A DNA stretch of 64,000 nt from an uncultured bacterium (lineage in GTDB: Bacteria > Desulfobacterota > Desulfobaccia > Desulfobaccales > 0-14-0-80-60-11), in contig CALEAV010000004.1 of the NCBI GenBank assembly GCA_937943575.1, positions 1 through 64,000 of the forward strand, given 5' to 3'. Below the pieces are notes generated by a model. It did no database searches. It saw nothing but the letters and a program-made list of their open reading frames with translations, and was not told the DNA's origin. Numbering within the stretch: the stretch's first letter is position 1; every line of letters starts with the position of its first letter. The position numbers and the translations under genes are program-made. This document shows, piece after piece, positions 1 to 64,000 of the stretch.

Positions 1-64
1 ACCTCTGCCTGAAGATCGGCCTGCCTCCGGGGGGCTCAGGCGCCCGCCGGAGGAAGGGAGGGTC

Positions 65-1405
65 ATGAAGAGAGTGGGTCTGGTTTTTCTGCTGACGGCC
101 GCCCTGGCTCTGAGCGTGACGGGCCAGTCTTTTGCCCAGGACCAGGGGGGGCCCCGGCGCCTCAGCCTCAAGGAGGCCATCGACACCGCCCTGAAGCAAA
201 ACCCCCAGGTGACCCAGTACCGGGAGCTCATGGCCGCGGCCAAAGAGGGCATCGGCATCTCCCGGGCGGCCTATTTCCCCCAGCTGAGCTTCCGGGGCGA
301 TTTTTTCTATGGCACCGCCTTTTCCTCCGGCTCCGCCGGCGCGGCCTTCCAGGGAGGCACCGCCCCCGGCACCGCCCGGCCCCTGTCTTTGGCCAACAAT
401 CCCAAGGACTTTTATATCTACCGTTTTTCCCTGAACCAGCTCCTGTATGACTTCGGCAAGACTCCGGGCCAGGTGGCGGAGGCCACCGCCACCTACAAGG
501 CCTCCCAGGAGGACTACGCCGCCGCCCGCCAGCAGGTGGTGCTGGAGACCCGCACCGCCTATTTCAACTATCTGGCCGCCCGCCGGGCGGTGCAGGTGGA
601 GGAGCAGAACGTCCGCCAGAACCGGGAGCTCCTCAAGCAGGCCCAGGGCTTCTACCAGGTGGGGCTGAGGGCCAAGATTGACGTCACCAAGGCGGAGGCC
701 AACCTCTACCAGGCGGAATCCGAGCTCATCCGGGCCAAAAACGCCATGGAGCTGGCCCGGGTGGACCTGATGAAGGCCCTGGGGCTCAAATCCTGGCCCT
801 ATGCCGAGGTGGAGGATGTGCTGGAGGTCTCCCCCCAGCCCCTGAGCCTGGAGGACCTGCGCTCCCAGGCCCTGCGCCAGCGGCCGGAGCTCCTGCGCAA
901 CCGGGCCCAGCAGCAGCGGGACCAGGCCTCCCTGCAGGTGGCCAAAGCCGGCTTCCTCCCCACCCTGTCCTCCAGTTCGGCTTATGGCTGGCAGGGGAGC
1001 GGCTATCCCCTGGACGACAACTGGTGGCTGGGGGTGGGGATGAGCTTCCCCCTCTTTGAAGGGGGCCGGACGCTCTCCCAGGTGCGCCAGGCCAGGGCGC
1101 AGCTCCGGGCCACCCTGGCCAGCGCCGACCTCCTCACCCTGGAGGTGATGAAGGAGGTGGAGCAGAATTACCTGGACCTCAAGGCCGCCTGGGAAGTGAT
1201 CCGGGCCAGCCGAAAGGCCCGGGAGGCGGCGGAGGAGAACCTGCGCCTGGCCTGGGGCCGCTACCGGGCCGGGGTGGGCAACATCATCGAGGTCACCGAC
1301 GCCCAGACCCAGTTCGCCCGGGCCGACCTGGAGCACGTGCGGGCGCTCCTCAACTACCGCATCGTGGAGGCCCGCCTCGACAAGGCGGTGGGCAGGACTT
1401 TTTGA
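65..1405 (+). CDS. TolC family outer-membrane efflux channel
   Basis: A 446-residue protein with a Sec signal peptide at residues 1-24 (Lys/Arg, a hydrophobic stretch, then SFA before QDQ). Two consecutive alpha-helical repeats of the outer-membrane efflux protein fold follow, roughly residues 30-240 and 255-440, rich in Ala/Gln/Glu coiled-coil heptads. The family forms trimeric outer-membrane channels that pair with an inner-membrane pump and a periplasmic adaptor for drug efflux or type I secretion. No pump or adaptor gene is visible here; it may lie upstream of the window. A purine-rich GGAAGGGAGG sits just before the ATG. Length is normal for the family. The substrate cannot be told from sequence. 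Confidence 0.93.
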   Translation: MKRVGLVFLLTAALALSVTGQSFAQDQGGPRRLSLKEAIDTALKQNPQVTQYRELMAAAKEGIGISRAAYFPQLSFRGDFFYGTAFSSGSAGAAFQGGTAPGTARPLSLANNPKDFYIYRFSLNQLLYDFGKTPGQVAEATATYKASQEDYAAARQQVVLETRTAYFNYLAARRAVQVEEQNVRQNRELLKQAQGFYQVGLRAKIDVTKAEANLYQAESELIRAKNAMELARVDLMKALGLKSWPYAEVEDVLEVSPQPLSLEDLRSQALRQRPELLRNRAQQQRDQASLQVAKAGFLPTLSSSSAYGWQGSGYPLDDNWWLGVGMSFPLFEGGRTLSQVRQARAQLRATLASADLLTLEVMKEVEQNYLDLKAAWEVIRASRKAREAAEENLRLAWGRYRAGVGNIIEVTDAQTQFARADLEHVRALLNYRIVEARLDKAVGRTF

Positions 1406-1451
1406 GGAGGGAGGTGGAGCGTCAACCGGCCTCCGGCTTCGTGCCCTGACA

Positions 1452-1489
1452 GGAGGGGGCGCGGCATTGACATTGCTTGTGCCCCCTCC
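1452..1489 (+). other. hairpin after the tolC-like gene
   Basis: A 9-bp perfect inverted repeat (GGAGGGGGC / GCCCCCTCC) with a loop of about 20 bases lies 47 bases past the tolC stop. There is no T-run right after it, so it is at most a weak or Rho-assisted end of the tolC transcript. Confidence 0.3.
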
Positions 1490-1503
1490 ACCCAAAAAAC
1501 GAC

Positions 1504-1532
1504 TTGACAGGCGGAAGAAAATACATTAAACA
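1504..1532 (+). promoter_or_regulatory. sigma-70 promoter of tRNA-Gly
   Basis: TTGACA (1504-1509), 17 bases, TAAACA (1527-1532), ending 11 bases before the first base of the mature tRNA. The perfect -35, optimal spacing and position make this the likely promoter of a single-tRNA transcript. Confidence 0.7.
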
Positions 1533-1543
1533 CATAAATGGAA

Positions 1544-1619
1544 GCGGGCATAGCTCAGTTGGTAGAGTACAAGCTTCCCAAGCTTGGTGTCGCGGGTTCG
1601 AATCCCGTTGCCCGCTCCA
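1544..1619 (+). tRNA. tRNA-Gly (anticodon CCC)
   Basis: A full cloverleaf can be drawn. The acceptor stem GCGGGCA pairs with TGCCCGC, the discriminator is T, and CCA is encoded (1617-1619). The D-stem is GCTC/GAGT with one G-U pair. The anticodon stem is CAAGC/GCTTG around the loop TTCCCAA, giving anticodon CCC for GGG codons. The T-arm GCGGG-TTCGAAT-CCCGT carries the standard T-loop. It is flanked by its own promoter and terminator, so it appears to be transcribed alone. Confidence 0.97.
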
Positions 1620-1764
1620 TTCCCGGAAGATTGGGAAACCCGCTTCCCCCGGCGAGGGGGCCGGCGCCAACGTCAGGGGCGAGCCGCCGGCCTGCTTTGC
1701 GGGCGGAGAATGACGCTACTCTGGGGACGCCCCGAGATTAACTGCAATCTTGGATTTTCCCGGA

Positions 1765-1788
1765 AGTGGGCCTGGGCCCGCTTTTTTT
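1765..1788 (+). terminator. Rho-independent terminator of the tRNA-Gly unit
   Basis: A 7-bp stem AGTGGGC/GCCCGCT (one T-G wobble) with a 4-base loop runs straight into seven T residues. It ends the tRNA transcript and lies before the rimP start, which argues against any upstream in-frame start for rimP. Confidence 0.85.
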
Positions 1789-1851
1789 ATTGTGGCAGGG
1801 ACGAAGGAGCCGGGGCCCGGGGTCCCGGGCACCCGGAAAGTGCAGGAACGG

Positions 1852-2331
1852 GTGATTCGGACGCAGGAAGATCAGGGCGGGATCGCCGCCAGGGTGGAGG
1901 AGCTCATCACCCCTTATGTCACCGCCCAGGGGCTGGAGGTGGTGGAGGTGGAATATCACCGCCCCGCCCGGGGCCGGGCCACCCTGCGCATCTATCTGGA
2001 CCGGCCCGGAGTGGGGGGCATCACCCTGGAGGAGATCACCCGCATGAGCCGGGTGATCGGGGAGCTTCTGGATGTCCATGATCCCATCGGACCCTCCTAC
2101 ACCCTGGAGGTCTCCTCCCCGGGGCTCACCCGGGAGCTTAAAGGGCCCCGGGACTTTGCCCGCTACGCCGGCCGCAAGGTGCGCCTCACCAGCCGCCGGC
2201 CGGTGGACGGCCGCCAGGTGCACCGGGGGATTTTGAAGGGCCTGGAGGGGGACGAGGTGCTCCTCGAGGTGCAGGGCGCCCTGCTGCGCCTCTCCCTGGA
2301 GGATATCGCCAAGGCCCGGCTGGACCTGTAA
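1852..2331 (+). CDS. rimP: ribosome maturation factor RimP
   Basis: About 159 residues, the usual RimP length. The N-terminal alpha/beta domain contains GLEVVEVEY and the Asp-Pro segment DVHDPIGPSYTLEVSSPG. A C-terminal SH3-like beta domain follows from about residue 85. RimP binds the free 30S subunit and helps its maturation. It is first in the rimP-nusA-infB order found in most bacteria. The start is uncertain: GTG at 1840 and at 1852 are both possible. 1852 is preferred because AGGAA lies just before it. An upstream TTG at 1750 is excluded because a terminator hairpin lies inside that extension. Confidence 0.93.
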   Translation: MIRTQEDQGGIAARVEELITPYVTAQGLEVVEVEYHRPARGRATLRIYLDRPGVGGITLEEITRMSRVIGELLDVHDPIGPSYTLEVSSPGLTRELKGPRDFARYAGRKVRLTSRRPVDGRQVHRGILKGLEGDEVLLEVQGALLRLSLEDIAKARLDL

Positions 2332-2516
2332 GGCCGGGGGCGGGGGAAGGGGGCGGGGCATCACTCCTGAGCCCCGTGACCCATCATCCGGAAAAGGGAT
2401 GCCATCCCCGTGGGAGCAGAAAGGGTGCCGCAAGGGCACCGCCCACACGCAGACGTTGCTGCTGGCGTCGGGCTTAAAGGTCCGGCGCAGCCGGTCAAGG
2501 AGGACAGACACGCACC
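2332..2516 (+). other. rimP-nusA spacer
   Basis: 185 bases with no convincing ORF. It contains a small hairpin (GGTGCC-GCAAG-GGCACC near 2428-2444) and, close to its end, the AAGGAGGA ribosome-binding site of nusA. No promoter was recognised, so nusA is probably read through from rimP. Confidence 0.4.
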
Positions 2517-3806
2517 ATGAATCTGGAATTGAGGCGCCTCATCGATCAAGTGAGCCGCGACAAAGGCATTGACAAGGAGCTGCTCATCAGCGCCATCAAG
2601 GACGCGGTGCGTTCGGCGGCCCGGAAGAAATACGGCCCCAAGCTGGATATCGAGGTGGACTACAAGGACGACACCGGCGAGATCGAGGTGTTCCAATACA
2701 AGGAAGTGGTGGAGGAGGTCACCGACCCCCTCACCCAGGTGTCCCTGGAAGAAGGCCGCCAGATCGATCCCGAATGCGAGGCGGGGGACCAGCTGGGGTT
2801 CAAGATGGACGCCAGCCAGTTCGGGCGCATCGCCGCCCAATCCGCCAAGCAGGTCATCATGCAGCGCATGAAGGATGCGGAGCGGGATCTGGTGTATGAA
2901 GAATACAAGGACCGCAAGGGGGAGATCATCAGCGGCATCGTCCAGCGCCTGGACCAGGACGGGATCATCGTCAACCTGGGGCGCACGGAGGCGGTGCTGC
3001 CGCCCTCGGAGCAGGTGCCCAAGGAGATCTACCACAAGGGGGAGCGCCTCCGGGCCTATATCCTGGACGTGAAGCGCCAGAGCAAGGGCCCCCAGATCAT
3101 CCTCTCCCGGACGCATCCCAACTTCCTGGTGGCCCTGTTTGAGGCCGAGGTGCCGGAGATCGCCGACGGCACGGTGCAGATTCTGGCCTGCGCCCGGGAA
3201 CCGGGGAGCCGCTCCAAGATCGCCGTGGCCTCCCGGGACTCGGACGTGGACCCGGTGGGCGCCTGCGTGGGCCTCAAGGGCTCCCGGGTGCAGAATATCG
3301 TCCAGGAACTCCGGGGGGAAAAGATCGATATCATCCCCTGGAGCCCGGATGTGGCCCGGTTTGCCACCAATGCCCTGCAGCCGGCGGAGGTGAGCCGCAT
3401 CATCCTCAACCAGGCCACCCAGACCATGGAGGTCATCGTGCCGGACGACCAGCTCTCCCTGGCCATCGGCAAACGGGGGCAGAATGTCCGCCTGGCCTCC
3501 AAGCTGGTGGGCTGGAAGATCGACGTGAAGACGGAGTCCAAATACTCCAAGTCCCTGAAGGATGGCTACCTCTCCCTCCTGCGCATCCCCGGGGTGGGGG
3601 AGATGACCGCCAGTGTACTCCATGAGGCGGGCTACACCTCGGCCAAGGAGGTGGCGGAGAGCAGCGTGGAGGACCTGATGGCGGCCACCGGGCTGCACGA
3701 GAAGAAGGCGGCCAGCCTCATTGAGGCGGCCAGGGAACTGATGGGCCAGAATGCGGCGGAAGCTGCCGACAACCCGGCGGCGGAGGCGGAAACCACGTCG
3801 CCCTGA
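2517..3806 (+). CDS. nusA: transcription termination/antitermination factor NusA
   Basis: 429 residues with the NusA domain order: N-terminal RNA-polymerase-binding domain (1-130), S1 domain (about 135-200, starting GEIISGIVQRLDQDGIIVNL), and two KH domains (about 205-350, including VGLKGSRVQNI and AIGKRGQNVRLASKL). A C-terminal helix-hairpin-helix segment (about 350-415, IPGVGEMTASVL) follows, and the tail is acidic and Ala-rich. NusA binds elongating RNA polymerase and modulates pausing, termination and antitermination. The ATG has a strong AAGGAGGA upstream. It lies between rimP and infB as usual. The ylxR-type gene often found before infB is missing; only 41 bases separate nusA from infB. 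Confidence 0.97.
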   Translation: MNLELRRLIDQVSRDKGIDKELLISAIKDAVRSAARKKYGPKLDIEVDYKDDTGEIEVFQYKEVVEEVTDPLTQVSLEEGRQIDPECEAGDQLGFKMDASQFGRIAAQSAKQVIMQRMKDAERDLVYEEYKDRKGEIISGIVQRLDQDGIIVNLGRTEAVLPPSEQVPKEIYHKGERLRAYILDVKRQSKGPQIILSRTHPNFLVALFEAEVPEIADGTVQILACAREPGSRSKIAVASRDSDVDPVGACVGLKGSRVQNIVQELRGEKIDIIPWSPDVARFATNALQPAEVSRIILNQATQTMEVIVPDDQLSLAIGKRGQNVRLASKLVGWKIDVKTESKYSKSLKDGYLSLLRIPGVGEMTASVLHEAGYTSAKEVAESSVEDLMAATGLHEKKAASLIEAARELMGQNAAEAADNPAAEAETTSP

Positions 3807-3847
3807 CCTAGGCGGCGCATATCAGGTGTGGGGGTTGAGCGTCTTTT

Positions 3848-6655
3848 ATGGCGGAGACCAGGGTTTTCAAATTAGCGAAAGATCTCAAGATCGAAGTCCG
3901 GGAGCTGATCCAGCGCCTCAGGGAGGACTTCGGTCTGGAGGTGGGGAATCCCTACAGCACCATCGATGAGGCCACCAGCGAGCGGGTGCGCCAGCTTCTC
4001 AGCCAGATGACCCCGCAGGTGGAGGAGAAGCGCATCGGCGACAATGTGAAGCGGCGCCGCCGGGTGGCCCCGGTGGTGCCCCGGCCGGTGGCGCCCCCGG
4101 CGGAGGCGGAAGGCGCGGCGGCAGCCCCGGTGTCCGCCGGAGAGGTGGCCCCGGAAGCCTCCCGACCGGTTCCGGACCTTCCCCGGCCGCCCCGATTGCG
4201 CCGGGAGTCCCGGGCCCGGGTGGTGACCCTGCCCGTGAAAGAAAAGCCGGTCCCCGCCCCTGCGCCGCCTGCGGCGGAGCCGGCCCCCTCGCCGGCGGCG
4301 GAGGCGGTGCCCCCGGCGGGGGCTGCGCCGGCAGCCCCAATGGCGGAGCCCCCGGCGCCGGCGGCGGAAGCCTCCCCGGCGATGGGGCCGGCCGCCCCCC
4401 CAACGGAGGCCGCGGTTCCCCCCACCCCCGTGGCCCCGGCGGAGCCGGCGACCCCCGCCCCGAAGCGGCCCAAACTCAAAACCCGGAAGAAAGAGACCCC
4501 GGCCAGGATCATCAGCCTGCCCCCGGAGCCGCCCAAGGTAGAGGTAGCGCCCGTGCGCCCGGTGGTTGCGCCCGCGGCCGAAGCCCCGGCGGGCCCCGCC
4601 CGGGCGGCCGGGGAGGTCAGGCCGGTGGCGCTCCCGGAGAAGAAGCCGGCGGAAGTGCCCAAACCCAAGAAGGCCGCCAAGGGCAAGCGCCCGGAAGTGG
4701 TGGAGATCCCCAAGGCCGGCAAGGCCGGCAAGAAGCGGGAGGTGCGGGAACGGGACACCCTCTACGGCGAGGGGGAGATCCGCCTGCCCGGCAAGAAGAA
4801 GGGGCTGAAAAAGGCGGTGAAAAAGGTCTCCCGGGCCGAGCTCACCGTGCCCAAGGCCATCAAGCGCCGCATCAAGGTGGGGGAGTCCATCACCGTGGGC
4901 GACCTGGCCAAACGCATGGGCATCAAGTCCGGCGAGGTCATCAAGCAGCTCCTCAAGATGGGTCTCATGGCCACCATCAATCACCCCATCGACTTCGACG
5001 CCGCGGTGCTGGTGGCCAGCGAGTTCGGTTTCGAAGTGGAACGGGCCACCCCCCAGGAGGAGGACCTGCTGGCCCAGGCCGCAGCGGCCACGGAAGGCAC
5101 CGCCGTCGTGCCCCGGCCGCCGGTGGTCACCATCATGGGCCACGTGGACCACGGCAAGACCTCGCTTCTGGACGCCATCCGCCGGAGCCGGGTCATCGAG
5201 ACGGAGGCCGGCGGCATCACCCAGCACATCGGCGCCTATCATGTGAAGCTCCCCGAGGATCGGGGCGAGGTGGTCTTTTTGGACACCCCCGGCCATGAGG
5301 CCTTCACCGCCATGCGGGCCCGGGGCGCCCAGGTCACCGACCTGGTGGTCCTGGTGGTGGCCGCCGACGACGGCGTCATGGAACAGACCCAGGAGGCCAT
5401 CAACCACGCCAAGGCCGCCAACGTGCCGGTGGTGGTGGCGGTGAACAAGATCGACAAGCCCGGGGCCAACCCTGAGCGGGTGAAACGGGAGCTGGCCAAT
5501 CTGGGCATCGTCCCCGAGGAGTGGGGCGGCGACGTGCTGTTCTCCGAGGTCTCCGCCAAGCAGCGCATCGGCATCGACGACCTGCTGGAGAAGATCCTCC
5601 TCCAGGCGGAGATCCTGGACCTGAAGGCCCCGGTGGACTGCCCGGCCCAGGGCCGCATCGTGGAGTCCCGGCTGGACAAGGGCCGGGGCCCGGTGGGCAC
5701 CGTCCTGGTGCTCAAAGGCACCCTGAAGCAGGGCGACTACTTTGTCTGCGGCACCCAGTACGGCCGGGTGCGGGCCATGTTCGACGACCGGGGCAACCGG
5801 GTGGAGGAGGCCACCCCGGGGCTGCCGGTGGAGGTCCAGGGCTTCAGCGGCGTCCCCGAGGCCGGGGATGAGTTCCAGGTCCTGGAAGACGAGCGCAAGG
5901 CCAAGCAGATCGCCATGATGCGCCAGCAGAAGCAGCGGGAGGCCGCCCTGGCCAAGCTGAGCCGGGTCAGCCTGGAGAAGCTCTACCAGCAGATCAAGGA
6001 AGGCACCGTCAAGGAACTCAAGCTGGTGCTCAAGGCGGACGTCATGGGCTCCATCGAGGCCCTCACCAAGGCCCTCTCGGAGCTGGGCAACGAGGAGATC
6101 AAGGTCAACCTCATCCACACCGGCATCGGCGAGGTGAGCGAAAGCGACATCATGCTGGCCTCCGCCTCCGACGCCATCGTGGTGGGCTTCAACGTCAAGG
6201 CCAACCCCAAGGCCCAGACCCTGGCGGAGCAGGAGCACGTGGATGTGCGCTTCTACGACATCATCTACAACCTCCTCCATGACGTCCAGGCCGCCCTGGA
6301 GGGCATGCTGGAGCCGGTGGTGGAGGAGCGGACCCTGGGCACCGCCGAGGTGCGGGCCGTGTTCACCATCAGCAAGGTGGGCACCGTGGCCGGTTGCATG
6401 GTGACCGACGGCAAGGTGGAGAGAAACGCCCTGGCCCGGGTGAAGCGGGGCGGCCAGATCCTGGCCGACGGCCTCAAGGTCGTCTCCCTCAAGCGCTTCA
6501 AGGAGGATGTCAAGGAGGTGCAGGCCGGCTATGAATGCGGCATCGGCCTGGACCGCTTCTCCGACTTCCAGCCCGGCGACCTCCTCGAGGTCTACGTCCA
6601 GGAGAAGGTCAAGGCCGAACTCTCCGGGCCCGCCCGGGGCGAAGCCAGGGAATAA
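3848..6655 (+). CDS. infB: translation initiation factor IF-2
   Basis: 935 residues. An IF2_N domain occupies about residues 1-50. A long low-complexity Ala/Pro/Glu linker, about 70-290, accounts for the large size. A second IF2_N-like segment follows near 340-405. The GTPase domain carries GHVDHGKT (about 430-437), DTPGHEAF and NKID. The beta-barrel domain II and C-terminal domains, ending near 930, bind initiator tRNA. IF-2 places fMet-tRNA on the 30S subunit and promotes subunit joining. The start ATG follows nusA by 41 bases with only a weak ribosome-binding site. The linker is strongly codon-biased toward GC, which also creates a long antisense open frame. Confidence 0.98.
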
Positions 6656-6796
6656 TCTCCGGCCACAAGCCACGATGGGGCATGCCCCGGGGCTTAAACC
6701 GGGGATTTCCCGGGAGCCCGGCGACAGGTGAAAGACCCCACAACGGGAACTTTCCTGTCAGCCGGGGCTGTGGACTTTGGCCTTAAGGAGCGAGTC

Positions 6797-7090
6797 ATGG
6801 TGGTGGCCGCCGCCCGGATCATCCTGCTCCTCCCGGAGAATCACTCCCTCAAGGGGAAGCGCAAAGTGGTGAAGAGCCTCATCGACAAGGTGCGGCACCG
6901 GTTTGAGGCCGCGGTGGCGGAGGTGGACGACCTGGACCTGTGGCAGAAGGCCCAGGTGGGGGTGGCCCTGGTGGGCAACGACGCCGGCCTCCTCACCTCC
7001 CGGCTGGAGCAGATCCTGCGCTTTGTGGAAGAGCAGCACCTGGCGGAGATCGTGGACTCCCAGGTGGAGCTCTGCTATCTGGAATCCTGA
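6797..7090 (+). CDS. DUF503 (YlxP-like) protein
   Basis: 97 residues matching the DUF503 family, which sits between infB and rbfA in many bacteria. The hallmark segments are LPENHSLKGKRKVVKSL near the start, VAEVDDLDLWQKAQVGVALV in the middle, and a C-terminal ARE-free helix with FVEEQHLAEIVDSQ. The ATG at 6797 follows AAGGAG by six bases and gives the family length; a longer frame from 6728 has no support. It overlaps rbfA by one base (TGATG). The biochemical role is not established; the location suggests ribosome- or RNA-related work. Confidence 0.88.
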   Translation: MVVAAARIILLLPENHSLKGKRKVVKSLIDKVRHRFEAAVAEVDDLDLWQKAQVGVALVGNDAGLLTSRLEQILRFVEEQHLAEIVDSQVELCYLES

Positions 7091-7458
7091 TGCGCCGCCG
7101 CGCCCCCGTCCCACGGCCGGTAAGGGTGGCCGGGCTCCTCAAGGAGACCCTGGCCACCATTCTCCTCACCAAGTGCGCCGACCCCCGCCTTGCGGAGCTC
7201 ACCCTTACCGCGGTGGAGATGACGCCGGACCTGAAGCAGGCCCGGGTTTATTACGTGGTGCGGCAGGGGGCCGACCGGGAACAGGTGCTGGCGGCCCTGG
7301 ACAAGGCCCTGGGCTTCATCCGGGGCGAGGTGGCCAAGGCCCACATCCTGCGCACCATGCCGGAGTTCCATTTCCTCCCGGATGACACCCTGGAGCGGGC
7401 CGCCCGCCTGGAGGCGCTGTTCAGGGAAATCGGCCGGCAGGAAGACCGAGGAGGCTAA
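7090..7458 (+). CDS. rbfA: 30S ribosome-binding factor RbfA
   Basis: 122 residues with the KH-like RbfA fold: an N-terminal helix (VAGLLKETLATILLTK), the strand segment LTLTAVEMTPDLKQARVYY, and the ending MPEFHFLPDDTLERAARL, all typical. RbfA binds the 30S subunit near helix 1 of 16S rRNA and is needed for late maturation. The ATG overlaps the DUF503 stop in TGATG, so the two are translationally coupled. In related clusters a DHH-type oligoribonuclease gene usually follows; here a different small gene does. Confidence 0.95.
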   Translation: MRRRAPVPRPVRVAGLLKETLATILLTKCADPRLAELTLTAVEMTPDLKQARVYYVVRQGADREQVLAALDKALGFIRGEVAKAHILRTMPEFHFLPDDTLERAARLEALFREIGRQEDRGG

Positions 7459-7480
7459 CGCCGGTTCACGGAGCAGGGGA

Positions 7481-7762
7481 ATGCCGCCGACGGCAGAGGA
7501 TTTCCGAAAGGAGCTCAACGAAATATTCGCCGCTTGCCAGGTTATTCAGCCGGTGGAGCGGGCCGTGCTCCCGACGCCGGTGTCCATTGAGATCACTTCC
7601 GGCGCACGGCACCGCAGGGCCGGAGGGAATCCCGGCCGGGACCATCGGAGGCCCGTGGGCTGTCAGGTGATGCGCCCGTGCATGGTGGACGGGGAGGTGG
7701 TGGTTCACGAGCCGCCGAGTCTGGGGAGCCGCTGCCGGGTGCCGCGGCCGCCCTCCCCGTAA
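7481..7762 (+). CDS. small protein with HRR-GG-PG-HR-P-C motif, unknown function
   Basis: 93 residues, not assigned to a named family. The N-terminal helix MPPTAEDFRKELNEIFAAC is followed by a strand (VSIEITSGA) and the core HRRAGGNPGRDHRRPVGCQVMR. It ends with MVDGEVVVHEPPSLGSRCRV. The core resembles a small uncharacterised domain I recall with the pattern H-R-x-x-G-G-Y-P-G-x-N-H-R-M-P-x-C-C-x-V-M; here Tyr, Asn, Met and the first Cys are changed, so it is a divergent copy. GGAGCAGGGGA precedes the ATG. It stands 22 bases after rbfA and 7 before truB, so it is co-transcribed with translation genes. Function should not be inferred from position alone. Confidence 0.6.
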   Translation: MPPTAEDFRKELNEIFAACQVIQPVERAVLPTPVSIEITSGARHRRAGGNPGRDHRRPVGCQVMRPCMVDGEVVVHEPPSLGSRCRVPRPPSP

Positions 7763-7769
7763 GCACCCG

Positions 7770-8666
7770 ATGGCTGTGGATGGCCTGCTCCTCATCGACA
7801 AGCCGGCGGGCCCCACCTCCTTTGAGGTGGTGCGCCAGATTCGGCGGGCCCTGAAGGTCCGCAAGGCCGGGCATCTGGGGACGCTCGACCCCTTTGCCAC
7901 CGGGCTTCTGCCCCTGGCCCTGGGGGCCGCCACCCGCCTGGTGCCGTTTTTGGAGGGACTGGACAAGACCTACCTGGCGGAGGTGGAGCTGGGGAAAGAG
8001 ACGGACACCCAGGATGCGACCGGCCGGGTGGTGGCGGAGCATCCGGTGGCGGTCAGCGAGGCGGACCTCCGGGCGGCGGCGGCCCGGTTCGTGGGCGAGA
8101 TTGAACAGATACCACCCCTGTATTCCGCCGTGCGCCACCAGGGGCGGCGGCTGTATGAGCTGGCCCGGCAGGGGATGGCGGTGGAGGCCCGCCCCCGGAA
8201 GGTGACCATCTACCGCCTGGAGATTAAGGAAATTCGGCTCCCCCGGGTGGTCCTGGAAGCCACCTGCTCCAAGGGCACCTACATGCGCACCCTGGCCCAC
8301 GATCTGGGCCGGGTCCTGGGCTGCGGGGGACACCTGGCGGCCCTGCGGCGCCTGGCGGTGGGGCCGTTCCCGGTGGACGAGGCGCTGCCCCTGGCGGAGG
8401 TGATCCATCACCCCGACCTGGCCCGGGAGCGGCTCCTTCCCCTGGCCGACTGCCTGCCCTTCCTGCCGGCGTTGCAGGTGGACGCCCGGGAGGCGGCGCG
8501 CCTGGCCCAGGGGCAGCCGGTGGCCGTGCCGCCGCCCGCCGGAGGCCTGAACGGCCGGGTGCGGGTGCTGAGCGGCGGCCGGCTCTTGGCGGTGGCGGAG
8601 TGGCGCCGGGATCCCCGGGGGCTGCTGCTGGCCCCGGTGCGGGTCTTCCCCCAAGCGCCGGAGTGA
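7770..8666 (+). CDS. truB: tRNA pseudouridine(55) synthase TruB
   Basis: 298 residues, normal length. The catalytic motif GHLGTLDPFATG is visible with the catalytic Asp at residue 40. KPAGPTSFEVV near the start and the later segment CSKGTYMRTLAHDLG are also characteristic. A PUA-like C-terminal domain covers about 215-298. The enzyme makes pseudouridine 55 in the T-loop of tRNAs and also acts as a tRNA chaperone. It starts seven bases after the preceding small gene and stands before rpsO, the common truB-rpsO order. Confidence 0.97.
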   Translation: MAVDGLLLIDKPAGPTSFEVVRQIRRALKVRKAGHLGTLDPFATGLLPLALGAATRLVPFLEGLDKTYLAEVELGKETDTQDATGRVVAEHPVAVSEADLRAAAARFVGEIEQIPPLYSAVRHQGRRLYELARQGMAVEARPRKVTIYRLEIKEIRLPRVVLEATCSKGTYMRTLAHDLGRVLGCGGHLAALRRLAVGPFPVDEALPLAEVIHHPDLARERLLPLADCLPFLPALQVDAREAARLAQGQPVAVPPPAGGLNGRVRVLSGGRLLAVAEWRRDPRGLLLAPVRVFPQAPE

Positions 8667-8782
8667 GTTGAAGGGCGGGATAGGAGCGAGCCCCGTCATT
8701 TTTAGGGGGCGAAAGAAAGATTTTCCGGCGGCAAGGGCGGGCCGCTGCCTTGCCGGCCGGCATTCCTGACAAGGAGGAGACA

Positions 8783-9052
8783 GTGGCGTTAACAGCAGAA
8801 CAGAAAAAGGAGATCATTGACCGCTACAAGCTGCATGAGAGTGACACCGGGTCCACGGAAGTGCAGGTGGCCATCTTAAGCGAGCGCATTTCCTACCTCA
8901 CCGGCCACTTCAAGACCCACGCCAAGGACCACCACTCCCGGCGGGGGCTCATCAAGCTGGTGGGTCAGCGGCGCCGTCTCCTGAACTACCTGAAGAGAAA
9001 AGACATTGAGCGCTACCGGGCCCTCATTGAGCAGCTGGGGCTCCGGAAGTAG
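8783..9052 (+). CDS. rpsO: 30S ribosomal protein S15
   Basis: 89 residues, exactly the family size. It carries the conserved segments [38 protein letters not shown] and [10 protein letters not shown]15 binds 16S rRNA early in assembly of the small-subunit platform. The start is GTG at 8783, preceded by AAGGAGGAGACA; in-frame codons further upstream would add non-family residues. The 116-base leader after truB could hold S15 autoregulation, but no specific structure could be assigned. Confidence 0.97.
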
Positions 9053-9070
9053 GAGGACGGTTAGACATAC

Positions 9071-11215
9071 ATGATGAAGAAATACGTCGTCGAGGTGGGC
9101 GGCCGGGACCTGACCTTTGAGGTGGGGCGGCTGGCCCAGCAGGCCAGCGGCTCGGTCCTGGTCCGCTATGGCGAAAATGCGGTGCTGGCCACCGCGGTGA
9201 TCTCCGAGCAGAAGCGGGAGGGCATCGACTTCCTCCCCCTGACGGTGGATTACATCGAGAAGGCCTATGCCGCCGGCCGCATCCCGGGGGGCTTTTTCCG
9301 GCGGGAGATGGGGCGGCCCAGCGAAAAGGAGACCCTCACCTCCCGGCTCATCGACCGGCCTTTGCGGCCCCTCTTTCCCAAGGGCCTGTTCAATGAGATC
9401 CAGATCATCGCCACGGTGCTCTCCGGCGACCTGGAGATCGACCCGGACATTTCGGCCCTGAACGGGGCGGCCGCGGCCCTGGAGATCTCACCGGCGCCTT
9501 TCCAGGGCCCGGTGGCCGCGGTGCGGGTGGGCAAGGTGGACGGCCGCCTGGTGGTCAACCCCACCAATACCGAGCTCAAGGAAAGCACCCTGAATCTCAT
9601 CGTGGCCGGGGTGCCCGACGGGCTGGTGATGGTGGAGGGCGGCGCCCGCATGGCCACGGAGGACGAAATCCTGGAGGCGCTGTTCTTTGCCCAGGAGCGC
9701 TTGCAGCCCATCCTGGCCACCATCCGGCTCATGGGCGAGGAGGTGGGCAAGGCCAAATGGCCCCTGCCGGAGACCCCCGACTACGGCGATCTGCCGGAGC
9801 GGGTCCGGGAGCTGGCCGAGGCCCGGCTGCTTATGGCCGTAACCCAGCCGGAGAAGAAGGCCCGGCGGGAGGGGGTGGAGGCGCTTTTGCGGGAGGTCCT
9901 GGAGGCCCTGGGGCCCGAGGCCGCCGGCCGGGAGAAGGAGGTGGCCGCCATCTTCCAGGAGCTGCAAAAGAAGGTGGTGCGCCGCTATGTGCTCAGCGAA
10001 AAGCGCCGCATCGACGGCCGCGGCTTCACGGACATCCGGCCCATCTGGGCCGAGGTGGGGATGCTGAGCCGCACCCACGGCTCCGCCATCTTCACCCGGG
10101 GCGAGACCCAGGCGTTGGCGGTGACCACCCTGGGGACGCCCTCGGACGAGCAGCGCATTGAGACCCTGTTGGGCGAGACCTTCAAGTCCTTCATGCTGCA
10201 CTATAACTTCCCGCCCTATTGTGTGGGCGAGGCCCGGATGCTGCGGGGGCCCAGCCGGCGGGAGATCGGGCACGGCGCCCTGGCGGAGCGGGCCATCACC
10301 CCCGTGCTCCCCTCGGCGGAGGAATTCCCTTACACCATCCGCATCGTCTCGGAGGTGCTGTCCTCCAACGGCTCCTCCTCCATGGCCACGGTGTGCGGCA
10401 CCTCCATGGCCCTGATGGATGCCGGCGTGCCGGTGAAGGGCGCGGTGGCCGGGGTGGCCATGGGCCTCATCAAGGAAGGCGGGGAGGTGGCGGTGCTCTC
10501 CGACATCCTGGGGGATGAGGACGCCCTGGGGGACATGGACTTCAAGGTGGCGGGCACGGCGGAGGGCATCACCGCCCTGCAGATGGACATCAAGATGACG
10601 GGCATCACCCGGGAGGTGCTGGCGAAGGCCCTGGCCCAGGCCCGGGAGGCCCGCCTCCATATCCTGGGGGAGATGAACAAGGTCATCGCCGCGCCCTCGC
10701 CGGTCCTCAAGGAGCATGCCCCCAAGATCGTGGTCATCCAGATCAACCCGGAAAAGATCCGGGAGGTCATCGGCCCCGGCGGCAAAATCATCAAGCAGAT
10801 CGTGGCCCAGACCGGGGTCAAGATCGACATCGAGGACGACGGCCGGGTGCATATCTCCTCCCCCACCCAGAAGGCGGCGGACGAAGCCATCCGGATCATC
10901 CGGGAACTCACCGCCGAGGCCGAGGTGGGCGGCATCTACACCGGCAAGGTCAAGAAGATCATGGACTTCGGGGCCTTCGTGGAGATTTTGCCCAACACCG
11001 ACGGACTGGTGCACATCTCCGAGCTGGCGCACCACCGGGTCAAATCCGTCTCCGATGTGCTGAAGGAGGGGGATGAGGTGACGGTGAAGGTGCTGGAGAT
11101 CGACCGGCAGGGCAAGATCCGCCTGTCCCGCAAGGCCCTGCTGCCCCCGGAGCCCAAGTCCTCCCCCCAGGAGCAGCCCAAGAAGGACCGTGTACCGAAA
11201 AAGCGTTCTTCCTAA
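9071..11215 (+). CDS. pnp: polyribonucleotide nucleotidyltransferase (PNPase)
   Basis: 714 residues with the full PNPase layout: first RNase PH domain (1-220), a helical domain, second RNase PH domain (about 305-545), KH domain (IREVIGPGGKIIKQI), and S1 domain (GGIYTGKVKKIMDFGAFVEI). The C-terminal tail is basic. It degrades RNA 3' to 5' using phosphate. The segment FFRREMGRPSEKE of the first core and the catalytic-region residues around GDEDALGDMDFKVAG are conserved. ATGATG offers two starts, 9071 and 9074. The last 26 bases overlap the M16 gene. It stands 18 bases after rpsO, the classical rpsO-pnp pair. Confidence 0.98.
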   Translation: MMKKYVVEVGGRDLTFEVGRLAQQASGSVLVRYGENAVLATAVISEQKREGIDFLPLTVDYIEKAYAAGRIPGGFFRREMGRPSEKETLTSRLIDRPLRPLFPKGLFNEIQIIATVLSGDLEIDPDISALNGAAAALEISPAPFQGPVAAVRVGKVDGRLVVNPTNTELKESTLNLIVAGVPDGLVMVEGGARMATEDEILEALFFAQERLQPILATIRLMGEEVGKAKWPLPETPDYGDLPERVRELAEARLLMAVTQPEKKARREGVEALLREVLEALGPEAAGREKEVAAIFQELQKKVVRRYVLSEKRRIDGRGFTDIRPIWAEVGMLSRTHGSAIFTRGETQALAVTTLGTPSDEQRIETLLGETFKSFMLHYNFPPYCVGEARMLRGPSRREIGHGALAERAITPVLPSAEEFPYTIRIVSEVLSSNGSSSMATVCGTSMALMDAGVPVKGAVAGVAMGLIKEGGEVAVLSDILGDEDALGDMDFKVAGTAEGITALQMDIKMTGITREVLAKALAQAREARLHILGEMNKVIAAPSPVLKEHAPKIVVIQINPEKIREVIGPGGKIIKQIVAQTGVKIDIEDDGRVHISSPTQKAADEAIRIIRELTAEAEVGGIYTGKVKKIMDFGAFVEILPNTDGLVHISELAHHRVKSVSDVLKEGDEVTVKVLEIDRQGKIRLSRKALLPPEPKSSPQEQPKKDRVPKKRSS

Positions 11216-12434
11216 CGGGGTGCGGCTGGTCACCGAGGAGCTGCCCCACTTCCACTCCGTGGCGGTGGGCTTCTGGCTCACGGTGGGGGGGCGGGACGAG
11301 ACTGAGGCGGAGCACGGGCTGTCCCACTTCCTGGAGCACATGGCCTTCAAGGGCACCCCCCGCCGGGACGCCCTGGCCATCGCCCGGGAGGCCGACCGCC
11401 TGGGGGGCTCGGTGAACGCCTTCACCACCAAGGAGTGCACCTGCTACCATGCCCGGGTGCTGGCGGAGCACCTGCCGGTGGCCCTGGACCTGCTGGCCGA
11501 CCTGGTGCTCCAGCCCCTCTACCGGGAGGAGGATCTCGAGCGGGAGCGCCAGGTCATCCTGGAGGAGATCGCCGCCCAGGAGGACAGCCCCGAGGACCTG
11601 GTGCAGGTGGAGTTCGCCCGCCGCTTCTGGCCGGAGCAGGCCCTGGGGCGCCCCCTTTTGGGAGACGCCGAGGATGTCCTCCGGGTCACCCGGGAGGATC
11701 TCCTGAGGTACCGCCTCGCCACTTACCGGCCGGAGCAGTTGCTGGTGGCGGTGGCCGGGCGGGTGCACCACGAGGAGGTCCTGGAGCTGGCCGGCCCGGC
11801 TCTGGCCGCCTTCGCCAACGGCGCTCCGGCCCGCCGGCGGCAGCCCGCGGCGGCGCTGCCGGGCACGCACCTCATCCCCCGGGACCTGGAGCAGGTGCAT
11901 GTCTGTCTGGGCACCGAAGGGCTGGCCGCCGCCGACCCCCGGCGGTTCACCGCCACGGTGCTCCAGACCATCTTAGGGGGCAACATGAGCTCCCGCCTCT
12001 TCCAGGTCATCCGGGAGCAGTTGGGCCTGGCCTACAATATCTACTCTTTCTTAAGCTTTCTCAGCGACACCGGGGTATGGGAGATCGCCGCCGGGGTGAG
12101 CCCCCGGCACCTGCCGGCCCTGCTTCAGGCGGTGTCCCGGGAACTGCGCCGCCTGAGGGAGGAGGGGGTGAGCGAGGCGGAGCTGGCCGCAGCCAAGGAG
12201 TACCTCCGGGGCTCCATTTACCTCCACGCCGAGGAGGTGGAGCAGCGCATGCTCCGGCTGGCCAAGAACGAAATCCACTTCGGCGACTACATCCCCATCG
12301 ACGACGTGGTGGCGGGCCTGTCCCGGGTCAGCGCCGACCAGGTGCAGGAGCTGGCCCGGGAGTTTTTCCAGGCGGAGCGCTGGGGGCTGGCCCTCCTGGG
12401 CCCGGTGACCGCCCCGGGGGAGCTGGAATTTTAG
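11190..12434 (+). CDS. M16 family zinc metallopeptidase (processing-peptidase-like)
   Basis: 414 residues. The inverted zinc motif HxxEH is at residues 46-50 (HFLEH), followed by MAFKGTPRRDA. NAFTTKECTCYHARV and the C-terminal LGLAYNIYSF match the processing-peptidase-like group often encoded right after pnp. The protein lacks a clear signal peptide, so it is probably cytoplasmic. It starts with GTG at 11190 inside the end of pnp, a 26-base overlap in another frame with AAGAAGG as ribosome-binding site, which implies translational coupling. The natural substrate is unknown. Confidence 0.9.
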   Translation: MYRKSVLPNGVRLVTEELPHFHSVAVGFWLTVGGRDETEAEHGLSHFLEHMAFKGTPRRDALAIAREADRLGGSVNAFTTKECTCYHARVLAEHLPVALDLLADLVLQPLYREEDLERERQVILEEIAAQEDSPEDLVQVEFARRFWPEQALGRPLLGDAEDVLRVTREDLLRYRLATYRPEQLLVAVAGRVHHEEVLELAGPALAAFANGAPARRRQPAAALPGTHLIPRDLEQVHVCLGTEGLAAADPRRFTATVLQTILGGNMSSRLFQVIREQLGLAYNIYSFLSFLSDTGVWEIAAGVSPRHLPALLQAVSRELRRLREEGVSEAELAAAKEYLRGSIYLHAEEVEQRMLRLAKNEIHFGDYIPIDDVVAGLSRVSADQVQELAREFFQAERWGLALLGPVTAPGELEF

Positions 12435-12643
12435 GCTGACATGCCGGGGGCCGCGGCGGCAGGGAAGGGAGATCCTGCTGGCCGGGAGGGGGGCGCCGGG
12501 GTCAGGGGCTGACATGCCCGGGAGGGTCGGAAGGGGTGGCCCCGCCTCCCCTCCCCCACCCTGGCCACCCCCGACAGGAGGTCAAGGGAGGGATCGGGGG
12601 GAGGGGAGGGGCTGCGCCCCCGGCCCTCTCTCCCGGAAAAAAA

Positions 12644-12673
12644 GGCCGGGGTTATTACCCCGGCCGCTTTTTT
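12644..12673. terminator. bidirectional Rho-independent terminator
   Basis: A perfect 8-bp stem GGCCGGGG/CCCCGGCC around the loop TTATTA, with six T on the right (12668-12673) and seven A on the left (12637-12643). It ends the plus-strand pnp/M16 transcript and the converging minus-strand operon. The remaining sequence 12435-12732 is G/C homopolymer-rich and holds no gene. Confidence 0.9.
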
Positions 12674-12732
12674 GGGGAAAAGGGACAAGAATCCTCCCCG
12701 GCCCCATTTTTTTCTTGTGCGTTGCCGCCGTC

Positions 12733-12957
12733 CTAATACTCCTCCTCGGCCATGATCCCCTGGTGGATGAACTTGTAGAGGCTGCCGATCCACTCCAGTT
12801 CGTTGGCCAGCTCGGAGTTGGCAAAGATCCACTCGCCGTGCCTGTCCTTGGCGATGATGACGATCTCCTCGATCTCGTCCAGATCCTGGGAGATGCGGTC
12901 CACCACCTCCTGGACCGAGCGCTTGGCTTTTTCAAAGGGGATGATGTTTCTGGTCAT
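12733..12957 (-). CDS. small protein of unknown function
   Basis: 74 residues starting MTRNIIPFEKAKRSVQEV; not recognised. It is acidic, and a predicted amphipathic helix (about 10-32, with the IS-QDLDEIEEIVIIAKD stretch) is followed by GEWIFANSELANELEWIGSLYKFIHQG. No membrane segment, signal peptide or metal motif is seen. The ATG at 12957 is preceded by GGAG. It is the last gene before the bidirectional terminator. It lies 65 bases past the hydrolase stop, so it may be read from the same transcript. Codon use resembles its neighbours, supporting a real gene. Confidence 0.65.
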   Translation of the reverse strand: MTRNIIPFEKAKRSVQEVVDRISQDLDEIEEIVIIAKDRHGEWIFANSELANELEWIGSLYKFIHQGIMAEEEY

Positions 12958-13022
12958 GGTGCTCCGTGGCTCCGGGGATGGGTGAGGGGGAGGGCAGCCT
13001 GAAGGCCCCGCTGACAACCCTT

Positions 13023-13835
13023 TTATGTGTCATTTTTCCCCGCCGCGGCCAAAAAAGCAATGAGTATTTCCGCGGTGGCCTCGGGGGCCTCCTCCTGGGG
13101 GGCGTGGCCCACCTGGGGCAGCAGGTGCAACTCCGCCTGAGGGAGGAGGGCCTGCAGTTCCGTGGCCTGGGAGGCCGGCAGGATGCGGTCCTCCCGGCCC
13201 CAGATGAGGCTCACCGGCTGGTGAATCCGGGCCAGCAGGCGCCGGACCTCCTCCGGGGGCCAGGGGTCGTTCTCCCGGGCCAGGCGCATGAGCCCCAGGC
13301 GGTTGGCCAGCGGCCGGAAGGTGGGGGCATAGCCGGCCACCACCTCCGGGGTGAGGAGCTCCTGGCGATGATAAGCCAGCTTCAACCCCAACGGCACAAT
13401 CCAGGGTCCCAGGGCCAGGGCGGTGAGGCGGCCCAGGAGGGGCAGGCGCAGGGGCTGAAAGAGGAGGGGGTAGCGCCGCACCATCACCGCCGGGGCCAAG
13501 AGCGCCAGGGCCGCAACCCGCGCCGGCGCCTGGGCGGCCAGGAGCACCGCCAGGCCGCCTCCCAGGGAGTTGCCCACCACGGCGCAGGTGGCCACGCCCC
13601 GGCGGTCCAGGAGGGTCAGGAGGCCGGCCGCCAGGGTCTGAAGGCGGAAGTCCGGGGTGGCGGCGGCGGGGGTGGCACCGTGGGCCGGCAGGTCCGGGGC
13701 CAGCAGATGAAAGCGGGGGGCCAGCCGGGGGAGAAGCTCCCGCCAGGAAAAGCTGCAGGCCCCCAGTCCGTGAAGGAGCAGGACCGGGGGCCCGGCCCCC
13801 GCCTCGAGACAATGCCAGGGGCCGAAACCGCTCAT
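13023..13835 (-). CDS. alpha/beta-fold hydrolase
   Basis: 270 residues. The oxyanion segment LLLHGLG is near residue 20 and the nucleophile elbow is GNSLGG. The acid is probably the Asp of IWGREDRILP, and the His that of VGHAPQEEAPE. A helical cap of about 60 residues (about 130-190) lies between. Likely an esterase, lipase or C-C hydrolase acting on small molecules; the substrate is unknown. Its ATG overlaps the stop of the preceding 578-residue gene (ATGA), so it is translationally coupled to that protein of unknown function. A longer frame upstream is low-complexity out-of-frame reading and is not used. Confidence 0.88.
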   Translation of the reverse strand: MSGFGPWHCLEAGAGPPVLLLHGLGACSFSWRELLPRLAPRFHLLAPDLPAHGATPAAATPDFRLQTLAAGLLTLLDRRGVATCAVVGNSLGGGLAVLLAAQAPARVAALALLAPAVMVRRYPLLFQPLRLPLLGRLTALALGPWIVPLGLKLAYHRQELLTPEVVAGYAPTFRPLANRLGLMRLARENDPWPPEEVRRLLARIHQPVSLIWGREDRILPASQATELQALLPQAELHLLPQVGHAPQEEAPEATAEILIAFLAAAGKNDT

Positions 13836-15568
13836 GAGGTCTCCGGCTGCGGCCCCAGGGAGTCGGTGCGAGGCACCACCACCGGCAGGACCACCCCCTG
13901 GGCTGCCTCCTGCCGGATGAGGGAGTGCTGCTGCGCCAGATCCTCCACCAGTCGCTGTCCCAGAATAAGCAGGCGCCAGACCCGGTGGCGGTAGGGCAGG
14001 GCGGGGGGCGTCTTCAGCTCCCGGAGGCGCCGGAAATAGGGATAGTCCAGCAATTCCTCCCACAAGGTCAAAAATTTCCGGAAGAGGTCCGGGTAAAAGT
14101 AGGGGAGCTCCTCTTTTTTCTCCTCCAGGAAGGCCACCGCCCCGGAGATGCGCTGCAGGGGGGCCAGGCGGCGGCTGTCGCCGGGTTTGCGCACCAGTTT
14201 CTCCAACTGATGGAGCTGATGCGCCTGGTTGAGGTAGACCATCTGCCGCAGGGCCTCCCGGTGCAGGTCCGCATGCCGGGCAAAGGCCTCCTTGTGCTCC
14301 CGGCTGAGGAGGTAGCCGTTCAACAGCCGGCGGATGGCCTCAAAGGACTCGTCGCTGTAGGTGGCCAGCCGGCGGGCGTTCTTGGCCAGCCAGGCCGCCA
14401 AAAATTTCAGGCGCTCCTCATGAGTTTTCGGCGCGGTGAGAAGTTCCGAGCGCTTGTACACGATGGAGCCCAGATACTCGCCCCGGACGATGTCGGTGAG
14501 GTCCTTGAGGAAGCGCCGGGTGTCCTTGAGGATGTTGATGCCGGTTTCCCGGCCGCCGTGGTGGGGATGGATGATCTCCTGGGCGACCACCGACAGGGCC
14601 CGCTCCTCCAGGATGTTGTTTTTGTTGTATTTGTGCTGCTGGTAGGTCACCTTGAGGATGAGGGCCCGGCGCTCCGGGTCCACATAGAAGCCCCGGTCCA
14701 GAAGGGAGGTGTGGCGCTCGGCCAGGGACGGGGGCAACGCCACCAGGGCCACCTTCTCCACCAGGGGGTACTTTTTCACCTCAAAGCCCGACAGGCTGGT
14801 GATGGTGCGGTCCGAGGAGCCCAGAACCTTGATGAGGTAGGACTCCTTGAGGCGGGAGAGCTTGCGGGCGAACATGGCGGCGGAGGTGCGGCGCTCGGCG
14901 GCGATGGGAAACCCGTAGAGCTCCATGAGGAACTGGTAGACGAAATCCCGCTCCCGCTCATAGAGGTCGTTGTCCAGCTTTTTGAATTTGCCCAGCTCCC
15001 GGCCGAAGGTCTTGATCTCGGCGTCCAGGTCCGAGGGGAAGGAGGCATACACCCCCAGGAGACGGAAGTGGCCCTGTTCGTCCTTGGCGATCACCTGGGC
15101 CCGGTCCATGTGCAGGAGATAGGGGAGGAGATCATCGTAGTTGGCCAGGTCGGTGACGTCCCGATGGGCAAAACGCTGCCGGAATTGGGGCCTGAGCTCC
15201 CGGTCCAGATGCGGAGCGATCTTTTCCAGGTTCTCCCGGTGGCGCTTTTTGCCTTCGTAGTGGGGGTGGAGGAGTTCAAACTGAAAGATCTCCTCCTGGT
15301 AGGAGAGGGGGCGGTTGAAGGCCACCAGGGAAAAGCCGGGAAGGTCACGGAATTCATAGAAATTCTTTTCAAAGGAAGGCAGCAGTTCCCGGGGTTCCAC
15401 CAGGGGGTAGTCAGCGCGGTAGGGGGCCAGAAGGCCGTGGCGGATGTGGAGATATTCCAGAAATTCCTTGAGGACCTGGCGGTCGCGGATGGGGGCCTCG
15501 CCCTTGAGATAGGCGGCGAGCTTGAGGTTGTTGATGGTGGCCTCCCGGAAAAACTCGCCCTCCGCCAT
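13832..15568 (-). CDS. large conserved-looking protein of unknown function
   Basis: 578 residues; no named domain recognised. It has no signal peptide or membrane segment and is rich in charged residues (many Arg, Lys, Glu). It reads as mostly alpha-helical, with a central mixed region (LIKVLGSSDRTITSLSG; YPLVEKVALVALPPSL). It includes an odd histidine-rich stretch EIIHPHHGGRETGINIL near residue 340. Aromatic and charged residues are distributed as in a folded protein, and codon use matches the neighbours. It overlaps the yjbQ-like gene upstream (TGATG) and the hydrolase downstream (ATGA), so all are made together. Function unknown. Confidence 0.75.
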   Translation of the reverse strand: MAEGEFFREATINNLKLAAYLKGEAPIRDRQVLKEFLEYLHIRHGLLAPYRADYPLVEPRELLPSFEKNFYEFRDLPGFSLVAFNRPLSYQEEIFQFELLHPHYEGKKRHRENLEKIAPHLDRELRPQFRQRFAHRDVTDLANYDDLLPYLLHMDRAQVIAKDEQGHFRLLGVYASFPSDLDAEIKTFGRELGKFKKLDNDLYERERDFVYQFLMELYGFPIAAERRTSAAMFARKLSRLKESYLIKVLGSSDRTITSLSGFEVKKYPLVEKVALVALPPSLAERHTSLLDRGFYVDPERRALILKVTYQQHKYNKNNILEERALSVVAQEIIHPHHGGRETGINILKDTRRFLKDLTDIVRGEYLGSIVYKRSELLTAPKTHEERLKFLAAWLAKNARRLATYSDESFEAIRRLLNGYLLSREHKEAFARHADLHREALRQMVYLNQAHQLHQLEKLVRKPGDSRRLAPLQRISGAVAFLEEKKEELPYFYPDLFRKFLTLWEELLDYPYFRRLRELKTPPALPYRHRVWRLLILGQRLVEDLAQQHSLIRQEAAQGVVLPVVVPRTDSLGPQPETS

Positions 15569-15966
15569 CAGCCCTCGCGTATTTTGATATGCACCTTGCG
15601 GGTGCGGGGCCCGTCGAATTCACAGAAGAAGATGCCCTGCCAGGTCCCCAACAGCAGCCTGCCGCCGGTGATGATCACTGTGAGATCCGGCCCCACCAGG
15701 GAGGCCTTGATGTGGGCCGGGGAGTTGCCCTCCAGGTGGCGGTAGGCCTCCCGGTCGCTGATGATCTTGTTCAGCACCATGAGGATGTCCGCCCTGACGG
15801 TGGGATCGGCATTCTCGTTGATGGTGACCGCCGCGGTGGTGTGGGGCACAAAGAGGTGGCAGAGGCCTTCGGTGACCCCGCTGCCCCGCACCGCCTCGGC
15901 CACCTGGAAGGTGATGTCGATGAACTCGGTCTGGGAGCCGGTGCGCACCGTCAGGGTGGTCAGCAT
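15568..15966 (-). CDS. YjbQ (UPF0047) family protein
   Basis: 132 residues with the family signature: FVPHTTAAVTINENADPTVRADI, with the conserved His and Asn, then GNSPAHIKASLVGP and GTWQGIFFCEFDGPR. The fold is a compact trimeric beta-barrel; some members have weak thiamine-phosphate synthase activity in vitro, but the physiological role is unsettled. The ATG at 15966, two bases after the preceding stop and following GAGGAAG, is preferred over a GTG six bases upstream. It is embedded in the pyrR-led operon between two proteins of unknown function. Confidence 0.92.
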   Translation of the reverse strand: MLTTLTVRTGSQTEFIDITFQVAEAVRGSGVTEGLCHLFVPHTTAAVTINENADPTVRADILMVLNKIISDREAYRHLEGNSPAHIKASLVGPDLTVIITGGRLLLGTWQGIFFCEFDGPRTRKVHIKIREG

Positions 15967-15968
15967 GG

Positions 15969-17186
15969 TCACTTCCTCACCAGAAGGGGGGAGCCCGCAG
16001 GCGGCGCCACCAAGCCGGGAGACGGGGGCGCCTGGGACTCCCGGGCCCGTCTCAGGGCGGCGTGAACCAGAGCCAGCAGAAAGGGGCTTTCCCCCAGAAG
16101 GGGGCTTTTCTGGGGGAGAGCCAGGTCCTGGGCCGCCGCCTTCAGGGCCCGGGCCTCCCGCCCGAGCTGGCGGAGGTGGCAGTAATACGCCTGATGCAGG
16201 AGGCGCCGGCGGAGGAGCTCCCGGCTCGTCGGGGGGAAGAGCTCCCGGACCGCCTCCTCCAGGATGGCTTCCCGCCGGGCCTGCTTCTGGTGCTCCGCCA
16301 GGATCAGGGGGCTGGTCTCCGCCTCCATGAGCTTGGCGAGCCAGGGGGCGAGCCGGGACGGCTCCGGCAGCCAGGAGTGAAACCAGGGGTGGCGGGCCAG
16401 CTCCCGGGCCTCATCGAGGGCGGGGGCCAGCTCCCGGTCGCTCACCGCCGGCATCGCCGTCTCCGGGTCCGGCGCCTCCTCGGGGCGGCCCAGGCGGCGC
16501 CAGAGACGGTCCCGGATGGCGGCATACTCGGCCGCTGCGGCCGCCTCCGGATTGAGGGCGTAGGCCTCCTCCAGGAGACGGACGGCGTAGGCCGGCGGCG
16601 CCTCGGCCCACTCGGAGAGGCCCTGCTGCGCCAGGCTGTCCCTGAGCTCCTGGCGCTGGGCCCGGTTGGCCGCCAGGTTGTGGAACTCCACAATGCCTGC
16701 GGTGTCGCTCAGGCGGGCCACCACCACGGTGCCCCCCAGGACCGCCCGGCTGCCCTCCAAAACGAGGAAGCGCTCCCCGGGCCCGAAAATCGGGGTCACC
16801 CGGGCCGCCACCTCCGGGGCCGGGGCCGGCCGGGGGGCGGCGTCGGGAGCGGGCGGGAGGTCCGCCGGCACCGGGATGCCCCGGGTCTTCAGGCGGTGCA
16901 GGGCCTTTTTCAGGGCCTTGCGGATCCGGGGGTCCGCCTCCCCGCCGAAGAGGGCGGCCAGAAGCGGCGGCACCCCGGGGTGGCGCAGCTCCGCCAGGGC
17001 GGCGATAAGGTGCTCCGGCCAGCCCGGGTCCGGTTCCGGCGCCCCCACCCGGGCCAGCAGTTCCTCCACCGGGAGCCCCACCTCCAGGCCGCGGCGCACC
17101 TCCTCCGTCAGCGCCGCCAGCCGGGCGGCGGCCTCCGGGGAGAGGGGCGGCAGGGGCGGCGAGGCTTTCTTGCGGCCGGCGCTCAT
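15969..17186 (-). CDS. protein of unknown function, Ala/Leu/Arg-rich helical
   Basis: 405 residues; not recognised. The first 100 residues look like helical HEAT-type repeats (ELRHPGVPPLLAALFGG; RIRKALKKALHRLKTRG). A Pro/Ala linker covers about 105-130. A mixed region near 130-190 includes FLVLEGSRAVLGGTVVVARLSDTAGIVEF, which could be a small beta domain. The C-terminal half is helical with many Arg and Glu. No catalytic motif, signal peptide or membrane segment is seen. It overlaps pyrR upstream (ATGA) and ends two bases before the yjbQ-like start, so it is part of the same operon. Confidence 0.72.
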   Translation of the reverse strand: MSAGRKKASPPLPPLSPEAAARLAALTEEVRRGLEVGLPVEELLARVGAPEPDPGWPEHLIAALAELRHPGVPPLLAALFGGEADPRIRKALKKALHRLKTRGIPVPADLPPAPDAAPRPAPAPEVAARVTPIFGPGERFLVLEGSRAVLGGTVVVARLSDTAGIVEFHNLAANRAQRQELRDSLAQQGLSEWAEAPPAYAVRLLEEAYALNPEAAAAAEYAAIRDRLWRRLGRPEEAPDPETAMPAVSDRELAPALDEARELARHPWFHSWLPEPSRLAPWLAKLMEAETSPLILAEHQKQARREAILEEAVRELFPPTSRELLRRRLLHQAYYCHLRQLGREARALKAAAQDLALPQKSPLLGESPFLLALVHAALRRARESQAPPSPGLVAPPAGSPLLVRK

Positions 17187-17737
17187 GGGCGTTCCGGATG
17201 CCCGGATTCGATGGCCACCGCGTCGTCCCGGCCCATTTCCCTGAGGTAGACGTTCACCCGCTGCTCCGGGGGCAGTTCCATCCTCAGGCCCACGAAATCC
17301 GGGCAGATGGGGAGCTCCCGGCCGCCCCGGTCCACCAGCACCGCCAGGCGGATGCGCCTGGGCCGGCCATAGTCCATCAGGGCATCCAGGGCGGCCCGGA
17401 CGGTGCGGCCGGTGAAGAGCACATCGTCCACCAGCAGCACCTCCTGATCGTCGATGGAGCCGGGGAGCTCCGTCTTGCCCACCAGGGGTTTGTGGCTGAT
17501 GCGGGTCCAGTCGTCGCGGTAGAGGGTGATATCCAGGACCCCCACCTTGAGGGGTGTGGCGGCGCGGCGGCTGAGGAGGTCCGCCAGGCGCTGGGCCAGA
17601 AAGGCGCCGCCGGTGCGGATGCCCACCACCACCAGGTCGGCCGGGTGGGGGCAGGCCGCATGAACCTCCTCGGCCAGGCGCTCCAGGGTGGCGGTGAGCT
17701 CGGCCGCCGACAGGGCCAGACGCGTGTCCACAACCAT
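17183..17737 (-). CDS. pyrR: PyrR bifunctional protein (pyr regulator / uracil phosphoribosyltransferase)
   Basis: 184 residues with the type I phosphoribosyltransferase fold. The PRPP-binding motif VLLVDDVLFTGRTVRAALDAL is clear, as are VVGIRTGGAFLAQRLA and LDITLYRDD, all typical of PyrR. In many bacteria PyrR binds pyr mRNA in response to UMP and also has uracil phosphoribosyltransferase activity. Here it leads an operon without pyrimidine genes, and no PyrR-binding leader was identified nearby, so its RNA target must be elsewhere or its enzymatic role dominates. It starts with ATG and overlaps the next gene by four bases. Confidence 0.93.
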   Translation of the reverse strand: MVVDTRLALSAAELTATLERLAEEVHAACPHPADLVVVGIRTGGAFLAQRLADLLSRRAATPLKVGVLDITLYRDDWTRISHKPLVGKTELPGSIDDQEVLLVDDVLFTGRTVRAALDALMDYGRPRRIRLAVLVDRGGRELPICPDFVGLRMELPPEQRVNVYLREMGRDDAVAIESGHPERP

Positions 17738-17769
17738 GGGGGTTGATCCTCTTTTGTAAAAATTACCTT

Positions 17770-17798
17770 ACCTTACCACGGTCAGCGCCGCTTGACAA
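17770..17798 (-). promoter_or_regulatory. probable promoter of the pyrR operon
   Basis: On the minus strand TTGTCA (17798-17793), 17 bases, TAAGGT (17775-17770), about 33 bases before the pyrR ATG. The TAAGG unit is repeated directly after the -10, so the exact -10 could shift by five bases. Confidence 0.5.
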
Positions 17799-17841
17799 GC
17801 TTGCCCACCGGGCACGGGAAAAGGGATTGCGCAGCTGGCGC

Positions 17842-17870
17842 TTTATTTCCTCACCATTCCCCCGTATAAT
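17842..17870 (+). promoter_or_regulatory. possible promoter for the J-domain gene
   Basis: A perfect TATAAT at 17865-17870 lies 17 bases from a weak TTTATT (17842-17847). It would drive the J-domain gene 165 bases downstream. The -35 is poor, so this rests mainly on the -10. The rest of 17738-18034 holds a short palindrome CCCCTTGTCAAGGGG (about 17918-17933) and no gene. Confidence 0.4.
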
Positions 17871-18034
17871 GGGTCACCAAGAAATCGGGGTCGTCAAATC
17901 CGTCCCCGTCCTTCCTCCCCTTGTCAAGGGGGGGCCATGATGAGGGGCGGAGGTCACCACGGCTTTGGCCTGCGAGGCGGGGAGCTCCTGGGGCCGTGGC
18001 CCGAAATCCGCCTGCCGCCTCGCCCGGAGGTGCC

Positions 18035-18349
18035 GTGACGCTGAAGGAGGCCTGCCAGATCCTGGGATTGGGCCCGGTGGCCACCCGGCGGGAGATCCGG
18101 GACGCCTACCGCCGGGCCGCCCGCCGCTGGCACCCGGACCGGGCCCCCGCCGGGGCGGAGGAGGAATACCGCCGCCACATGCAGGCGGTGAATGCCGCCT
18201 ACCAGCGCCTTAAGGAATTTCTGGACAACTACCGCTACCGTCTGGAGGAACGGGAGGAGGAGGGCGACGTGGAGCGCTGGTGGCGGGAGCGCTTCAATGT
18301 GGGGGTCTGGAGCGGCCCTGGGCCTCCCCCGGCGGAGGGCCATAAGTGA
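18035..18349 (+). CDS. J-domain (DnaJ-like) protein
   Basis: 104 residues. A J-domain fills residues 1-68: LKEACQILGLGPVATRREIRDAYRR, then the essential HPD tripeptide in WHPDRAP, then MQAVNAAYQRLKEFL. The rest is a short charged tail (EEREEEGDVERWW). There is no G/F region, zinc finger or C-terminal peptide-binding domain, so it is a minimal type III J-protein that would stimulate the ATPase of an Hsp70 for a specific client. The start is GTG at 18035 with CCGGAGG upstream; a longer frame upstream is not supported. No dnaK is nearby. Confidence 0.85.
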   Translation: MTLKEACQILGLGPVATRREIRDAYRRAARRWHPDRAPAGAEEEYRRHMQAVNAAYQRLKEFLDNYRYRLEEREEEGDVERWWRERFNVGVWSGPGPPPAEGHK

Positions 18350-18509
18350 ATTTTGTTCCAACCAGGCTGAAAATTTTAATAAAAAAGAAAAAAATTCCGA
18401 AAGAACAGGTGAATTAATACCCCCAGAAATTTCGGGTCTATAAACAGGAGGGCGCAAGGGGGCGTCATCCCACAAGATCAGAAAACGCCCGCCCGAAGGA
18501 CTCTCGACC

Positions 18510-19361
18510 ATGCCCAGCCAACGATTGCCGGCGGAGCCCGTCGGCCGCTTCCTTGCCGTGGCCCTCCTCCTCGGGGTGCTGCTGGGGTGGCCAGCGGCCG
18601 GTCTGCCCGGGGCGTCGCCCGCCCCCGGCTCCCCCCAGATCCTGGAGGACCTGAAATACCGGGTGGATCTCTGGATCTTCAACGATTCCGTGCCGGCCCG
18701 GGTGGTCTTAAGCCGGCTGGGGGACAGGCACTATCGGGCCTCCATCTCCGGCCAGGCCAAGGGGATGCTCGCCTTGGTGAGCGGCAACTTCCGGGGGGAA
18801 TACAGCACCGACATGCTCTTTAGCGGCGGCCGCTTCCGGCCTTTGGTGTATCGGGAAAAGACGGAGCGCCGGGGCAGGCTCCACGTCACCGAGCACCGCT
18901 TCGATCATGAGGCCGGGCGGGTGGAGGTCTGGAAATGGGACCGGCAGCAGCGGGCCTTGGTCAAGAGATGGGAAGGCCCCCTGGACGACCAGCTCACGGA
19001 CCCTCTGAGCTTTTACTACAACCAGCGGCTGCGCCTGGGGGAGATCAAGGAAGGGGACGTGGTGCGCCTGCCCACCGTGCCTTATCCCAAACCCGAGGAG
19101 GTGGTCTTCCGGGTGGGGCCCCTCACCCCCGAGGGCCGGCGGGTCACCATCATCCTGGATGACGAACTGCTGGAGACCGAGGGCCGGGAGGTCCAGGCCC
19201 TCCTGGACCCGGAGGGGGTGCCTGTCCGTGCCTGGGCCAGGTTTTTGCGCTACGGCCGGGTGAGCAGCACCCTCCTCCCCGGGAGCCGGCGCCTGCGGTT
19301 GCAGGAGCTTTTGGCGGCAGAGGAGAATCCCCCGGCCACCCGCCTGGCCCGCCGATTCTGA
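18510..19361 (+). CDS. DUF3108 domain exported protein
   Basis: 283 residues. An N-terminal hydrophobic segment (about 12-35, VALLLGVLLGWPAAG) followed by Ala/Pro looks like a signal peptide. The mature part fits the DUF3108 family: a beta-rich domain with ILEDLKYRVDLWIFN, YRASISGQAKGMLALVSGNF and GGRFRPLVYREKTERRGR, then DQLTDPLSFYYNQRL. Such proteins are predicted periplasmic beta-sandwiches of unknown role in Gram-negative bacteria. The upstream 160 bases (18350-18509) are AT-rich and probably contain the promoter, but no clear pair of elements was found. The next gene follows 128 bases later. Confidence 0.85.
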   Translation: MPSQRLPAEPVGRFLAVALLLGVLLGWPAAGLPGASPAPGSPQILEDLKYRVDLWIFNDSVPARVVLSRLGDRHYRASISGQAKGMLALVSGNFRGEYSTDMLFSGGRFRPLVYREKTERRGRLHVTEHRFDHEAGRVEVWKWDRQQRALVKRWEGPLDDQLTDPLSFYYNQRLRLGEIKEGDVVRLPTVPYPKPEEVVFRVGPLTPEGRRVTIILDDELLETEGREVQALLDPEGVPVRAWARFLRYGRVSSTLLPGSRRLRLQELLAAEENPPATRLARRF

Positions 19362-19489
19362 CCCGGGGCGGTCCGCCGGCCCCCCGAAGGGCGTGAACCG
19401 GAGACGGTGCCGGGGGCGGGGAATGCGCCCTGGCAAGCGGGACCCTTTAGACCTCCGGCTTGGGCGGCTCCGTCAGCGCAGAAGGTGTC

Positions 19490-20392
19490 ATGTCTCAGTT
19501 TTCCCTTGCCCGGGACCTCTTCCGCTGGTATCTCCGGAGCTTTCCCCTCCGGGACGGCAAGGCCAGGCTGTATCACCGTCTGAAGGACCTGCTCCGTCCC
19601 CGGGACAATCCCGTCACCCTCACCCTGACACGGGGCTTTGCCCTCTGCCTGGACCTGGACGACCCGGAGCAGAACCGGCTCTATTTTTACGGGGATTACG
19701 ATGAGCGGCGGGAGGCGGACCTCATCTCCCGGGTGCTGGACCCCGGGGAGGTGTTCTGGGATGTAGGGGCCAACCTTGGGTTTTTCACCCTCCTGGCGGC
19801 GGCTTGTGTCCGGGAGACGGGGGTGGTGGTGGCCCTGGAACCGGCCCCCCGGGCCTGGGAGCAGCTGCAGCGCAACCTCAGCCTCAACCCCTTCCGGAAA
19901 GTGCTCACCTTCAGAGTGGCCGCCAGCGACCGGGAGGGCACCGCCACCCTGCATTTCAGTCCCCGGGGCGCGGACGGCGGCGCCAACCTTTATGGGGCCC
20001 TGCCGGGGCAGTCCGGCCGCCTTGAGGTGGCCACCCTCCCCCTGGACACCCTGCGGCAACGGGAGGGACTGCCGTACCCCCATTTTCTCAAGGTGGATGT
20101 GGAGGGCGCCGAATACGCCGCCCTGAAGGGGGCCCGGGACCTCCTGGCGTCGGGCCGGCCCCTGCTGCTGGTGGAGCTGAAGCAGGAACGGATGCAGGCC
20201 GGGGGATGGGCCGGCCGCCATCTGGAGGACTACCTGCGGGGCTTCGGCTACCGTCCGGCAGGCGTGCAGCGGCGCCGCTGGCAGGCCCTGCCGAAGGTGG
20301 AGGCGGCCCGGGGGCGCAATATCCTCTGGTGGCAGCCGGATGACCCCCGGCACCGGGAAAAGGCCGCCCGGATTCCCATCCTCGGCGGTTAG
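19490..20392 (+). CDS. FkbM family SAM-dependent methyltransferase
   Basis: 300 residues. The SAM-binding motif I is DVGANLGFFTLLAA (about residues 91-104), followed by VALEPAPRAWEQLQRNL. FLKVDVEGAEYAALKGA and LLLVELKQE are the FkbM-type signature. These enzymes O-methylate hydroxyls of sugars or polyketides; a sugar substrate in surface polysaccharide is plausible but unproven here. An 85-residue N-terminal extension precedes the core. The ATG at 19490 is preceded by GAAGGTG. It closes this block: no other polysaccharide gene adjoins it. Confidence 0.9.
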   Translation: MSQFSLARDLFRWYLRSFPLRDGKARLYHRLKDLLRPRDNPVTLTLTRGFALCLDLDDPEQNRLYFYGDYDERREADLISRVLDPGEVFWDVGANLGFFTLLAAACVRETGVVVALEPAPRAWEQLQRNLSLNPFRKVLTFRVAASDREGTATLHFSPRGADGGANLYGALPGQSGRLEVATLPLDTLRQREGLPYPHFLKVDVEGAEYAALKGARDLLASGRPLLLVELKQERMQAGGWAGRHLEDYLRGFGYRPAGVQRRRWQALPKVEAARGRNILWWQPDDPRHREKAARIPILGG

Positions 20393-20797
20393 GGGGAATG
20401 GCTGCGGAGCCCGGGGTGTGCGGCCAGGGGGGTGGCCGGGTTTCCGCCCGGGAAAAATCTTGCCCCCCTTGACCCGGGCCCAGGTAATGCTTACCTAATA
20501 ACCAGAGCCAGCAGCCAGAGGACCGGAAAGTCTGCATTGCCGGCCCGCCTCAAGCACTGCGTCTGGAAGGCGAAGGGATGAGGGAGTTGCAGCCCCTCCT
20601 GGCTGACTGGCCGGAAGAGGCCGCGACCGGAGACGGCGCGGCCTCTTCTTATTTCCCCGGAGATCCCCGGGGGCTTCGCCGCCCGTCACATTTCCCTCCT
20701 GCAGCCCCTCACAAGGGTGGGGGAGAAGGGGTGGCCGGAAGGCAGGGCCCCATCCCCCGCCGCGTCCTTCCCCATTGAAAGCCCTCCGGCCCATACG
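20393..20797 (+). other. non-coding spacer upstream of the ilv cluster with a long hairpin
   Basis: 405 bases with no convincing gene. A 12-bp perfect stem (20614-20625 with 20637-20648, GAAGAGGCCGCG/CGCGGCCTCTTC) is capped by a bulged A, a 3-bp CCG/CGG helix and a GAGA tetraloop, and followed by TTATTT. It may terminate the FkbM transcript or belong to a leader. A short frame over it (ATG at 20578, beginning MRELQPLLADW) has no run of Ile, Val or Leu codons that would mark an ilv attenuator peptide. Confidence 0.5.
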
Positions 20798-20826
20798 TTG
20801 ACAACTAGCGGGAATTTTTTTAAAAT
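20798..20826 (+). promoter_or_regulatory. sigma-70 promoter of the DUF465-ilvBNC cluster
   Basis: TTGACA (20798-20803), 17 bases, TAAAAT (20821-20826). One mismatch in twelve positions and ideal spacing, 41 bases before the DUF465 gene. It lies downstream of the long hairpin, so that hairpin is not in the leader of this transcript. Confidence 0.8.
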
Positions 20827-20867
20827 CAAAGGCTACCTGGAAGTTCAAGTTAAAATGGGGCCAGGCT

Positions 20868-21104
20868 ATGGAAGAACGGGATTTGGAGCTGATCCGCCGG
20901 GTCATTGACCAGGAGCCGGAACTGAAGCAACGGCTGGCGGAGCATGAGGAATTTGAGCGGAAGCTGGAGGAATTCAATCGGCGTCCCTATCTCACCAGTG
21001 ATGAGACCCTGGAGAGGAAACGGCTGCAGAAACTGAAGCTGGCGGGCCGGGACCGCATCGAGCAGATCCTGGCCAAGTACCGGGAAAAGGAAGGGATTGC
21101 ATGA
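20868..21104 (+). CDS. DUF465 (YdcH-like) small coiled-coil protein
   Basis: 78 residues, highly charged and predicted all-helical, matching DUF465-type proteins: [39 protein letters not shown], then [24 protein letters not shown]. No enzymatic motif; the family is thought to form helical hairpins and its role is unknown. The ATG is 41 bases after a near-consensus promoter, with a weak ribosome-binding site. Its stop overlaps the ilvB start (ATGA), making it the first cistron of the branched-chain amino-acid cluster. Confidence 0.85.
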
Positions 21105-22804
21105 GCACCAAAAGGACCGGGGCCCAAATCTTCCTGGATTGTCTCGAGCGGGAGGGGGTGCAGCACATTTTCGGGTATCCCGGCGGAGCGGTCATCGACA
21201 TTTACGATGAACTGACCCGCCGCCCCCACATCAAGCACTATCTGGTGCGCCATGAGCAGGCCGCGGTACACGCCGCCGACGGCTATGCCCGGGCCTCGGA
21301 CAAGGTGGGGGTGGCCCTGGTGACCTCCGGGCCCGGGGCCACCAACACCGTCACCGGTATTGCCAGCGCCTACATGGATTCCATCCCCATCGTGGTCTTT
21401 TCCGGGCAGGTGCCCACCCACCTCATCGGCAACGACGCCTTCCAGGAAGTGGACATCGTGGGCATCACCCGGCCCTGCACCAAGCACAACTACCTGGTGA
21501 CGGACATCCGGCACCTGGCCCGCACCATCCACGAGGCCTTCTACATCGCCCGCTCCGGCCGGCCGGGGCCGGTCCTGGTGGATTTGCCCAAAAACGTGCA
21601 GCAGGCCAGCATGGTGCCGGAGCCCATCGATCCCAAGGACATCAAAATCCCCAGTTATCAGCCCACGGTGCACGCCAACCCCCGGCAGGTGCGCCGGGCA
21701 CTGGATCTCATCCTCCAGGCCAAACAGCCGGTGCTCTACACCGGTGGGGGCATCATCCACAGCAACGCCTCCGACGAGCTCCTCAAGTTCGCCGAGGCCC
21801 TGCAGATTCCGGTGACCAGCACCCTTATGGGGCTGGGGGGCTTCCCCGGCATCCACCCCTTGTGGATGGGTATGCTGGGCATGCACGGCACCTACTGCGC
21901 CAACATGGCGGTGGCCAACTCCGATGTGCTCATCGCCGTGGGGGCCCGTTTCGACGACCGGGTCACCGGCCGCCTGGACGCCTTTGCGCCCCATGCCAAG
22001 ATCATCCACATTGACATCGACCCCAGCTCCATCAGCAAGAATGTGGTGGTGGACATCCCCATCGTGGGGGACTGCCGGGACGCCCTGCACCAGCTCAACC
22101 AGCTTCTCAAAAAGGAGGAGCCCCGGGACTGGGCCGCCATCCGGGAGGAGTGGCTGGGCCGCATCCGGGAGTGGGACCGCAAGCACCCCCTGAAATACAA
22201 GAAATCCAAAGAGGTCATCAAGCCCCAGTTCGTGGTGGAAAAGCTCTGGGAGCTCACCGGCGGGGACGCCTACATCACCACCGAGGTGGGGCAGAACCAG
22301 ATGTGGGCGGCGCAGTTCTTCAAGTTCAAGCGGGCCCGACAGTTCATGACCTCCGGGGGCCTGGGGGCCATGGGCTACGGCTTCCCGGCGGCCATGGGGG
22401 TGCAGGTGGCCAAGCCCGACGCCCTGGTCATCGACATCGCCGGGGACGGCAGCATCCTGATGAACATCCAGGAGCTGGTCACCGTGGTGGAAAACAACCT
22501 GCCGGTGAAGATCGCCATCCTCAACAACGCCTACCTGGGGATGGTGCGGCAATGGCAGCAGCTCCTCTATGAGAAGCGCTACAGCGCCACCGACCTCACC
22601 GCCCAGCCGGATTTCGTCAAGGTGGCGGAGGCCTTCGGCGCCGTGGGCTTCCGGGCCACCCGGCCCGAGGAGGTGGAACCCGTCATCCGCCAGGCCCTGG
22701 AGATCAAGCGGCCGGTGATCATGGACTTCGTGGTGGACCGGGAGGAGTGCGTCATGCCCATGGTGCCGCCGGGCAAAGCCACCCACGAAATGCTGCTGGC
22801 CTAA
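21101..22804 (+). CDS. ilvB: acetolactate synthase large subunit
   Basis: 567 residues, normal length for the thiamine-diphosphate enzyme. The N-terminal domain has [14 protein letters not shown] and the catalytic Glu in [16 protein letters not shown]. The FAD-binding middle domain runs about 190-340. The TPP motif is [14 protein letters not shown] with NN at the end of KIAILNN. It condenses two pyruvates to acetolactate (valine, leucine) or pyruvate with 2-oxobutyrate (isoleucine). It is coupled to the DUF465 gene by ATGA and is followed 11 bases later by its regulatory subunit ilvN. Confidence 0.97.
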
Positions 22805-22815
22805 GGGAAGAAGCC

Positions 22816-23319
22816 ATGGAAGCCTCCAAAAAAAACCGCCGCCATACCATTTCCGTCTGGGTGGACAACCAGCCCGGGGTGCTCTCCCGGGTCACCGGCC
22901 TCTTCTCCGGCCGGGGCTTCAACATCGAATCCCTGTGCGTCGCCGAGACCATGGACCCCCACACCTCCCGCATCACCCTGGTGACCAGCGGGGATGAGCA
23001 GATCATCGAGCAGATCATCAAGCAGCTGCGCAAGCTCATCAACACTCAGAAGGTGGTGGATCTGAGCGAGCTGGACCACGTGGAGCGGGAGATGGCCATG
23101 GTCAGGGTCAAGGCCGAGGACAAGTCCCGGGCCGAGGTCCTGCGCATCGCCGACATCTTCCGCTGCCGGGTGGTGGATGTCTCCCCCACCACCTACACCC
23201 TGGAGATCACCGGCAACCACGAGAAGATCCAGGCGGTCTTGAGCCTGCTCAAGAGCCACGGCATCCTGGACATCGTTCGCAGCGGCACCCTGGCCATCCA
23301 GCGAGCCAAGAAGGAGTGA
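22816..23319 (+). CDS. ilvN: acetolactate synthase small (regulatory) subunit
   Basis: 167 residues, the long form of the regulatory subunit. An ACT domain at residues 10-85 carries the Val-binding segment VDNQPGVLSRVTGLFSGRGFNIESL. A second domain (about 90-165) includes SRAEVLRIADIFRCRVVDVSP and GILDIVRSGTLAIQR. It binds branched-chain amino acids, chiefly valine, and imposes feedback inhibition on IlvB. The ATG at 22816 follows GGGAAG. The next intact gene is ilvC, separated by a broken DsrE-like gene. Confidence 0.97.
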   Translation: MEASKKNRRHTISVWVDNQPGVLSRVTGLFSGRGFNIESLCVAETMDPHTSRITLVTSGDEQIIEQIIKQLRKLINTQKVVDLSELDHVEREMAMVRVKAEDKSRAEVLRIADIFRCRVVDVSPTTYTLEITGNHEKIQAVLSLLKSHGILDIVRSGTLAIQRAKKE

Positions 23320-23398
23320 GCCGGCGAGGGAGGCGACCAGGGCCGGCGGGCTTTTCCCTCCTCCCAGACGCCGCCTCCCCCAGTTTCCGGTGCGAGTC

Positions 23399-23718
23399 AT
23401 GCAGGTGCTGATCGTCCTCTCCAATCCGGACCCGGAGATCAAATGGAATGCCCTCCGGTTTGCCAATGTGCTGCTGAATGCAGGGGAGGAGGTGACGGTC
23501 TTCCTCAATAGGCCGGCCAGCGACGTCCATGCCGGGGATTCCCCTCAGTTCCCCATCCGGGAGAAGGTGAAACTATTCGGCCTGAGTGAAGGTCAGCTCC
23601 ATGCCTGAGGGAGGTGCTTGGCCCTCCACGGCCTGTAGGCCGAAGACCCATCAGGCTGGGCAACATGAAAATTCTCTACCAGGAAGTCAAGAAAGCCGAC
23701 CGGATTCTCAACGACTGA
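23399..23718 (+). pseudogene. broken DsrE-like gene (two in-frame stops and a frameshift)
   Basis: The first 69 codons read well as a DsrE-type protein: MQVLIVLSNPDPEIKWNALR through KVKLFGLSEGQLHA. Then comes TGA at 23606-23608, exactly where the first Cys of a CGxC motif is expected; reading continues GRCLALHGL, meets TAG at 23636-23638, then AEDPSGWAT. One base is missing before MKILYQEVKKADRILND, which ends at 23716-23718. So three lesions separate recognisable halves. DsrE-fold proteins act in sulfur transfer. A selenocysteine reading of the TGA alone cannot rescue it because of the TAG and the frameshift. Assembly error remains possible. Confidence 0.75.
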
Positions 23719-23742
23719 ACCTGACTTACGAAAGGAGCCTCC

Positions 23743-24738
23743 ATGGCCATCACCATTTACTATGATCAGGATGCGGATTTGGGCGTGTTGACCGGCAAGA
23801 AGGTGGCCATCATCGGCTTCGGGTCCCAGGGCCATGCCCAGGCCCTCAACCTCCGGGACTCGGGGGTGGAGGTGGTGGTGGCGGAGGTCCCCGGCACCCC
23901 CAACTACGAGCTGGCCCTGAAATACGGCTTCCAGCCGGTGAGCGCCGCCGAGGCCGCGGCCCAGGGCCAGGTGGTGCAGATGCTCACCCCGGACCACGTC
24001 CAGGCCCGCATCTATGAGCAGGACCTCAAACCGCACCTGACCCCCGGCAAGACCCTGATGTTTTCCCACGGCTTCAACATCCACTACGGCCAGATCGTGC
24101 CCGACCCCAATATCGACGTGGTCATGGTGGCCCCCAAAGGCCCGGGGCACCTGGTGCGCAGCGAATATGAGAAGGGCGCCGGGGTGCCCTCATTGGTGGC
24201 GGTCTACCAGGACGCCTCGGGGCAGGCCCTGAAGACCGCCCTGGCCTACGCCAAGGGCATCGGCGCCACCCGGGCGGGAGTGCTGGAGACCACCTTCCGG
24301 GAGGAGACCGAAACCGACCTCTTCGGCGAGCAGTGCGTCCTCTGCGGGGGGGTGAGCGAGCTGGTGAAGGCCGGCTTCGACACCCTGGTGGAGGCGGGCT
24401 ACGCCCCGGAAATCGCCTACTTTGAATGCCTCCACGAGCTCAAGCTCATCGTCGACCTGTTTTACCAGGGCGGCCTCAGCTACATGCGCTACTCGGTGAG
24501 CGACACCGCCGAATACGGCGATTACACCCGGGGCAAACGCATCATCACCGAGGAGACCCGGGAGGAGATGCGCCAGATCCTGTACGAGGTCCAGACCGGC
24601 GAGTTCGCCAAGGAGTGGATCCTGGAAAACCAGGCGGGGCGGCCCATGTTCAATGCGCTGCGGCGGCTGGAGGCCGCCCACCCCATCGAGGAGGTGGGCA
24701 GGAAACTGCGGGGCATGATGTCCTGGCTGAAGCGTTAA
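23743..24738 (+). CDS. ilvC: ketol-acid reductoisomerase
   Basis: 331 residues, the short class I form. The N-terminal Rossmann domain has the dinucleotide motif [20 protein letters not shown]. The C-terminal knotted domain has the Mg-binding Asp/Glu segment [17 protein letters not shown] and [20 protein letters not shown]. It isomerises and reduces acetolactate or acetohydroxybutyrate with NADPH. AAAGGAG precedes the ATG by eight bases. The position after ilvN and before psd-pssA fits the cluster seen in several deltaproteobacteria. Confidence 0.97.
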
Positions 24739-24757
24739 AGGGACGCGGACACTGACC

Positions 24758-25411
24758 ATGAAGGCGGCATCTGGCGGGCCCCGGGCCCTGCCCCTGGCCA
24801 GGGAGGGCTACCCCTTTGTCCTGACGCCGCTGGCCCTCTGCCTGCTGGCCCTGGCCCTGGACTGGCCGCTGACGGCGCTGGCAGCCCTGGGGGTGGCGGG
24901 GTTTTTCGCCTACTTCTTCCGGGACCCGGAAAGGCAGCCCCCCGGGGGGGAAGAGACCGTGGTGGCCCCCGCCGACGGCCGGGTCATCCGGGTGGACCGG
25001 GTGGAGGATGAGGACGTGGGCCCCGCCTGGCGGGTGGCCACCTTCATGAACCTCTTCGACGTGCATGTCAACCGGGCCCCGGCGGCCGGCACCGTGCTCG
25101 CCAGCCGTCACTTCCCCGGCCGCTTCCTGGCGGCTTTCAGGGAGGAAGCCGATACGGCCAACGAACGGCAGGTGACCCTCCTGGAGGTGGCCCCCGGCCG
25201 CCGCCTCAAGGTGGTGCAGATCGCCGGTCTCCTGGCCCGGCGCATCATCACCCGGCTCAATCCCGGCGACCACCTTACCCGAGGACAACGTATCGGCATG
25301 ATCTGCTTCGGCTCCCGGGTGGACCTGTATCTCCCGGCCACCTGTGAGATCATCACCCAAAAAGGGGAGCACCTCACCGCCGGCATCACCCCCGTGGCCC
25401 GCTGGCAGTGA
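24758..25411 (+). CDS. psd: archaeal-type phosphatidylserine decarboxylase
   Basis: 217 residues, the short proenzyme. A hydrophobic segment (about 17-50) is followed by FFRDPERQPP, VVAPADGRV and MNLFDVHVNRAPAAGTV. The self-cleavage site is within CFGSRVDLYLP; cleavage at Gly-Ser generates the pyruvoyl cofactor. It converts phosphatidylserine to phosphatidylethanolamine at the inner membrane. It starts 20 bases after ilvC and stands before pssA, so the two steps of phosphatidylethanolamine synthesis are encoded together inside an amino-acid cluster. Confidence 0.94.
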   Translation: MKAASGGPRALPLAREGYPFVLTPLALCLLALALDWPLTALAALGVAGFFAYFFRDPERQPPGGEETVVAPADGRVIRVDRVEDEDVGPAWRVATFMNLFDVHVNRAPAAGTVLASRHFPGRFLAAFREEADTANERQVTLLEVAPGRRLKVVQIAGLLARRIITRLNPGDHLTRGQRIGMICFGSRVDLYLPATCEIITQKGEHLTAGITPVARWQ

Positions 25412-25450
25412 GAGGTATCGGGGGAGGGCCGGGGGAACCCCGTTTCCCCG

Positions 25451-25494
25451 CCCTCCCCCAACCCCACCCAACCTTTATGGGGTTGGGGGGAGGG
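25451..25494 (+). other. long G/C-run hairpin between psd and pssA
   Basis: 16 paired bases (25451-25466 with 25478-25494, one bulged G) around an 11-base loop, made of C-runs against G-runs. No T-run follows. It may attenuate or stabilise the psd-pssA messenger, or be one of several similar intergenic palindromes in this window. Confidence 0.5.
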
Positions 25495-25544
25495 GGTAGG
25501 GGCCCACCGGACCCTGGCCCCCTCACCGCAGCAAGGAGGCACAG

Positions 25545-26327
25545 ATGCGCAGGCGGAAGAAGAAGGATCGGCGGAAATTCCGGGGGGCCTACCTGCTCCC
25601 CAACCTCATCACCACCGCCAGCCTGTTTGCCGGGTTTTATGCCATCGTGGCGGCCCTGGAGGGGCGCTATCTGGCCTCGGCCTGGGCCATCTTCGTGGCT
25701 TTGATCCTGGACGGGCTGGACGGCCGGGTGGCCCGCATGACCCAGAGCACCTCCAGCTTCGGGGTGCAGTATGATTCCCTCTCGGACCTGGTGGCCTTCG
25801 GGGTGGCGCCGGCGCTGCTGGTGTATTTGTGGGCCCTGAAGCCCTTCGGGCGCTTCGGCTGGGTGGCGGCCTTTCTCTTTGTGGTCTGCGGGGCGCTGAG
25901 GCTGGCCCGCTTCAATGTGCAGAGCGGCTCCATGGACCCCCGCTATTTCAACGGTCTGCCCATCCCGGCGGCGGCCATGGTGGTGGCCACCTGTATCGCC
26001 TTTTATTACCAGATCGGGGAGTGGGCCCCAGAGAAGCACAGGTTCGTGCTCATCATGATCTATGTGCTCTCCTTCCTCATGGTGAGCAACCTCAAGTTTT
26101 TCAGCTTCAAGAAGCCGGAGCTCTTCACCCGCCATCCCTTCCAGACCCTGGTGGCCCTGGTTCTCCTCTTTGTGGTCATTGCCGCGGCGCCGGAGCTCAT
26201 GGGCTTCCCGCTCATGCTCCTCTACCTGGTCTCCGGGGTCTACAGCACCTACCTTTACTATTCCCGCCGGCCGGCCCTGCCGGAGGGCGGGGCCGAGGAG
26301 GAGGTGCCCACGCCGGGGAATCCCTGA
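25545..26327 (+). CDS. pssA: CDP-diacylglycerol-serine O-phosphatidyltransferase
   Basis: 260 residues. The CDP-alcohol phosphotransferase motif is DGLDGRVARMTQSTSSFGVQ (DG-x2-AR-x8-G-x3-D; the final Asp is in YDSLSDLVAFG). About seven membrane segments follow (for example LVYLWALKPFGRFGWVAAFL and LIMIYVLSFLMV). It makes phosphatidylserine from CDP-diacylglycerol and serine, supplying the decarboxylase encoded upstream. The ATG has CAAGGAGG seven bases before it. The N-terminus is Arg/Lys-rich, expected on the cytoplasmic side. Confidence 0.95.
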   Translation: MRRRKKKDRRKFRGAYLLPNLITTASLFAGFYAIVAALEGRYLASAWAIFVALILDGLDGRVARMTQSTSSFGVQYDSLSDLVAFGVAPALLVYLWALKPFGRFGWVAAFLFVVCGALRLARFNVQSGSMDPRYFNGLPIPAAAMVVATCIAFYYQIGEWAPEKHRFVLIMIYVLSFLMVSNLKFFSFKKPELFTRHPFQTLVALVLLFVVIAAAPELMGFPLMLLYLVSGVYSTYLYYSRRPALPEGGAEEEVPTPGNP

Positions 26328-26641
26328 CCCGGGCCGGGGGGCGCCACGCTGGGACAGGGAGGGCCGGGCCGGGGGGCGGGCCGCGGTCCTCTGGGCCCCG
26401 GCTGGGCCCCCGGGGAAAATTTGCGCTAAGCCCTTGCCTGGCCGGACAAAATGGTGCACACTATTATCAAATGACCAGGCCCACTGTTTTTCCCCCTGCG
26501 CCTGCACTCTCCCTGAGGAGCCGGAAGCCCGCCGCTCTGCGGCGGGTGGCCCTGAAGGGGCTCCTGCCCCTAGCCGGCGCCTGAGCGTCGGCCCGACCCG
26601 TTTTTCCCCTGACCCTGATTGCCCGTGAACGCCTTCGGGCT
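26328..26641 (+). other. pssA-leuA spacer with hairpins
   Basis: About 310 bases with no gene. A perfect 8-bp stem CCCGCCGC/GCGGCGGG (26528-26546) is enclosed by a GGAGCC/GGCTCC outer pair. No T-run follows. It lies before the leuA promoter, so it is more likely the end of the pssA transcript than a leu leader. Confidence 0.4.
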
Positions 26642-26670
26642 GTGACAGGCAGCCCGGGTCCTGGTATATT
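26642..26670 (+). promoter_or_regulatory. sigma-70 promoter of leuA
   Basis: GTGACA (26642-26647), 17 bases, TATATT (26665-26670), 26 bases before the leuA ATG. This implies a short untranslated leader and transcription of leuA-leuC partly independent of ilv. Confidence 0.65.
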
Positions 26671-26696
26671 GTCAAGCCGGAAGAGGAGGTGGAGCC

Positions 26697-28247
26697 ATGC
26701 CGGAAAGAGTCATCATCTTCGACACCACCCTGAGGGACGGCGAGCAGACCCCCGGCGCCAGCCTCAATGTGGAGGAAAAGCTGCAGATCGCCCGCCAGCT
26801 GGAGCTGCTCAATGTGGACGTCATCGAGGCCGGGTTCCCCTTCTCCTCCAGGGGGGATTTCGAGGCGGTGAAGACGGTGGCCCGGGAGATCCGGGGCTGT
26901 CAGGTGGCCGCCCTGGCCCGGGCCAATTTCCAGGACATCGACGCGGCCTGGGAGGCGGTGAAGGAAGCCACCGCCCCCCGCATCCACACCTTCATCTCCA
27001 CCTCGGACATCCACCTGAAGTACCAGTTGCGCAAGAGCCGGGAGGAGGTCCTGGAGCAGGCGGTGGCGGCGGTGAAGCACGCCGCCCGCTACTGCTCCAA
27101 TGTGGAGTTTTCCGCCATGGATGCGGGGAGAAGCGACCTGGATTATGTGGCCCGGGTCTTCACCGCGGTGATTGACGCCGGGGCCACCACGGTGAATTTC
27201 CCGGATACCGTGGGCTACACCATCCCCCACGAGTTCGGGGCCAAGATCAGGTACCTCATGGAGCACGTGCCCAACATCCACAAGGCGGTGGTGTCGGTGC
27301 ACTGCCACAACGACCTGGGGCTGGCGGTGGCCAACACCCTGGCGGCCATCGCCAACGGCGCCCGCCAGGCGGAGTGCACCATCAACGGCATCGGGGAGCG
27401 GGCCGGCAACGCCTCCCTGGAAGAGATTGTCATGGCCCTCACCACCCGCAAGGATCTCTTCGGGCTGGAGACCGGCATCGTCACCCAGTATCTCTACCCC
27501 ACCAGCCGGCTGGTGAGCAAGCTCACCGGGGTGATGGTGCAGCCCAACAAGGCCATCGTGGGGGCCAACGCCTTCGCCCATGAGTCCGGCATCCACCAGG
27601 ACGGGGTGCTCAAGGAGGCCAGCACCTACGAGATCATGACCCCCCAGGCGGTGGGCATCAAGAAATCCAGCCTGCCCCTGGGCAAGCTCTCCGGCCGCAA
27701 CGCCTTCCGGGCCAAGCTCCAGGACATGGGCTTCTATCTCAACGACGACGAGCTCAACCGGGTCTTCGCCCGCTTCAAGGACCTGGCGGACCGCAAAAAG
27801 ACCGTCTTTGACGAAGACCTGGTCTCCCTGGTGGAAACGGAGGTCATTTACAAATCGGTGCCGGAATACCTGAAACTGGAGGAGCTGGTGGTGCTTACCG
27901 GCACCATGGTGAAGCCCAACGCCACCGTGAAGATGCGGGTGGGGGGCGAGCTCAAGACCGTGAGCGAATTCGGCGACGGCCCCATCGACGCCACCTACAA
28001 GGCCATCACCAAGCTCTCCCCCATCAAGCCCCGGCTGTTGAAATTCTCGGTGAGCTCCATCACCGGCGGCACCGAGGCCCTGGGCGAGGTGTCCGTACGC
28101 CTGGAGAGCGACGGCTACACCGTCACCGGCCAGGGCGTGGACCCGGATGTGGTCACCGCCAGCGCCCGGGCCTTCATCAACGGCCTCAACCGCCTGAAAT
28201 TCTCCCAGGAGATGGGCCCCAAGCTGGGGAAACCGGAGGAGTTGTAA
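26697..28247 (+). CDS. leuA: 2-isopropylmalate synthase
   Basis: 516 residues, full-length LeuA. The TIM-barrel catalytic domain starts [19 protein letters not shown] and includes the metal-binding [39 protein letters not shown] and [12 protein letters not shown] are also seen. The C-terminal regulatory domain (about 395-510) is the leucine-binding dimer domain. It condenses acetyl-CoA with 2-oxoisovalerate, the first step to leucine, and is normally leucine-inhibited. GAGGAGGTGG precedes the ATG. Confidence 0.97.
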
Positions 28248-28441
28248 CGTGAGAGGGGGCCTGGGGATCTGATGCCCCTGCCCTTCCCCCAGGCCCCCCA
28301 ACCCGCTGACCCGGGGAGGCCACAAGCCTCATCGGCGGCACCATTGACCACAGGCCAAATATGGTGGGAGGTAGAGGTCGGGGAGGGGCGAAGGTTGGCA
28401 ACCCCTGGCCCCCTCCCCAAATTTCATCACTGGAGAGCAAG

Positions 28442-29713
28442 ATGGCCAAACCGCAGACCATGACGCAGAAAATCCTGGCGGCGCACTGCGGCCGGGATTA
28501 TGTGGAACCGGGGGAACTGATCCTGGCCAAGGTGGATATCGCCCTGGGAAACGACATCACCGCGCCCATCGCCATCCGGGAGTTCCGGGAGTCCGGGGCG
28601 ACCCGGGTCTTTGATCCGGAGCGGGTGGTGCTGGTGGCGGACCATTTTGCCCCCAACAAGGACATCCCCTCGGCCATTCAGTGCCAGACCCTCCGGCAGT
28701 TCGCCCGGGAGCAGGGCCTGAAGCATTTCTATGACGGCGGGGAGATGGGGGTGGAGCATGCCCTGCTGCCCGAGAAAGGCATTGTGGTACCGGGGGATGT
28801 GGTCATCGGCGCCGACAGCCACACCTGCACCTACGGGGCCCTGGGGGCCTTCGCCACCGGGGTGGGATCCACCGACCTGGCCGCGGCCATGATCACCGGC
28901 GAGGTCTGGTTCAAGGTGCCGGAGTCCATCCGCCTGGAGTATGTGGGTGGTTGCCCCCCCTGGGTGACGGGCAAGGATCTGATTCTCCACACCATCGGCG
29001 ATCTGGGGGTGGACGGGGCCCGCTATCTGGCCATGGAGTTTGTGGGCCCGGCCATTGCGGCCCTCAGCATGGCGGAGCGCTTCTCCATGGCCAACATGGC
29101 GGTGGAGGCGGGGGCCAAAAACGGCATCATGGCGGTGGATGACCTCACCCTGGCCTACGTCCGGGAGCGGGCCCTGCGGCCGTATCGGGTGTATGAGAGC
29201 GATGCCGGCGCCCCTTACGCCTTGAGCCGCACCTATGACGTCAGCCGGCTGGAGCCCCTGGTGGCGTATCCCCCCTCGCCGGAGAACGTGCACCCGGTCT
29301 CCGAGGCCCAGGCGCAGGGCATCCGCATCGACCAGGCGGTCATCGGCTCCTGCACCAACGGGCGCCTGGAGGATCTCCGGCTGGCGGCCCGGGTGCTGCA
29401 GGGGCGGAGGGTGGCCCGGGACGTGCGCCTCATCGTCATCCCGGCCACGCCCCTCATTTACCGGCAAGCCCTGGAGGAGGGCCTGCTGGCCATCTTTTTG
29501 GAGGCCGGCGCGGTCATCAGCCCCCCCACCTGCGGTCCGTGCCTGGGGGGCCATATGGGCATCCTGGCGCCCGGCGAGGTGGCCATCGCCACCACCAACC
29601 GCAATTTCACCGGCCGCATGGGGCATCCCACCTCCCAGGTCTACCTGGCCAACCCGGCGGTGACCGCCGCCTCGGCGGTGACCGGCCGCATCACCTCGCC
29701 CGCCGCCCTGTAG
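28442..29713 (+). CDS. leuC: 3-isopropylmalate dehydratase large subunit (aconitase family)
   Basis: 423 residues, the shorter LeuC type found in archaea and many anaerobes. The [4Fe-4S] ligands are in GSCTNGR and PPTCGPCLGGH. GADSHTCTYGALGAFATGVG and RNFTGRMGHP are family hallmarks. It isomerises 2- to 3-isopropylmalate together with a small LeuD subunit. No leuD follows here, nor leuB. The ATG at 28442 is chosen because an upstream in-frame extension is low-complexity. The 194-base gap after leuA holds only G/C-run palindromes. Confidence 0.92.
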   Translation: MAKPQTMTQKILAAHCGRDYVEPGELILAKVDIALGNDITAPIAIREFRESGATRVFDPERVVLVADHFAPNKDIPSAIQCQTLRQFAREQGLKHFYDGGEMGVEHALLPEKGIVVPGDVVIGADSHTCTYGALGAFATGVGSTDLAAAMITGEVWFKVPESIRLEYVGGCPPWVTGKDLILHTIGDLGVDGARYLAMEFVGPAIAALSMAERFSMANMAVEAGAKNGIMAVDDLTLAYVRERALRPYRVYESDAGAPYALSRTYDVSRLEPLVAYPPSPENVHPVSEAQAQGIRIDQAVIGSCTNGRLEDLRLAARVLQGRRVARDVRLIVIPATPLIYRQALEEGLLAIFLEAGAVISPPTCGPCLGGHMGILAPGEVAIATTNRNFTGRMGHPTSQVYLANPAVTAASAVTGRITSPAAL

Positions 29714-29752
29714 CCCTCCAATTTTCCCTGGGGAGAAAATTTTTCCGCATGC

Positions 29753-29802
29753 TATAATGGGGCCACCGGGAAGGAGGCAGAATCGGCCTCCTTTCCGGTG
29801 GC
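29753..29802 (+). other. TATAAT followed by a 17-bp hairpin
   Basis: A perfect TATAAT (29753-29758) without a matching -35 is followed four bases later by a 17-bp inverted repeat (29762-29778 with 29786-29802; one G-T pair, loop AGAATCG). No T-run follows. The right arm contains CCTCCTT. It could be a leuC transcript end, an operator, or a structured 5' end of the lipoprotein mRNA. Confidence 0.4.
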
Positions 29803-29950
29803 GGCCTGCACGCCTGTCCCGTCACCCCGTCAGCGGCAATGAAACTGTCCGCCGTGCCCTCCAGGGTACGCCTTTTGCAACGTGTTAAGTAACTCTCATC
29901 CCGGTCACGCTCCGAGTTTGTGGGTGAGGCCGAAGGTCGGCGAGGTGGGC

Positions 29951-30199
29951 ATGCAGATCCGGAGTCTTGGGATTGCCGCGGTGATGGTCGCTCTGGCGAT
30001 GGCAGGATGTGCCGAGCTGGGGATTGTGTCCGCCGACAACCACAAACTGCTCACCGGCCAGGTCCTGGAGGCCACCACCACCTCCGGCCATGTGCTGCGT
30101 CTCCTGGCCCAGGAGTTGGAAGGGTGGGAGAGCTACGACCGCAATCCCCGCAAAGGGGATGGCGACGCCTGCATCCTCAAGGCGGAGGCCCGGTTCTGA
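29951..30199 (+). CDS. small putative lipoprotein
   Basis: 82 residues. The N-terminus MQIRSLGIAAVMVALAMAGC is a lipoprotein signal with the lipobox AMAGC, Cys at residue 20, so the mature protein would be about 63 residues anchored in a membrane. The mature part, AELGIVSADNHKLLTG and onward, has no recognised domain. It resembles other short envelope lipoproteins only in length and signal. The ATG at 29951 gives the sensible signal; GAGGTGG is nearby. It sits where leuD might be expected after leuC, but is unrelated to it. Confidence 0.65.
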   Translation: MQIRSLGIAAVMVALAMAGCAELGIVSADNHKLLTGQVLEATTTSGHVLRLLAQELEGWESYDRNPRKGDGDACILKAEARF

Positions 30200-30530
30200 G
30201 CCCCCGGGAGGGGGGGAGCGAGGTGGGAGGGGCGGAAGCCCCGCCTCACCCTGCGCCTGAATAGCTGCGCACCGGGAGCCGGCGAAGAGCGGGGGAAAGG
30301 GAGACGGGGCGGCAAAGGGAGAAGCTGGGGCTTTACCCCTCTCCGAAGCCCTTGAGGGCCCAAGTTTCCGGGTGGGTCAGGGAACGGCGGCTGATCCGGC
30401 CCGTCTGTGAGGAGGTGGAAGGAGGCGCAGACTCCGGGCCATCCTTTTCCGGCTCGCCTTTCGGCCATCCTTTTCTGGCTTTTCTTTCTGCCCCCCTTGC
30501 TGCTCAGGCGATGGGCAAGGCCGTTCCAGG
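30200..30530 (+). ncRNA. candidate structured non-coding RNA (unassigned)
   Basis: About 330 bases with no credible ORF, ending in a strong terminator. The clearest element is a hairpin at 30398-30440: GGCCCG+TCTGTG pairs with CGCAGA+CGGGCC, with a CTC bulge on the 3' side. Its purine loop AGGAGGTGGAAGGAGG holds three GGA motifs. A second hairpin lies near 30319-30343 (GGGG-CTTTA-CCCC inside GGAGA/TCTCC). It could be an sRNA or merely the 3' untranslated region of the lipoprotein gene. It does not show signatures of RNase P RNA, SRP RNA or tmRNA. Confidence 0.3.
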
Positions 30531-30554
30531 GCCCCCGCAGGGGGCTTTTTTTTT
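30531..30554 (+). terminator. strong Rho-independent terminator
   Basis: GCCCCC (30531-30536), loop GCA, GGGGGC (30540-30545), then nine T (30546-30554). It ends a plus-strand transcript, either the lipoprotein mRNA or a separate RNA. Confidence 0.9.
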
Positions 30555-31086
30555 GCCCGGAGCCGGTCTCGCCCCATCCTTTCGACAACCAGGACTGCCC
30601 CCGCCCAATCCGGACCCGGGGTGGGCAGGCCGCCCGCGGCCAGGCGGCCCCCGTTCCCTGCCCGGGCCGGTCCTGCCCCGGCGCCAGAACCGGGAATTTT
30701 AGGGGCAGCCTGCCCGGCGGCCCGGCTGCTGTGGTTCCAGGTGCCAGGGTGAAGGGCGCGCACCCTTTTCCTGCCTGGCACCCGGAGGCTCAACCCGGGG
30801 GGTGAAGGGAGGGGGAATCTCCCCCGGCTCCCAGGGGTCCCGGGCCGACCCGGGGGGGGAGGCAGTGGCCGGCCGCGGCTCTCGGAACGGCCAAAGTCTA
30901 GACTTTCCACCAAAGTATGGGTCATGAGATCTCCGGGGGGAGGGTCCCGGGCAATAGAGGGGGGCAGCGGGAAAATCACCCGGGGACAGGGATGTCCCGG
31001 ACCGGAGGTCTGTCAAATATCCAACGCGGACAAAACACCCCGGCAAGAATGTTCCCCCTGAACTGATAAATGGCTCCGGGCGCCCT
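30555..31086. other. non-coding DNA downstream of prmC
   Basis: About 530 GC-rich bases without a supported gene on either strand. It includes a hairpin GGTGCCAGG...CCTGGCACC (about 30739-30782) with an inner AAGGG/CCCTT pair. It also has a lower-GC stretch near 30890-30930. It lies beyond the 3' end of the minus-strand prfA-prmC genes. Confidence 0.4.
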
Positions 31087-32040
31087 TCAGGTAAACTGCC
31101 GCCGGGCCCGCACCACCCGCTGGATGCCCTGATGGTCCCGCACCGCGGTGATGGCCTCGTAGGCGCGGGTCTCCGCCAGCAGGGCCTGCACCGCCTCCGC
31201 CTGCCCCTGGCCCACCTCCAGGGCCAGCCAGCCTCCCTTCGCCAAAAAGAGATGCGCCTCCTGACACAAAGGGCGCAACAGGGCCAGGCCGTCCTCACCC
31301 CCCCACAGGGCCTCCCGGGGTTCAAATTTGCGGACTTCCACCGGCAGACTCTCCCAATCCCCCGCCCGGATATACGGCAGGTTGGCCGCCACGGCCTGAA
31401 ATCGGGGGCCGGGCCTGAGGGCGCCAAGCAAATTCCCCCGAACAAACCGGACCCGCTCCCCCACCCCCAGGCGGAAGGCGTTTTGGCGGGCCACCTGCAA
31501 GGCTGCGGCGGAGAGCTCCACCCCCAGCCAGCGCCAGTGAGGCAGCTCCCGGGCCAGGGAGATGATCACCGCCCCGGAGCCCACCCCCACCTCCAGGCCC
31601 AGAGGCGGGGAGGCCCCCTCCAAAGGGAGGTCGATGGACTCGCGCCCGGCGCTCCCCTCCTTCAAACCCGGCCTGCCGGGTGCGGGCGGATTTTTCAGGA
31701 CCTCCAGGAGGCTTTCCACCAGCAGCTCGGTCTCCGGCCGGGGGATGAGGGTGGCGGGGCTGACGAGAAAGTCCAGGGACCAGAATTCCTTGTGGCCGGT
31801 GAGATAGGCGGTGGGCTCGCCCTGCACCCGGCGGCGGATGAGGGCCTTGTAGGCCGCCAGCTCTTCTGGGGTGAGGGGCTGGTCATGGCGCAGGTACAGC
31901 TCCAGGCGGCTGACGCCCAGGACATGGGCCAGCAAGACCTCGGCGGAGGCCCGGGGCTCGGAGACCCCCTTTTCCTGGAAATAGCGGGTGGTCCACTGGA
32001 GCACCGCCAGGATGGTCCAAATCTGAGGCGGCGCCACCAT
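31087..32040 (-). CDS. prmC: release factor glutamine methyltransferase PrmC (HemK)
   Basis: 317 residues. An N-terminal helical domain (1-100, with GEPTAYLTGHKEFW) recognises the release factor. The SAM-binding domain starts at the motif GLEVGVGSGAVIISLA. The catalytic motif reads ANLPYI in place of the usual NPPY, a variant that keeps the Asn and Tyr. It methylates the Gln of GGQ in release factors 1 and 2. An unusual insert of about 30 residues (PPAPGRPGLKEGSAG) lies between the two domains. It directly follows prfA, the standard pairing. Confidence 0.94.
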   Translation of the reverse strand: MVAPPQIWTILAVLQWTTRYFQEKGVSEPRASAEVLLAHVLGVSRLELYLRHDQPLTPEELAAYKALIRRRVQGEPTAYLTGHKEFWSLDFLVSPATLIPRPETELLVESLLEVLKNPPAPGRPGLKEGSAGRESIDLPLEGASPPLGLEVGVGSGAVIISLARELPHWRWLGVELSAAALQVARQNAFRLGVGERVRFVRGNLLGALRPGPRFQAVAANLPYIRAGDWESLPVEVRKFEPREALWGGEDGLALLRPLCQEAHLFLAKGGWLALEVGQGQAEAVQALLAETRAYEAITAVRDHQGIQRVVRARRQFT

Positions 32041-33108
32041 TTATGCCTGTTTCAGGGCCTCGGTGCGGTAATGGGTGATGAGGGCTTCGAGGAGCTCGTC
32101 CAGGTCGCCTTCCAGGATGTCCGCCAGGCGGTAGAGGGTGAGGCCGATGCGGTGGTCGGTGATCCGGCCCTGGGGGAAGTTGTAGGTGCGGATGCGCCCG
32201 CTGCGGTCGCCGGTCCCCACCTGGCTTTTGCGCTCCTGGGCGATCCGGGCCTGCTGCTCCTGCATCTTCAGATCCAGCAGCCGGGCCCGCAGCACCTTCA
32301 GGGCCTTGGCCTTGTTTTTGTGCTGGGATTTTTCGTCCTGGCAGGTGACCACCAACCCGGTGGGCAGGTGCGTCACCCGGACCGCCGAGTCCGTGGTGTT
32401 CACCGACTGGCCGCCGGGCCCCGAGGAGCGGAAGACGTCGATGCGCAAATCTTCGGGATTGATCTCCACCTCCACCTCTTCGGCCTCGGGGAGGATGGCC
32501 ACGGTGACCGCGGAGGTATGGATGCGGCCCTGGGACTCCGTCTCCGGCACCCGCTGCACCCGGTGGGTGCCGCTCTCAAATTTGAGCTGGCTGTAGACCC
32601 GGTCCCCGGAGATGGCGGCGATGATCTCCTTGAAGCCCCCCAGGCCGGTGGGGGAGTGGCTCAACACCTCCAGCTTCCAGCCTCGGCGCTCCGCCAAGCG
32701 GCTGTACATGCGGAAGAGGTCGGCGGCGAAGAGGCAGGCCTCCTCCCCGCCGGTGCCGGCCCGGATCTCCAGGATGACGTTTTTCTCGTCATTGGGGTCC
32801 TTGGGGAGCAGGAGAAATCTCAGTTCCTCTTCGAGGGCCTGGACCTGCTCCTTCAAACTGTGGACCTCCTCCCGGGCCAGGGCCCTGAGTTCCTCGTCGG
32901 TCTCCTCTTTCAGGAGAGTCTGGCTGTCCGCCAGCTCCTTCTGGAGCTGACGCCAGCGCCGGAAGGCCTGCACCAGGGGCGTGAGCTCGGCATGCTCCTT
33001 GCTCAAACGCAGGTACTCCTCCTGCTGGCGCAGGACCTCCGGGTCCGCCAGGCGGGTTTCCAGGCTGAGATATTGCTGTTCCAGGGATTCCAGGCGGTCG
33101 GTCAGCAT
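32041..33108 (-). CDS. prfA: peptide chain release factor 1
   Basis: 355 residues from the ATG at 33108, normal for RF1. The peptidyl-hydrolysis motif is GGQ in [18 protein letters not shown]. The codon-recognition tripeptide position reads PET in [16 protein letters not shown], the PxT form that marks RF1 (UAA/UAG) rather than the SPF of RF2. The N-terminal coiled coil spans residues 1-100. An in-frame extension to 33147 has no support. The stop is adjacent to the prmC ATG, whose product modifies the GGQ glutamine. Confidence 0.97.
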
Positions 33109-33332
33109 GATGGGGGAATTGTTCAACGTCTGGGACAGGAGACCCAAGCCGGGCCGTGCTGCCCCCTCCCTTTTTACTTTTTATTTTAGCACAAACGGAG
33201 AGAAATTGCCGCTTTGGTGGGGAGATGACAGTAATGGGGGCAGAGAGAGGCAGTCGGCCCGGCGGGGCGCCCGGGATTGCTCCTGTCTGAGCGGTGCCGA
33301 TGCCGTCTTCCTTGGGGGGCGGCGGCAGCCCC

Positions 33333-34181
33333 TCAGTCGGCGGCCAGGCGGCGGATGATGGGGGGGATGGTGGCCGCGGCCAGATGCGGCAGGGAGCCGC
33401 CTCCCAGGACCACCTGCAGGGGCAGGTTCAATTCCCGGGCGGTGGCGCACATGAGGTCGGCGATCTCCAGAAAGGCCGCCTCGCTCAACCCCAGGGCGCC
33501 GTAGTCCTCGGCGTGGGTGTCAAAGCCGTAGTACCACACCAGCACATCAGCCTTGAAGGCCGCCAGGCGGGGAAGCTCCCGCCGGACTGCGTCCACGTAA
33601 GCCTGGTCCACGCCGGGCTGCCAGGCCAGATCATAGACATTCACATCCACCTTGGTGCCGTCGGGGCTGAGGTAGTCGGTGCCGCAGAAGCAGACGTGGA
33701 GCACCTCCGGGTCCTCGGCCACCAGCTGACGGGTGCCGTCCCCGTGATGGGCGTCGGTGTCGTAGATGGCACAGCGCCGCCAGGGGCTGATCTCCCTGAC
33801 CCGGGTGAGGGCGATGACCACATCGTTGAAGCAGCAGGCCCCCCAGAAATGGCGGTAGCCGGCATGGTGGCCGCCAGCGCCGATGAAGCAGAAGGCCCGC
33901 TCCAGCTCGCCTTTGGCCAGGGCTTCCATGGCCGCCACCACCCCGCCCACGGACTCATAGGCGGTGGCGCACAGGCTGTCCCGGGCCACCAGCCGGGGCA
34001 TGTCCGGGGCATGCACCTTGCAGATGAGCTCCTCGGAGGCCCGGGGGCACTCAAAGAGCTGCACCCCGGGGAGTTTCAGGACCTCCTCCAGGGCCTCGGG
34101 GAAGTCCCGCAGGCGGTTGCCCACCGTGAGGTAGCTTTTGCGGCTGAAGCTGGGATGGTAAAAGATGCCGACTCGAGGCAT
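33333..34181 (-). CDS. histone-deacetylase superfamily (AcuC/amidohydrolase-like) protein
   Basis: 282 residues. Zinc-binding and catalytic motifs of the arginase/deacetylase fold are present: GAGGHHAGYRHFWGACCFND (His-His dyad), DTDAHHGDGTRQL (Asp/His zinc ligands), and the later Asp in YYGFDTHAEDYGALGLSE. The protein is shorter than typical AcuC, so it is a compact member. Bacterial relatives deacetylate acetyl-CoA synthetase or acetylpolyamines; the substrate here is unknown. The ATG at 34181 gives the natural start MPRVGIFYHPSF. It is 10 bases downstream of a membrane-protein gene, so the two form an operon. Confidence 0.9.
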   Translation of the reverse strand: MPRVGIFYHPSFSRKSYLTVGNRLRDFPEALEEVLKLPGVQLFECPRASEELICKVHAPDMPRLVARDSLCATAYESVGGVVAAMEALAKGELERAFCFIGAGGHHAGYRHFWGACCFNDVVIALTRVREISPWRRCAIYDTDAHHGDGTRQLVAEDPEVLHVCFCGTDYLSPDGTKVDVNVYDLAWQPGVDQAYVDAVRRELPRLAAFKADVLVWYYGFDTHAEDYGALGLSEAAFLEIADLMCATARELNLPLQVVLGGGSLPHLAAATIPPIIRRLAAD

Positions 34182-34191
34182 ACGGGGCTCG

Positions 34192-34659
34192 TCAGGAAGA
34201 GGATTCGGCCTCCGGCGGCCCTTCCCCCAGGATCGCCTCCCAGGTGGAGTATTTGGGGAAGTAGACCCAGAAATAGAGGAGGGAGACAGCAAAAAAAACG
34301 TAAAAATCGATGGCCTTGCCGGTGAGGAGAAAGAGCACCAGGCCGAAGACGGCCACCAGCTCCGCCAAGGCGTAGGCGAAGAAGACGGCCACGGGCAGGA
34401 GCTCCCGGTTGCGGGCCACGATGCGGCGCTGGCCGAACATGATGACAAAGTAGATGACGCCGGCGATGCCCAACAGGACGTGGCGGAGAGTCTCGGAGAA
34501 CTGGGGGGTGAAATGCCCGAAACCGGTGAAGGGGTCCCAGACCCGGCGTAACACCTCCACCACCACGGCATAGCCGAACACCGAGGCGATGAGGGCCAGG
34601 CCGATGAAGTTGGCCACCAGATAGCGGGCCTTCAGAGGCGTCAGCGGACCTTTGGACAT
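34192..34659 (-). CDS. small integral membrane protein, unknown function
   Basis: 155 residues with four predicted membrane helices, at about 14-36, 62-82, 92-115 and 120-140 (for example FIGLALIASVFGYAVVVEVL and AYALAELVAVFGLVLFLL). No conserved domain recognised. The start may be the ATG at 34659 or the GTG at 34680; neither has a strong ribosome-binding site. It precedes the deacetylase-fold gene by ten bases, so they may act together at the membrane, which is inference only. Confidence 0.75.
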   Translation of the reverse strand: MSKGPLTPLKARYLVANFIGLALIASVFGYAVVVEVLRRVWDPFTGFGHFTPQFSETLRHVLLGIAGVIYFVIMFGQRRIVARNRELLPVAVFFAYALAELVAVFGLVLFLLTGKAIDFYVFFAVSLLYFWVYFPKYSTWEAILGEGPPEAESSS

Positions 34660-34694
34660 GTGGTTTATCTTGTCAGGCACGCAGGGCAGTGCAA

Positions 34695-34838
34695 TTATTT
34701 TTGTGAAAGGCCGTGAATCTTTCCATCTTCAATATCGAATCTTCCTTCAATAATGCAATTAAAATAATTCAAGTCTCCGGTATCAAAGCGGTGGAAAACA
34801 GCATAGGCAATATGGTTGGCAAAAACGCAAAATGTTAT
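34695..34838 (-). pseudogene. AT-rich ORF relic
   Basis: A 47-codon minus-strand frame ends at TAA (34697-34695): it reads ITFCVFANHIAYAVFHRFD, continuing to GRFDIEDGKIHGLSQK. It has no start codon; TGA at 34841-34839 cuts it off upstream. Its codons are AT-rich (AAT, ATT, TTT), unlike all neighbours, and the amino-acid mix looks like a real protein C-terminus. It is probably the remnant of a horizontally acquired gene. The family is not recognised. The surrounding 34681-34960 is also AT-rich. Confidence 0.5.
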
Positions 34839-35108
34839 TCATGTTTATTGGGCACCGAGCCAGCGTCATCCAGGTAGGGCAACTACATAAAAAATCGGCA
34901 AAAACAAAGCCTTAAGGCCTAATATGGGCTTAAGGGCCGTCAAGCCGGGGGAGGATTGGCCTTAGGGACCGCGCTTCGGCCCCTCCCCACCAAAGGCTGC
35001 ACGGCATTCCCCCGGCGGAGGGCACGGCCGCCCCCCTCCCCACTGCCACGGCAATCGGGTTTTCTTTGTCAAGCATAAAGCTGGGCAGGTGACTCAGCCG
35101 CCTTGATT
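34839..35108. other. AT-rich to mixed spacer with inverted repeat
   Basis: No gene. An imperfect inverted repeat GCCTTAAGGCC (34909-34919) and GGGCTTAAGGGCC (34926-34938) is present. Composition returns to GC-rich at about 34940. No terminator for the minus-strand formyltransferase gene could be assigned. Confidence 0.4.
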
Positions 35109-36032
35109 TTAATCTCCGAAGCGTTCGCCGGGTTTGGGGTTCAGGGCCTTGATGAACTCCTCGGCCTTGACCTTGCCCAGGGCCTGGGTGCGGAAGCGGG
35201 TGATGCGTATGCCGGCGCCCTGGACCGCCACGGTCACCCCCAGATCCGGGTGCACCTCCAGGATCTCCCCGGGCGGGGACTGATGCTCCAGGTCCTCCAG
35301 GAAGCGGGCGTTGTAAAGTTTCACCTTCTCGCCCCGGAAGGTGGTGGTGGCCCCGGGCTGGGGGTCGCAGCCCCGGATGAAATTGAAGACCTGGCGGCCG
35401 GGTTTGTGCCAGTCCAGGCCCGCCACCCGCTCGTCGCAGGGCGGGTCATAAGTGGCCTGGGAGTGATCCTGGGGGATACGGGGCGCCCTGCTCTGGGCGA
35501 TGAGCTCCACCGCCTCGATGACCGCCTCCACCCCCATGGGGTAGAGCTTGTTGAAGTAGAGCTCGCCGGTGGTCTCCTGGGGGCCGATCTCCACCTCCTT
35601 CTGGAGGAGGATGTCGCCGGTGTCGATGCCTTCATCCACCCAGAAGATGGTGAGGCCGGTTTTGGTCTCGCCGTTGATGACCGCCCAGTTGATGGCCGAG
35701 GCCCCCCGGTATTTGGGGAGCAGGGAGGGGTGGTAGCAGATGGCCCCGAGCTTGGGCACCGCCAGCACCCGGCCCGGCACGATGTCGGTGACGAAGGCCA
35801 GCACCGCCAGATCCGGCTGGATGGCGACCATCCGCTCGTAGGCCTCCGGGTCTTTCATGCGTGGGGGCTGAAAGACCGGCAGGTTCTTCTCCAGGGCCGC
35901 GGCCTTTATGGGGTCCGGCTTGCCCCCTCTGTCCGGGGGGCAGAAGACCCCCACAATCTCGTGGCCCTTGTCCAGCAGCCCTTTGAGGACGTCCGCGCCA
36001 AATGCCGCCTGACCGATCAACGCAATGCGCAT
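35109..36032 (-). CDS. formyltransferase (10-formyl-THF hydrolase-domain / Fmt-like)
   Basis: 307 residues. The N-terminal formyltransferase domain has MRIALIGQAAFGADVLKGLL, the catalytic segment YHPSLLPKYRGASAINWA and the Asp of DEGIDTGDILLQ. A C-terminal OB-like domain (about 205-305) contains FNFIRGCDPQPGA and EKVKLYNARF. The CYHPSLLP wording, lacking the Asn-x-His-x-Ser of typical Fmt, is closer to the hydrolase domain of 10-formyl-tetrahydrofolate dehydrogenase. It should transfer or hydrolyse a formyl group from 10-formyl-THF; the acceptor is uncertain. The ATG at 36032 follows GGGAGGGCAGG. Confidence 0.85.
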   Translation of the reverse strand: MRIALIGQAAFGADVLKGLLDKGHEIVGVFCPPDRGGKPDPIKAAALEKNLPVFQPPRMKDPEAYERMVAIQPDLAVLAFVTDIVPGRVLAVPKLGAICYHPSLLPKYRGASAINWAVINGETKTGLTIFWVDEGIDTGDILLQKEVEIGPQETTGELYFNKLYPMGVEAVIEAVELIAQSRAPRIPQDHSQATYDPPCDERVAGLDWHKPGRQVFNFIRGCDPQPGATTTFRGEKVKLYNARFLEDLEHQSPPGEILEVHPDLGVTVAVQGAGIRITRFRTQALGKVKAEEFIKALNPKPGERFGD

Positions 36033-36144
36033 GACCTGCCCTCCCCTGTGGGGTGATGGTGGCTTGCTCCTCGGGCCGGGGCATCCCCCGGTCCCGCCGG
36101 CTAGCGGTGGGAATGGCTCCTGAGCGGCCCGGCCCAGCGCCGGC

Positions 36145-36333
36145 TCAGTGATGGTGCTCCTCCGGGGGCGGCTCCGGCTGGATCCTGGCCCCCCACAGGG
36201 CAAAGACGATGCCCGCCATGACCGCCCCGGTGGCCAGCAGGGCGTTGGGGGCCACAAAGGCTGCGGCGATGCAGAGAAACACCAGGAGGCACAAGACCGC
36301 CTGCTTTTTGCGGTAATCCTGATTATGTTCCAT
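36145..36333 (-). CDS. small two-helix membrane protein with His tail
   Basis: 62 residues: a short charged N-terminus (MEHNQDYRKKQ), two hydrophobic segments (about 12-30 and 32-48, with a Pro-Asn turn between), and the tail PEPPPEEHHH, which could bind metal. No family recognised. It sits between gltX (32 bases away) and the formyltransferase gene on the same strand. Codon use matches the neighbours. Likely a real inner-membrane microprotein; function unknown. Confidence 0.6.
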   Translation of the reverse strand: MEHNQDYRKKQAVLCLLVFLCIAAAFVAPNALLATGAVMAGIVFALWGARIQPEPPPEEHHH

Positions 36334-36365
36334 CCTCCCGTCCGTCCTCCGTCAGATCTCAGGTC

Positions 36366-37766
36366 TCAGGCGCCCAGATGCCGAAGGGCAAAGTCCAGGC
36401 GCCGGATGGTCTCCTCCCGGCCCAGGATGGGGATGAGCTCCGTCAGGCTGGGGCTGGCGGCCTTGCCGGTGAGGGCCACCCGCAGGGGCTGTGCCACCTC
36501 CACCACCTTGACCCCCAGATCCCGGGCCAGGTCCTTCAGAAGCCGGGTGAGCCCTTCCTCGCTCAGCTCCACCCCGGCGGCCAGCCTCTCCCGGGCTTCT
36601 CTCAGGACCGGAAGGGCCCCCGGGGTCAAATGCTTCCGGGCCGCCTCCTCGTCATAGGGCCAGGGGTCCAGGTAATAAAAGCGGGCCGCCTGGGCCATCT
36701 CCATGAGGGTCTTGGCCCGCTTGTTCAGGGTGGCGGCCACCCGGGCCGCCTTGACCGCGTCGTCGGTATGAATCCCCTCCTTGGCCAGGAAGGGCAACAG
36801 CAGGCGCCCCAGCTCCTCCGGCGGGGTTTCCTTCAGGTAATGGCTGTTCAGCCACAGGAGCTTGTCATCATCGTGGATGCCCGGGGCCTTGCCCACGTGC
36901 TCCAGGCTGAAGTAGCGGATGAGCTCCTCCCGGGAGAAGATCTCCTGGTCACCGTGGGACCAGCCCAGTCGGGCCAGGTAGTTGGTCAGGGCCTGGGGGA
37001 GAATCCCCCGGTCCCGGTAGGCCAAAACCGGCAGGGCGCCGTGGCGTTTGGAGAGCTTGGTGCGGTCCTTGCCCAGCATCAGGGGCATGTGGGCAAACAG
37101 GGGCGGCTCCTCCCCCAGGGCCTGGTAGATGAGGATCTGCCGGGGGGTGTTGCTGATGTGGTCATCGCCCCTAATGACGTGGCTCACCCGCATGGTGATG
37201 TCGTCCACCACCACGGCGAAGTTGTAGGTGGGGATGCCGTCGGCCCGGCGGATCACCAGGTCGTCCAGCTCCTGGTTTTCAAAGGCGATATGGCCCTTGA
37301 TCTGGTCGTGCCAGAAGGTGATGCCGGTCTGGGGGGTTTTGAAGCGCACTGCGGTCTTGGGTCCCAGGGGCAGGCCCCGCTCCCGGCAGCGGCCGTCGTA
37401 GCGGGGTTTGTCCCCCCGGGCCAGGGCGGCCTGACGGCGGGCCTCCAGTTCCTGGGGGTCGCAGTCGCAGCAGTAGGCGGCGCCGGCCTTCAGGAGCCGG
37501 TGGATGAAGTCGTCATAGATGGCCAGCCGCTGCGACTGGAAGTAGGGACCTTCGTCCCAGTCCAGCCCCAGCCAGAGCAGGGCCTCCAGGATTTCCTCCA
37601 CAAAATGGGCCCGGGAGCGCTCCATATCCGTGTCTTCGATGCGCAGGATGAACACCCCGCCGTGGTGACGGGCGAAGAGCCAGTTGAACAGGGCGGTGTG
37701 GGCTCCGCCCAGGTGCAGGGCCCCGGTGGGGCTGGGGGAAAAACGGGTGCGGACCTGAGTGGCCAT
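36366..37766 (-). CDS. gltX: glutamyl-tRNA synthetase
   Basis: 466 residues, class I synthetase. The HIGH-type motif is in SPTGALHLGGAHTALFNWLF near the N-terminus and the KMSKS-type motif is KLSKRHG. YNFAVVVDDITMRVSHVIRGDD and DEGPYFQS are conserved, and a C-terminal helical anticodon-binding domain runs about 330-466. It charges tRNA-Glu, and possibly tRNA-Gln if an amidotransferase pathway exists, which this window does not show. It starts at MATQVRTRFSPSPTG and is the first of three minus-strand genes. Confidence 0.97.
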   Translation of the reverse strand: MATQVRTRFSPSPTGALHLGGAHTALFNWLFARHHGGVFILRIEDTDMERSRAHFVEEILEALLWLGLDWDEGPYFQSQRLAIYDDFIHRLLKAGAAYCCDCDPQELEARRQAALARGDKPRYDGRCRERGLPLGPKTAVRFKTPQTGITFWHDQIKGHIAFENQELDDLVIRRADGIPTYNFAVVVDDITMRVSHVIRGDDHISNTPRQILIYQALGEEPPLFAHMPLMLGKDRTKLSKRHGALPVLAYRDRGILPQALTNYLARLGWSHGDQEIFSREELIRYFSLEHVGKAPGIHDDDKLLWLNSHYLKETPPEELGRLLLPFLAKEGIHTDDAVKAARVAATLNKRAKTLMEMAQAARFYYLDPWPYDEEAARKHLTPGALPVLREARERLAAGVELSEEGLTRLLKDLARDLGVKVVEVAQPLRVALTGKAASPSLTELIPILGREETIRRLDFALRHLGA

Positions 37767-37852
37767 AACTCTGCTTTAATTATCACGATCGCCGCGGCAT
37801 TTCCACTATTTTCGTCAGCCTCGCTCCCGCCTCGGAAAAATGACCGGCCCCC

Positions 37853-37881
37853 TTGACAAGCGGGCGGGGCGGTTACAAAAT
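37853..37881 (+). promoter_or_regulatory. probable promoter of the zinc-ribbon gene
   Basis: TTGACA (37853-37858), 17 bases, CAAAAT (37876-37881). Perfect -35 and good spacing, about 145 bases before the small zinc-ribbon gene. Confidence 0.55.
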
Positions 37882-38025
37882 ATGAACAAATGTTAAAAAG
37901 TCCTTGGACCTCCGCCTCCTCCTGCGGCCTGGGGCTCATGGGGAGGCGGGGTGCAGAGGGGAGCATGGGCCCTTGGTCGCCCCGCCCCCTTTTTCAGGGA
38001 CGGACTCGCCAGCATGGAGGGAAAG

Positions 38026-38235
38026 ATGCCTCAGTATCGCGAAAGACACCGGTGCGGCTGCGGCTGCGCCGCCCCCTTCGCCCGTCAGGCCGGCCCGCCC
38101 CAATTCTGTCGCTGTCCGGCCTGCGGGGAGAGGGTGCCGCATCAGCGGGGGACTCCCTGCCGGGAGATGACCTGTCCGAAATGCGGCGCCACCCTGGTGC
38201 GGGAGGACGCGCCGGGGCCGGGCCCCCGGCCCTGA
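38026..38235 (+). CDS. small zinc-ribbon protein
   Basis: 69 residues with several Cys pairs: CGCGC near residue 10, CRCPACG near 29-35 and CPKCG near 50-54, the last in PCREMTCPKCGATLVRE. It probably binds one or two zinc ions. The middle stretch GERVPHQRGTPCREM and the end GPGPRP look like linker and disordered tail. No family name recognised. The ATG at 38026 has GGAGGG upstream; an ATG at 38014 is the alternative. It has its own promoter and no partner gene on the plus strand. Confidence 0.6.
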   Translation: MPQYRERHRCGCGCAAPFARQAGPPQFCRCPACGERVPHQRGTPCREMTCPKCGATLVREDAPGPGPRP

Positions 38236-38412
38236 CGCCGGCAGCCGCCTCGGCTGGCTCCATGAAATACCACCCAGGAGGTGCTGGAAGGGGACCAGGG
38301 GTCATAACCTCTTACTCCTTCTGGCATCTGCCCCTTCTTCCACCCCATATAGGGGGTGGGGAGGGGAGGGTGAGGGGAGGGCGGGGGAGCCACTGATCCC
38401 CCGGCCCTCCCC

Positions 38413-39552
38413 TCACAAACCCTTCGCCGTCAGATCCAGGGGGCCCCAGGCGGGTTCCCACCAGTCCCGCACCACGGCCAGGACTTCGACCACGCTGATG
38501 GCCTGAAGGCAGCGGTTGTCCGGGCAGCGGCGCCGGAGACAGGGGGTGATTGGGCAGGCCTCCGGGTGGTAGATATACGTGCCCCAGGGCACCTGATAGG
38601 GGCCGATGCGGGCCGGGTGGTCGGCGCCGATGAGGGCAAGGGCCGGCACCCCCAAGGCCAGGGCCATGTGCAGGGGCCCGGAGTCGTTGCCGATGAACAG
38701 GCGGGCCTGTTTCACAAGCGCCGCGGTGGTGAGAAGAGAAAAGCGGCCGCCGGTGACCAGCGTGGGGCCGGGGAGTGTGGCCGCCAGGGCTTCGGCCACC
38801 GGGCGCTCCGCAGCGCCGCACACTAGGAGCAGGGGGGCCTGATAGCGTTCCCACAAGTATGCCCCCACCTCCGCGAAGCGCTCGGCAGGCCACCATTTGT
38901 ACGGATCGGAGCCGGTGGCGTGGAGGGCCATCAGCCGGGGGGCCAGGGGGCCGAAATGCTCCCCCAGGAGGGCGGCGGCCCGCTTCTCCTCCCCCGGGGG
39001 CAGAAAGATCTCCATGCGCCGGCTGGCGGTCTCGGCCCCCAAGAGGCGCACGAAATTGAGGCGGTGCTCGATGGCGTGGCGGTAGGGGTCGTCCCTGGCC
39101 ACCTTGGCGGCATAGGCGAAGGCCAGGGGGCTGTGGGCCGAGCCGATGATGAAGGGGGCGGCGCTGGCCCAGGCGAGACACGTGGCCTCCGGGTCGTTGC
39201 CGTGCAGGATGACGGCCAGGTCATAGGCCTGGGCCTTCAGCTCCCGGGCCAGCCGGACTAGCCCCCGGCCCCGGCCGGGATAGAGCCACAGGCGCCCCAG
39301 GGCCGGGTGGTGCCGCACCAGGTCGGCGAAGCGGGGGGGGGCCAGGAGGTCCAGGCGCCAGTGGGGATAGGTCTCCTTCAGGGCCCGGATGGCCGGGGTG
39401 GAGAAGAGCAGGTCCCCCAGCCCCGTGGCATTCAGGAGCAATACCCGCTGCACCCGGGTCGGATCCAGCTCCGCCAGGGGGCGGGGCGGCCGCCGGCGCA
39501 CCTGGGCTCCGAGACAGGCTCTGGCGGCCACCAGCAACAGTTTGTGCCACAC
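38413..39552 (-). CDS. glycosyltransferase family 9 (heptosyltransferase-like)
   Basis: About 379 residues. The N-terminal Rossmann domain opens VLLLNATGLGDLLFSTPAIR, typical of family 9. The C-terminal donor-binding domain has ALHATGSDPYKWWP, then FIGNDSGPLHMALALGVP. Family members add heptose (ADP-heptose donor) to the LPS inner core; sugar specificity is not certain here. The C-terminal CPITPCLRRRCPDNRCLQAI holds four Cys, common in this family. The start is uncertain: GTG at 39552 has AAGGAG about ten bases upstream; a longer frame to 39678 has no support. Confidence 0.88.
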   Translation of the reverse strand: MWHKLLLVAARACLGAQVRRRPPRPLAELDPTRVQRVLLLNATGLGDLLFSTPAIRALKETYPHWRLDLLAPPRFADLVRHHPALGRLWLYPGRGRGLVRLARELKAQAYDLAVILHGNDPEATCLAWASAAPFIIGSAHSPLAFAYAAKVARDDPYRHAIEHRLNFVRLLGAETASRRMEIFLPPGEEKRAAALLGEHFGPLAPRLMALHATGSDPYKWWPAERFAEVGAYLWERYQAPLLLVCGAAERPVAEALAATLPGPTLVTGGRFSLLTTAALVKQARLFIGNDSGPLHMALALGVPALALIGADHPARIGPYQVPWGTYIYHPEACPITPCLRRRCPDNRCLQAISVVEVLAVVRDWWEPAWGPLDLTAKGL

Positions 39553-39830
39553 GTCCGGTACGCTCCTTGACGGCGGTTCCGGTACTTCCCGGCGTTCCGG
39601 GAGGGATTCGTTCCCGGGCTCCAGAACCCGCGACCGGGCGACCGGCAGCTTCGGGTTCCCTTTTCCCGCCTGATCCACCTCCCGTCAAACCCCAGGGAGA
39701 CCGATACCAGACACCCCACCGAAGGGCGAAGAGGGCTCAGGCTCCACCCCGGGCTGCCTGTCCACTCTCCATTGTAACCGGAAAGCCCTGGTGGGCGCCC
39801 TGGAAATGGGCAAAACGGCGGATAAATTTC
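39553..39830. other. spacer between divergent genes
   Basis: About 280 bases between the divergent glycosyltransferase and acyl-CoA synthetase genes. Apart from the possible 5' extension of the glycosyltransferase (to 39678), no gene or hairpin stands out. Confidence 0.4.
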
Positions 39831-39858
39831 TTGACACCGGCCCCAGACTTTGTAATAT
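39831..39858 (+). promoter_or_regulatory. sigma-70 promoter of the acyl-CoA synthetase gene
   Basis: TTGACA (39831-39836), 16 bases, TAATAT (39853-39858) with a TG two bases before the -10. It lies 72 bases before the ATG. Confidence 0.7.
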
Positions 39859-39930
39859 GCTTCACATTGGCTAGGTCTATGGCTGGCGCTCCCACCTCAG
39901 ACACCAAAATTTCAAGGAGGTTGCACGTTT

Positions 39931-41610
39931 ATGGGTAAGATTCCTGCTGATTACCTACCCCCCAAGGAACTGTGGCCCGAGTATACCACGCCCCCGGACA
40001 TTGAGATCCCGGAGAAGCTCAATCTCGCCGATTTCCTCCTGGACCGCCATATCCGGGAAGGCCGGGGCGACAACGTGGCCATCCTGTTCGGGGATCAGAA
40101 GATCACCTACAAAGAGGTCCAGACCCAGGCCAACAAATTCGCCAACGTGCTCAAGAGCCTGGGGGTGGAGGAGCAGGACCGGGTGGGCATCCGCATGACC
40201 AACGCCCCGGAGGCCGTGATCATCAACTTCGGCATCATGAAGGTGGGAGCCATTCCGGTGCCGGTGTCGCCCTTGTGGGCCAAGGAAGAGATCGCCTTCG
40301 TGCTGAACAACGCCGAATTTAAAGCCTTTGCCGTCAGCTTCCCCCTCCTGGAGGCGGTGGAAGGCAGCAAGCATGAGTGGGAATTTCCCACCAAGGTGGT
40401 GGTGGTGGGGGGCAAACCCGAGGATGTGGAGGCCAAGGGATTTGTGTCCTATGCCAAGGCCATGGCCACCGCCTCGGATCAGTTCGACAACGTCATGCTG
40501 AGCAAGGACGACATCGGCGTCATCCTCTACACCTCCGGCACCACCGGCCAGCCCAAGGGTTGCGTGCACTTTGTCCGGGAGGTGTATGCGGAATCCATCC
40601 TGGTCAACAAATACGTCTGGAAGCTGCAGCCCGGAGACGTCATGGGCGGCTCGGCGCCGGTGTCCTTCGCCGCCGGCTACGGCACCTTCTGCCTCATCCC
40701 CTTTGCCGGGGGCGCGGCCATTTCGCTGTTGCCCAAATTCACCCCCGACGACATGCTGGCCACCATCCAGAAGCACAAGGTGACGGTGGTGACGGGCCTG
40801 CCCACCGCCTACCGCAAGCTCTTGGAGATGCCCAACTTCGACCAGTATGACCTGAGCAGCGTGCGCATGTACACCACCGGCGGTGACGCCCTCACCGGCA
40901 AGACCCTGTCCCAGTGGATGGCCAAGACCGGCAAGCCTATCTGGGAGGGCCTGGGCGGCACCGAGATGCTGCACCTGGTGACCTCCAACGCCGTGGGGGA
41001 CATCCCCATGGCCGACTCCATCGGCAAGGCCATCCCCGGCTTCCAGATCAAGGTGGTGCGGGAGGACGGCACCGACGCCGCCCCGGGCGAAGTGGGCAGC
41101 ATGCTCATCAAAGGCCCCACCGGCACCCTGTACTGGAAACCCTACGTCCAGGAGGAGCGCCTCCTGAAGGCCATGAAGAAGGGCGTCAAGGACGGCTGGA
41201 ACATGCTGGGCGACGCCGTCATCATGGACAAGGACGGCTACATCTTCTTCCAGGCCCGGGAAGACGACATGATCAAGTCCTCGGGCTTCCGCCTGGCCCC
41301 GCAGGAGATCGAGGACGCCATCATGCGCCATCCGGCGGTGCGGGATGTGGCCGTGGTGGGCATCCCCGACGAAATCCTGGGCCAGAAGGTGGTGGCCATG
41401 GTGGAGCTGGAAAGCGGCCACAGTCCCTCCCAGGATCTGGCCAACGACATCATCAAGTCCACCATGGACCTGCTGGCCACCTACAAGCTGCCCCGGGAGG
41501 TGGTCTTCCTGCCCTCCATTCCTCGCACCCCCACCGGGAAGATCATCAAGAAGGATCTCCGGAAGCACTACCCGGAATACACCGTGAAGTTCGTGCCCAA
41601 AGTCAAGTAG
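39931..41610 (+). CDS. acyl-CoA synthetase (AMP-forming, benzoate-CoA-ligase-like)
   Basis: 559 residues of the ANL superfamily. The P-loop-like motif is ILYTSGTTGQPKGCVH; the A5 motif is WEGLGGTEML; the A8 region DDMIKSSGFRLAPQEIEDAI precedes the C-terminal lid, and the catalytic Lys is in TPTGKIIKKDLRKH. It activates a carboxylic acid with ATP and CoA. Overall wording resembles the benzoate/2-aminobenzoate-CoA ligase group, but the substrate could be an aliphatic acid. AAGGAGG precedes the ATG. It has its own promoter and no clear pathway partners beside it. Confidence 0.9.
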   Translation: MGKIPADYLPPKELWPEYTTPPDIEIPEKLNLADFLLDRHIREGRGDNVAILFGDQKITYKEVQTQANKFANVLKSLGVEEQDRVGIRMTNAPEAVIINFGIMKVGAIPVPVSPLWAKEEIAFVLNNAEFKAFAVSFPLLEAVEGSKHEWEFPTKVVVVGGKPEDVEAKGFVSYAKAMATASDQFDNVMLSKDDIGVILYTSGTTGQPKGCVHFVREVYAESILVNKYVWKLQPGDVMGGSAPVSFAAGYGTFCLIPFAGGAAISLLPKFTPDDMLATIQKHKVTVVTGLPTAYRKLLEMPNFDQYDLSSVRMYTTGGDALTGKTLSQWMAKTGKPIWEGLGGTEMLHLVTSNAVGDIPMADSIGKAIPGFQIKVVREDGTDAAPGEVGSMLIKGPTGTLYWKPYVQEERLLKAMKKGVKDGWNMLGDAVIMDKDGYIFFQAREDDMIKSSGFRLAPQEIEDAIMRHPAVRDVAVVGIPDEILGQKVVAMVELESGHSPSQDLANDIIKSTMDLLATYKLPREVVFLPSIPRTPTGKIIKKDLRKHYPEYTVKFVPKVK

Positions 41611-41629
41611 GCCGGAGCCTGTAACCACC

Positions 41630-41651
41630 GGGGGCGGCCAGGGCCGCCCCC
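41630..41651 (+). other. hairpin after the acyl-CoA synthetase gene
   Basis: A 9-bp perfect stem GGGGGCGGC/GCCGCCCCC with loop CAGG, 20 bases past the stop. No T-run follows, so at best it acts with Rho or protects the 3' end. Confidence 0.4.
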
Positions 41652-41740
41652 GAGTCGCGTCTGGCGCCGGGGTGCCCGGGGAGCGGGGGCTAACCCGGAG
41701 GTGGCCTGGGGGGAAAGGAAGAGCTTGTGCTTTTTTTCTT

Positions 41741-43086
<1,346 letters not shown>

Positions 43087-43444
43087 ACGCAGTAAGGAGT
43101 ATAATCCCGGGTGAGAGTTCAGGCGGACCGCGAAATGGCAGATAAAGGCAAGGTTAGCAGGGGGAGCGGGCGGCCCCGGCCGCACGTTCCCCGTATTCCC
43201 GCACCCAGCCCCGTGGCCGCACCCGCCCTCCCTTTCCCTTACCCGTCATCGCCCCTTCTCTCCCTGACCGGCGTGACCGCCGCCCGGGGGCCAGGTGTGC
43301 AAGACCGGCGCTGGGCAGCCGCCCTTTCCGGTTCTCAGGAGGAGGGCGGCGGCCGGCGGCAGGCTGACCTGGCGGGCCCGGGGCATCTCCGGGATTTCAG
43401 CTTCAACTCGCCCACGGCCACACGATCGTAAAGGACGACACCAT
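43087..43444 (+). other. purA-por spacer
   Basis: 358 bases. A Pro-rich frame from GTG 43111 runs 106 codons with an AAGGAG upstream, but its composition (Pro/Ala/Gly/Arg) looks like chance reading of GC-rich DNA. No terminator or convincing promoter was found; the por promoter is therefore unknown. Confidence 0.4.
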
Positions 43445-44002
43445 ATGCTGGAAATCCGCTTTCACGGACGGGGCGGGCAGGGCGCAGTGACCTCAGTGGA
43501 ACTGTTGGCCCTGGCTGCCATTCACGAAGGCAAATTCGCCCAGGGCTTCCCCAGCTTCGGGCCCGAGCGCCGGGGGGCGCCGGTGCTGGCCTTCCTGAGG
43601 ATCAATGACCGGCCCATCCGGCTGCGCTGCAAGATTGCCCATCCGGATGTGGTGCTCATCCTGGACCCCAGCCTCATCCGCATCCAGAAGCCGGCGGCCG
43701 ACCTGAAGCCGGAGGGGATCATTGTGCTCAACTCCCCCAAGGACCCGGCGGAGGTGCGCCGGGAGTTCGGCTTCACCCACCGCCTCGCCCTGGTGGACGC
43801 CAACACCATCGCCCGGGAGATCCTGGGGGTGCCCATCACCAACACCACCATGCTGGGGGCGCTCCTCAAGGCCACCGGGGTGGTCCGGGTGGAGTCCCTG
43901 GAGGAGCCCCTCAAAGAACGCTTCGGGCCTTTGGCGGTGAAAAACTTCAACGCCCTCAAAACCGCCTACGAGCGGACCGTCGTGGAGGAGGCGCGGTCGT
44001 GA
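43445..44002 (+). CDS. porG: 2-oxoacid:ferredoxin oxidoreductase, gamma subunit (pyruvate-type)
   Basis: 185 residues. The hallmark N-terminus IRFHGRGGQGAVTSVELLA binds the CoA-linked region. GFPSFGPERRGAPVLAFLRI and the later VDANTIAREILGVPITNTTMLGALLK are typical of PorG. It forms, with delta, alpha and beta subunits, the four-subunit enzyme that oxidatively decarboxylates pyruvate (or another 2-oxoacid) to acyl-CoA and reduces ferredoxin. The ATG at 43445 lies behind a weak AAAGGA. It overlaps porD (GTGA). Confidence 0.94.
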   Translation: MLEIRFHGRGGQGAVTSVELLALAAIHEGKFAQGFPSFGPERRGAPVLAFLRINDRPIRLRCKIAHPDVVLILDPSLIRIQKPAADLKPEGIIVLNSPKDPAEVRREFGFTHRLALVDANTIAREILGVPITNTTMLGALLKATGVVRVESLEEPLKERFGPLAVKNFNALKTAYERTVVEEARS

Positions 44003-44301
44003 TCAAATACACCAAGCCCCTGGAACAGACCACCTGGAAGGAGATGGAGGTGGGCGGCGTCCTCACCGTCCCGGGTTCGGCCCGGGAGTACCGCACCGGC
44101 GACTGGCGCAGTCAGCACCCGGTGTGGACCAAGAGCCGCTGCATCCGCTGCGGGGTGTGCTGGACGGTGTGCCCGGAGCCGGCCATCGTGGAGGAGCCCG
44201 GCGGCTATTTCGATATGGACCCCAACTACTGCAAGGGCTGCGGCATCTGCGCCCGGGAATGCGTCACCGGCTGCATCAGCATGGTGCCGGAGGAGGAGTG
44301 A
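43999..44301 (+). CDS. porD: 2-oxoacid:ferredoxin oxidoreductase, delta subunit (ferredoxin)
   Basis: 100 residues. Two [4Fe-4S] clusters are encoded by CIRCGVCWTVCPEP and CKGCGICARECVTGC. The N-terminal extension (1-45, up to SQHPVWTKSR) is typical of PorD. It relays electrons from the TPP site in the beta subunit to external ferredoxin. The start is GTG at 43999, overlapping the porG stop by four bases; porA begins one base after its stop. Confidence 0.94.
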   Translation: MIKYTKPLEQTTWKEMEVGGVLTVPGSAREYRTGDWRSQHPVWTKSRCIRCGVCWTVCPEPAIVEEPGGYFDMDPNYCKGCGICARECVTGCISMVPEEE

Positions 44302-44302
44302 G

Positions 44303-45496
44303 ATGAGCGCCCATCCTGCCAAAGCCCAGCGGGTGGGGATGGAGGTCTCCATCGCCGTCTCCCATGCGGTGCAGATGGCCCGGGCGGAGGCCATCGCCGC
44401 CTATCCCATCACCCCCCAGACCCACATCGTGGAACACTTAAGCAGCCTGGTGGCCAACGGCGAGCTGGAGGCGGAGTTCATCAACGTGGAATCCGAGCAT
44501 TCGGCCCTCTCCGCCTGCATCGGCATGTCCGCCGCCGGGGCCCGCACCTTCACCGCCACCAGCTCCCAGGGCCTGGCCCTGATGCATGAAATTCTTTTCA
44601 TCGCCAGCGGCATGCGTCTCCCCATCGTCATGGTGGTGGCCAACCGGGCCTTGAGCGCCCCCCTGAGCATCTGGAACGACCACTCGGACATCATGGGGGC
44701 CCGGGACATCGGCTGGATCCAGGTCTTTGTGAAAAACGGCCAGGAGGCTTACGACCATACCATCATGGCCTTCAAGATCGCCGAGCACCCGGAGGTCCTC
44801 CTGCCCACCATCGTCAACCTGGACGGCTTCATCCTGTCGCATGTGGTGGAGGCCCTGGAGTTCATCGGCCAGGAGGAGGTGGACGGTTTCCTGCCGCCGT
44901 ATCAGCCCAGATACCGCCTGGATCCCAAAAAACCCGTCACCATGGGCGCCTTCGCCATGCCGGAGATCTACACCGAGGTGAAGTTCGCCCACCAGGTGGC
45001 CCTGACCAACTCCGCCCGGCACATCCTGGAGGTCTGGGAGGAGTGGGCCGGACTCACGGGGCGGCGCTACCGGCCGGTGGAGACCTACCTCACCGAGGAC
45101 GCCCGGGTTCTCTTCCTCACCATGGGGAGCCTCACCGAGGTGGCGGAGGTGGCGGTGGAGGAGATGCGGGCGAAAGGAGTGCCGGTGGGGCTGGTGAGCC
45201 TGCGCCTCTGGCGGCCCTTCCCCTTCGAGGCCTTACGAGAGGCGGTGAAAGAGGCGGAGCTCCTCATCGTCTGCGACCGGGCCCTCTCCCCGGGCGGCCC
45301 CGGCGGGCCGGTGCATTCGGAGGTGCGCACCTGCCTCTATCCCCTGGAGACCAGACCCGCCACGGTGAACTACATCATCGGCCTGGGCGGCCGGGATGTG
45401 CCGCCGGAGGCCTTCCATGACATCCTGGCCCAGGCTCAAAAAGAGCAGGAAAGCGGGCCCAGCGGGGAATTCTTCCTCTACGGAGTGCGAGGCTGA
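44303..45496 (+). CDS. porA: 2-oxoacid:ferredoxin oxidoreductase, alpha subunit
   Basis: 397 residues. The pyrimidine-binding domain has YPITPQTHIVEHLSS, FINVESEHSALSACIGMSAAG and FTATSSQGLALMHEILF. SAPLSIWNDHSDIMGARDIGW follows, and a transketolase-C-like domain runs about 255-370. Wording is closest to pyruvate oxidoreductase. GGAGGAGG precedes the ATG at 44303. Its stop overlaps the porB start (TGATG), so the subunits are made together. Confidence 0.95.
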   Translation: MSAHPAKAQRVGMEVSIAVSHAVQMARAEAIAAYPITPQTHIVEHLSSLVANGELEAEFINVESEHSALSACIGMSAAGARTFTATSSQGLALMHEILFIASGMRLPIVMVVANRALSAPLSIWNDHSDIMGARDIGWIQVFVKNGQEAYDHTIMAFKIAEHPEVLLPTIVNLDGFILSHVVEALEFIGQEEVDGFLPPYQPRYRLDPKKPVTMGAFAMPEIYTEVKFAHQVALTNSARHILEVWEEWAGLTGRRYRPVETYLTEDARVLFLTMGSLTEVAEVAVEEMRAKGVPVGLVSLRLWRPFPFEALREAVKEAELLIVCDRALSPGGPGGPVHSEVRTCLYPLETRPATVNYIIGLGGRDVPPEAFHDILAQAQKEQESGPSGEFFLYGVRG

Positions 45497-46503
45497 TGGA
45501 CAAATTCGGTTACGCCCAGAGCCAGAAATACGACACCTACGCCGCCCGGCTGCTGCCCCGGGAGGAATTCTTCACCTCGGGGCACCGCTCCTGCCAGGGT
45601 TGCGGCGAGGCCCTGGCGGTGCGCTGGGTCTGCAAGGCCATCGGCAGGGACGCCATCATCGCCCACGCCACCGGCTGCATGGAGATCGTCAGCAGCGGCA
45701 TGCCCCAGACCTCCTGGATGCACCCCTGGATCCATGTGGCCTTTGAGAACGCCGCAGCGGTGGCCTCCGGGATCGAGACGGGGCTGAAGATCCTGGCCCG
45801 CAAGGGCAAGATCCCGGAGCCCCTGCCGGCGGTGGTGGCCATGGGCGGGGACGGGGGCACCTCCGACATCGGCCTCCAGGCCCTCTCCGGGGCCATGGAG
45901 CGGGGGCACAACTTCACCTACATCTGCTGGGACAACGAAGCCTACATGAACACGGGCATCCAGCGTTCCAGCTCCACGCCCTACGGGGCCATGACCACTA
46001 CCTCGCCGCCGGGCAAGCGCAGCATCGGCCAGGCCACCTGGAAGAAGAACATGGTGGCCATCGCCGTGGCCCACGGCATCCCCTATGTGGCCACGGCCTC
46101 GCCCAGCTACGTCTTTGACCTCTACTTCAAGGTGCGCAAGGCCATTGAAACGCCGGGGCCGGCCTACATCCACGTGCTCAGCGTCTGCCCCACGGGCTGG
46201 CGCTCGGCCACGGACCTGTCCGTCCGCCTGGGCCGCCTGGCGGTGGAGACCGGGGTCTTCCCCCTCTATGAGGTGGTGAACGGCCGCTACCGGCTCACCG
46301 TGCAGCCCCCCAAGCTCAGGCCGGTGATCGATTACCTGAAGCCCCAGGGCCGCTTCCGGCACCTGAGAAAGCCGGAGCTGGACCTCATCCAGCGCCAGAC
46401 CCTGGCGGCCTATGAACTGCTTTTGGCCAAATGCCAGGCCCCCTACCCGGAATTTCCGGTCCTGACCCCCGAAGCAGACGAGACCAGCCCTGAGGGTGCA
46501 TGA
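45496..46503 (+). CDS. porB: 2-oxoacid:ferredoxin oxidoreductase, beta subunit
   Basis: 335 residues. The N-terminal Cys pair CQGCGEALAVRW, with a third Cys in HATGCMEIVSS, is of the kind that binds the proximal [4Fe-4S] cluster. The TPP/Mg motif is GGDGGTSDIGLQALSGAM, ending in CWDNEAYMNTGIQRS. It catalyses decarboxylation at the thiamine diphosphate. The longer C-terminus (YLKPQGRFRHL) is typical of PorB. It starts within TGATG after porA and its stop overlaps the nuoE-like start (GCATGATGG), tying the oxidoreductase to the next three genes. Confidence 0.95.
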   Translation: MDKFGYAQSQKYDTYAARLLPREEFFTSGHRSCQGCGEALAVRWVCKAIGRDAIIAHATGCMEIVSSGMPQTSWMHPWIHVAFENAAAVASGIETGLKILARKGKIPEPLPAVVAMGGDGGTSDIGLQALSGAMERGHNFTYICWDNEAYMNTGIQRSSSTPYGAMTTTSPPGKRSIGQATWKKNMVAIAVAHGIPYVATASPSYVFDLYFKVRKAIETPGPAYIHVLSVCPTGWRSATDLSVRLGRLAVETGVFPLYEVVNGRYRLTVQPPKLRPVIDYLKPQGRFRHLRKPELDLIQRQTLAAYELLLAKCQAPYPEFPVLTPEADETSPEGA

Positions 46504-46958
46504 TGGACGCAGCGCGACTGGAAGGCATTCTCTCCCGCTATGAGGGGGAGCCCTATGATCTCATCCCGGTGCTCCAGGAGATCCAGGACAATTACGGCTA
46601 TCTGCCCAAGGACGAGGTGAAGGAGGTGGCGAGGCGGCTGAAGGTGCCCCTGACCCAGATCTACAGCGTGGCCACCTTCTACAAGATGTTCAGCCTGGTT
46701 CCCAAGGGCAGGCACCAGGTGAAGGTCTGCCTGGGGACCACCTGCCACCTGAAGGGCGGCCCCCGCCTGGTGGATTCCCTGTGCAGCCGCCTGGGGGTGG
46801 AGGTGGGCTACACCTCCAAGGACGGCCAGTTCTCCCTGGAGACGGTGGGCTGCCTGGGGTCCTGCGCCCAGGCCCCGGTGATGATGGTGGACGACAAGTA
46901 TTATGCCCGGGTGACCGTGGACAAGGTGCCCAAGATCCTGAAACTCTACCAGTCCTAA
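46500..46958 (+). CDS. NuoE-like [2Fe-2S] thioredoxin-fold subunit
   Basis: 152 residues. Helical N-terminal part (YDLIPVLQEIQDNYGYLPKDEV) followed by the thioredoxin-like ferredoxin with four Cys: CLGTTCHLKGG, then GCLGSCAQAPVMMVDD. It matches the 24-kDa subunit of complex I and the gamma-like subunit of NAD(P)-reducing hydrogenases (HndA/HydC). It passes electrons to or from the flavin subunit encoded next. ATG codons at 46500 and 46503 are both possible. It overlaps porB. Confidence 0.93.
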   Translation: MMDAARLEGILSRYEGEPYDLIPVLQEIQDNYGYLPKDEVKEVARRLKVPLTQIYSVATFYKMFSLVPKGRHQVKVCLGTTCHLKGGPRLVDSLCSRLGVEVGYTSKDGQFSLETVGCLGSCAQAPVMMVDDKYYARVTVDKVPKILKLYQS

Positions 46959-47026
46959 GGCTGCGGTGGGCCGCCTCAGGATCCTGACGGGAGGACAGGC
47001 GGCCCCGGCAGGGAACGAGATCGCTT

Positions 47027-48880
47027 ATGCCCAAGTTTGAATCCCTCGATCATCTGAATGAATATCGGCGCCAGCTGCGGGCCAGGCGGGATCCCGCCCA
47101 GCCCCAGGTCCTGGTGTGTGCCGGCCCGGGCTGCCTGCCCCTGGGGAGCGAGGAGGTGGCCGCCGCCTTCCGGGCCCAGATGGAGGAAAGGGGCCTCAAC
47201 GGCAAGGTGGCCCTGAAGACCAGCGGCTGCCACGGCCTCTGCGCCCGGGGGGTGCGGGTCCTCATCCGGCCCCAGGAGATCGCCTACCAGAAGGTCACCC
47301 CCGGGGATGTGCCGGAGATCGTGGAGACCACCCTGGTGGGGGGCGGCGTGGTGGAGCGCCTGCTCCATGAGGAGCCCGAAACCCACGCCCGCTGCCAGCA
47401 TAAAACCGAGATCCCCTTCTACCGGGGCCAGCAGTCCCTTGTGCTGCGCAAGCTGGACGTCATCGATCCGGAGTCCCTGGACGATTACCTGGCCTTGGGG
47501 GGCTACCGCAGCCTGCGCAAGGTCTTCTTTGAGATGACCCCGGATGAGGTCATCGACGCGGTGGAGCGCTCGGGCCTCCGGGGTCGGGGGGGCGGCGGCT
47601 TCCCCACCGGCCGCAAATGGCGCATCTGCCGGGACACCGAGGAGCCCGTCAAGTTCGTCATCTGCAACGGCGACGAGGGCGACCCCGGGGCCTTCATGGA
47701 CCGGGCGGTGATGGAGGGCGACCCCCACGCGGTCATCGAGGGCATGATCATCGGGGCCTACGCCATCGGCGCCCGCCGGGGCTACATCTACGTGCGCCAC
47801 GAATACCCCCTGGCGGTGAAGCGCCTCACCCTGGCCATCCAGCAGGCGAGGGAGGCGGGATTTCTGGGGAAGAACATCCTGCGCTCCGGCTTTGACTTCG
47901 ACATTCAGATCAGCCAAGGCTCCGGGGCCTTTGTCTGCGGCGAGGAGACGGCCCTCATCGCCAGCATCGAGGGCCACATCGGCGAGCCCATGCCCCGGCC
48001 GCCCTATCCGGCCATCTCCGGGCTCTTCGGCCAGCCCACCATCATCAACAATGTGGAGACCTGGGCCAACGTGCCGGAGATCATCAACATGGGGCCGGAG
48101 TGGTTCGCGGCCATCGGCACCGAGGGCAGCAAGGGCACCAAAGTCTTCTCCCTGGTGGGGGCCATCCATCACTCCGGGCTGGTGGAAGTGCCCATGGGCA
48201 CGACGCTGCGCCAGATCGTCTTTGATCTGGGGGGCGGCATCCCCGGCGGCCGGGCCTTCAAGGCGGTGCAGACCGGCGGGCCCTCGGGGGGGTGCATCCC
48301 GGCTCAATTCCTGGATCTGCCGGTGGACTACGACAGTCTGCAGCAGGTGGGCTCCATCATGGGCTCCGGCGGCCTCATCGTCATGGATGAGACGAGCTGC
48401 ATGGTGGACGTGGCCCGCTACTTCATCGGCTTCCTCTATGAGGAGTCCTGCGGCAAGTGCACCCCCTGCCGGGAGGGCTTGAAGCAGCTCAAGAAGATCT
48501 ATGAGGACATCACCCACGGCCGGGGCGAGGAGCACCACCTCACCCTGATGGAGGACCTGTGCGCCGCTATGGCCAGTGCCTCCATCTGCGGTCTGGGGCA
48601 GAGCGCAGTGAACCCGGTGCTCTCCACCCTGAAGTTCTTCCGCCACGAATACGAGGCCCATATCCGGGACAAGAAGTGCCCCGCCCTGGTCTGCCGGCCC
48701 CTCCTCACCTACACCATCGACCCCGAGGCCTGCACCGGCTGCCTGGCCTGTGTCAGGGAGTGCCCGGTGGGGGCCATCTCCGGGGTGAAAAAGGAGGCCC
48801 AGGAGATCGACCAGGAGCTCTGCATCAAGTGCGGCCTGTGCTACGAGGTCTGCCAGTTTGATGCGGTGAGGAGGGAGTAA
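47027..48880 (+). CDS. NuoF-like NAD(P)H/FMN iron-sulfur subunit (HndC/HydB type)
   Basis: 617 residues in three parts. Residues 1-125 form a second thioredoxin-like [2Fe-2S] domain (CAGPGCLPLGSEE; TSGCHGLCARG). Residues 140-540 are the NuoF core with GRGGGGFPTGRKW (NAD/FMN binding), CNGDEGDPGAFMDR and the [4Fe-4S] motif ESCGKCTPCREG. The C-terminus carries two [4Fe-4S] clusters (CTGCLACVRECP; CIKCGLCYEVCQ). This layout belongs to the HndC/HydB group of bifurcating or NAD(P)-linked enzymes rather than complex I NuoF, which lacks the end domains. It should exchange electrons between NAD(P)H and iron-sulfur partners. Confidence 0.94.
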   Translation: MPKFESLDHLNEYRRQLRARRDPAQPQVLVCAGPGCLPLGSEEVAAAFRAQMEERGLNGKVALKTSGCHGLCARGVRVLIRPQEIAYQKVTPGDVPEIVETTLVGGGVVERLLHEEPETHARCQHKTEIPFYRGQQSLVLRKLDVIDPESLDDYLALGGYRSLRKVFFEMTPDEVIDAVERSGLRGRGGGGFPTGRKWRICRDTEEPVKFVICNGDEGDPGAFMDRAVMEGDPHAVIEGMIIGAYAIGARRGYIYVRHEYPLAVKRLTLAIQQAREAGFLGKNILRSGFDFDIQISQGSGAFVCGEETALIASIEGHIGEPMPRPPYPAISGLFGQPTIINNVETWANVPEIINMGPEWFAAIGTEGSKGTKVFSLVGAIHHSGLVEVPMGTTLRQIVFDLGGGIPGGRAFKAVQTGGPSGGCIPAQFLDLPVDYDSLQQVGSIMGSGGLIVMDETSCMVDVARYFIGFLYEESCGKCTPCREGLKQLKKIYEDITHGRGEEHHLTLMEDLCAAMASASICGLGQSAVNPVLSTLKFFRHEYEAHIRDKKCPALVCRPLLTYTIDPEACTGCLACVRECPVGAISGVKKEAQEIDQELCIKCGLCYEVCQFDAVRRE

Positions 48881-48884
48881 GGCC

Positions 48885-49643
48885 ATGCCCATGCGCAAAC
48901 TTGCCGACCAGGTCACCCCCCGGACCATCGAGGAGGTGGGTTTCTATATCAACGACACCTTTGTGCGGGCGGACACCTCCTGGACCGTGCTCCGCACCGC
49001 CCGGGAGATGGGGATTGACATCCCCACCTTGTGCTACCATCCGGACCTGCCCTCCGAGGGCCACTGCCGGCTGTGCGTGGTGGAGATCGGCGAGCCGCCC
49101 CGCACCCGCCTGGTGAACGCCTGCACCTACCCGGTGGAGGCCAACCTTAAGGTGCAGACCCACTCGGAGAAGGTGATGCACGCCCGGCGCCTGGTGCTGG
49201 AGCTCCTTCTGGCCCGGGCCCCCAAGGCCGAGATCGTCCGGGAGCTGGCCCGGGCCCACGGCGTCCATGAGACCCGCTTTCACATCGAGGACCCGGAGGA
49301 GCTGTGCATCCTCTGCGGCCTGTGCGTGCGCACCTGCCGGGAGATCGTGGGGGTGAGCGCCATCAGCATGGCCGGGCGCACCCCGGACAAGCAGGTGGCC
49401 ACCCCCTTCAAGGAGGCCTCGGAGGCCTGCATCGGCTGCGGCTCCTGCGCCTTCATCTGCCCCACCGGGGTCATCCCCTACACGGAAAAGGACGGCATCC
49501 GTACCATCTGGGGCCGGGATTTCGAGCTGGCCGCCTGCCGGGTGTGCGGCAACTACATCGAACCTCTGGCCCAGCTGGAGCATTGGGCCCGGATTACCGG
49601 CGATCCGGTGGAGACCTTTCTGGTCTGCCGGGACTGCCGCTGA
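48885..49643 (+). CDS. NuoG/HndD-like iron-sulfur subunit without hydrogenase domain
   Basis: 252 residues. A plant-type [2Fe-2S] domain has Cys 50, 61, 64 and 80 (LCYHPDLPSEGHCRLC). A His-Cys region near 93-100 may serve as in NuoG. Two [4Fe-4S] clusters follow: Cys 141/144/147/151 and 182/185/188/192. The C-terminus adds a CxxC pair twice (218/221 and 248/251), unusual for this family. It equals the N-terminal third of HndD or NuoG and lacks both the H-cluster domain and the molybdopterin-like domain. It is four bases behind the NuoF-like gene and closes the operon. Confidence 0.92.
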   Translation: MPMRKLADQVTPRTIEEVGFYINDTFVRADTSWTVLRTAREMGIDIPTLCYHPDLPSEGHCRLCVVEIGEPPRTRLVNACTYPVEANLKVQTHSEKVMHARRLVLELLLARAPKAEIVRELARAHGVHETRFHIEDPEELCILCGLCVRTCREIVGVSAISMAGRTPDKQVATPFKEASEACIGCGSCAFICPTGVIPYTEKDGIRTIWGRDFELAACRVCGNYIEPLAQLEHWARITGDPVETFLVCRDCR

Positions 49644-49656
49644 GCCTCAGGAGCCA

Positions 49657-49684
49657 CCGGGGGAGGGGTGAGAGCCTCCCCCGG
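49657..49684 (+). terminator. probable terminator of the por-nuo operon
   Basis: A perfect 10-bp stem CCGGGGGAGG/CCTCCCCCGG with an 8-base loop lies 14 bases past the last stop, followed after a few bases by CTTTTCC. The T-run is short and interrupted, so strength is moderate. Confidence 0.55.
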
Positions 49685-49973
49685 CGGGCCCCCGCTTTTC
49701 CCCTTGCCGCTTTTTCCCCCCTTTTTTGATAAAATAAAAAAAATATATCCTGCGGACGCGATGGAGCCGGGGGGCCCTCGGTCCGCAAGTCCTGTCGGCC
49801 ATCCCCCGCAGATAAGGGAGCAACCCGGTCCGGAAGCAGGCTTGTCCCATCTCCATCTCTTTGCTCAAGCATCTCTTTCCCCACGCCGATTCCTGAGCTG
49901 AGATCAGCCTGCCCTCCTGTGGTGTCGTGCCGCATCAGGCGGTGGGAGCGGACCCCTGACGGAGGTATTCACC
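49685..49973 (+). other. AT-rich stretch and structured leader before a small membrane gene
   Basis: 49722-49752 is nearly all A/T, including a TATATC-like -10, and is probably a promoter. The following 220 bases may form a structured leader: GCGGAC pairs with GTCCGC (about 49752-49797). No known riboswitch consensus could be matched and no ORF is supported. Confidence 0.35.
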
Positions 49974-50294
49974 ATGCAGAAAGCATTGTGGTTTTTTCTT
50001 TCTCTGATTTTCGGCCTGCTGCTCATCAACATCACCCTGGATCCCAGCCCTTTTTTGCCCCCGGCCAAAGAGACGGCGGCGGCTCCCCGGGACCCTGGTC
50101 AGCCCCTCACCGAGGCCGAGTATAAGCGCCTCAAGATGGCCCTGAGCTCCTTTGACCTGGCCAACGGGCTTACCCGCCAGGATTTTGAGCGCATGCCCGA
50201 GGGCCGGGAGCACGCCTTTTACTTCCTTTTGGGGGCCTTCTGGCTGGTCCTGGGGCTGAAGACCCTGGGGAAGCCCAAGCGACTGGACGACTAA
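49974..50294 (+). CDS. small membrane protein, unknown function
   Basis: 106 residues. An N-terminal hydrophobic helix (about 4-20, LWFFLSLIFGLLLINI), a charged periplasmic or cytoplasmic middle (LTEAEYKRLKMALSSFDLANGL), and a second hydrophobic helix near the C-terminus (AFYFLLGAFWLVLGLKTL). The middle resembles no named domain. A CGGAGG lies upstream of the ATG. It lies between the por-nuo operon and the secreted-protein/mtaB pair. Codon use is like the neighbours. Confidence 0.7.
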   Translation: MQKALWFFLSLIFGLLLINITLDPSPFLPPAKETAAAPRDPGQPLTEAEYKRLKMALSSFDLANGLTRQDFERMPEGREHAFYFLLGAFWLVLGLKTLGKPKRLDD

Positions 50295-50428
50295 CGCCGG
50301 CGCCGCCTCCACGGTCAGAAAAGGGGAGGGGAAGGGACGGCTGGGATAGGCCTCGGCCGCGACCCAGGGTTTCCGGGGGGCCCCTGCCCGTGCCCTTTTG
50401 AACCCAATTCTTCCCGAAGGAGGCCCGC

Positions 50429-50728
50429 ATGCGCCGTTTTTGGCTGGCCATGATCTGTGTCGGCTTCTTAACCCTTTCCTTGTCCGGACTCCCGGCGCTG
50501 GCCAGGGATCTCACCGGCCGGCTGGAGGCCGTGCCTCCGGGGGGCGTCGGCCCCTGGGTGGTGAGCGGCGTCCCGGTGGAAGTGACCCCGGCCACGAAAA
50601 TCAAGGTAAAGGGCCCCCTGTCCCCGGGCCGCCCTATCCGCATCAAGGGCTACTACGCCCCGGACGGCCGCTTTGTGGCCACGGAGATCAGGGCGAAAAA
50701 GGCCAAAAAAGGCAAACGGCACTGGTGA
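50429..50728 (+). CDS. small secreted protein (DUF5666-like OB fold)
   Basis: 99 residues. A signal peptide (about 1-25, WLAMICVGFLTLSLSGLPALA) precedes RDLTGRLEAVPPGGVGPWVV. The mature part is short strands ending GYYAPDGRFVATEIRAKKAKKG, like the DUF5666 beta-barrel repeats in periplasmic proteins. The Lys-rich C-terminus is notable. AAGGAGG stands seven bases before the ATG. Its stop overlaps the mtaB GTG start (GTGA), coupling an exported protein to a tRNA-modifying enzyme. Confidence 0.75.
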   Translation: MRRFWLAMICVGFLTLSLSGLPALARDLTGRLEAVPPGGVGPWVVSGVPVEVTPATKIKVKGPLSPGRPIRIKGYYAPDGRFVATEIRAKKAKKGKRHW

Positions 50729-52029
50729 AGAGCCCAAATTACCGCATCGTCACCTTCGGCTGCAAGGTGAACCAGCATGACAGCGCCGCCCTGGCCGAGA
50801 CCCTGGAGGCCCGGGGCTGGCAGCCGGCGGTGGGAACCTCCCCGGAGCTGATCCTGGTGAACACCTGCACCGTCACCGCCCGGGCCGACCAGGAGGCGCG
50901 CCAGGTCATCCGGCGCCTGCATCGGGAGCACCCCCGGGCGGCGCTTCTCGTCACCGGCTGTTATCCCCAGCGGGCCCCGGCCGAGGTGGCGGCCCTCCCC
51001 GGTGTCCGGGGGGTCTGCGGCAATCAGGAAAAGGGCCGGCTGGACGAGGTCCTGGCGGCGCTGGAGGACGGCGGCAGCTTCCTGGGGGTGGGGGAGTTTT
51101 CTCCTGGGGCCGGTTTTGCGGCTTTTGTGCCCCGGCGGTTTCCCGGGCATACCCGGGCGTTTCTCAAGATTCAGGAGGGCTGCAGCCATGGCTGTGCCTA
51201 CTGCATCGTGCCCCGGGTCCGGGGCGGGAGCCGCAGCCTGCCACCCGCCGGGGTGGAGGCCGCTTTGATGGAGCTGGCCGCGGCCGGGTTTGCGGAGGTG
51301 GTCCTCACCGGCATCGACCTGGGGCAGTACGGCCGGGACCTGACCCCGAAAGCAAGCCTGGCCGGCCTGCTGCGGCGGCTGGCTGGGCGGGTCTTTCCTT
51401 TTCGCCTGCGCCTGAGCTCCCTGGAGCCCCAGGAGGTGAGTGAGGAGCTGATAGACGCCTTGGCGGCCCTGCCGGAGGTGTGCCCCCACTTCCATCTGCC
51501 CCTGCAAAGCGGCTCGGCCCGGGTGCTGGCCGCCATGGGCCGGCCGTATACACCGGAGCGCTTCCGGGACCTGGCCCGGGAGCTTCTGGCCCGCTTCCCG
51601 GACGCCGCCCTGGGGCTGGATGTGCTGGTAGGCTTCCCCGGGGAGGGCCCGGAGGACGTCGCTGCCACCTATGAGCTGGTGGCGTCCCTGCCCGTGGCCT
51701 ATCTCCACGTCTTTCCCTTTTCACCCCGCCCCGGCACGCCGGCGGCGGGGCTGCCGCCCCTGCCTGCCCCGGAGGTGCGGCGCCGGGCGGCGTGGCTGCG
51801 GGAGCTGGGGCGCCACAAACGGGCCGCCTTCTATCAGGCCCAGGTGGGGAAGGTGGGGGAGGTGCTGGTGGAGCGGCCTGCCCCCCGTCCGGGGTGGCTG
51901 GCGGGCTTAAGCCGCAATTATCTCCGGGTTCTCCTCCCCGGGCCCCCGGACTGGGTCAACCGGCGGCTGACGGTGCGCCTTCTCAGGGTGGCGGGGGAGC
52001 TCCTGGAGGGCGAGGTTTTGGAGGCCTGA
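50725..52029 (+). CDS. mtaB: tRNA N6-threonylcarbamoyladenosine methylthiotransferase MtaB
   Basis: 434 residues. An N-terminal UPF0004 domain has Cys in FGCKVNQHDS, NTCTVTARADQEARQ and TGCYPQRAP, binding an auxiliary [4Fe-4S] cluster. The radical-SAM motif is CSHGCAYC. HFHLPLQSGSARVLAAMGR and the C-terminal TRAM-like domain (about 370-430) follow. It adds a methylthio group to t6A37 in tRNA. The GTG at 50725, overlapping the previous stop, gives the family N-terminus. FGCKVNQ is typical of MtaB rather than MiaB or RimO. Confidence 0.93.
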   Translation: MKSPNYRIVTFGCKVNQHDSAALAETLEARGWQPAVGTSPELILVNTCTVTARADQEARQVIRRLHREHPRAALLVTGCYPQRAPAEVAALPGVRGVCGNQEKGRLDEVLAALEDGGSFLGVGEFSPGAGFAAFVPRRFPGHTRAFLKIQEGCSHGCAYCIVPRVRGGSRSLPPAGVEAALMELAAAGFAEVVLTGIDLGQYGRDLTPKASLAGLLRRLAGRVFPFRLRLSSLEPQEVSEELIDALAALPEVCPHFHLPLQSGSARVLAAMGRPYTPERFRDLARELLARFPDAALGLDVLVGFPGEGPEDVAATYELVASLPVAYLHVFPFSPRPGTPAAGLPPLPAPEVRRRAAWLRELGRHKRAAFYQAQVGKVGEVLVERPAPRPGWLAGLSRNYLRVLLPGPPDWVNRRLTVRLLRVAGELLEGEVLEA

Positions 52030-52120
52030 GGGGCAGGGGAAGGGGAGGAAAATTTCTGCAGTGAGGGCCTGGCAGCGCCCCGGCATGGACCGCCACCAGG
52101 CCCCGGACATGCTGCCCCGC

Positions 52121-52142
52121 AAAAAAGGCCCCCCTGGGGGCC
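52121..52142 (-). terminator. Rho-independent terminator of lpxC
   Basis: Read on the minus strand: GGCCCCC-A-GGGGGGCC, effectively a 6-bp stem with a 4-base loop, followed by six T. It lies 24 bases past the lpxC stop. Confidence 0.8.
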
Positions 52143-52165
52143 TCTTGTTTGGCACCGTCCGGGCC

Positions 52166-53083
52166 TCAGGCCGGGGCGCCCTGGAAGGCGGGCATGGCCG
52201 CCAGGGGCCGGCGAAACTCCCGGTTGTGGGTGGCGGGCACCCACAGCCGCCAGGCCTGGCGCTGCTCCATGAGGTGGCGGATGAAGCGCAGGTGAAAGTC
52301 GTGGCTGCCCCGGCTCACCTCCACCCGGCCCACCAGAGGCAGCCCCAGCAGGGCCAGATCGCCCACGGCATCCAGGATCTTGTGGCGCACGAACTCTTCG
52401 GGGAACCGCAGGCCCCCGGGGTTCAGCAGGCCCTCATCATCCAGGACCAGGGCGTTGTCCAGGGAGCCGCCCAGGGCCAGACCCTGGGACTGCAGGTACT
52501 GGACCTCTTTCAGGAAGCCGAAGGTGCGGGCCGGGGCGATCTCCCGGCGGAAGGTGTCGCTGGCCAGGGAGACGGAATAACGCTGCCGTCGGATGAGGGG
52601 GTGGGGAAAATCGATGCTGTAGGTGATGCTGAAGCGCCCGGGGCTGACCCGCATCCAGGAGCCGTTTTCCCTCAGTTCCACCGGCCGCTGCACCATGAGG
52701 TAGGTGCGGGGCCAGGGGAGGGAGCGGAGCCCGGCCTCCAGGATGAGTTCGGTGAAGGGCAGGGCGCTGCCGTCCAAGATAGGGAGCTCCGGCCCCTCCA
52801 CCTGCACCAGGGCGTTGTCCACCCCCACCCCGTGCAGGGCGGCCAGGAGGTGCTCCACGGTGCTGAAGACCGCCTCGCCCTCCCCCAGGGTGGTGGCCCG
52901 GGCGGTGGAGAGCACCCGGCTGTAGTGGGCCGGCACCTGGGGCCGGCCGGGCAGGTCCTCCCGGACGAAGCGGATGCCGGTGTTGGCGGCCGCCGGAAAG
53001 ACGGTGAGGGTTACCGGTGCACCGCGATGCAGGCCGATGCCGCTCACGGTCACCGGCCGGGCCAAGGTCTTTTGCCACATCAT
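52166..53083 (-). CDS. lpxC: UDP-3-O-acyl-N-acetylglucosamine deacetylase
   Basis: 305 residues. The zinc ligands are His in STVEHLLAALHGVGVDN and His/Asp in RHKILDAVGDLALLG. The catalytic His is in RGSHDFHLRFI. The N-terminus KTLARPVTVSGIGLHRG is typical. LpxC performs the first committed step of lipid A synthesis on the cytoplasmic face, so the cell makes LPS. ATG at 53083 or 53080; GGGGGGA stands upstream. Paired palindromes lie 130 bases upstream and may regulate it. Its terminator follows. Confidence 0.95.
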   Translation of the reverse strand: MMWQKTLARPVTVSGIGLHRGAPVTLTVFPAAANTGIRFVREDLPGRPQVPAHYSRVLSTARATTLGEGEAVFSTVEHLLAALHGVGVDNALVQVEGPELPILDGSALPFTELILEAGLRSLPWPRTYLMVQRPVELRENGSWMRVSPGRFSITYSIDFPHPLIRRQRYSVSLASDTFRREIAPARTFGFLKEVQYLQSQGLALGGSLDNALVLDDEGLLNPGGLRFPEEFVRHKILDAVGDLALLGLPLVGRVEVSRGSHDFHLRFIRHLMEQRQAWRLWVPATHNREFRRPLAAMPAFQGAPA

Positions 53084-53212
53084 GTCAGTCCCCCCGTCTC
53101 GGGCAGGTGCAAGGGCCATACCAGGGATCCACGGCCAAATCATCATATAAGTCACTGATAATATTGATATTTTAAATTTGTTTATCTGAGGGTCGCTTTT
53201 ATTCCGCCAAGG

Positions 53213-53277
53213 TGTGGCAAAAATCCCACACTAAAGAAGTTTTTGTGGCAGAAATCCCACAAAATGGAAGTGTGGCT
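53213..53277. repeat. two 18-bp palindromic repeats plus a half-site upstream of lpxC
   Basis: TGTGGCAAAAATCCCACA (53214-53231) and TGTGGCAGAAATCCCACA (53245-53262) differ by one base. Each is an inverted repeat (TGTGG/CCACA; arms extend to 8 bp in the second). They are 31 bases apart, three helix turns. A half-site TGTGGC follows at 53272-53277. The surrounding 53150-53290 is AT-rich. It looks like a tandem operator for a dimeric regulator. The rest of 53084-53476 holds no gene. Confidence 0.6.
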
Positions 53278-53476
53278 TAAGTGATGTCGGAGAAGAGACC
53301 ACGGTGGGGGTGCCGCCGCTGCTCCCCCTTTCTGGGGCGAGGGACGGGGGTCCGGGAGAAAGGTCAGGAGGGGTCGACCCCCGGCCCTTCTCCCGGAGAG
53401 GTGGGGAAACGACTTCAGAGGGGCAGCGGCGACAATCCCAGACACCGGGCGGCCGGGGGGGGAGGCGCCTCACGCC

Positions 53477-55219
53477 TCAGTCGCCCTCCGGGGCAAAGTC
53501 CAGGGCGGCCCACCAGCTGGGTTCCAGATCCGGGAAGATGTGGTCCCGCTCCCGGCAGAGGCTAAAGAAATTCCAGTCCTCCTCCGGCAACGCCCGTTCG
53601 GCCGCATAGCGCCGGGTCATGGCCGCCAGGCGCTTGAAGTCGTCGTGGTGCATCACCAGCCTGAGTTCGGCGTAATCCATGGCGCTGACGGTGCTGATGA
53701 GGAACTGCCAGTCGGAGGCCTCCAGCAACAGCAGGGTGCGGCCGCACTGCTTGAGGAGATCCTGGAGCCGGGGATCGGGGTCCTGCCAGTAGTTTCGGGC
53801 CAGGTCCTCCATCTCCGCCTCCGCCGGGTAGATGTGCTTCCAGGTCCAGGCGTTCATATCGTTGAGCCAGATCCAGTGGTAGCCGCCCTCGCCCCAGGAG
53901 CCCTCCGGCAGGCTGATGACGGCGCTGGGCTCCACGATCTGCAGGTATTCGCCCCCGGTGACCAGGCGCACCCGCCCCTGGGCGTGGAAGGTGCGGATCA
54001 CCCGCTCCACCCAGGCGGGGCCTTCGAACCACCAGTGGCCGAAGAGCTCGGTGTCATAGGGGGCCACCACAATCCCCGGCTTGCCGTGGGCCTGGCGGTA
54101 GTCCTCCAGGATGCCGGTGACCAGGGAGACGAAATGCTCCGCCTGGGACGCCAGCCGCTCCTCCACCCACTCGGGGTGATAGGGGCCCTTGTCCGCCAGA
54201 TCGGCCTTGGCGCTGGTGACCCGCCAGTAGCGCAGGCCCCCGGGGAAGCGCTTCTTGTGGAAATCCAGATAGTTGCCATCTCCGGGGTAGCCCCATTCGC
54301 CGCTCCACACCTGCAGCCCGGTCTTGGGGTCCCGGGTGAAGGCGGCCACCGGCCGCTTGGTCTCGGGGGCCGAGCTCACCAGATAGGCCTCATAGGGCGA
54401 CTTTTCCCGGTCTTCCGGGAGCTCCTGGTATTGGGAGGCAAAGCGCTGCCACAGGGCCTCCAGGGCGTGGAAGCGGTCCTTGTAGACCCCGATGGCCTTG
54501 CCGCCCTTGAGGAGGTGGGAGTCGATGAAGAAGTAGGAGAGGCCGTTTTCCGAGAGGAATTCCTCCACCCCCTTGCGCAGGGTGGCCTCGGCGCCGGGGG
54601 CGGCCACCGGCGGGGCCCAGCGGTAGCGGGGGCGGTAGGCGCACTCCGGCAGCCAGCAGCCCTGAGGATCCCGGCCGAAGTGGCGCCGGTAGGCAGCCAC
54701 CCCCTGCTTCACCTGGGCCTGCACGGCGGTGTCCCGGCCCAGGAGAGGCAAATAGCCGTGGGTGGCGGCGGAGGTGATGACCTCCAAAAGCCCCTCCTCC
54801 ATCAGCCGCCGGGGCGCAGCCAGGAGGTCCTGCCCCAGCTCCTCCCCGAAGGCCTGGAGGAGCCCGGTGTAATGCTCCTCCCAGAAGCGGGCCACGGCGG
54901 CGAAATGCTTCTCCCCCAGACGGGTGAAATCGGCCTGGTCCTGGCGGGCCGCCTGGATTTTGTTCTCCAGATAATCCCGGAATTCCTGCCGGAAGGCGGG
55001 GGAGGCCAGCATCTCCGCCAGGATGGGGGTGATGCCCAGGGTGACCCCGGTGTGCAGGCCCTGGGCCCCCAGGCGCTGAAAGACCCGCCACAGGGGGATG
55101 TAGGATTCCGCCGCCGCCTCGTTGAGCCAGTCCATGCCGTGGGGCCAGCGGCCGTGGCCGATGACGTAGGGGAGATGGGAATGCAGCACCAAGGTGAAAT
55201 ATCCAAGGGGCTCGGTCAT
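53477..55219 (-). CDS. GH57 1,4-alpha-glucan branching enzyme (DUF1957 type)
   Basis: 580 residues. The GH57 motif 1 is LVLHSHLPYVIGHGRW near the N-terminus. The nucleophile Glu is residue 192 in WLPECAYRPRYRW and the acid/base Asp is residue 389 in PYDTELFGHWWFEGP. A DUF1957-type C-terminal helical domain (about 430-560) contains WIWLNDMNAWTWKH. It forms alpha-1,6 branches in glycogen. The ATG at 55219 follows AAGGAGG. Pyruvate kinase is upstream on the same strand, so carbon storage and lower glycolysis are neighbours, separated by 309 bases. Confidence 0.93.
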   Translation of the reverse strand: MTEPLGYFTLVLHSHLPYVIGHGRWPHGMDWLNEAAAESYIPLWRVFQRLGAQGLHTGVTLGITPILAEMLASPAFRQEFRDYLENKIQAARQDQADFTRLGEKHFAAVARFWEEHYTGLLQAFGEELGQDLLAAPRRLMEEGLLEVITSAATHGYLPLLGRDTAVQAQVKQGVAAYRRHFGRDPQGCWLPECAYRPRYRWAPPVAAPGAEATLRKGVEEFLSENGLSYFFIDSHLLKGGKAIGVYKDRFHALEALWQRFASQYQELPEDREKSPYEAYLVSSAPETKRPVAAFTRDPKTGLQVWSGEWGYPGDGNYLDFHKKRFPGGLRYWRVTSAKADLADKGPYHPEWVEERLASQAEHFVSLVTGILEDYRQAHGKPGIVVAPYDTELFGHWWFEGPAWVERVIRTFHAQGRVRLVTGGEYLQIVEPSAVISLPEGSWGEGGYHWIWLNDMNAWTWKHIYPAEAEMEDLARNYWQDPDPRLQDLLKQCGRTLLLLEASDWQFLISTVSAMDYAELRLVMHHDDFKRLAAMTRRYAAERALPEEDWNFFSLCRERDHIFPDLEPSWWAALDFAPEGD

Positions 55220-55528
55220 GGGTCCTCCTTCCAAGCAGCGTCGCCTGCACCCGGGTGCACTCAAGCCCGCACGGCACGAGGGGCCTGATCCCCCGGGGAC
55301 GGCGTGAGTCGGCGCATCCCTGAGGGCCGGCCTTCAGCCTGGGACCGGTATCGGTGGCACCGGGGAGACGGGGCCGAAGATCGTGGCTCCCCCATCCTCC
55401 CTGCCTCCCCCCACTCCTTCTGAGGGGGAAAGGGGCAAGGGAGCCAGGCGCTCCGGGACTTCCCCCCGCCTCCCCCATCATACCCGAAGTGGGCGGCGGG
55501 AGGAAAGGGCGGAGTGGCGAAAGCGGCC
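55220..55528 (-). other. pyk-GH57 spacer
   Basis: 309 bases rich in G/C runs (for example CCTCCCCCCACTCC against GAGGGGGAAAGGGG near 55400-55440). No ORF, no clear terminator with a T-run and no promoter could be supported. Confidence 0.4.
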
Positions 55529-56944
55529 TCAGACCACGTCCGCCTTGAGGAGATTGGTGGTGCCCCGCTGGCCCAGGGGGGTGCCGGCGGTGATCACCAC
55601 CCTGTCCCCGCCTTTCAGCCAGCCGGCCTTGAGGGCCTCCTCCTTCACCACCTGGAACATCTGGTCCGTGTCGGTGAGGTTGGGGGCCATGAGGGGGAAG
55701 ACGCCCCAGGAGAGGGCCAGGCGGCGCCAGGTCTCCTTCCGGGGGGTGACGGCGATGATGGGGGCCGCAGGCCGGAAGCGGCTGATGAGGCGGGCGGTGG
55801 TGCCGAAATCGGTGCTGGTGAGGATGGCGGCCGCCTGGAGGTTCTGGGCCATCACCGCGGCGGCGTAGCTGATGGCGTCGGAGATGTCCCGGCGGGAGAC
55901 CTGGGCCCGCTCCCGCAGCCAGGGGGCGTGGGGGAAATGGGCTTCAATGGCCCGGCTGATGCGGTCCAGGTAGCGCACCGCCTCCACCGGGAACTTGCCC
56001 GCCGCGGTCTCCTCGGAGAGCATCACCGCGTCGGTGCCGTCCAGGATGGCGTTGGCCACGTCCGTCACCTCCGCCCGGCTGGGCCGGGAGTGGTCCACCA
56101 TGGAGAGGAGCATCTGGGTGGCGGTGATGACGGGCTTGCCGGCCCGGTTGGCGGCGGCGATCACCTGCTTCTGGATAATGGGGACCCGCTCCAGGGGGAG
56201 CTCCAGCCCCAGGTCGCCCCGGGCCACCATGAGGCCGTCGGCCGCGGCCAGGATCTCCTCCAGGTTTTCCACCGCCTCGTGCTTCTCCACTTTGGCGATG
56301 AGGGGGGTGTCGGCCCCCAGGCTGTCCAGCAGGGCCCGGGCCTCCAGGACGTCGGCGGCGGAGCGCACATAGGAGAGGGCGATGAAGTCCACCCCCATGG
56401 CCACTCCGGCGCGCATGTCCTCCTTGTCCTTGTCGGTGAGGGCCGGGATGGAGAGGGTGTGGTGGGGGAAGTTGATGCCGGCGTGGGAGCGCAGGACCCC
56501 GCCGGTGATCACCCGGCAGTGCAGGGTGTCTGTGGTCTTGTCCTCCACCTTGAGCTCGATGTTGCCGTCCGCCAGCAGGATATGGGAGCCCACCGGGCTG
56601 TCCGCCACGATTTCCGGGTAGGCCACGCTGACGCAGTCTTTCTCACCCACGCCGCAGAGGGCGGTGAGGGTGAACCTCTGGCCCCGCTCCAGGGTGACGT
56701 GGCCGTCAGGGAACTCCCCGATGCGGATCTTGGGGCCGGCCAGGTCCTGGAGGGCGGCCAGGGGCCGGCCCAGATCGGCGGCCAGGCGGCGCACCTCCTC
56801 CAGGCGGCGGGCGTGCTCCGCCGGGGTGGCGTGGGAGAAGTTGAGGCGCACCACATCCACGCCGGCATGGAGCAATGGGGGCAGGGTCTTGCCCAGACAG
56901 GCAGGACCCAGGGTGGCGATAATCTTGGTGCGGCGCCGCGCCAT
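55529..56944 (-). CDS. pyk: pyruvate kinase
   Basis: 471 residues, the standard bacterial length without the extra C-terminal domain. Conserved segments are TKIIATLGPAC, VDVVRLNFSHATPAEH, the B-domain (about 70-170), MVARGDLGLELPLERVP and GKPVITATQMLLSMVDHSRPSRAE. DGTDAVMLSEETAAGKFP is also present. It converts phosphoenolpyruvate and ADP to pyruvate and ATP. The ATG at 56944 follows GGGAGG; an in-frame extension to 57070 lacks support. It supplies pyruvate used by ilvB and the por enzyme. Confidence 0.97.
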   Translation of the reverse strand: MARRRTKIIATLGPACLGKTLPPLLHAGVDVVRLNFSHATPAEHARRLEEVRRLAADLGRPLAALQDLAGPKIRIGEFPDGHVTLERGQRFTLTALCGVGEKDCVSVAYPEIVADSPVGSHILLADGNIELKVEDKTTDTLHCRVITGGVLRSHAGINFPHHTLSIPALTDKDKEDMRAGVAMGVDFIALSYVRSAADVLEARALLDSLGADTPLIAKVEKHEAVENLEEILAAADGLMVARGDLGLELPLERVPIIQKQVIAAANRAGKPVITATQMLLSMVDHSRPSRAEVTDVANAILDGTDAVMLSEETAAGKFPVEAVRYLDRISRAIEAHFPHAPWLRERAQVSRRDISDAISYAAAVMAQNLQAAAILTSTDFGTTARLISRFRPAAPIIAVTPRKETWRRLALSWGVFPLMAPNLTDTDQMFQVVKEEALKAGWLKGGDRVVITAGTPLGQRGTTNLLKADVV

Positions 56945-57171
56945 GGTTCCTCCCAGACCTGAGGAATGGGGAATTTCCCCCAGGTGGAGGTGAGAAATTC
57001 CCCAGACAGGGGGGCGGCCTGCCTTTCCGACCGCCCCATGACTACCGCCTATTTTCCCACATCTGGGCAAAATTTGTGAATTTTTTATTAAAAGGCGCTC
57101 CGGAGCTTGAAAACATTTAAAGGCATGGTTATTGCATTAAGTCATGGCAATCATACAGGGGGAGTGCACTT

Positions 57172-57372
57172 ATGCCGCTTTATGAGTACCAATGCGTGGA
57201 TTGTGGGGGAGCCGATCTGAGGGTGGCCGGCCTGGATGATCACACCGCCATCTGTATGGAGTGCGGCGGTCTGATGCTGCGGCTCAACGAGGACATTTTC
57301 CGGCCGTATTTCGAGGAGGAGGCCCCGGCGCCGGCCACCTTGCGGAACAAGGTCTCCAACAATGGCACCTGA
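57172..57372 (+). CDS. FmdB-like zinc-ribbon protein
   Basis: 66 residues. It starts MPLYEYQCVDCGG, the FmdB-type zinc ribbon; the second pair is CMECGG near residue 30. A short acidic/Pro tail follows. FmdB-type proteins are small putative regulators or metal-binding proteins of unclear role. The ATG is preceded by only a weak GGGGGAG. It stands alone on the plus strand between divergent pyk and a terminator shared with the converging gene. Confidence 0.7.
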   Translation: MPLYEYQCVDCGGADLRVAGLDDHTAICMECGGLMLRLNEDIFRPYFEEEAPAPATLRNKVSNNGT

Positions 57373-57497
57373 GGCGTGTCCCCGCGGGGGGAGACGGCGG
57401 CAGAGGTGGGGCCGCCGTCTCCCAAAGACGGGGGAAGTAAGGCGGGGACACAGACCGGGGGCCGCCGGCGCAAGCGCCTTGGCCTCAAAATGACAAA

Positions 57498-57525
57498 GAG
57501 GGCGTGGAAAAACGCCCCTCTTTTT
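57498..57525 (+). terminator. terminator of the FmdB-like gene
   Basis: GAGGGCGT pairs with ACGCCCCTC (one bulged C), a 6-base A-rich loop, then five T. It lies 126 bases past the stop and just before the converging minus-strand gene. Confidence 0.7.
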
Positions 57526-57544
57526 CATATTGGGACAGGTGGGG

Positions 57545-58039
57545 TCAGTTGACGGCCCGACTTAAGGGGGATGTGAGCTGGCCGCTCCGGAGAAAGTCCT
57601 CCAGAAACTCCTCCAAAAGCCGGGCCAAGGCCTCGTAGAGAGGCTCCCAATCCGACTCGGTCAGCCCGCTCCGGACCTCGCCCCGGGCCTCCCGGCACCA
57701 TTTGAGGTGCAGGGAGGGACCGAAGGGGCCCAGGGATGTGGGCTGCCCATCCACAAAAAAGACCTCCAGACTGAAGGGCCGGCTTCCGGCTCCCTTAGCC
57801 GGCTGGAGCGTGACGATCACGCCGAGACACGGGCCGCCCTCCCAGTCATTCTCCTGAGTGTGTCGCAAGGACACCCCGGCCAGGGAGAGGCGCACTTCTA
57901 TCTCCGTCCGCAGGCGCTCCCAATTGAAAGGGAAGGAGTCCCAAGTGTGGGGGGGCGGGGCGATCCAGACCTGCACCCCGCCGGCCCCGGGGGGCTGGCC
58001 GTGGGAGGGGCCTGTTCCAAGGCAGGGACAGTGGCTCAT
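57545..58039 (-). CDS. protein of unknown function
   Basis: 164 residues from ATG 58039; a GTG at 58081 would add 14. Not firmly recognised. The middle reads LRTEIEVRLSLAGVSLRH, then GVIVTLQPAKGA and SLEVFFVD, and it ends with the helical LYEALARLLEEFLEDFLRSG. That layout faintly resembles small proteins with a strand-rich core and a C-terminal helix I have seen in the envelope of Gram-negatives, but the match is weak. No signal peptide in the chosen frame. Codon use fits. It is monocistronic, converging on the FmdB-like gene. Confidence 0.55.
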   Translation of the reverse strand: MSHCPCLGTGPSHGQPPGAGGVQVWIAPPPHTWDSFPFNWERLRTEIEVRLSLAGVSLRHTQENDWEGGPCLGVIVTLQPAKGAGSRPFSLEVFFVDGQPTSLGPFGPSLHLKWCREARGEVRSGLTESDWEPLYEALARLLEEFLEDFLRSGQLTSPLSRAVN

Positions 58040-58390
58040 GTCTCTGGTTTTCTTCACCGGTCCGTCCCTCCAGAGGCTCACGGGAGGGGGACGTCAGCTC
58101 TGTCCTCCCCTCCGCTGGGCGGCGCCCTCCGCCCCCTTCAGGGCTGAGGCCGTCACCTTGCCCCATTATGCGCCAGGGAGGCGGGGGGGCAATCGGGGAC
58201 TGCCTGAATTTTTCTGGGGAAAAACCTGATTTTCTGGTCAGAAAGGATATGAGGCGGCCCACAGCACCCCGGGGCGGGCGGCAGGGCAGGGTACCCCTTG
58301 CCCGGCGGGGGTGACTTTTCGGTCTCAGCCAGGACTGATGGGGCCCACTTCTCCACCCCATCGCAGTCCCAGCCAAGGCGGGGGGTGCCT
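58040..58390. other. spacer downstream of the two-component genes
   Basis: 351 bases. No supported gene. A T-rich patch with two CCTGA(A/T)TTTTCTGG units (about 58204-58240) is present. No regular terminator was found for the response-regulator gene. Confidence 0.35.
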
Positions 58391-59044
58391 TTACGGTTCC
58401 AGGGAGGTGAGGCCTTCCCGGATGGCGTACTTGGTGAGCTCGGCGATGCTGTGGATCCCCAGTTTGTGCATGATCTGCTGGCGGTGGGTCTCCACCGTCT
58501 TGACGCTGATGTGCAGCTGTTCGGCGATCTGGCCGGTGGGCTTGCCCTCGGCCATGAGCTGCAGCACCTCCCGCTCCCGGGGGGTGAGCATGGTGAAGGC
58601 GGAGGAGCGGGGGGCCGACATGCCCTGGACATAGTCCTGGATGACCACGTTGGAGACCCCCGGGCTCAGGTAGGTCTTGTTGGCCATCACCAGGCGGATG
58701 GCGGCGGCCAGCTCTTCAAAGGCGCAGTCCTTGAGGAGATATCCGGAGGACCCGGCCTTGAGCATGTTGACCACGAAGCGGCGGTCGGCATGCATGGAGA
58801 GGGCGATGATCTTGGTCTCGGGAAAGGCGGCCAGGACCTGCCGGGTGGCCTCAATGCCGTTGAGATCCGGCATGTTGACGTCCATGATGACCACGTCGGG
58901 CCTGAGGTCTTTGACGAGCTGCACCACTTCCCGCCCGTTTTCGGCTTCGGCCACCACCTCCATATCCGGTTCCTTGGCCAGAAGGGTGGCCAGACCTTGA
59001 CGGACGATCATGTGGTCATCAGCGATGATGATCCTCGTCTTCAT
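58391..59044 (-). CDS. NarL/FixJ-family response regulator
   Basis: 217 residues. The receiver domain has acidic residues Asp 9 and 10 (IIADDHMIVRQG), phospho-acceptor Asp 55 (VIMDVNMPDLNG) and the conserved Lys in SSGYLLKD. A linker of about 20 residues leads to a LuxR-type helix-turn-helix: LTPREREVLQLMAEGKPTGQ, HISVKTVETHRQQIMHKLG. It is a DNA-binding transcription regulator activated by the sensor kinase encoded upstream. The ATG at 59044 overlaps the kinase end by 26 bases. Target genes are unknown. Confidence 0.95.
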   Translation of the reverse strand: MKTRIIIADDHMIVRQGLATLLAKEPDMEVVAEAENGREVVQLVKDLRPDVVIMDVNMPDLNGIEATRQVLAAFPETKIIALSMHADRRFVVNMLKAGSSGYLLKDCAFEELAAAIRLVMANKTYLSPGVSNVVIQDYVQGMSAPRSSAFTMLTPREREVLQLMAEGKPTGQIAEQLHISVKTVETHRQQIMHKLGIHSIAELTKYAIREGLTSLEP

Positions 59045-60809
59045 GGTTTCCCTCTGTGGATATCCACCCTTCGGGGAGGGGCGCCCGGATGCGGACCGTG
59101 GTCCCTTCCTGCGGCTGGGAGCGGATGTCGAGGTGCGCCCCCATGTGTCCCAGGCGCTCCCGGATGCTGAAGAGCCCAAAGCCTGCCAATGTGCCGCTTT
59201 TGCTGAAAACATCTGCCACATCGAAGCCGATTCCATCATCTTTTATGTCAATGCACAATTTGTCATCCTGTTTGTCAAGGAAAATTTCCACCTGCCGGGC
59301 CCGGGCGTGCTTCACCGCATTGGTGAGGAGCTCCTGGATGGTCCGGAAGAGCAGCACCCGATGACCCTCCGGCAGCGATGGCAGGGGGGCGCCCCGCCGC
59401 ACGCTGACCCGGATGTGGTGGCGCCGCTCGAACTGCTCCGCCAGCCATTCCACCGCCTCCTCCCAGTCGCCCTCAAAGAGGAGGGGCGGACTCAATTTGG
59501 AGGTCAGCGCCCGGCTGGCGGCGATGGCTTCCTCCAGATAGCTGAGGGCCTCCCGCACCTCCTGGTCCCGGCCCTCCCAGGCCAGGGTTTCCCTGAGGGC
59601 CGAGAGCTTCAGCTTGGCCAGGGCCAGGGGCTGACCCACCTGGTCATGCAGGTCCACCGCCAGGCTGCGGCGCTCCCGTTCCTCGGTGAGGGAGAGCTCC
59701 GCCGCCAGGGAGCGCAGCCGCTCCTGGTAGGACTCCAGCATGGCCTGGGATTCCTTCTGGGGGGTGATGTCCTCCACCATGCCCACCAACAGGAGCGGCC
59801 CCTCCGGATCCGGCCGGACGGCGGTGGTATGCACCCGGGTCCACAGGAGACGGCCGTCTTTGCGGATGAAGCGGGCCTCCCGCACATACCCCTGGCGGCG
59901 GCCCTCCCGGATTTCCTGAAACAGCCGCCGGCGCTCCGCCACATCCTCCGGATGGAGCAGGTCCTCGGTGGTGAAGCGGCACAGGTCCTCCAGGGGGTAC
60001 CCCAGCATGTTGATCATCGCGGCATTGACCTCCAGGCCTTTGCCATCGAGTTCCATGAGGCCGATGCCGATGGGGGCGTTCTCAAAGATGGTGCGGAACC
60101 GGGCCTCGCTCTGCCGCAAGGCCGCCTCCGCCTGACGGCGGGTGGTGATGTCCCGGGCGATGACCAGCACCGCCGGACGCCCGCGATAGAACAGGCGCAC
60201 CGCGGCGGTCTCCACGTCCACCAGGCTGCCGTCCAGGCGCTGCAGCTGAAGCTCCTGCCGGGGGACCTCGCCTTCCCCCTCCAGCACCTCCCGGATGCGC
60301 GCCGCGGCCAGCTCCCGGGAGGCCGGAGCGACCACCTCCAGCACCTCCCGGCCCTCCAGCTCCTCCGGGCTTTTTGCCCCCACCAGGCGGGCGGCGGCGG
60401 GGTTGAGGAAGACAAAGCGGCCGTCCTGATGCAGGGCGATGGCGTCCGGGGAGAGCTCCACCAGCCGGCGGTAGCGCTCCTCGCAATCCCGCAGGCGCTC
60501 CTCCACCCTGGATTGGGCCGCCTGGACCCGGCGATTTTCCTGATGCAGCTGCAGGCATTCCTGCAGGGTGGACTGGCAGCGGCGGTGGAAGCTGAAGGAG
60601 AGGCTGGCCCCCAAAAGGGCCGCGATCAACACCGTCACGGCGTCGATGCCCAGGATGGTGAAGTGGGGGCAGAGGCTGTGGTTGAGGAGTTCCGCCAGAG
60701 AGACGGTCACCAGAAGGCCAAGCGCCCATAACAGCGGTTGGAGCCGCAATCCCGGGGAGTTCGGAGGCCAGTCCCCCCGGTGTCCCCCGTCTTCCCAGCG
60801 TGTGGCCAT
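59019..60809 (-). CDS. NarX-type sensor histidine kinase with two PAS domains
   Basis: 596 residues. Two N-terminal membrane helices (about 23-45 and 50-72). A coiled coil (75-110) precedes PAS 1 (about 112-230, VELSPDAIALHQDG). PAS 2 (about 235-360, RTIFENAPIGIGLMELDG) ends in a PAC-like VGMVEDITPQKES. The HisKA_3 phospho-acceptor is His in ERERRSLAVDLHDQVGQPL. The ATPase domain has TIQELLTNAVKHARA (N-box) and DDGIGF. There is only a very short periplasmic part, so it probably senses within the membrane or cytoplasm. It overlaps its response regulator by 26 bases. Confidence 0.94.
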   Translation of the reverse strand: MATRWEDGGHRGDWPPNSPGLRLQPLLWALGLLVTVSLAELLNHSLCPHFTILGIDAVTVLIAALLGASLSFSFHRRCQSTLQECLQLHQENRRVQAAQSRVEERLRDCEERYRRLVELSPDAIALHQDGRFVFLNPAAARLVGAKSPEELEGREVLEVVAPASRELAAARIREVLEGEGEVPRQELQLQRLDGSLVDVETAAVRLFYRGRPAVLVIARDITTRRQAEAALRQSEARFRTIFENAPIGIGLMELDGKGLEVNAAMINMLGYPLEDLCRFTTEDLLHPEDVAERRRLFQEIREGRRQGYVREARFIRKDGRLLWTRVHTTAVRPDPEGPLLLVGMVEDITPQKESQAMLESYQERLRSLAAELSLTEERERRSLAVDLHDQVGQPLALAKLKLSALRETLAWEGRDQEVREALSYLEEAIAASRALTSKLSPPLLFEGDWEEAVEWLAEQFERRHHIRVSVRRGAPLPSLPEGHRVLLFRTIQELLTNAVKHARARQVEIFLDKQDDKLCIDIKDDGIGFDVADVFSKSGTLAGFGLFSIRERLGHMGAHLDIRSQPQEGTTVRIRAPLPEGWISTEGNHEDEDHHR

Positions 60810-61176
60810 GGCGGCGCCACCTCCGGCAGGTGGTCAAACCGGAAAAAAAGGTGGAGGCTCATCCATGAGCGGAAGCTGCGGAGATAATGGCTTCTTCGGG
60901 CTGGCCGCCGCACAGGCCGGGCCTGGAAAGGACCCGGACCCCGGGAGGGATACCCTCGAGGGTTCCCTCCTTTCAGACCCCTGTGTCATGGGGGTGATCA
61001 GGCGAAAAATAACCACACTCCTCTCGGGCAAAGCCTGACGGCTCAGCAGAAGCATGACTCCACCTTAACTATGGCATGGCCGGGGGGGCTCTGTCAATGG
61101 ACTAAAGTGCGCCTGCCTGATTCCTCCGCAAGGCGCAGGAATTGGCGCCCCCGGGGTTTTGTGCTACAGTGGCGAC
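60810..61176. other. spacer between divergent kinase and EndoQ-helicase genes
   Basis: 367 bases. A CTCGAGGGTTCCCTCC stretch near 60954-60970 and a patch GGGCAAAGCCTGACGG near 61026-61041 are visible. No good promoter pair or ORF. The downstream ATG at 61177 lacks a clear ribosome-binding site. Confidence 0.35.
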
Positions 61177-64000
61177 ATGGAGATTGTGGCCGACCTGCAC
61201 CTCCACTCCCGGTATTCCGTGGCCACCGGCCGCCAGGCGGACCTGCCGCATTTGGACCTCTGGGGCCGCTACAAAGGGGTGCAGGTGGTGGGCACCGGGG
61301 ACTGCACCCACCCCCACTGGCTGGCGGAGCTGGCGGCCCAGCTTCAGGAAGTGGCTCCGGGAACCTACGAACTCCGGCCCGAAGTGGCCCTGCCGCTGAA
61401 GCTCTCCGGCCTCCGGTGGGAGGCGGTGCCGCCGGTGCGCTTCCTTATCACCGGGGAGGTGAGCACCATCTACAAAAAAGGGGGCCGGATCCGCAAGGTG
61501 CACCTCCTGCTGGTGCTCTCCGGGCTGGAGGCGGCCCAGCGCCTGTCGCAACGTCTGGCCCGCATCGGCAATGTGGCGGCCGACGGCCGTCCCATCCTGG
61601 GGCTGGATGCCGCGGCGGCGACGGAGCTTGCTCTCGAGCAGGACCCCGGGGCCCTGGTCATTCCCGCCCACATCTGGACCCCCTGGTTTTCGGTCCTGGG
61701 GGCCAAAAGCGGCTTTGACTCCCTGGAAGAGTGCTTCGGGGAGACCCTGAGGCATATTTACGCCCTGGAGACGGGCCTGTCCTCAGACCCGGCCATGAAC
61801 TGGCGGGTGAGCGCCCTGGACCGCTTTGTCCTGGTGTCCAATTCCGACGCCCATTCCCCGGAGAAGCTGGGGCGGGAGGCCAATCTCCTCGGCGTCCCCC
61901 CCACCTTTGCCGCCATCAGTCAGGCCCTCCGCAGCGGGGAGGGGTTCCTGGGGACCCTGGAGTTTTTCCCCGAAGAGGGCAAGTATCACCTGGACGGACA
62001 CCGCAAGTGCAGCCGGCGGCTTCTGCCCCAGGAGTCCCAGGCCGCCGGCGGGCGCTGTCCCCAGTGCGGGCAGCCCCTGACTTTGGGGGTGCTCCACCGG
62101 GTTCTGATGCTGGCCGACCGGGAGGAGGACGTCCGGCCCCCCCTCGCCCGCCCCTTCACCTCCCTCATCGGCCTGCCGGAAATTTTGGTGGAGGTCCTGG
62201 AAGCGGGTCCCGGCAGCAAGAAGGTGCGGCAGGCCTACTTTCAGCTCCTGGAGCGCCTGGGGCCCGAGCTCACCATTCTGCGGCACCGACCTGTGGAGGA
62301 CGTGGCCCGGGAAGGCGGCCCCCTGCTGGCCGAAGCCCTGGCCCGCATGCGCCGGGGAAAGGTGCGCATCTCCCCTGGCTATGACGGGCTCTTCGGGGAG
62401 GTGCACCTGTTCACTCCGGAAGAGCGGCGCCGCCTCCGGGGCCAGGAGGCTTTCTGGGCGGTGGCGGCGGCTTCACCCCCGCCTGCGGTGGCGCCGGCAG
62501 CCGTCAGCGCCGCCGATGCCCCTGCGGCCCCTCCCCCCGTGGCGGCGGAGCCCGCCCCTGCCCCGGAACGCCTCAATCCGGCGCAGCAGCGGGCCGTGGC
62601 CCACACGGGCGGCACGCTGGTGGTCCAGGCCGGGCCGGGGACCGGCAAGACCCGGGCCCTGACCCACCGGGTGGCGCACCTCCTGGCTTCCGGAGTGCCG
62701 CCCGGCCAGATCCTGGCCATCACCTTCACCCGGCAGGCGGCGGAGGAGATGGCCCGCCGGGTGGCCCGGCTGCTCCCTGGCCACCCCGGGGTGGCGGAGC
62801 TCACCATCTCCACCTTCCACGCCCTGGGCCTGGGGCTGCTCAGTGAGGCGGGGCAGGGGCGGCAGGTGGCGGACGACGGCACGCGGCGGCAGATCATTCA
62901 AGAGGTGGCCCGGCGGCATGATCTGAGGCCCGCGCTCCTGGAGCGGCGCCTCTGCCAGGCCAAGAACCGGCTCGCCTCCCCGGACGGCGGCGGCCAGGGG
63001 GTGCCCCCCGACCTTTGGCCCGCCTTCCGGGACTATGAGGCGGCCCTGGCCGGGGCCGGGGTGTATGATTTCGAGGATCTGGTGGCCCGGCCGGTGCGCC
63101 TGCTGGAAGAAGATCCCGATCTGCGGACGGCCTGGCAGGGGCGCTGGCGCCACTTTCTGGTGGATGAGTTTCAGGACCTCAACCAGGCCCAGTATCGTTT
63201 CCTGTCGGCCCTGGCCGGAGAGGCGCCGGCGTCCCTTTTGGCCATCGGCGACCCCAACCAGGCCATCTATGGTTTCCGGGGCGCCAGCCCGGAGTTTTTC
63301 CGGCGCCTGCCGGCGACGCGGCCGGCGGCCCTGGTGATGCATTTCCCCGAGACCTACCGGCTGCCCCCGCCCCTCCTGGCTGCCTCCCGGCGGGTCCTGC
63401 CGCCGGCGGCGCAAACCGGGGCCCCAAAGATCAGCCGGCGGCCGGGGGAGGCCCCGCCCCTGCTCCTGGAGGCCCCCACCCCTGAAGGGGAGGCCCAGGC
63501 CATCGCCGGCGCCATCGAGGCCCTGGTGGGGGGGGTCCGCCATCAGTGGCTGTTCCGGGACCACCTTACCTCCGCAGGCGAGGCGGGGTTCGGGGAGATC
63601 GCCGTACTCTACCGGCTGCATGCCCAAGGCGAGCTGTTGGCGGAGGAGCTCAGCCGGGCGGGCATCCCCTGCCAGCTGGTCCGGGAGGGCATCGGCCCGG
63701 ACTGGGAGGACCTGGATCTGGCGGCGGCCCGGGTGAAGCTCCTCTCTCTCCATGCCGCCAAGGGCCTGGAGTTTGACTATGTCTTGGTGGCCGGCTGTGA
63801 GGACGGGTTGCTGCCCCTGAGACTGGCGGGGGACGACCCGCCGGACCCGGAGGAGGAGCGCCGCCTGGTGTATGTAGGGCTCACCCGGGCCCGGACGCAG
63901 GTCATCCTCACCCGGGCCCGGCGTCGCCGGCTGGCGGGCCTCCAGGGTGCCACCCGGCTCTCCCCCTGGGTGGCGGCGGTGGCCCCGGAGACGTGGCGGC
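61177..64000 (+). CDS. endonuclease Q fused to UvrD/Rep superfamily 1 helicase (3' end outside window)
   Basis: One open frame of 941 visible residues with no stop before the window end. Residues 1 to about 405 match endonuclease Q: metal-binding VADLHLHSRYS, GTGDCTHPHW, ITGEVSTIYK, PAHIWTPWFSVLG, SSDPAMNWRVS and SNSDAHSPEKLGREA. EGKYHLDGHRKC follows, with Cys 278, 294 and 297 (CPQCG) of a zinc site. A Pro/Ala linker spans about 430-465. The helicase follows: AGPGTGKT (485-492), DEFQ (663-666), GDPNQAIYGFRG (691-702), LHAAKGLEF near 856-864 and YVGLTRAR (899-906). EndoQ cleaves 5' of deaminated bases and abasic sites; the helicase could unwind from the nick. Confidence 0.92.
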   Translation, partial: MEIVADLHLHSRYSVATGRQADLPHLDLWGRYKGVQVVGTGDCTHPHWLAELAAQLQEVAPGTYELRPEVALPLKLSGLRWEAVPPVRFLITGEVSTIYKKGGRIRKVHLLLVLSGLEAAQRLSQRLARIGNVAADGRPILGLDAAAATELALEQDPGALVIPAHIWTPWFSVLGAKSGFDSLEECFGETLRHIYALETGLSSDPAMNWRVSALDRFVLVSNSDAHSPEKLGREANLLGVPPTFAAISQALRSGEGFLGTLEFFPEEGKYHLDGHRKCSRRLLPQESQAAGGRCPQCGQPLTLGVLHRVLMLADREEDVRPPLARPFTSLIGLPEILVEVLEAGPGSKKVRQAYFQLLERLGPELTILRHRPVEDVAREGGPLLAEALARMRRGKVRISPGYDGLFGEVHLFTPEERRRLRGQEAFWAVAAASPPPAVAPAAVSAADAPAAPPPVAAEPAPAPERLNPAQQRAVAHTGGTLVVQAGPGTGKTRALTHRVAHLLASGVPPGQILAITFTRQAAEEMARRVARLLPGHPGVAELTISTFHALGLGLLSEAGQGRQVADDGTRRQIIQEVARRHDLRPALLERRLCQAKNRLASPDGGGQGVPPDLWPAFRDYEAALAGAGVYDFEDLVARPVRLLEEDPDLRTAWQGRWRHFLVDEFQDLNQAQYRFLSALAGEAPASLLAIGDPNQAIYGFRGASPEFFRRLPATRPAALVMHFPETYRLPPPLLAASRRVLPPAAQTGAPKISRRPGEAPPLLLEAPTPEGEAQAIAGAIEALVGGVRHQWLFRDHLTSAGEAGFGEIAVLYRLHAQGELLAEELSRAGIPCQLVREGIGPDWEDLDLAAARVKLLSLHAAKGLEFDYVLVAGCEDGLLPLRLAGDDPPDPEEERRLVYVGLTRARTQVILTRARRRRLAGLQGATRLSPWVAAVAPETWR

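Follow-up and report, generated by a model that had tools for sequence, protein, structure and literature searches.

The interval between rbfA and truB in this genome raises a simple question: what is a 93-residue protein doing in a place that, in some bacteria, is taken by nrnA, the gene of a DHH oligoribonuclease? The first-pass annotation of the window (the whole 64,000-nt stretch of DNA analysed here) had pointed to this open reading frame (ORF), likened its product to a small domain, as yet uncharacterised, that is marked by an invariant GG-x-PG-x-x-HR-x-P-x-C pattern and in which several normally fixed positions are here changed, and proposed that the domain had either been captured into the translation operon and turned to a new role or is decaying. 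The ORF does lie there, with RbfA (PF02033) and TruB (PF01509) on either side; it begins 22 nt after the rbfA stop and ends 7 nt before the truB ATG, and its translation contains the core HRRAGGNPGRDHRRPVGC. With HRR as our name for the domain family to which it belongs, the features of the locus are as follows.

7090..7458, plus strand: rbfA, left flank (PF02033, E 7.7e-27)
7470..7480, plus strand: ribosome-binding region of the HRR ORF (GGAG...AGGGGA), from the duplex energy with the 16S 3' end
7481..7762, plus strand: HRR-domain ORF, probably eroded, 93 aa, ATG start and TAA stop, from homology search and alignment
7601..7668, plus strand: domain core SGARHRRAGGNPGRDHRRPVGCQVM, the helix 2-helix 3 loop and the start of helix 3 (approximate coordinates, from the translation)
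7700..7759, plus strand: worn wing region and last strand (approximate coordinates, from the alignment)
7770..8666, plus strand: truB, right flank (PF01509, E 8.5e-55; TIGR00431)

Elsewhere in the window, a tRNA-Gly (CCC) at 1544-1619, the sole tRNA found in it, lies upstream of the rimP-nusA-infB operon.

An open frame of this length says little by itself: of 5000 dinucleotide-shuffled versions, 1071 (21%) also lacked an in-frame stop, a count that would suit a chance open frame in a GC-rich spacer, so that gene status has to be shown by homology and not by openness. Homology is plain. The ORF matches the HRR profile (40 rows, the window copy among them) over model positions 2-84, with 75.3 bits and E 6.2e-21; used alone as a protein query, it matched two genomes, G016 and G013, at E ~2e-19. 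These were the clear hits in a search of 99 genomes that gave matches in five (the window's own included, two weak), and both represent another genus of the window's family in which the HRR gene occupies the same slot before truB; their copies also share an insert with the window copy and fall with it in a supported clade, as described below. The likeness to a small domain bearing GGYPG-HRMP-C is therefore real, and homologues in the same slot of two relatives dispose of the concern that the frame might have no homologue in any relative; we reject a chance ORF, the probability of which is vanishingly small. By these sequence comparisons, the window ORF is a true homologue of a domain family of ~84 aa. 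It matched no Pfam family up to E 1, hence has no DHH domain, which separates it from the NrnA found in the same slot in some bacteria, and no HepT-like PF01934. Two further matches in the window's own genome, at E 0.02 and 0.05, were considered as HRR paralogues and taken as chance.

The family is rare and scattered. A pattern-based scan of one genome per species (84,980 species) recovered 40 HRR loci in many bacterial phyla and in archaea, and HRR in four viral contigs; three plasmid records carry it, one with in-frame stops, and phage records searched with the G013 protein gave no match. At E <= 1e-3, whole-genome profile searches found HRR in 9 of the 395 genomes from the window's phylum, of which five belong to its family; at E <= 1e-4 they found it in 1 of 398 genomes from the phylum to which a Sphingomonas belongs and in 6 of 400 from the phylum of a Chloroflexi genome. 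Of 20 genomes with known HRR, 18 have one copy and two have more. Because motif patterns led to the 40 genome loci, the near-invariance of 20 HRR positions, used throughout below, is inflated, and distant members found by profile (L117, L116, and L119) break 9-12 of the 20 and may nevertheless work. The main alignment, A3 (40 rows, ~84 positions), omits L046 and L050 (broken or partial), L051, L053, and L054 (near-copies), and L008-L010; a second alignment, A6, omits 11 of the 40 A3 rows. None of the members tested could be placed convincingly in a Pfam, NCBIfam, PHROGs, or PADLOC family: the window ORF, L004, L005, and L006 had no Pfam or NCBIfam match up to E 1, in PHROGs only the window ORF had a match, a weak one to phrog_4228 (E 0.014), and in PADLOC only L006 had one, weakly to Cas8b (E 0.031). 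At the level of search results, we did not find the HRR domain or an rbfA-truB hotspot described in the literature. As to mobile settings, an intact HRR gene sits inside a phage head-tail gene cluster (L052, 4989-5243; L053, 3761-4015), with Phage_capsid among the scanned neighbours, and a polyribonucleotide nucleotidyltransferase gene (L044, 6488-8005) lies near an HRR gene on a Tenericutes plasmid.

Structurally, the model of a canonical member, L014 (pLDDT 93.7, pTM 0.84), has the order H-E-H-H-E-E, which can be read as H1-S1-H2-H3-S2-W-S3, the same order as in winged-helix DNA/RNA-binding domains; unlike those structures, HRR bears its family signature, GGYPG-NHRMP, in a long loop that joins helices 2 and 3. 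The HRR sequence matched no solved structure, and Foldseek with the canonical model returned nothing at E <= 0.001 (best E 0.36). The top rows from VIA-align were mostly winged-helix nucleic-acid binders, with Z at most 6.0, below the tool's trust level (RctB, RepE54, CtsR, Z-alpha, and SelB). Judging from the predicted element order, the canonical HRR fold is likely a winged helix. A metal site built from the conserved H and C residues was considered by eye and dropped, since several HRR members have lost one of the two cysteines.

HRR mostly stands alone, in scattered bacteria and archaea. Pfam supports fusions to Pkinase (L013), Ion_trans (L024), DUF7662 (L116), and DUF6884 (L033, L048, and L038, the last as L106), and a DUF6884 fusion in L029 (as L095) is below the cut-off at E 3.6e-4. 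By eye, GIY-YIG-like parts can be seen in L116, L118, L119, and L033 (with a Pfam E of only 0.033 for L119), nuclease-like parts, for which Pfam gives nothing, in L020, L030, and L031/L107, and HRR behind a membrane segment and a coiled coil in L086. In the archaeal L013 (4944-6359), HRR precedes a kinase domain like those of PD-T4-6 models, and the C-terminal part of L013 resembles by eye that of L028. L024 (3771-5180) is an ion channel with the HRR domain at its C-terminal end, in ion channels often the site of ligand domains. No constant genome partner emerged from Pfam and PADLOC tallies of 108 neighbouring frames (151 listed, 44 left out, one added), which include scattered recombinases, integrases, AAA proteins, kinases, and others. 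DUF6884/YaaA proteins are fused to HRR in L029, L033, L038, and L048 and are its neighbour in L018 (five loci), although HRR is a domain separate from them and the window copy has no such partner. According to PMC11701544, DUF6884 has kinship with the DNA-binding YaaA, and its member YfjM interacts with DNA lesions; together with the DUF6884/YaaA association, this suggests that HRR may recognise nucleic acid. Since HRR is fused to, or adjoins, DNA-acting and effector domains, it could be the recognition part of conflict or defence proteins.

How such a domain may come to lie before truB is suggested by the slot in related genomes. Both rbfA and truB were present on the fetched stretches of 16 of the 22 genomes of the window's family, and between them we found the following.

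HRR alone: G000
MNT, then HRR: G013, G016
MNT-HEPN, some with a Phd-type antitoxin: G001, G008, G010, G012, G015
Phd and a ParE-type protein: G003
MNT, then a type II methyltransferase and a restriction enzyme: G004 (MNT truncated), G014
TolB-like proteins: G005, G009, and also G016
No gene seen: G002, G007, G011

Conflict-type cargo (toxin-antitoxin or restriction-modification) or HRR is thus present in 11 of the 16 resolved genomes; in the sister family, none of six resolved genomes has room for a gene between rbfA and truB. Examples tested with Pfam and PADLOC gave HepT-like at 2e-32, N6_N4_Mtase at 7.3e-54, REase_II at 3.8e-63, and ParE_toxin at 9.1e-12, and MNT was also confirmed in tested examples, the remaining slot contents being assigned by eye from likeness. 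Capture into a translation operon, as first proposed, is therefore supported and is broader than proposed, with two sites involved (the second is taken up below) and with HEPN/MNT, Phd-ParE-type, and restriction-modification genes entering the rbfA-truB site as well. As for nrnA, the slot of a same-phylum genome, G030 (L081), contains a frame of 325 aa whose translation looks by eye like a DHH protein; no DHH protein was seen among the 16 slots resolved in the window's family. The interval in G002 (237 nt) was searched for a relic of HRR: in local alignment it scored no better than shuffles (458 of 1000 as high), in global alignment 14 of 1000 shuffles scored as high, and the start context GGAATGCCGCCG alone is common to the two. 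Among other slot contents, the same type II methyltransferase/restriction enzyme pair stands directly before truB in two genera (L151, 1067-3036; L154, 1421-3387), and in G008 (L062, 818-1440) HepT is split over two frames beside an intact MNT, so that the toxin gene is broken.

The place of HRR in the slot is where HEPN or the restriction pair stands in other family genomes (HepT in G001, G008, G010, G012, and G015; the restriction-modification pair in G004 and G014), and in G013 and G016 the gene immediately before HRR encodes an MNT nucleotidyltransferase in which GS...SDLD can still be made out by eye, recalling the HEPN/MNT toxin-antitoxin pair (HepT/MntA; PMC7641770) that shares the slot. 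MNT and HRR might then form a two-gene conflict module, with HRR replacing the HepT toxin or another effector and with the window keeping HRR after the loss of MNT; between G013 and G016 both genes look constrained (MNT dN 0.17, dS 1.33; HRR dN 0.09, dS 0.65). However, MNT is the neighbour in only 2 of the 40 genome loci (L011 and L012; by eye), HRR being otherwise single or fused, and MNT may occupy the slot as a passenger with no link to HRR. HRR is also unlike HepT itself: PF01934 matches HepT of G001 (2e-32) and of G015 (3.6e-27) and does not match the window ORF, L004, L005, or L006, and the predicted HRR fold differs. We consider such a module very unlikely.

The window copy itself bears the marks of a gene that has lost its constraint. 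It belongs to a clade with L011 and L012, the HRR loci of G013 and G016 (support 95/89), and has, following its first helix, ~9 inserted residues that in A3 only these two also contain; its end branch measures 1.14, against ~0.36-0.41 for the others from the same fork. The changed fixed positions that had been remarked on are confirmed as 8 of the 20 near-invariant positions lost or changed (the median of the 40 rows is 1), a count equalled at the top only by L048, which is short and without the loop, and the variable positions of the window copy are ordinary. Near-invariant sites of the core have changed L>R, Y>N, M>R, and C>G; in the wing region and last strand, a deletion removes a near-invariant G-A pair, Y has become C, and the tail is proline-rich. 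Relative to the common G013/G016 state, the window copy is changed at 8 of 20 near-invariant and 37 of 62 other positions, which are not distinguishable from each other (p 0.20), whereas seven control members are changed at 2 of 119 near-invariant and 204 of 370 other positions (near-invariant changes, window versus controls, p 1.7e-6). Across its 39 substituted positions, GC at codon positions 1 and 2 went up 28 times and down twice; GC3 is 0.82 versus 0.28 in the G013/G016 copies, and codon-position GC (0.72/0.55/0.82) is less periodic than in coding genes of the window, such as truB (0.81/0.48/0.90). Folded with 28 relatives, the window ORF gives a low-confidence model (pLDDT 64.6 and pTM 0.49, against 93.7 and 0.84 for L014) in which the elements follow the canonical order; the insert may partly lower this confidence. 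With 8 of 20 near-invariant positions lost, we file the window ORF as a degenerate descendant and not as a working HRR member.

A different reading of the same changes is that the captured protein has acquired a new, still-selected function to which the altered core residues are adaptations. The frame is open, with no stop or frameshift, it has its own ribosome-binding site, and third positions are changed most (pS ~0.94-1.01 and pN 0.33-0.35), which implies that constraint held long before relaxing, a signal that is partly one of composition shift. Yet the core positions of the window copy change about as often as free ones, nearly all changes raise GC, the fold confidence collapses, and this form is kept in one of the 22 family genomes, with no second. 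A new function for the window copy, which is known from one genome, is in our view unlikely, and of the two outcomes first proposed, decay is the better supported here by the core losses, the GC-driven changes, and the low model confidence.

A precedent for a new role does exist within the family. Six of its 22 genomes have a single HRR gene, in every case within a translation operon: the site is rbfA-truB in three of them and nusG-rplK in the other three (G001, G008, and G015, of three genera), where the gene is a diverged paralogue. In all three the same six near-invariant positions are changed, yet the G001/G008 pair remains constrained (dN 0.23, dS 1.75), which points to a re-tooled form, and the new-role reading accordingly appears, on sequence grounds, to be a better fit to this paralogue than to the window copy. 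In the tree, the nusG-rplK copies form one clade (100/100), apart from the clade of the rbfA-truB copies described above, and a single clade for the two is not rejected by the AU test (p 0.326); one capture and two captures are both compatible with these data. The nusG-rplK loci (L092, 1463-1735; L006, 1399-1671; L125) have low GC relative to the host genes. The 548-nt nusG-rplK gap of G006 (L137) holds a different 116-codon open frame, so this site also takes other cargo.

If the window copy is eroding, its open frame may owe something to its position. The ribosome-binding region of the HRR ORF pairs with the 16S 3' end at -6.5 kcal/mol, whereas the 20 nt upstream of truB, whose start lies 7 nt after the HRR stop, reach only -0.6 kcal/mol, which amounts to almost no Shine-Dalgarno pairing; both are scanned values and not a measurement. 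No promoter-like site was found between rbfA and truB. Taken together, these signals suggest that the ORF may serve as a translated bridge to truB and, in the strictest form of the idea, that the frame survives only as a translated leader carrying ribosomes to truB, its amino acids being irrelevant. As the openness is not beyond chance, it shows no selection for such a leader; we regard the strict form as a tentative possibility, and one compatible with erosion.

We therefore think it probable that a small HRR-domain gene, from an unnamed family with a predicted winged-helix order, came in as cargo of an rbfA-truB exchange slot and that the ORF is what erosion has so far left of it, a reading that brings together the observed homology, the same slot in two relatives, the clade with those copies, the conflict cargo in the family's slot, and the core losses. 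Mechanistically, we posit that a small HRR gene would have arrived as cargo between rbfA and truB, and that the intact domain would serve conflict or defence proteins as their recognition module, binding nucleic acid or a ligand that resembles it. In the window lineage this recognition task would have been lost, GC-biased drift would have replaced core residues, and the frame may have stayed open partly since truB, with its weak Shine-Dalgarno, would receive ribosomes from the ORF 7 nt ahead.

For the family at large, one could go further and suppose that conflict systems use HRR as a so far undescribed domain for recognising nucleic acid and that it was recruited into the rbfA-truB and nusG-rplK operons, tying a defence or surveillance task to ribosome production, with the nusG-rplK form conserved and re-tooled and the window form failed or species-specific; we rate this as quite unlikely. 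The nusG-rplK paralogue offers a direct way to test for a function linked to translation. The context of the window ORF is more interesting than the 93-aa ORF itself. It reveals an exchange slot for conflict genes within a translation operon, where capture, replacement, and erosion can be compared at one place in 16 relatives, and a small domain without a matching curated model that is carried by kinase, channel, and DUF6884 proteins and by likely nucleases in bacteria and archaea. Because the domain is borne by such varied proteins, a name for HRR would give many orphan proteins an annotation and single out candidates for defence.

Follow-up and report, generated by a model that had tools for sequence, protein, structure and literature searches.

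The locus studied here raises the question of whether a nuclease of the endonuclease Q (EndoQ) type and a helicase are truly joined in one protein and, if so, what such a protein would do in the cell. The window, by which we mean the whole stretch of DNA analysed, comprises 64,000 nucleotides of contig CALEAV010000004.1 (assembly GCA_937943575.1), from an uncultured bacterium of the order Desulfobaccales. Reading the contig beyond the window, we found that the gene is a single open frame on the forward strand, which begins with an ATG at 61177, crosses the last position of the window at 64000 and continues to a stop codon ending at contig position 64083; the window therefore ends 83 bases short of the end of that codon, and the complete product has 968 amino acids. 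The start codon is backed by the sequence MEVIADLHIHS, which is kept in the aligned relatives. The protein consists of an EndoQ-type PHP nuclease (residues 1-420), a disordered linker and an SF1A helicase resembling UvrD and PcrA. The preliminary description had placed EndoQ and a UvrD/Rep-type helicase in one uninterrupted frame, and this was borne out over 61177-64083, where both halves were matched; E-values of 1e-50 and 1e-59 within one frame cannot be due to chance, and we conclude that the protein joins a nuclease of the EndoQ type to an SF1A helicase.

The nuclease domain occupies 61177-62436. Its residues 3-416 match the PfuEndoQ structures 5zb8 and 7k30 by sequence (E 2.7e-50 and 1.5e-49), and a Foldseek search with the AlphaFold2 model returned 5zb8 with an E-value of 5.3e-35 and a TM-score of 0.91 on the target. 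The PHP metal motifs named in the preliminary description are present, and their Pfu counterparts align with them: motif I, D6-x-H8-x-H10 (61192-61206), is invariant or nearly so and aligns with the Pfu DLHIH; E94, H109 and H165 (61456-61671) are invariant in alignments of 18 and of 58 sequences; and motif IV, D224-A-H226 (61846-61854), is also conserved, D224 being aligned to the Pfu aspartate that is an asparagine in the 7k30 crystal construct. All eight PHP metal residues are accordingly conserved. The zinc-ribbon site consists of H275, C278, C294 and C297 (61999-62067), that is, His-Cys-Cys-Cys as against the four cysteines of the archaeal enzyme; the first ligand (61999-62001) is His in the aligned bacterial EndoQs and Cys in P. 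furiosus. Four zinc-finger cysteines have been suggested as a signature of the EndoQ family (PMC4357722), and this protein keeps three of them; because H275 stands in place of the first, we use the term EndoQ-type. The domain matches TIGR00375 with an E-value of 1.6e-39 and 136.4 bits, under the curated cut-off of 326.6, which none of the 394 sampled genomes of the phylum reaches. In comparison with the known family (PfuEndoQ PF1551, TkoEndoQ and the enzymes of Methanosarcina and Bacillus pumilus; COG1379/TIGR00375), the protein shares the fold, the PHP metal residues, the position of the zinc ribbon, similarity over the full length and a C-terminal clamp-type motif; it differs in its zinc ligands, in its score under the TIGR00375 cut-off and in being fused to a helicase, whereas the characterised EndoQs stand alone (424 residues in Pfu and 421 in Tko). 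From the known biochemistry of EndoQ, its substrates would be uracil, hypoxanthine, xanthine and abasic sites, and the cut would lie 5' of the lesion.

The helicase half (residues 465-940, 62569-63996) was assigned to SF1A, with domains 1A, 1B and 2A, by profile, structure and fold matches. Models of UvrD-helicase (E 2e-59) and UvrD_C (E 1.4e-25) match it, as do structures of PcrA, UvrD and Rep, and the best structural match in Foldseek is PcrA 1pjr (E 5.9e-37). In the alignment of 58 sequences, motif I, AGPGTGKT (residues 485-492, 62629-62652), has P487, G488, G490, K491 and T492 invariant; the same alignment places motif II, DEFQD (663-667, 63163-63177), motif III, GDPNQAIYGFRGA (691-703, 63247-63285), motif V, HAAKGLEF (859-866, 63751-63774), and motif VI, EERRLVYVGLTRA (893-905, 63853-63891). 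A complete set of helicase motifs had been described; this is right, motifs I to VI all being present, but domain 2B is missing, so that the protein is no complete UvrD. The 3' end, which had been proposed as a check on both subdomains of domain 2, has now been read, and it contains a complete 2A and no 2B. The protein shares all motifs and domains 1A, 1B and 2A with PcrA, UvrD and Rep but falls far under the corresponding equivalog cut-offs (258 of 911 bits for pcrA, 213 of 1144 for uvrD and 241 of 951 for rep), and it differs from them also in its N-terminal EndoQ and its C-terminal clamp motif; domain 2B, absent in the window's lineage, is shortened in several others.

The site of the missing 2B spans the 30 residues between AGIP and KGLEF (832-861, 63670-63759), where PcrA has about 190; in the alignment, PcrA residue 382 pairs with residue 382 of the helicase half and PcrA residue 558 already with its residue 398, and the region is coil in the AlphaFold2 model. 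Measured by alignment across the fused proteins, this spacing is exactly 30 in 25 of them (Desulfobaccales and two Desulfarculales-type sequences, with two duplicates included) and 88-193 in all others having both motifs. In trees built without the 2B columns, the 30-residue set forms one side of a branch with SH-aLRT values of 69 (helicase half) and 99 (combined tree); a single loss of 2B is suggested, and this rests mainly on the combined tree. Separate complete losses in Gastranaerophilales were considered and rejected, as about 90 residues are kept there. Removal of 2B is known to relieve autoinhibition and to activate Rep monomers (PMC13238157). Because the autoinhibitory domain is gone in the window's lineage, the motor probably works there as a monomer, under the control of the nuclease half and the clamp. 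The engineered RepDelta2B is likewise an SF1A motor lacking 2B; in contrast to that laboratory construct, 2B was here lost in nature, the loss has become fixed in a clade, and the motor is linked to a nuclease.

The two halves are connected by an Ala/Pro-rich linker (residues 429-464, 62461-62568) that is predicted to be disordered, with pLDDT below 50. The AlphaFold2 model, built with 58 homologues, has a mean pLDDT of 88.6, low mainly at the linker, at the loop 788-799 and in the C-terminal tail; it contains two confident domains joined by a flexible linker, and its pTM of 0.55 indicates that the halves have no fixed mutual arrangement. The tail starts at 63997-64000 and runs past the end of the window, where it carries a candidate sliding-clamp-binding motif, QRCLF (residues 952-956, contig 64030-64044), recognised by sequence pattern and located in the predicted disordered tail, that is, at an exposed site. 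Among 58 sequences, Q952 and L955 are nearly invariant and the consensus C-terminal end is QLxLF. A QxxLF-type match lies within the last 35 residues of 78 of 85 fused and 32 of 41 unfused proteins. As controls, 23 of 748 further frames of these loci and 4% of internal stretches of 35 residues contained a match; some of the control frames are non-genes, which makes the enrichment an approximate figure. QLSFF and QLKFF, variants outside the pattern used, are among the misses. The stricter QL[SD]LF has no match in the window's lineage, whose second motif position is usually Pro or Arg rather than Leu, and QRCLF, with Arg where the consensus prefers Leu, may bind only weakly. Three actinomycete fusions (L136, L133 and L145) end in QLRLL or QLSLL instead of QLxLF, which perhaps fits the actinomycetes' own clamp.

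It has been reported that PCNA binds and stimulates archaeal EndoQ through a C-terminal PIP box, that bacterial EndoQ homologues end in clamp motifs (PMC4858679), and that QxxLF is a general clamp motif (PMC12309361). Our study extends the observation of clamp motifs from these homologues to the fusions, and the tail probably docks on the replication clamp. The Thermococcales EndoQ-PCNA assembly is the closest parallel, a 5'-nicking damage enzyme with a C-terminal clamp peptide; here docking is predicted, the bacterial beta clamp would replace PCNA, and the archaeal enzyme has no helicase.

Special attention was given to the distribution of the fusion. Of the 22 genomes of the window's family, its own included, 16 encode the fusion in one frame, three encode EndoQ alone, one retains a remnant and two, both of low completeness, have no EndoQ match. 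A frameshift or misassembly at 62430-62560 can be ruled out, because the identical in-frame junction recurs in these 16 independent genomes and in many further families and phyla. EndoQ had been described as known from Thermococcales and a few bacteria; our counts extend it well beyond these: 263 of the 394 sampled genomes of the phylum have a match, and at least 587 EndoQ-encoding stretches occur among GTDB representatives. The listed frame lengths in the phylum fall mostly into two classes, about 415-480 and 950-1190 residues. The frames examined come from loci of the family, the phylum and the GTDB representatives, a similarity-ranked set with a few duplicates rather than a census; 99 of them are fused as against 41 unfused, so that the fusion is the most frequent form in this sample of relatives. 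It occurs in over a dozen phyla besides the window's own; its carriers are named as Bacillota, Actinomycetota, Planctomycetota, Myxococcota, Gemmatimonadota, Binatota, Chloroflexota, Spirochaetota, Bacteroidota, Fibrobacterota, Verrucomicrobiota, Pseudomonadota, Elusimicrobiota, Melainabacteria and KSB1, many of them being metagenome-assembled and loosely named, so that individual placements may be wrong. In some relatives the frame seems to be interrupted by internal stops; these look like the terminal stop, which the alignment has run across. In two loci the fusion frame is broken, by a run of A in L144 (Gastranaerophilales, 7240-7250) and by one in-frame TAG in L074 (6907-6909), either through sequencing error or through real splitting.

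In a tree of 138 EndoQ domains, obtained with a quick method and a distant outgroup, the fused proteins group in a single clade (SH-aLRT 94) that lies within the stand-alone EndoQs and itself contains scattered reversions to the unfused state. These results indicate that the fusion has one main origin within bacterial EndoQs and was later undone in places, and since this one clade spans many phyla, that it has long been retained. Three of the reversions are instructive. The three genomes of genus g3 (G004, G012 and G015) have kept the EndoQ half and lost both the helicase half and the clamp motif; in the two examined, G004 and G012, TamA directly follows EndoQ in the former place of the helicase half. 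The remnant in G007 (L158, 6276-6568), residues 1-59 near a piece matching 387-436, is a decayed fusion gene. In one Omnitrophota genome (L132, 5965-8947), EndoQ and UvrD are separate neighbouring genes: EndoQ ends in KQLTLF and a stop codon, an ATG about ten bases on opens a UvrD gene ending in QQLKLFLQ, and each product thus has its own clamp-type motif. Such split adjacent genes point to a joint function. Among three congeneric species, dN/dS is 0.16-0.20 for the EndoQ half, 0.24-0.29 for the helicase half, 0.39-0.50 for the linker and, on few sites, 0.55-0.82 for the tail; both halves are maintained by purifying selection, and EndoQ is the better conserved.

The genes directly 3' of the fusion gene encode Omp85/TamA and TamB (L008, 6177-11981, contig C4, just past the window), and this synteny is kept across the sampled Desulfobaccales, even where the helicase half has been lost; we see no obvious functional link between TamA/TamB and the fusion. 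The gene thus has TamA/TamB and a two-component pair as neighbours in the window's genome, and TamA/TamB in relatives. A promoter-like block at 61145-61179, TTGGCG-17 nt-TACAGT with TG before it, is conserved in three congeners and ends six bases from the ATG. With this closeness to the start codon and no clear ribosome-binding site, the arrangement suggests a leaderless transcript; a standard promoter scan did not list this proposed forward promoter. The scan did list a promoter-like TTGACA-18-CATAGT with TG on the minus strand (61068-61097), which points to a divergent PAS histidine kinase and LuxR-type regulator (58391-60809).

We consider it probable, with appreciable room for doubt, that the protein is a DNA-repair enzyme, tied to the replication clamp, that couples incision at a lesion to unwinding. 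The architecture, the intact active-site and helicase residues, the absent 2B, the QxxLF tail, the selection on both halves and the phylogeny are observations; substrate, cut position, polarity, clamp binding and activation by loss of 2B are carried over from the biochemistry of EndoQ, UvrD and clamps, and we infer purely by reasoning the hand-over within one protein and the steps downstream. The EndoQ half would recognise a uracil, hypoxanthine, xanthine or abasic site and cut immediately on its 5' side, so that one end of the nick is a 3'-OH and the other, a 5' end, carries the lesion. The helicase tethered to it, which moves 3'-to-5', would then load on the intact strand at the nick and advance beneath the damaged strand, displacing this strand as a 5' flap, while a polymerase on the same clamp would extend the 3'-OH and a flap or 5' exonuclease and ligase would finish the repair. 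In the window's lineage, the motor lacking 2B would be controlled by the nuclease half and the clamp. The polarity of UvrD, 3'-to-5', is established. After an EndoQ nick, the downstream strand has the lesion at its 5' end (PMC4357722, PMC6202378), and a helicase on the intact strand would head for the lesion and beyond it, with the 3'-OH left free for synthesis; the polarity therefore fits nick-coupled unwinding without special assumptions. The proposed action resembles mismatch repair by MutH/MutL, UvrD and the clamp, where a nick is likewise followed by UvrD unwinding near the clamp; there the proteins are separate and directed by mismatch and methylation, whereas here one chain would act and the lesion would set the nick.

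It is important to note that this route is at least partly redundant, because uracil-DNA glycosylase (UDG) and EndoV are both encoded in the same genome; they are found in 56 and 37 of 59 relatives, respectively. A role as a stand-in for an absent UDG or EndoV was rejected, both being present in the genome itself and in most of the family. Likewise, the deletion of the helicase half from relatives that kept EndoQ implies that coupling is not obligatory everywhere, and the state of genus g3 and of the G007 remnant implies that some species can do without the coupled enzyme.

The alternative that survives best, although we consider it unlikely, reverses the order of events: the helicase would ride the fork or DNA, opening duplex or displacing proteins, and EndoQ would inspect the exposed strand, so that unwinding precedes incision. 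EndoQ works well on duplex DNA according to published work, a nick made by the same protein is a natural loading site for a 3'-to-5' helicase, and incising an unwound template ahead of the fork would break the fork. On the other hand, EndoQ also cuts uracil and hypoxanthine in single-stranded DNA (PMC11354406), the clamp motif would put the protein at forks, and a motor lacking 2B may start without a nick. A distinctly less probable reading makes the protein a clamp-recruited accessory helicase for replication-transcription conflicts, with the EndoQ half independent or acting on other structures and the linkage a convenience. The clamp motif does lie on the helicase side, and genus g3 does have EndoQ without helicase; yet the fusion is kept across many phyla from one main origin, EndoQ is the better conserved half, and no genome of the sampled family was seen to have the helicase half at this locus without EndoQ.

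The combination of a nuclease with a UvrD-like helicase is a common design of defence systems, and GajB models of Gabija match the helicase half (best E 1.1e-66), which could suggest a defence against phages, such as those with uracil or hypoxanthine in their DNA. We consider this very improbable and rejected Gabija or another defence role: PcrA fits better (E 1.5e-76), no GajA was found among the neighbours, the gene is chromosomal and vertically inherited in the conserved TamA/TamB synteny, and no EndoQ match was found in phage or plasmid records. That two genes were joined by misassembly or chance has a negligible probability, as nothing was found in its favour and the junction is identical in dozens of independent genomes.

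Returning to incision coupled to unwinding at the clamp, we found no description of an EndoQ-UvrD fusion in the open-licence full-text literature, and an earlier one may exist elsewhere; the sequences are publicly available, presumably with automatic annotation. Each of the two domains is known, and what is new is their conserved combination, the clamp tail and the loss of 2B. The fusion looks like a common but unstudied DNA-repair machine. The EndoQ papers we consulted present the enzyme as chiefly archaeal, with few bacterial exceptions, and ask what acts after the nick; our results suggest that EndoQ is common in bacteria and that a frequent form, with its own helicase and clamp tag, points directly to that step. 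Such a protein, nicking at a deaminated base and unwinding from there, might also be used in deamination detection. Our broadest reading, a tentative one that we hold at somewhat under even chances, is a widespread clamp-docked nick-and-unwind pathway in which one lineage lost the 2B brake since nuclease and clamp control the motor. In the clade lacking 2B, nature provides a test of the restraint on SF1A motors, and, if this reading is true, the clade would be the natural counterpart of the engineered Rep lacking that domain.
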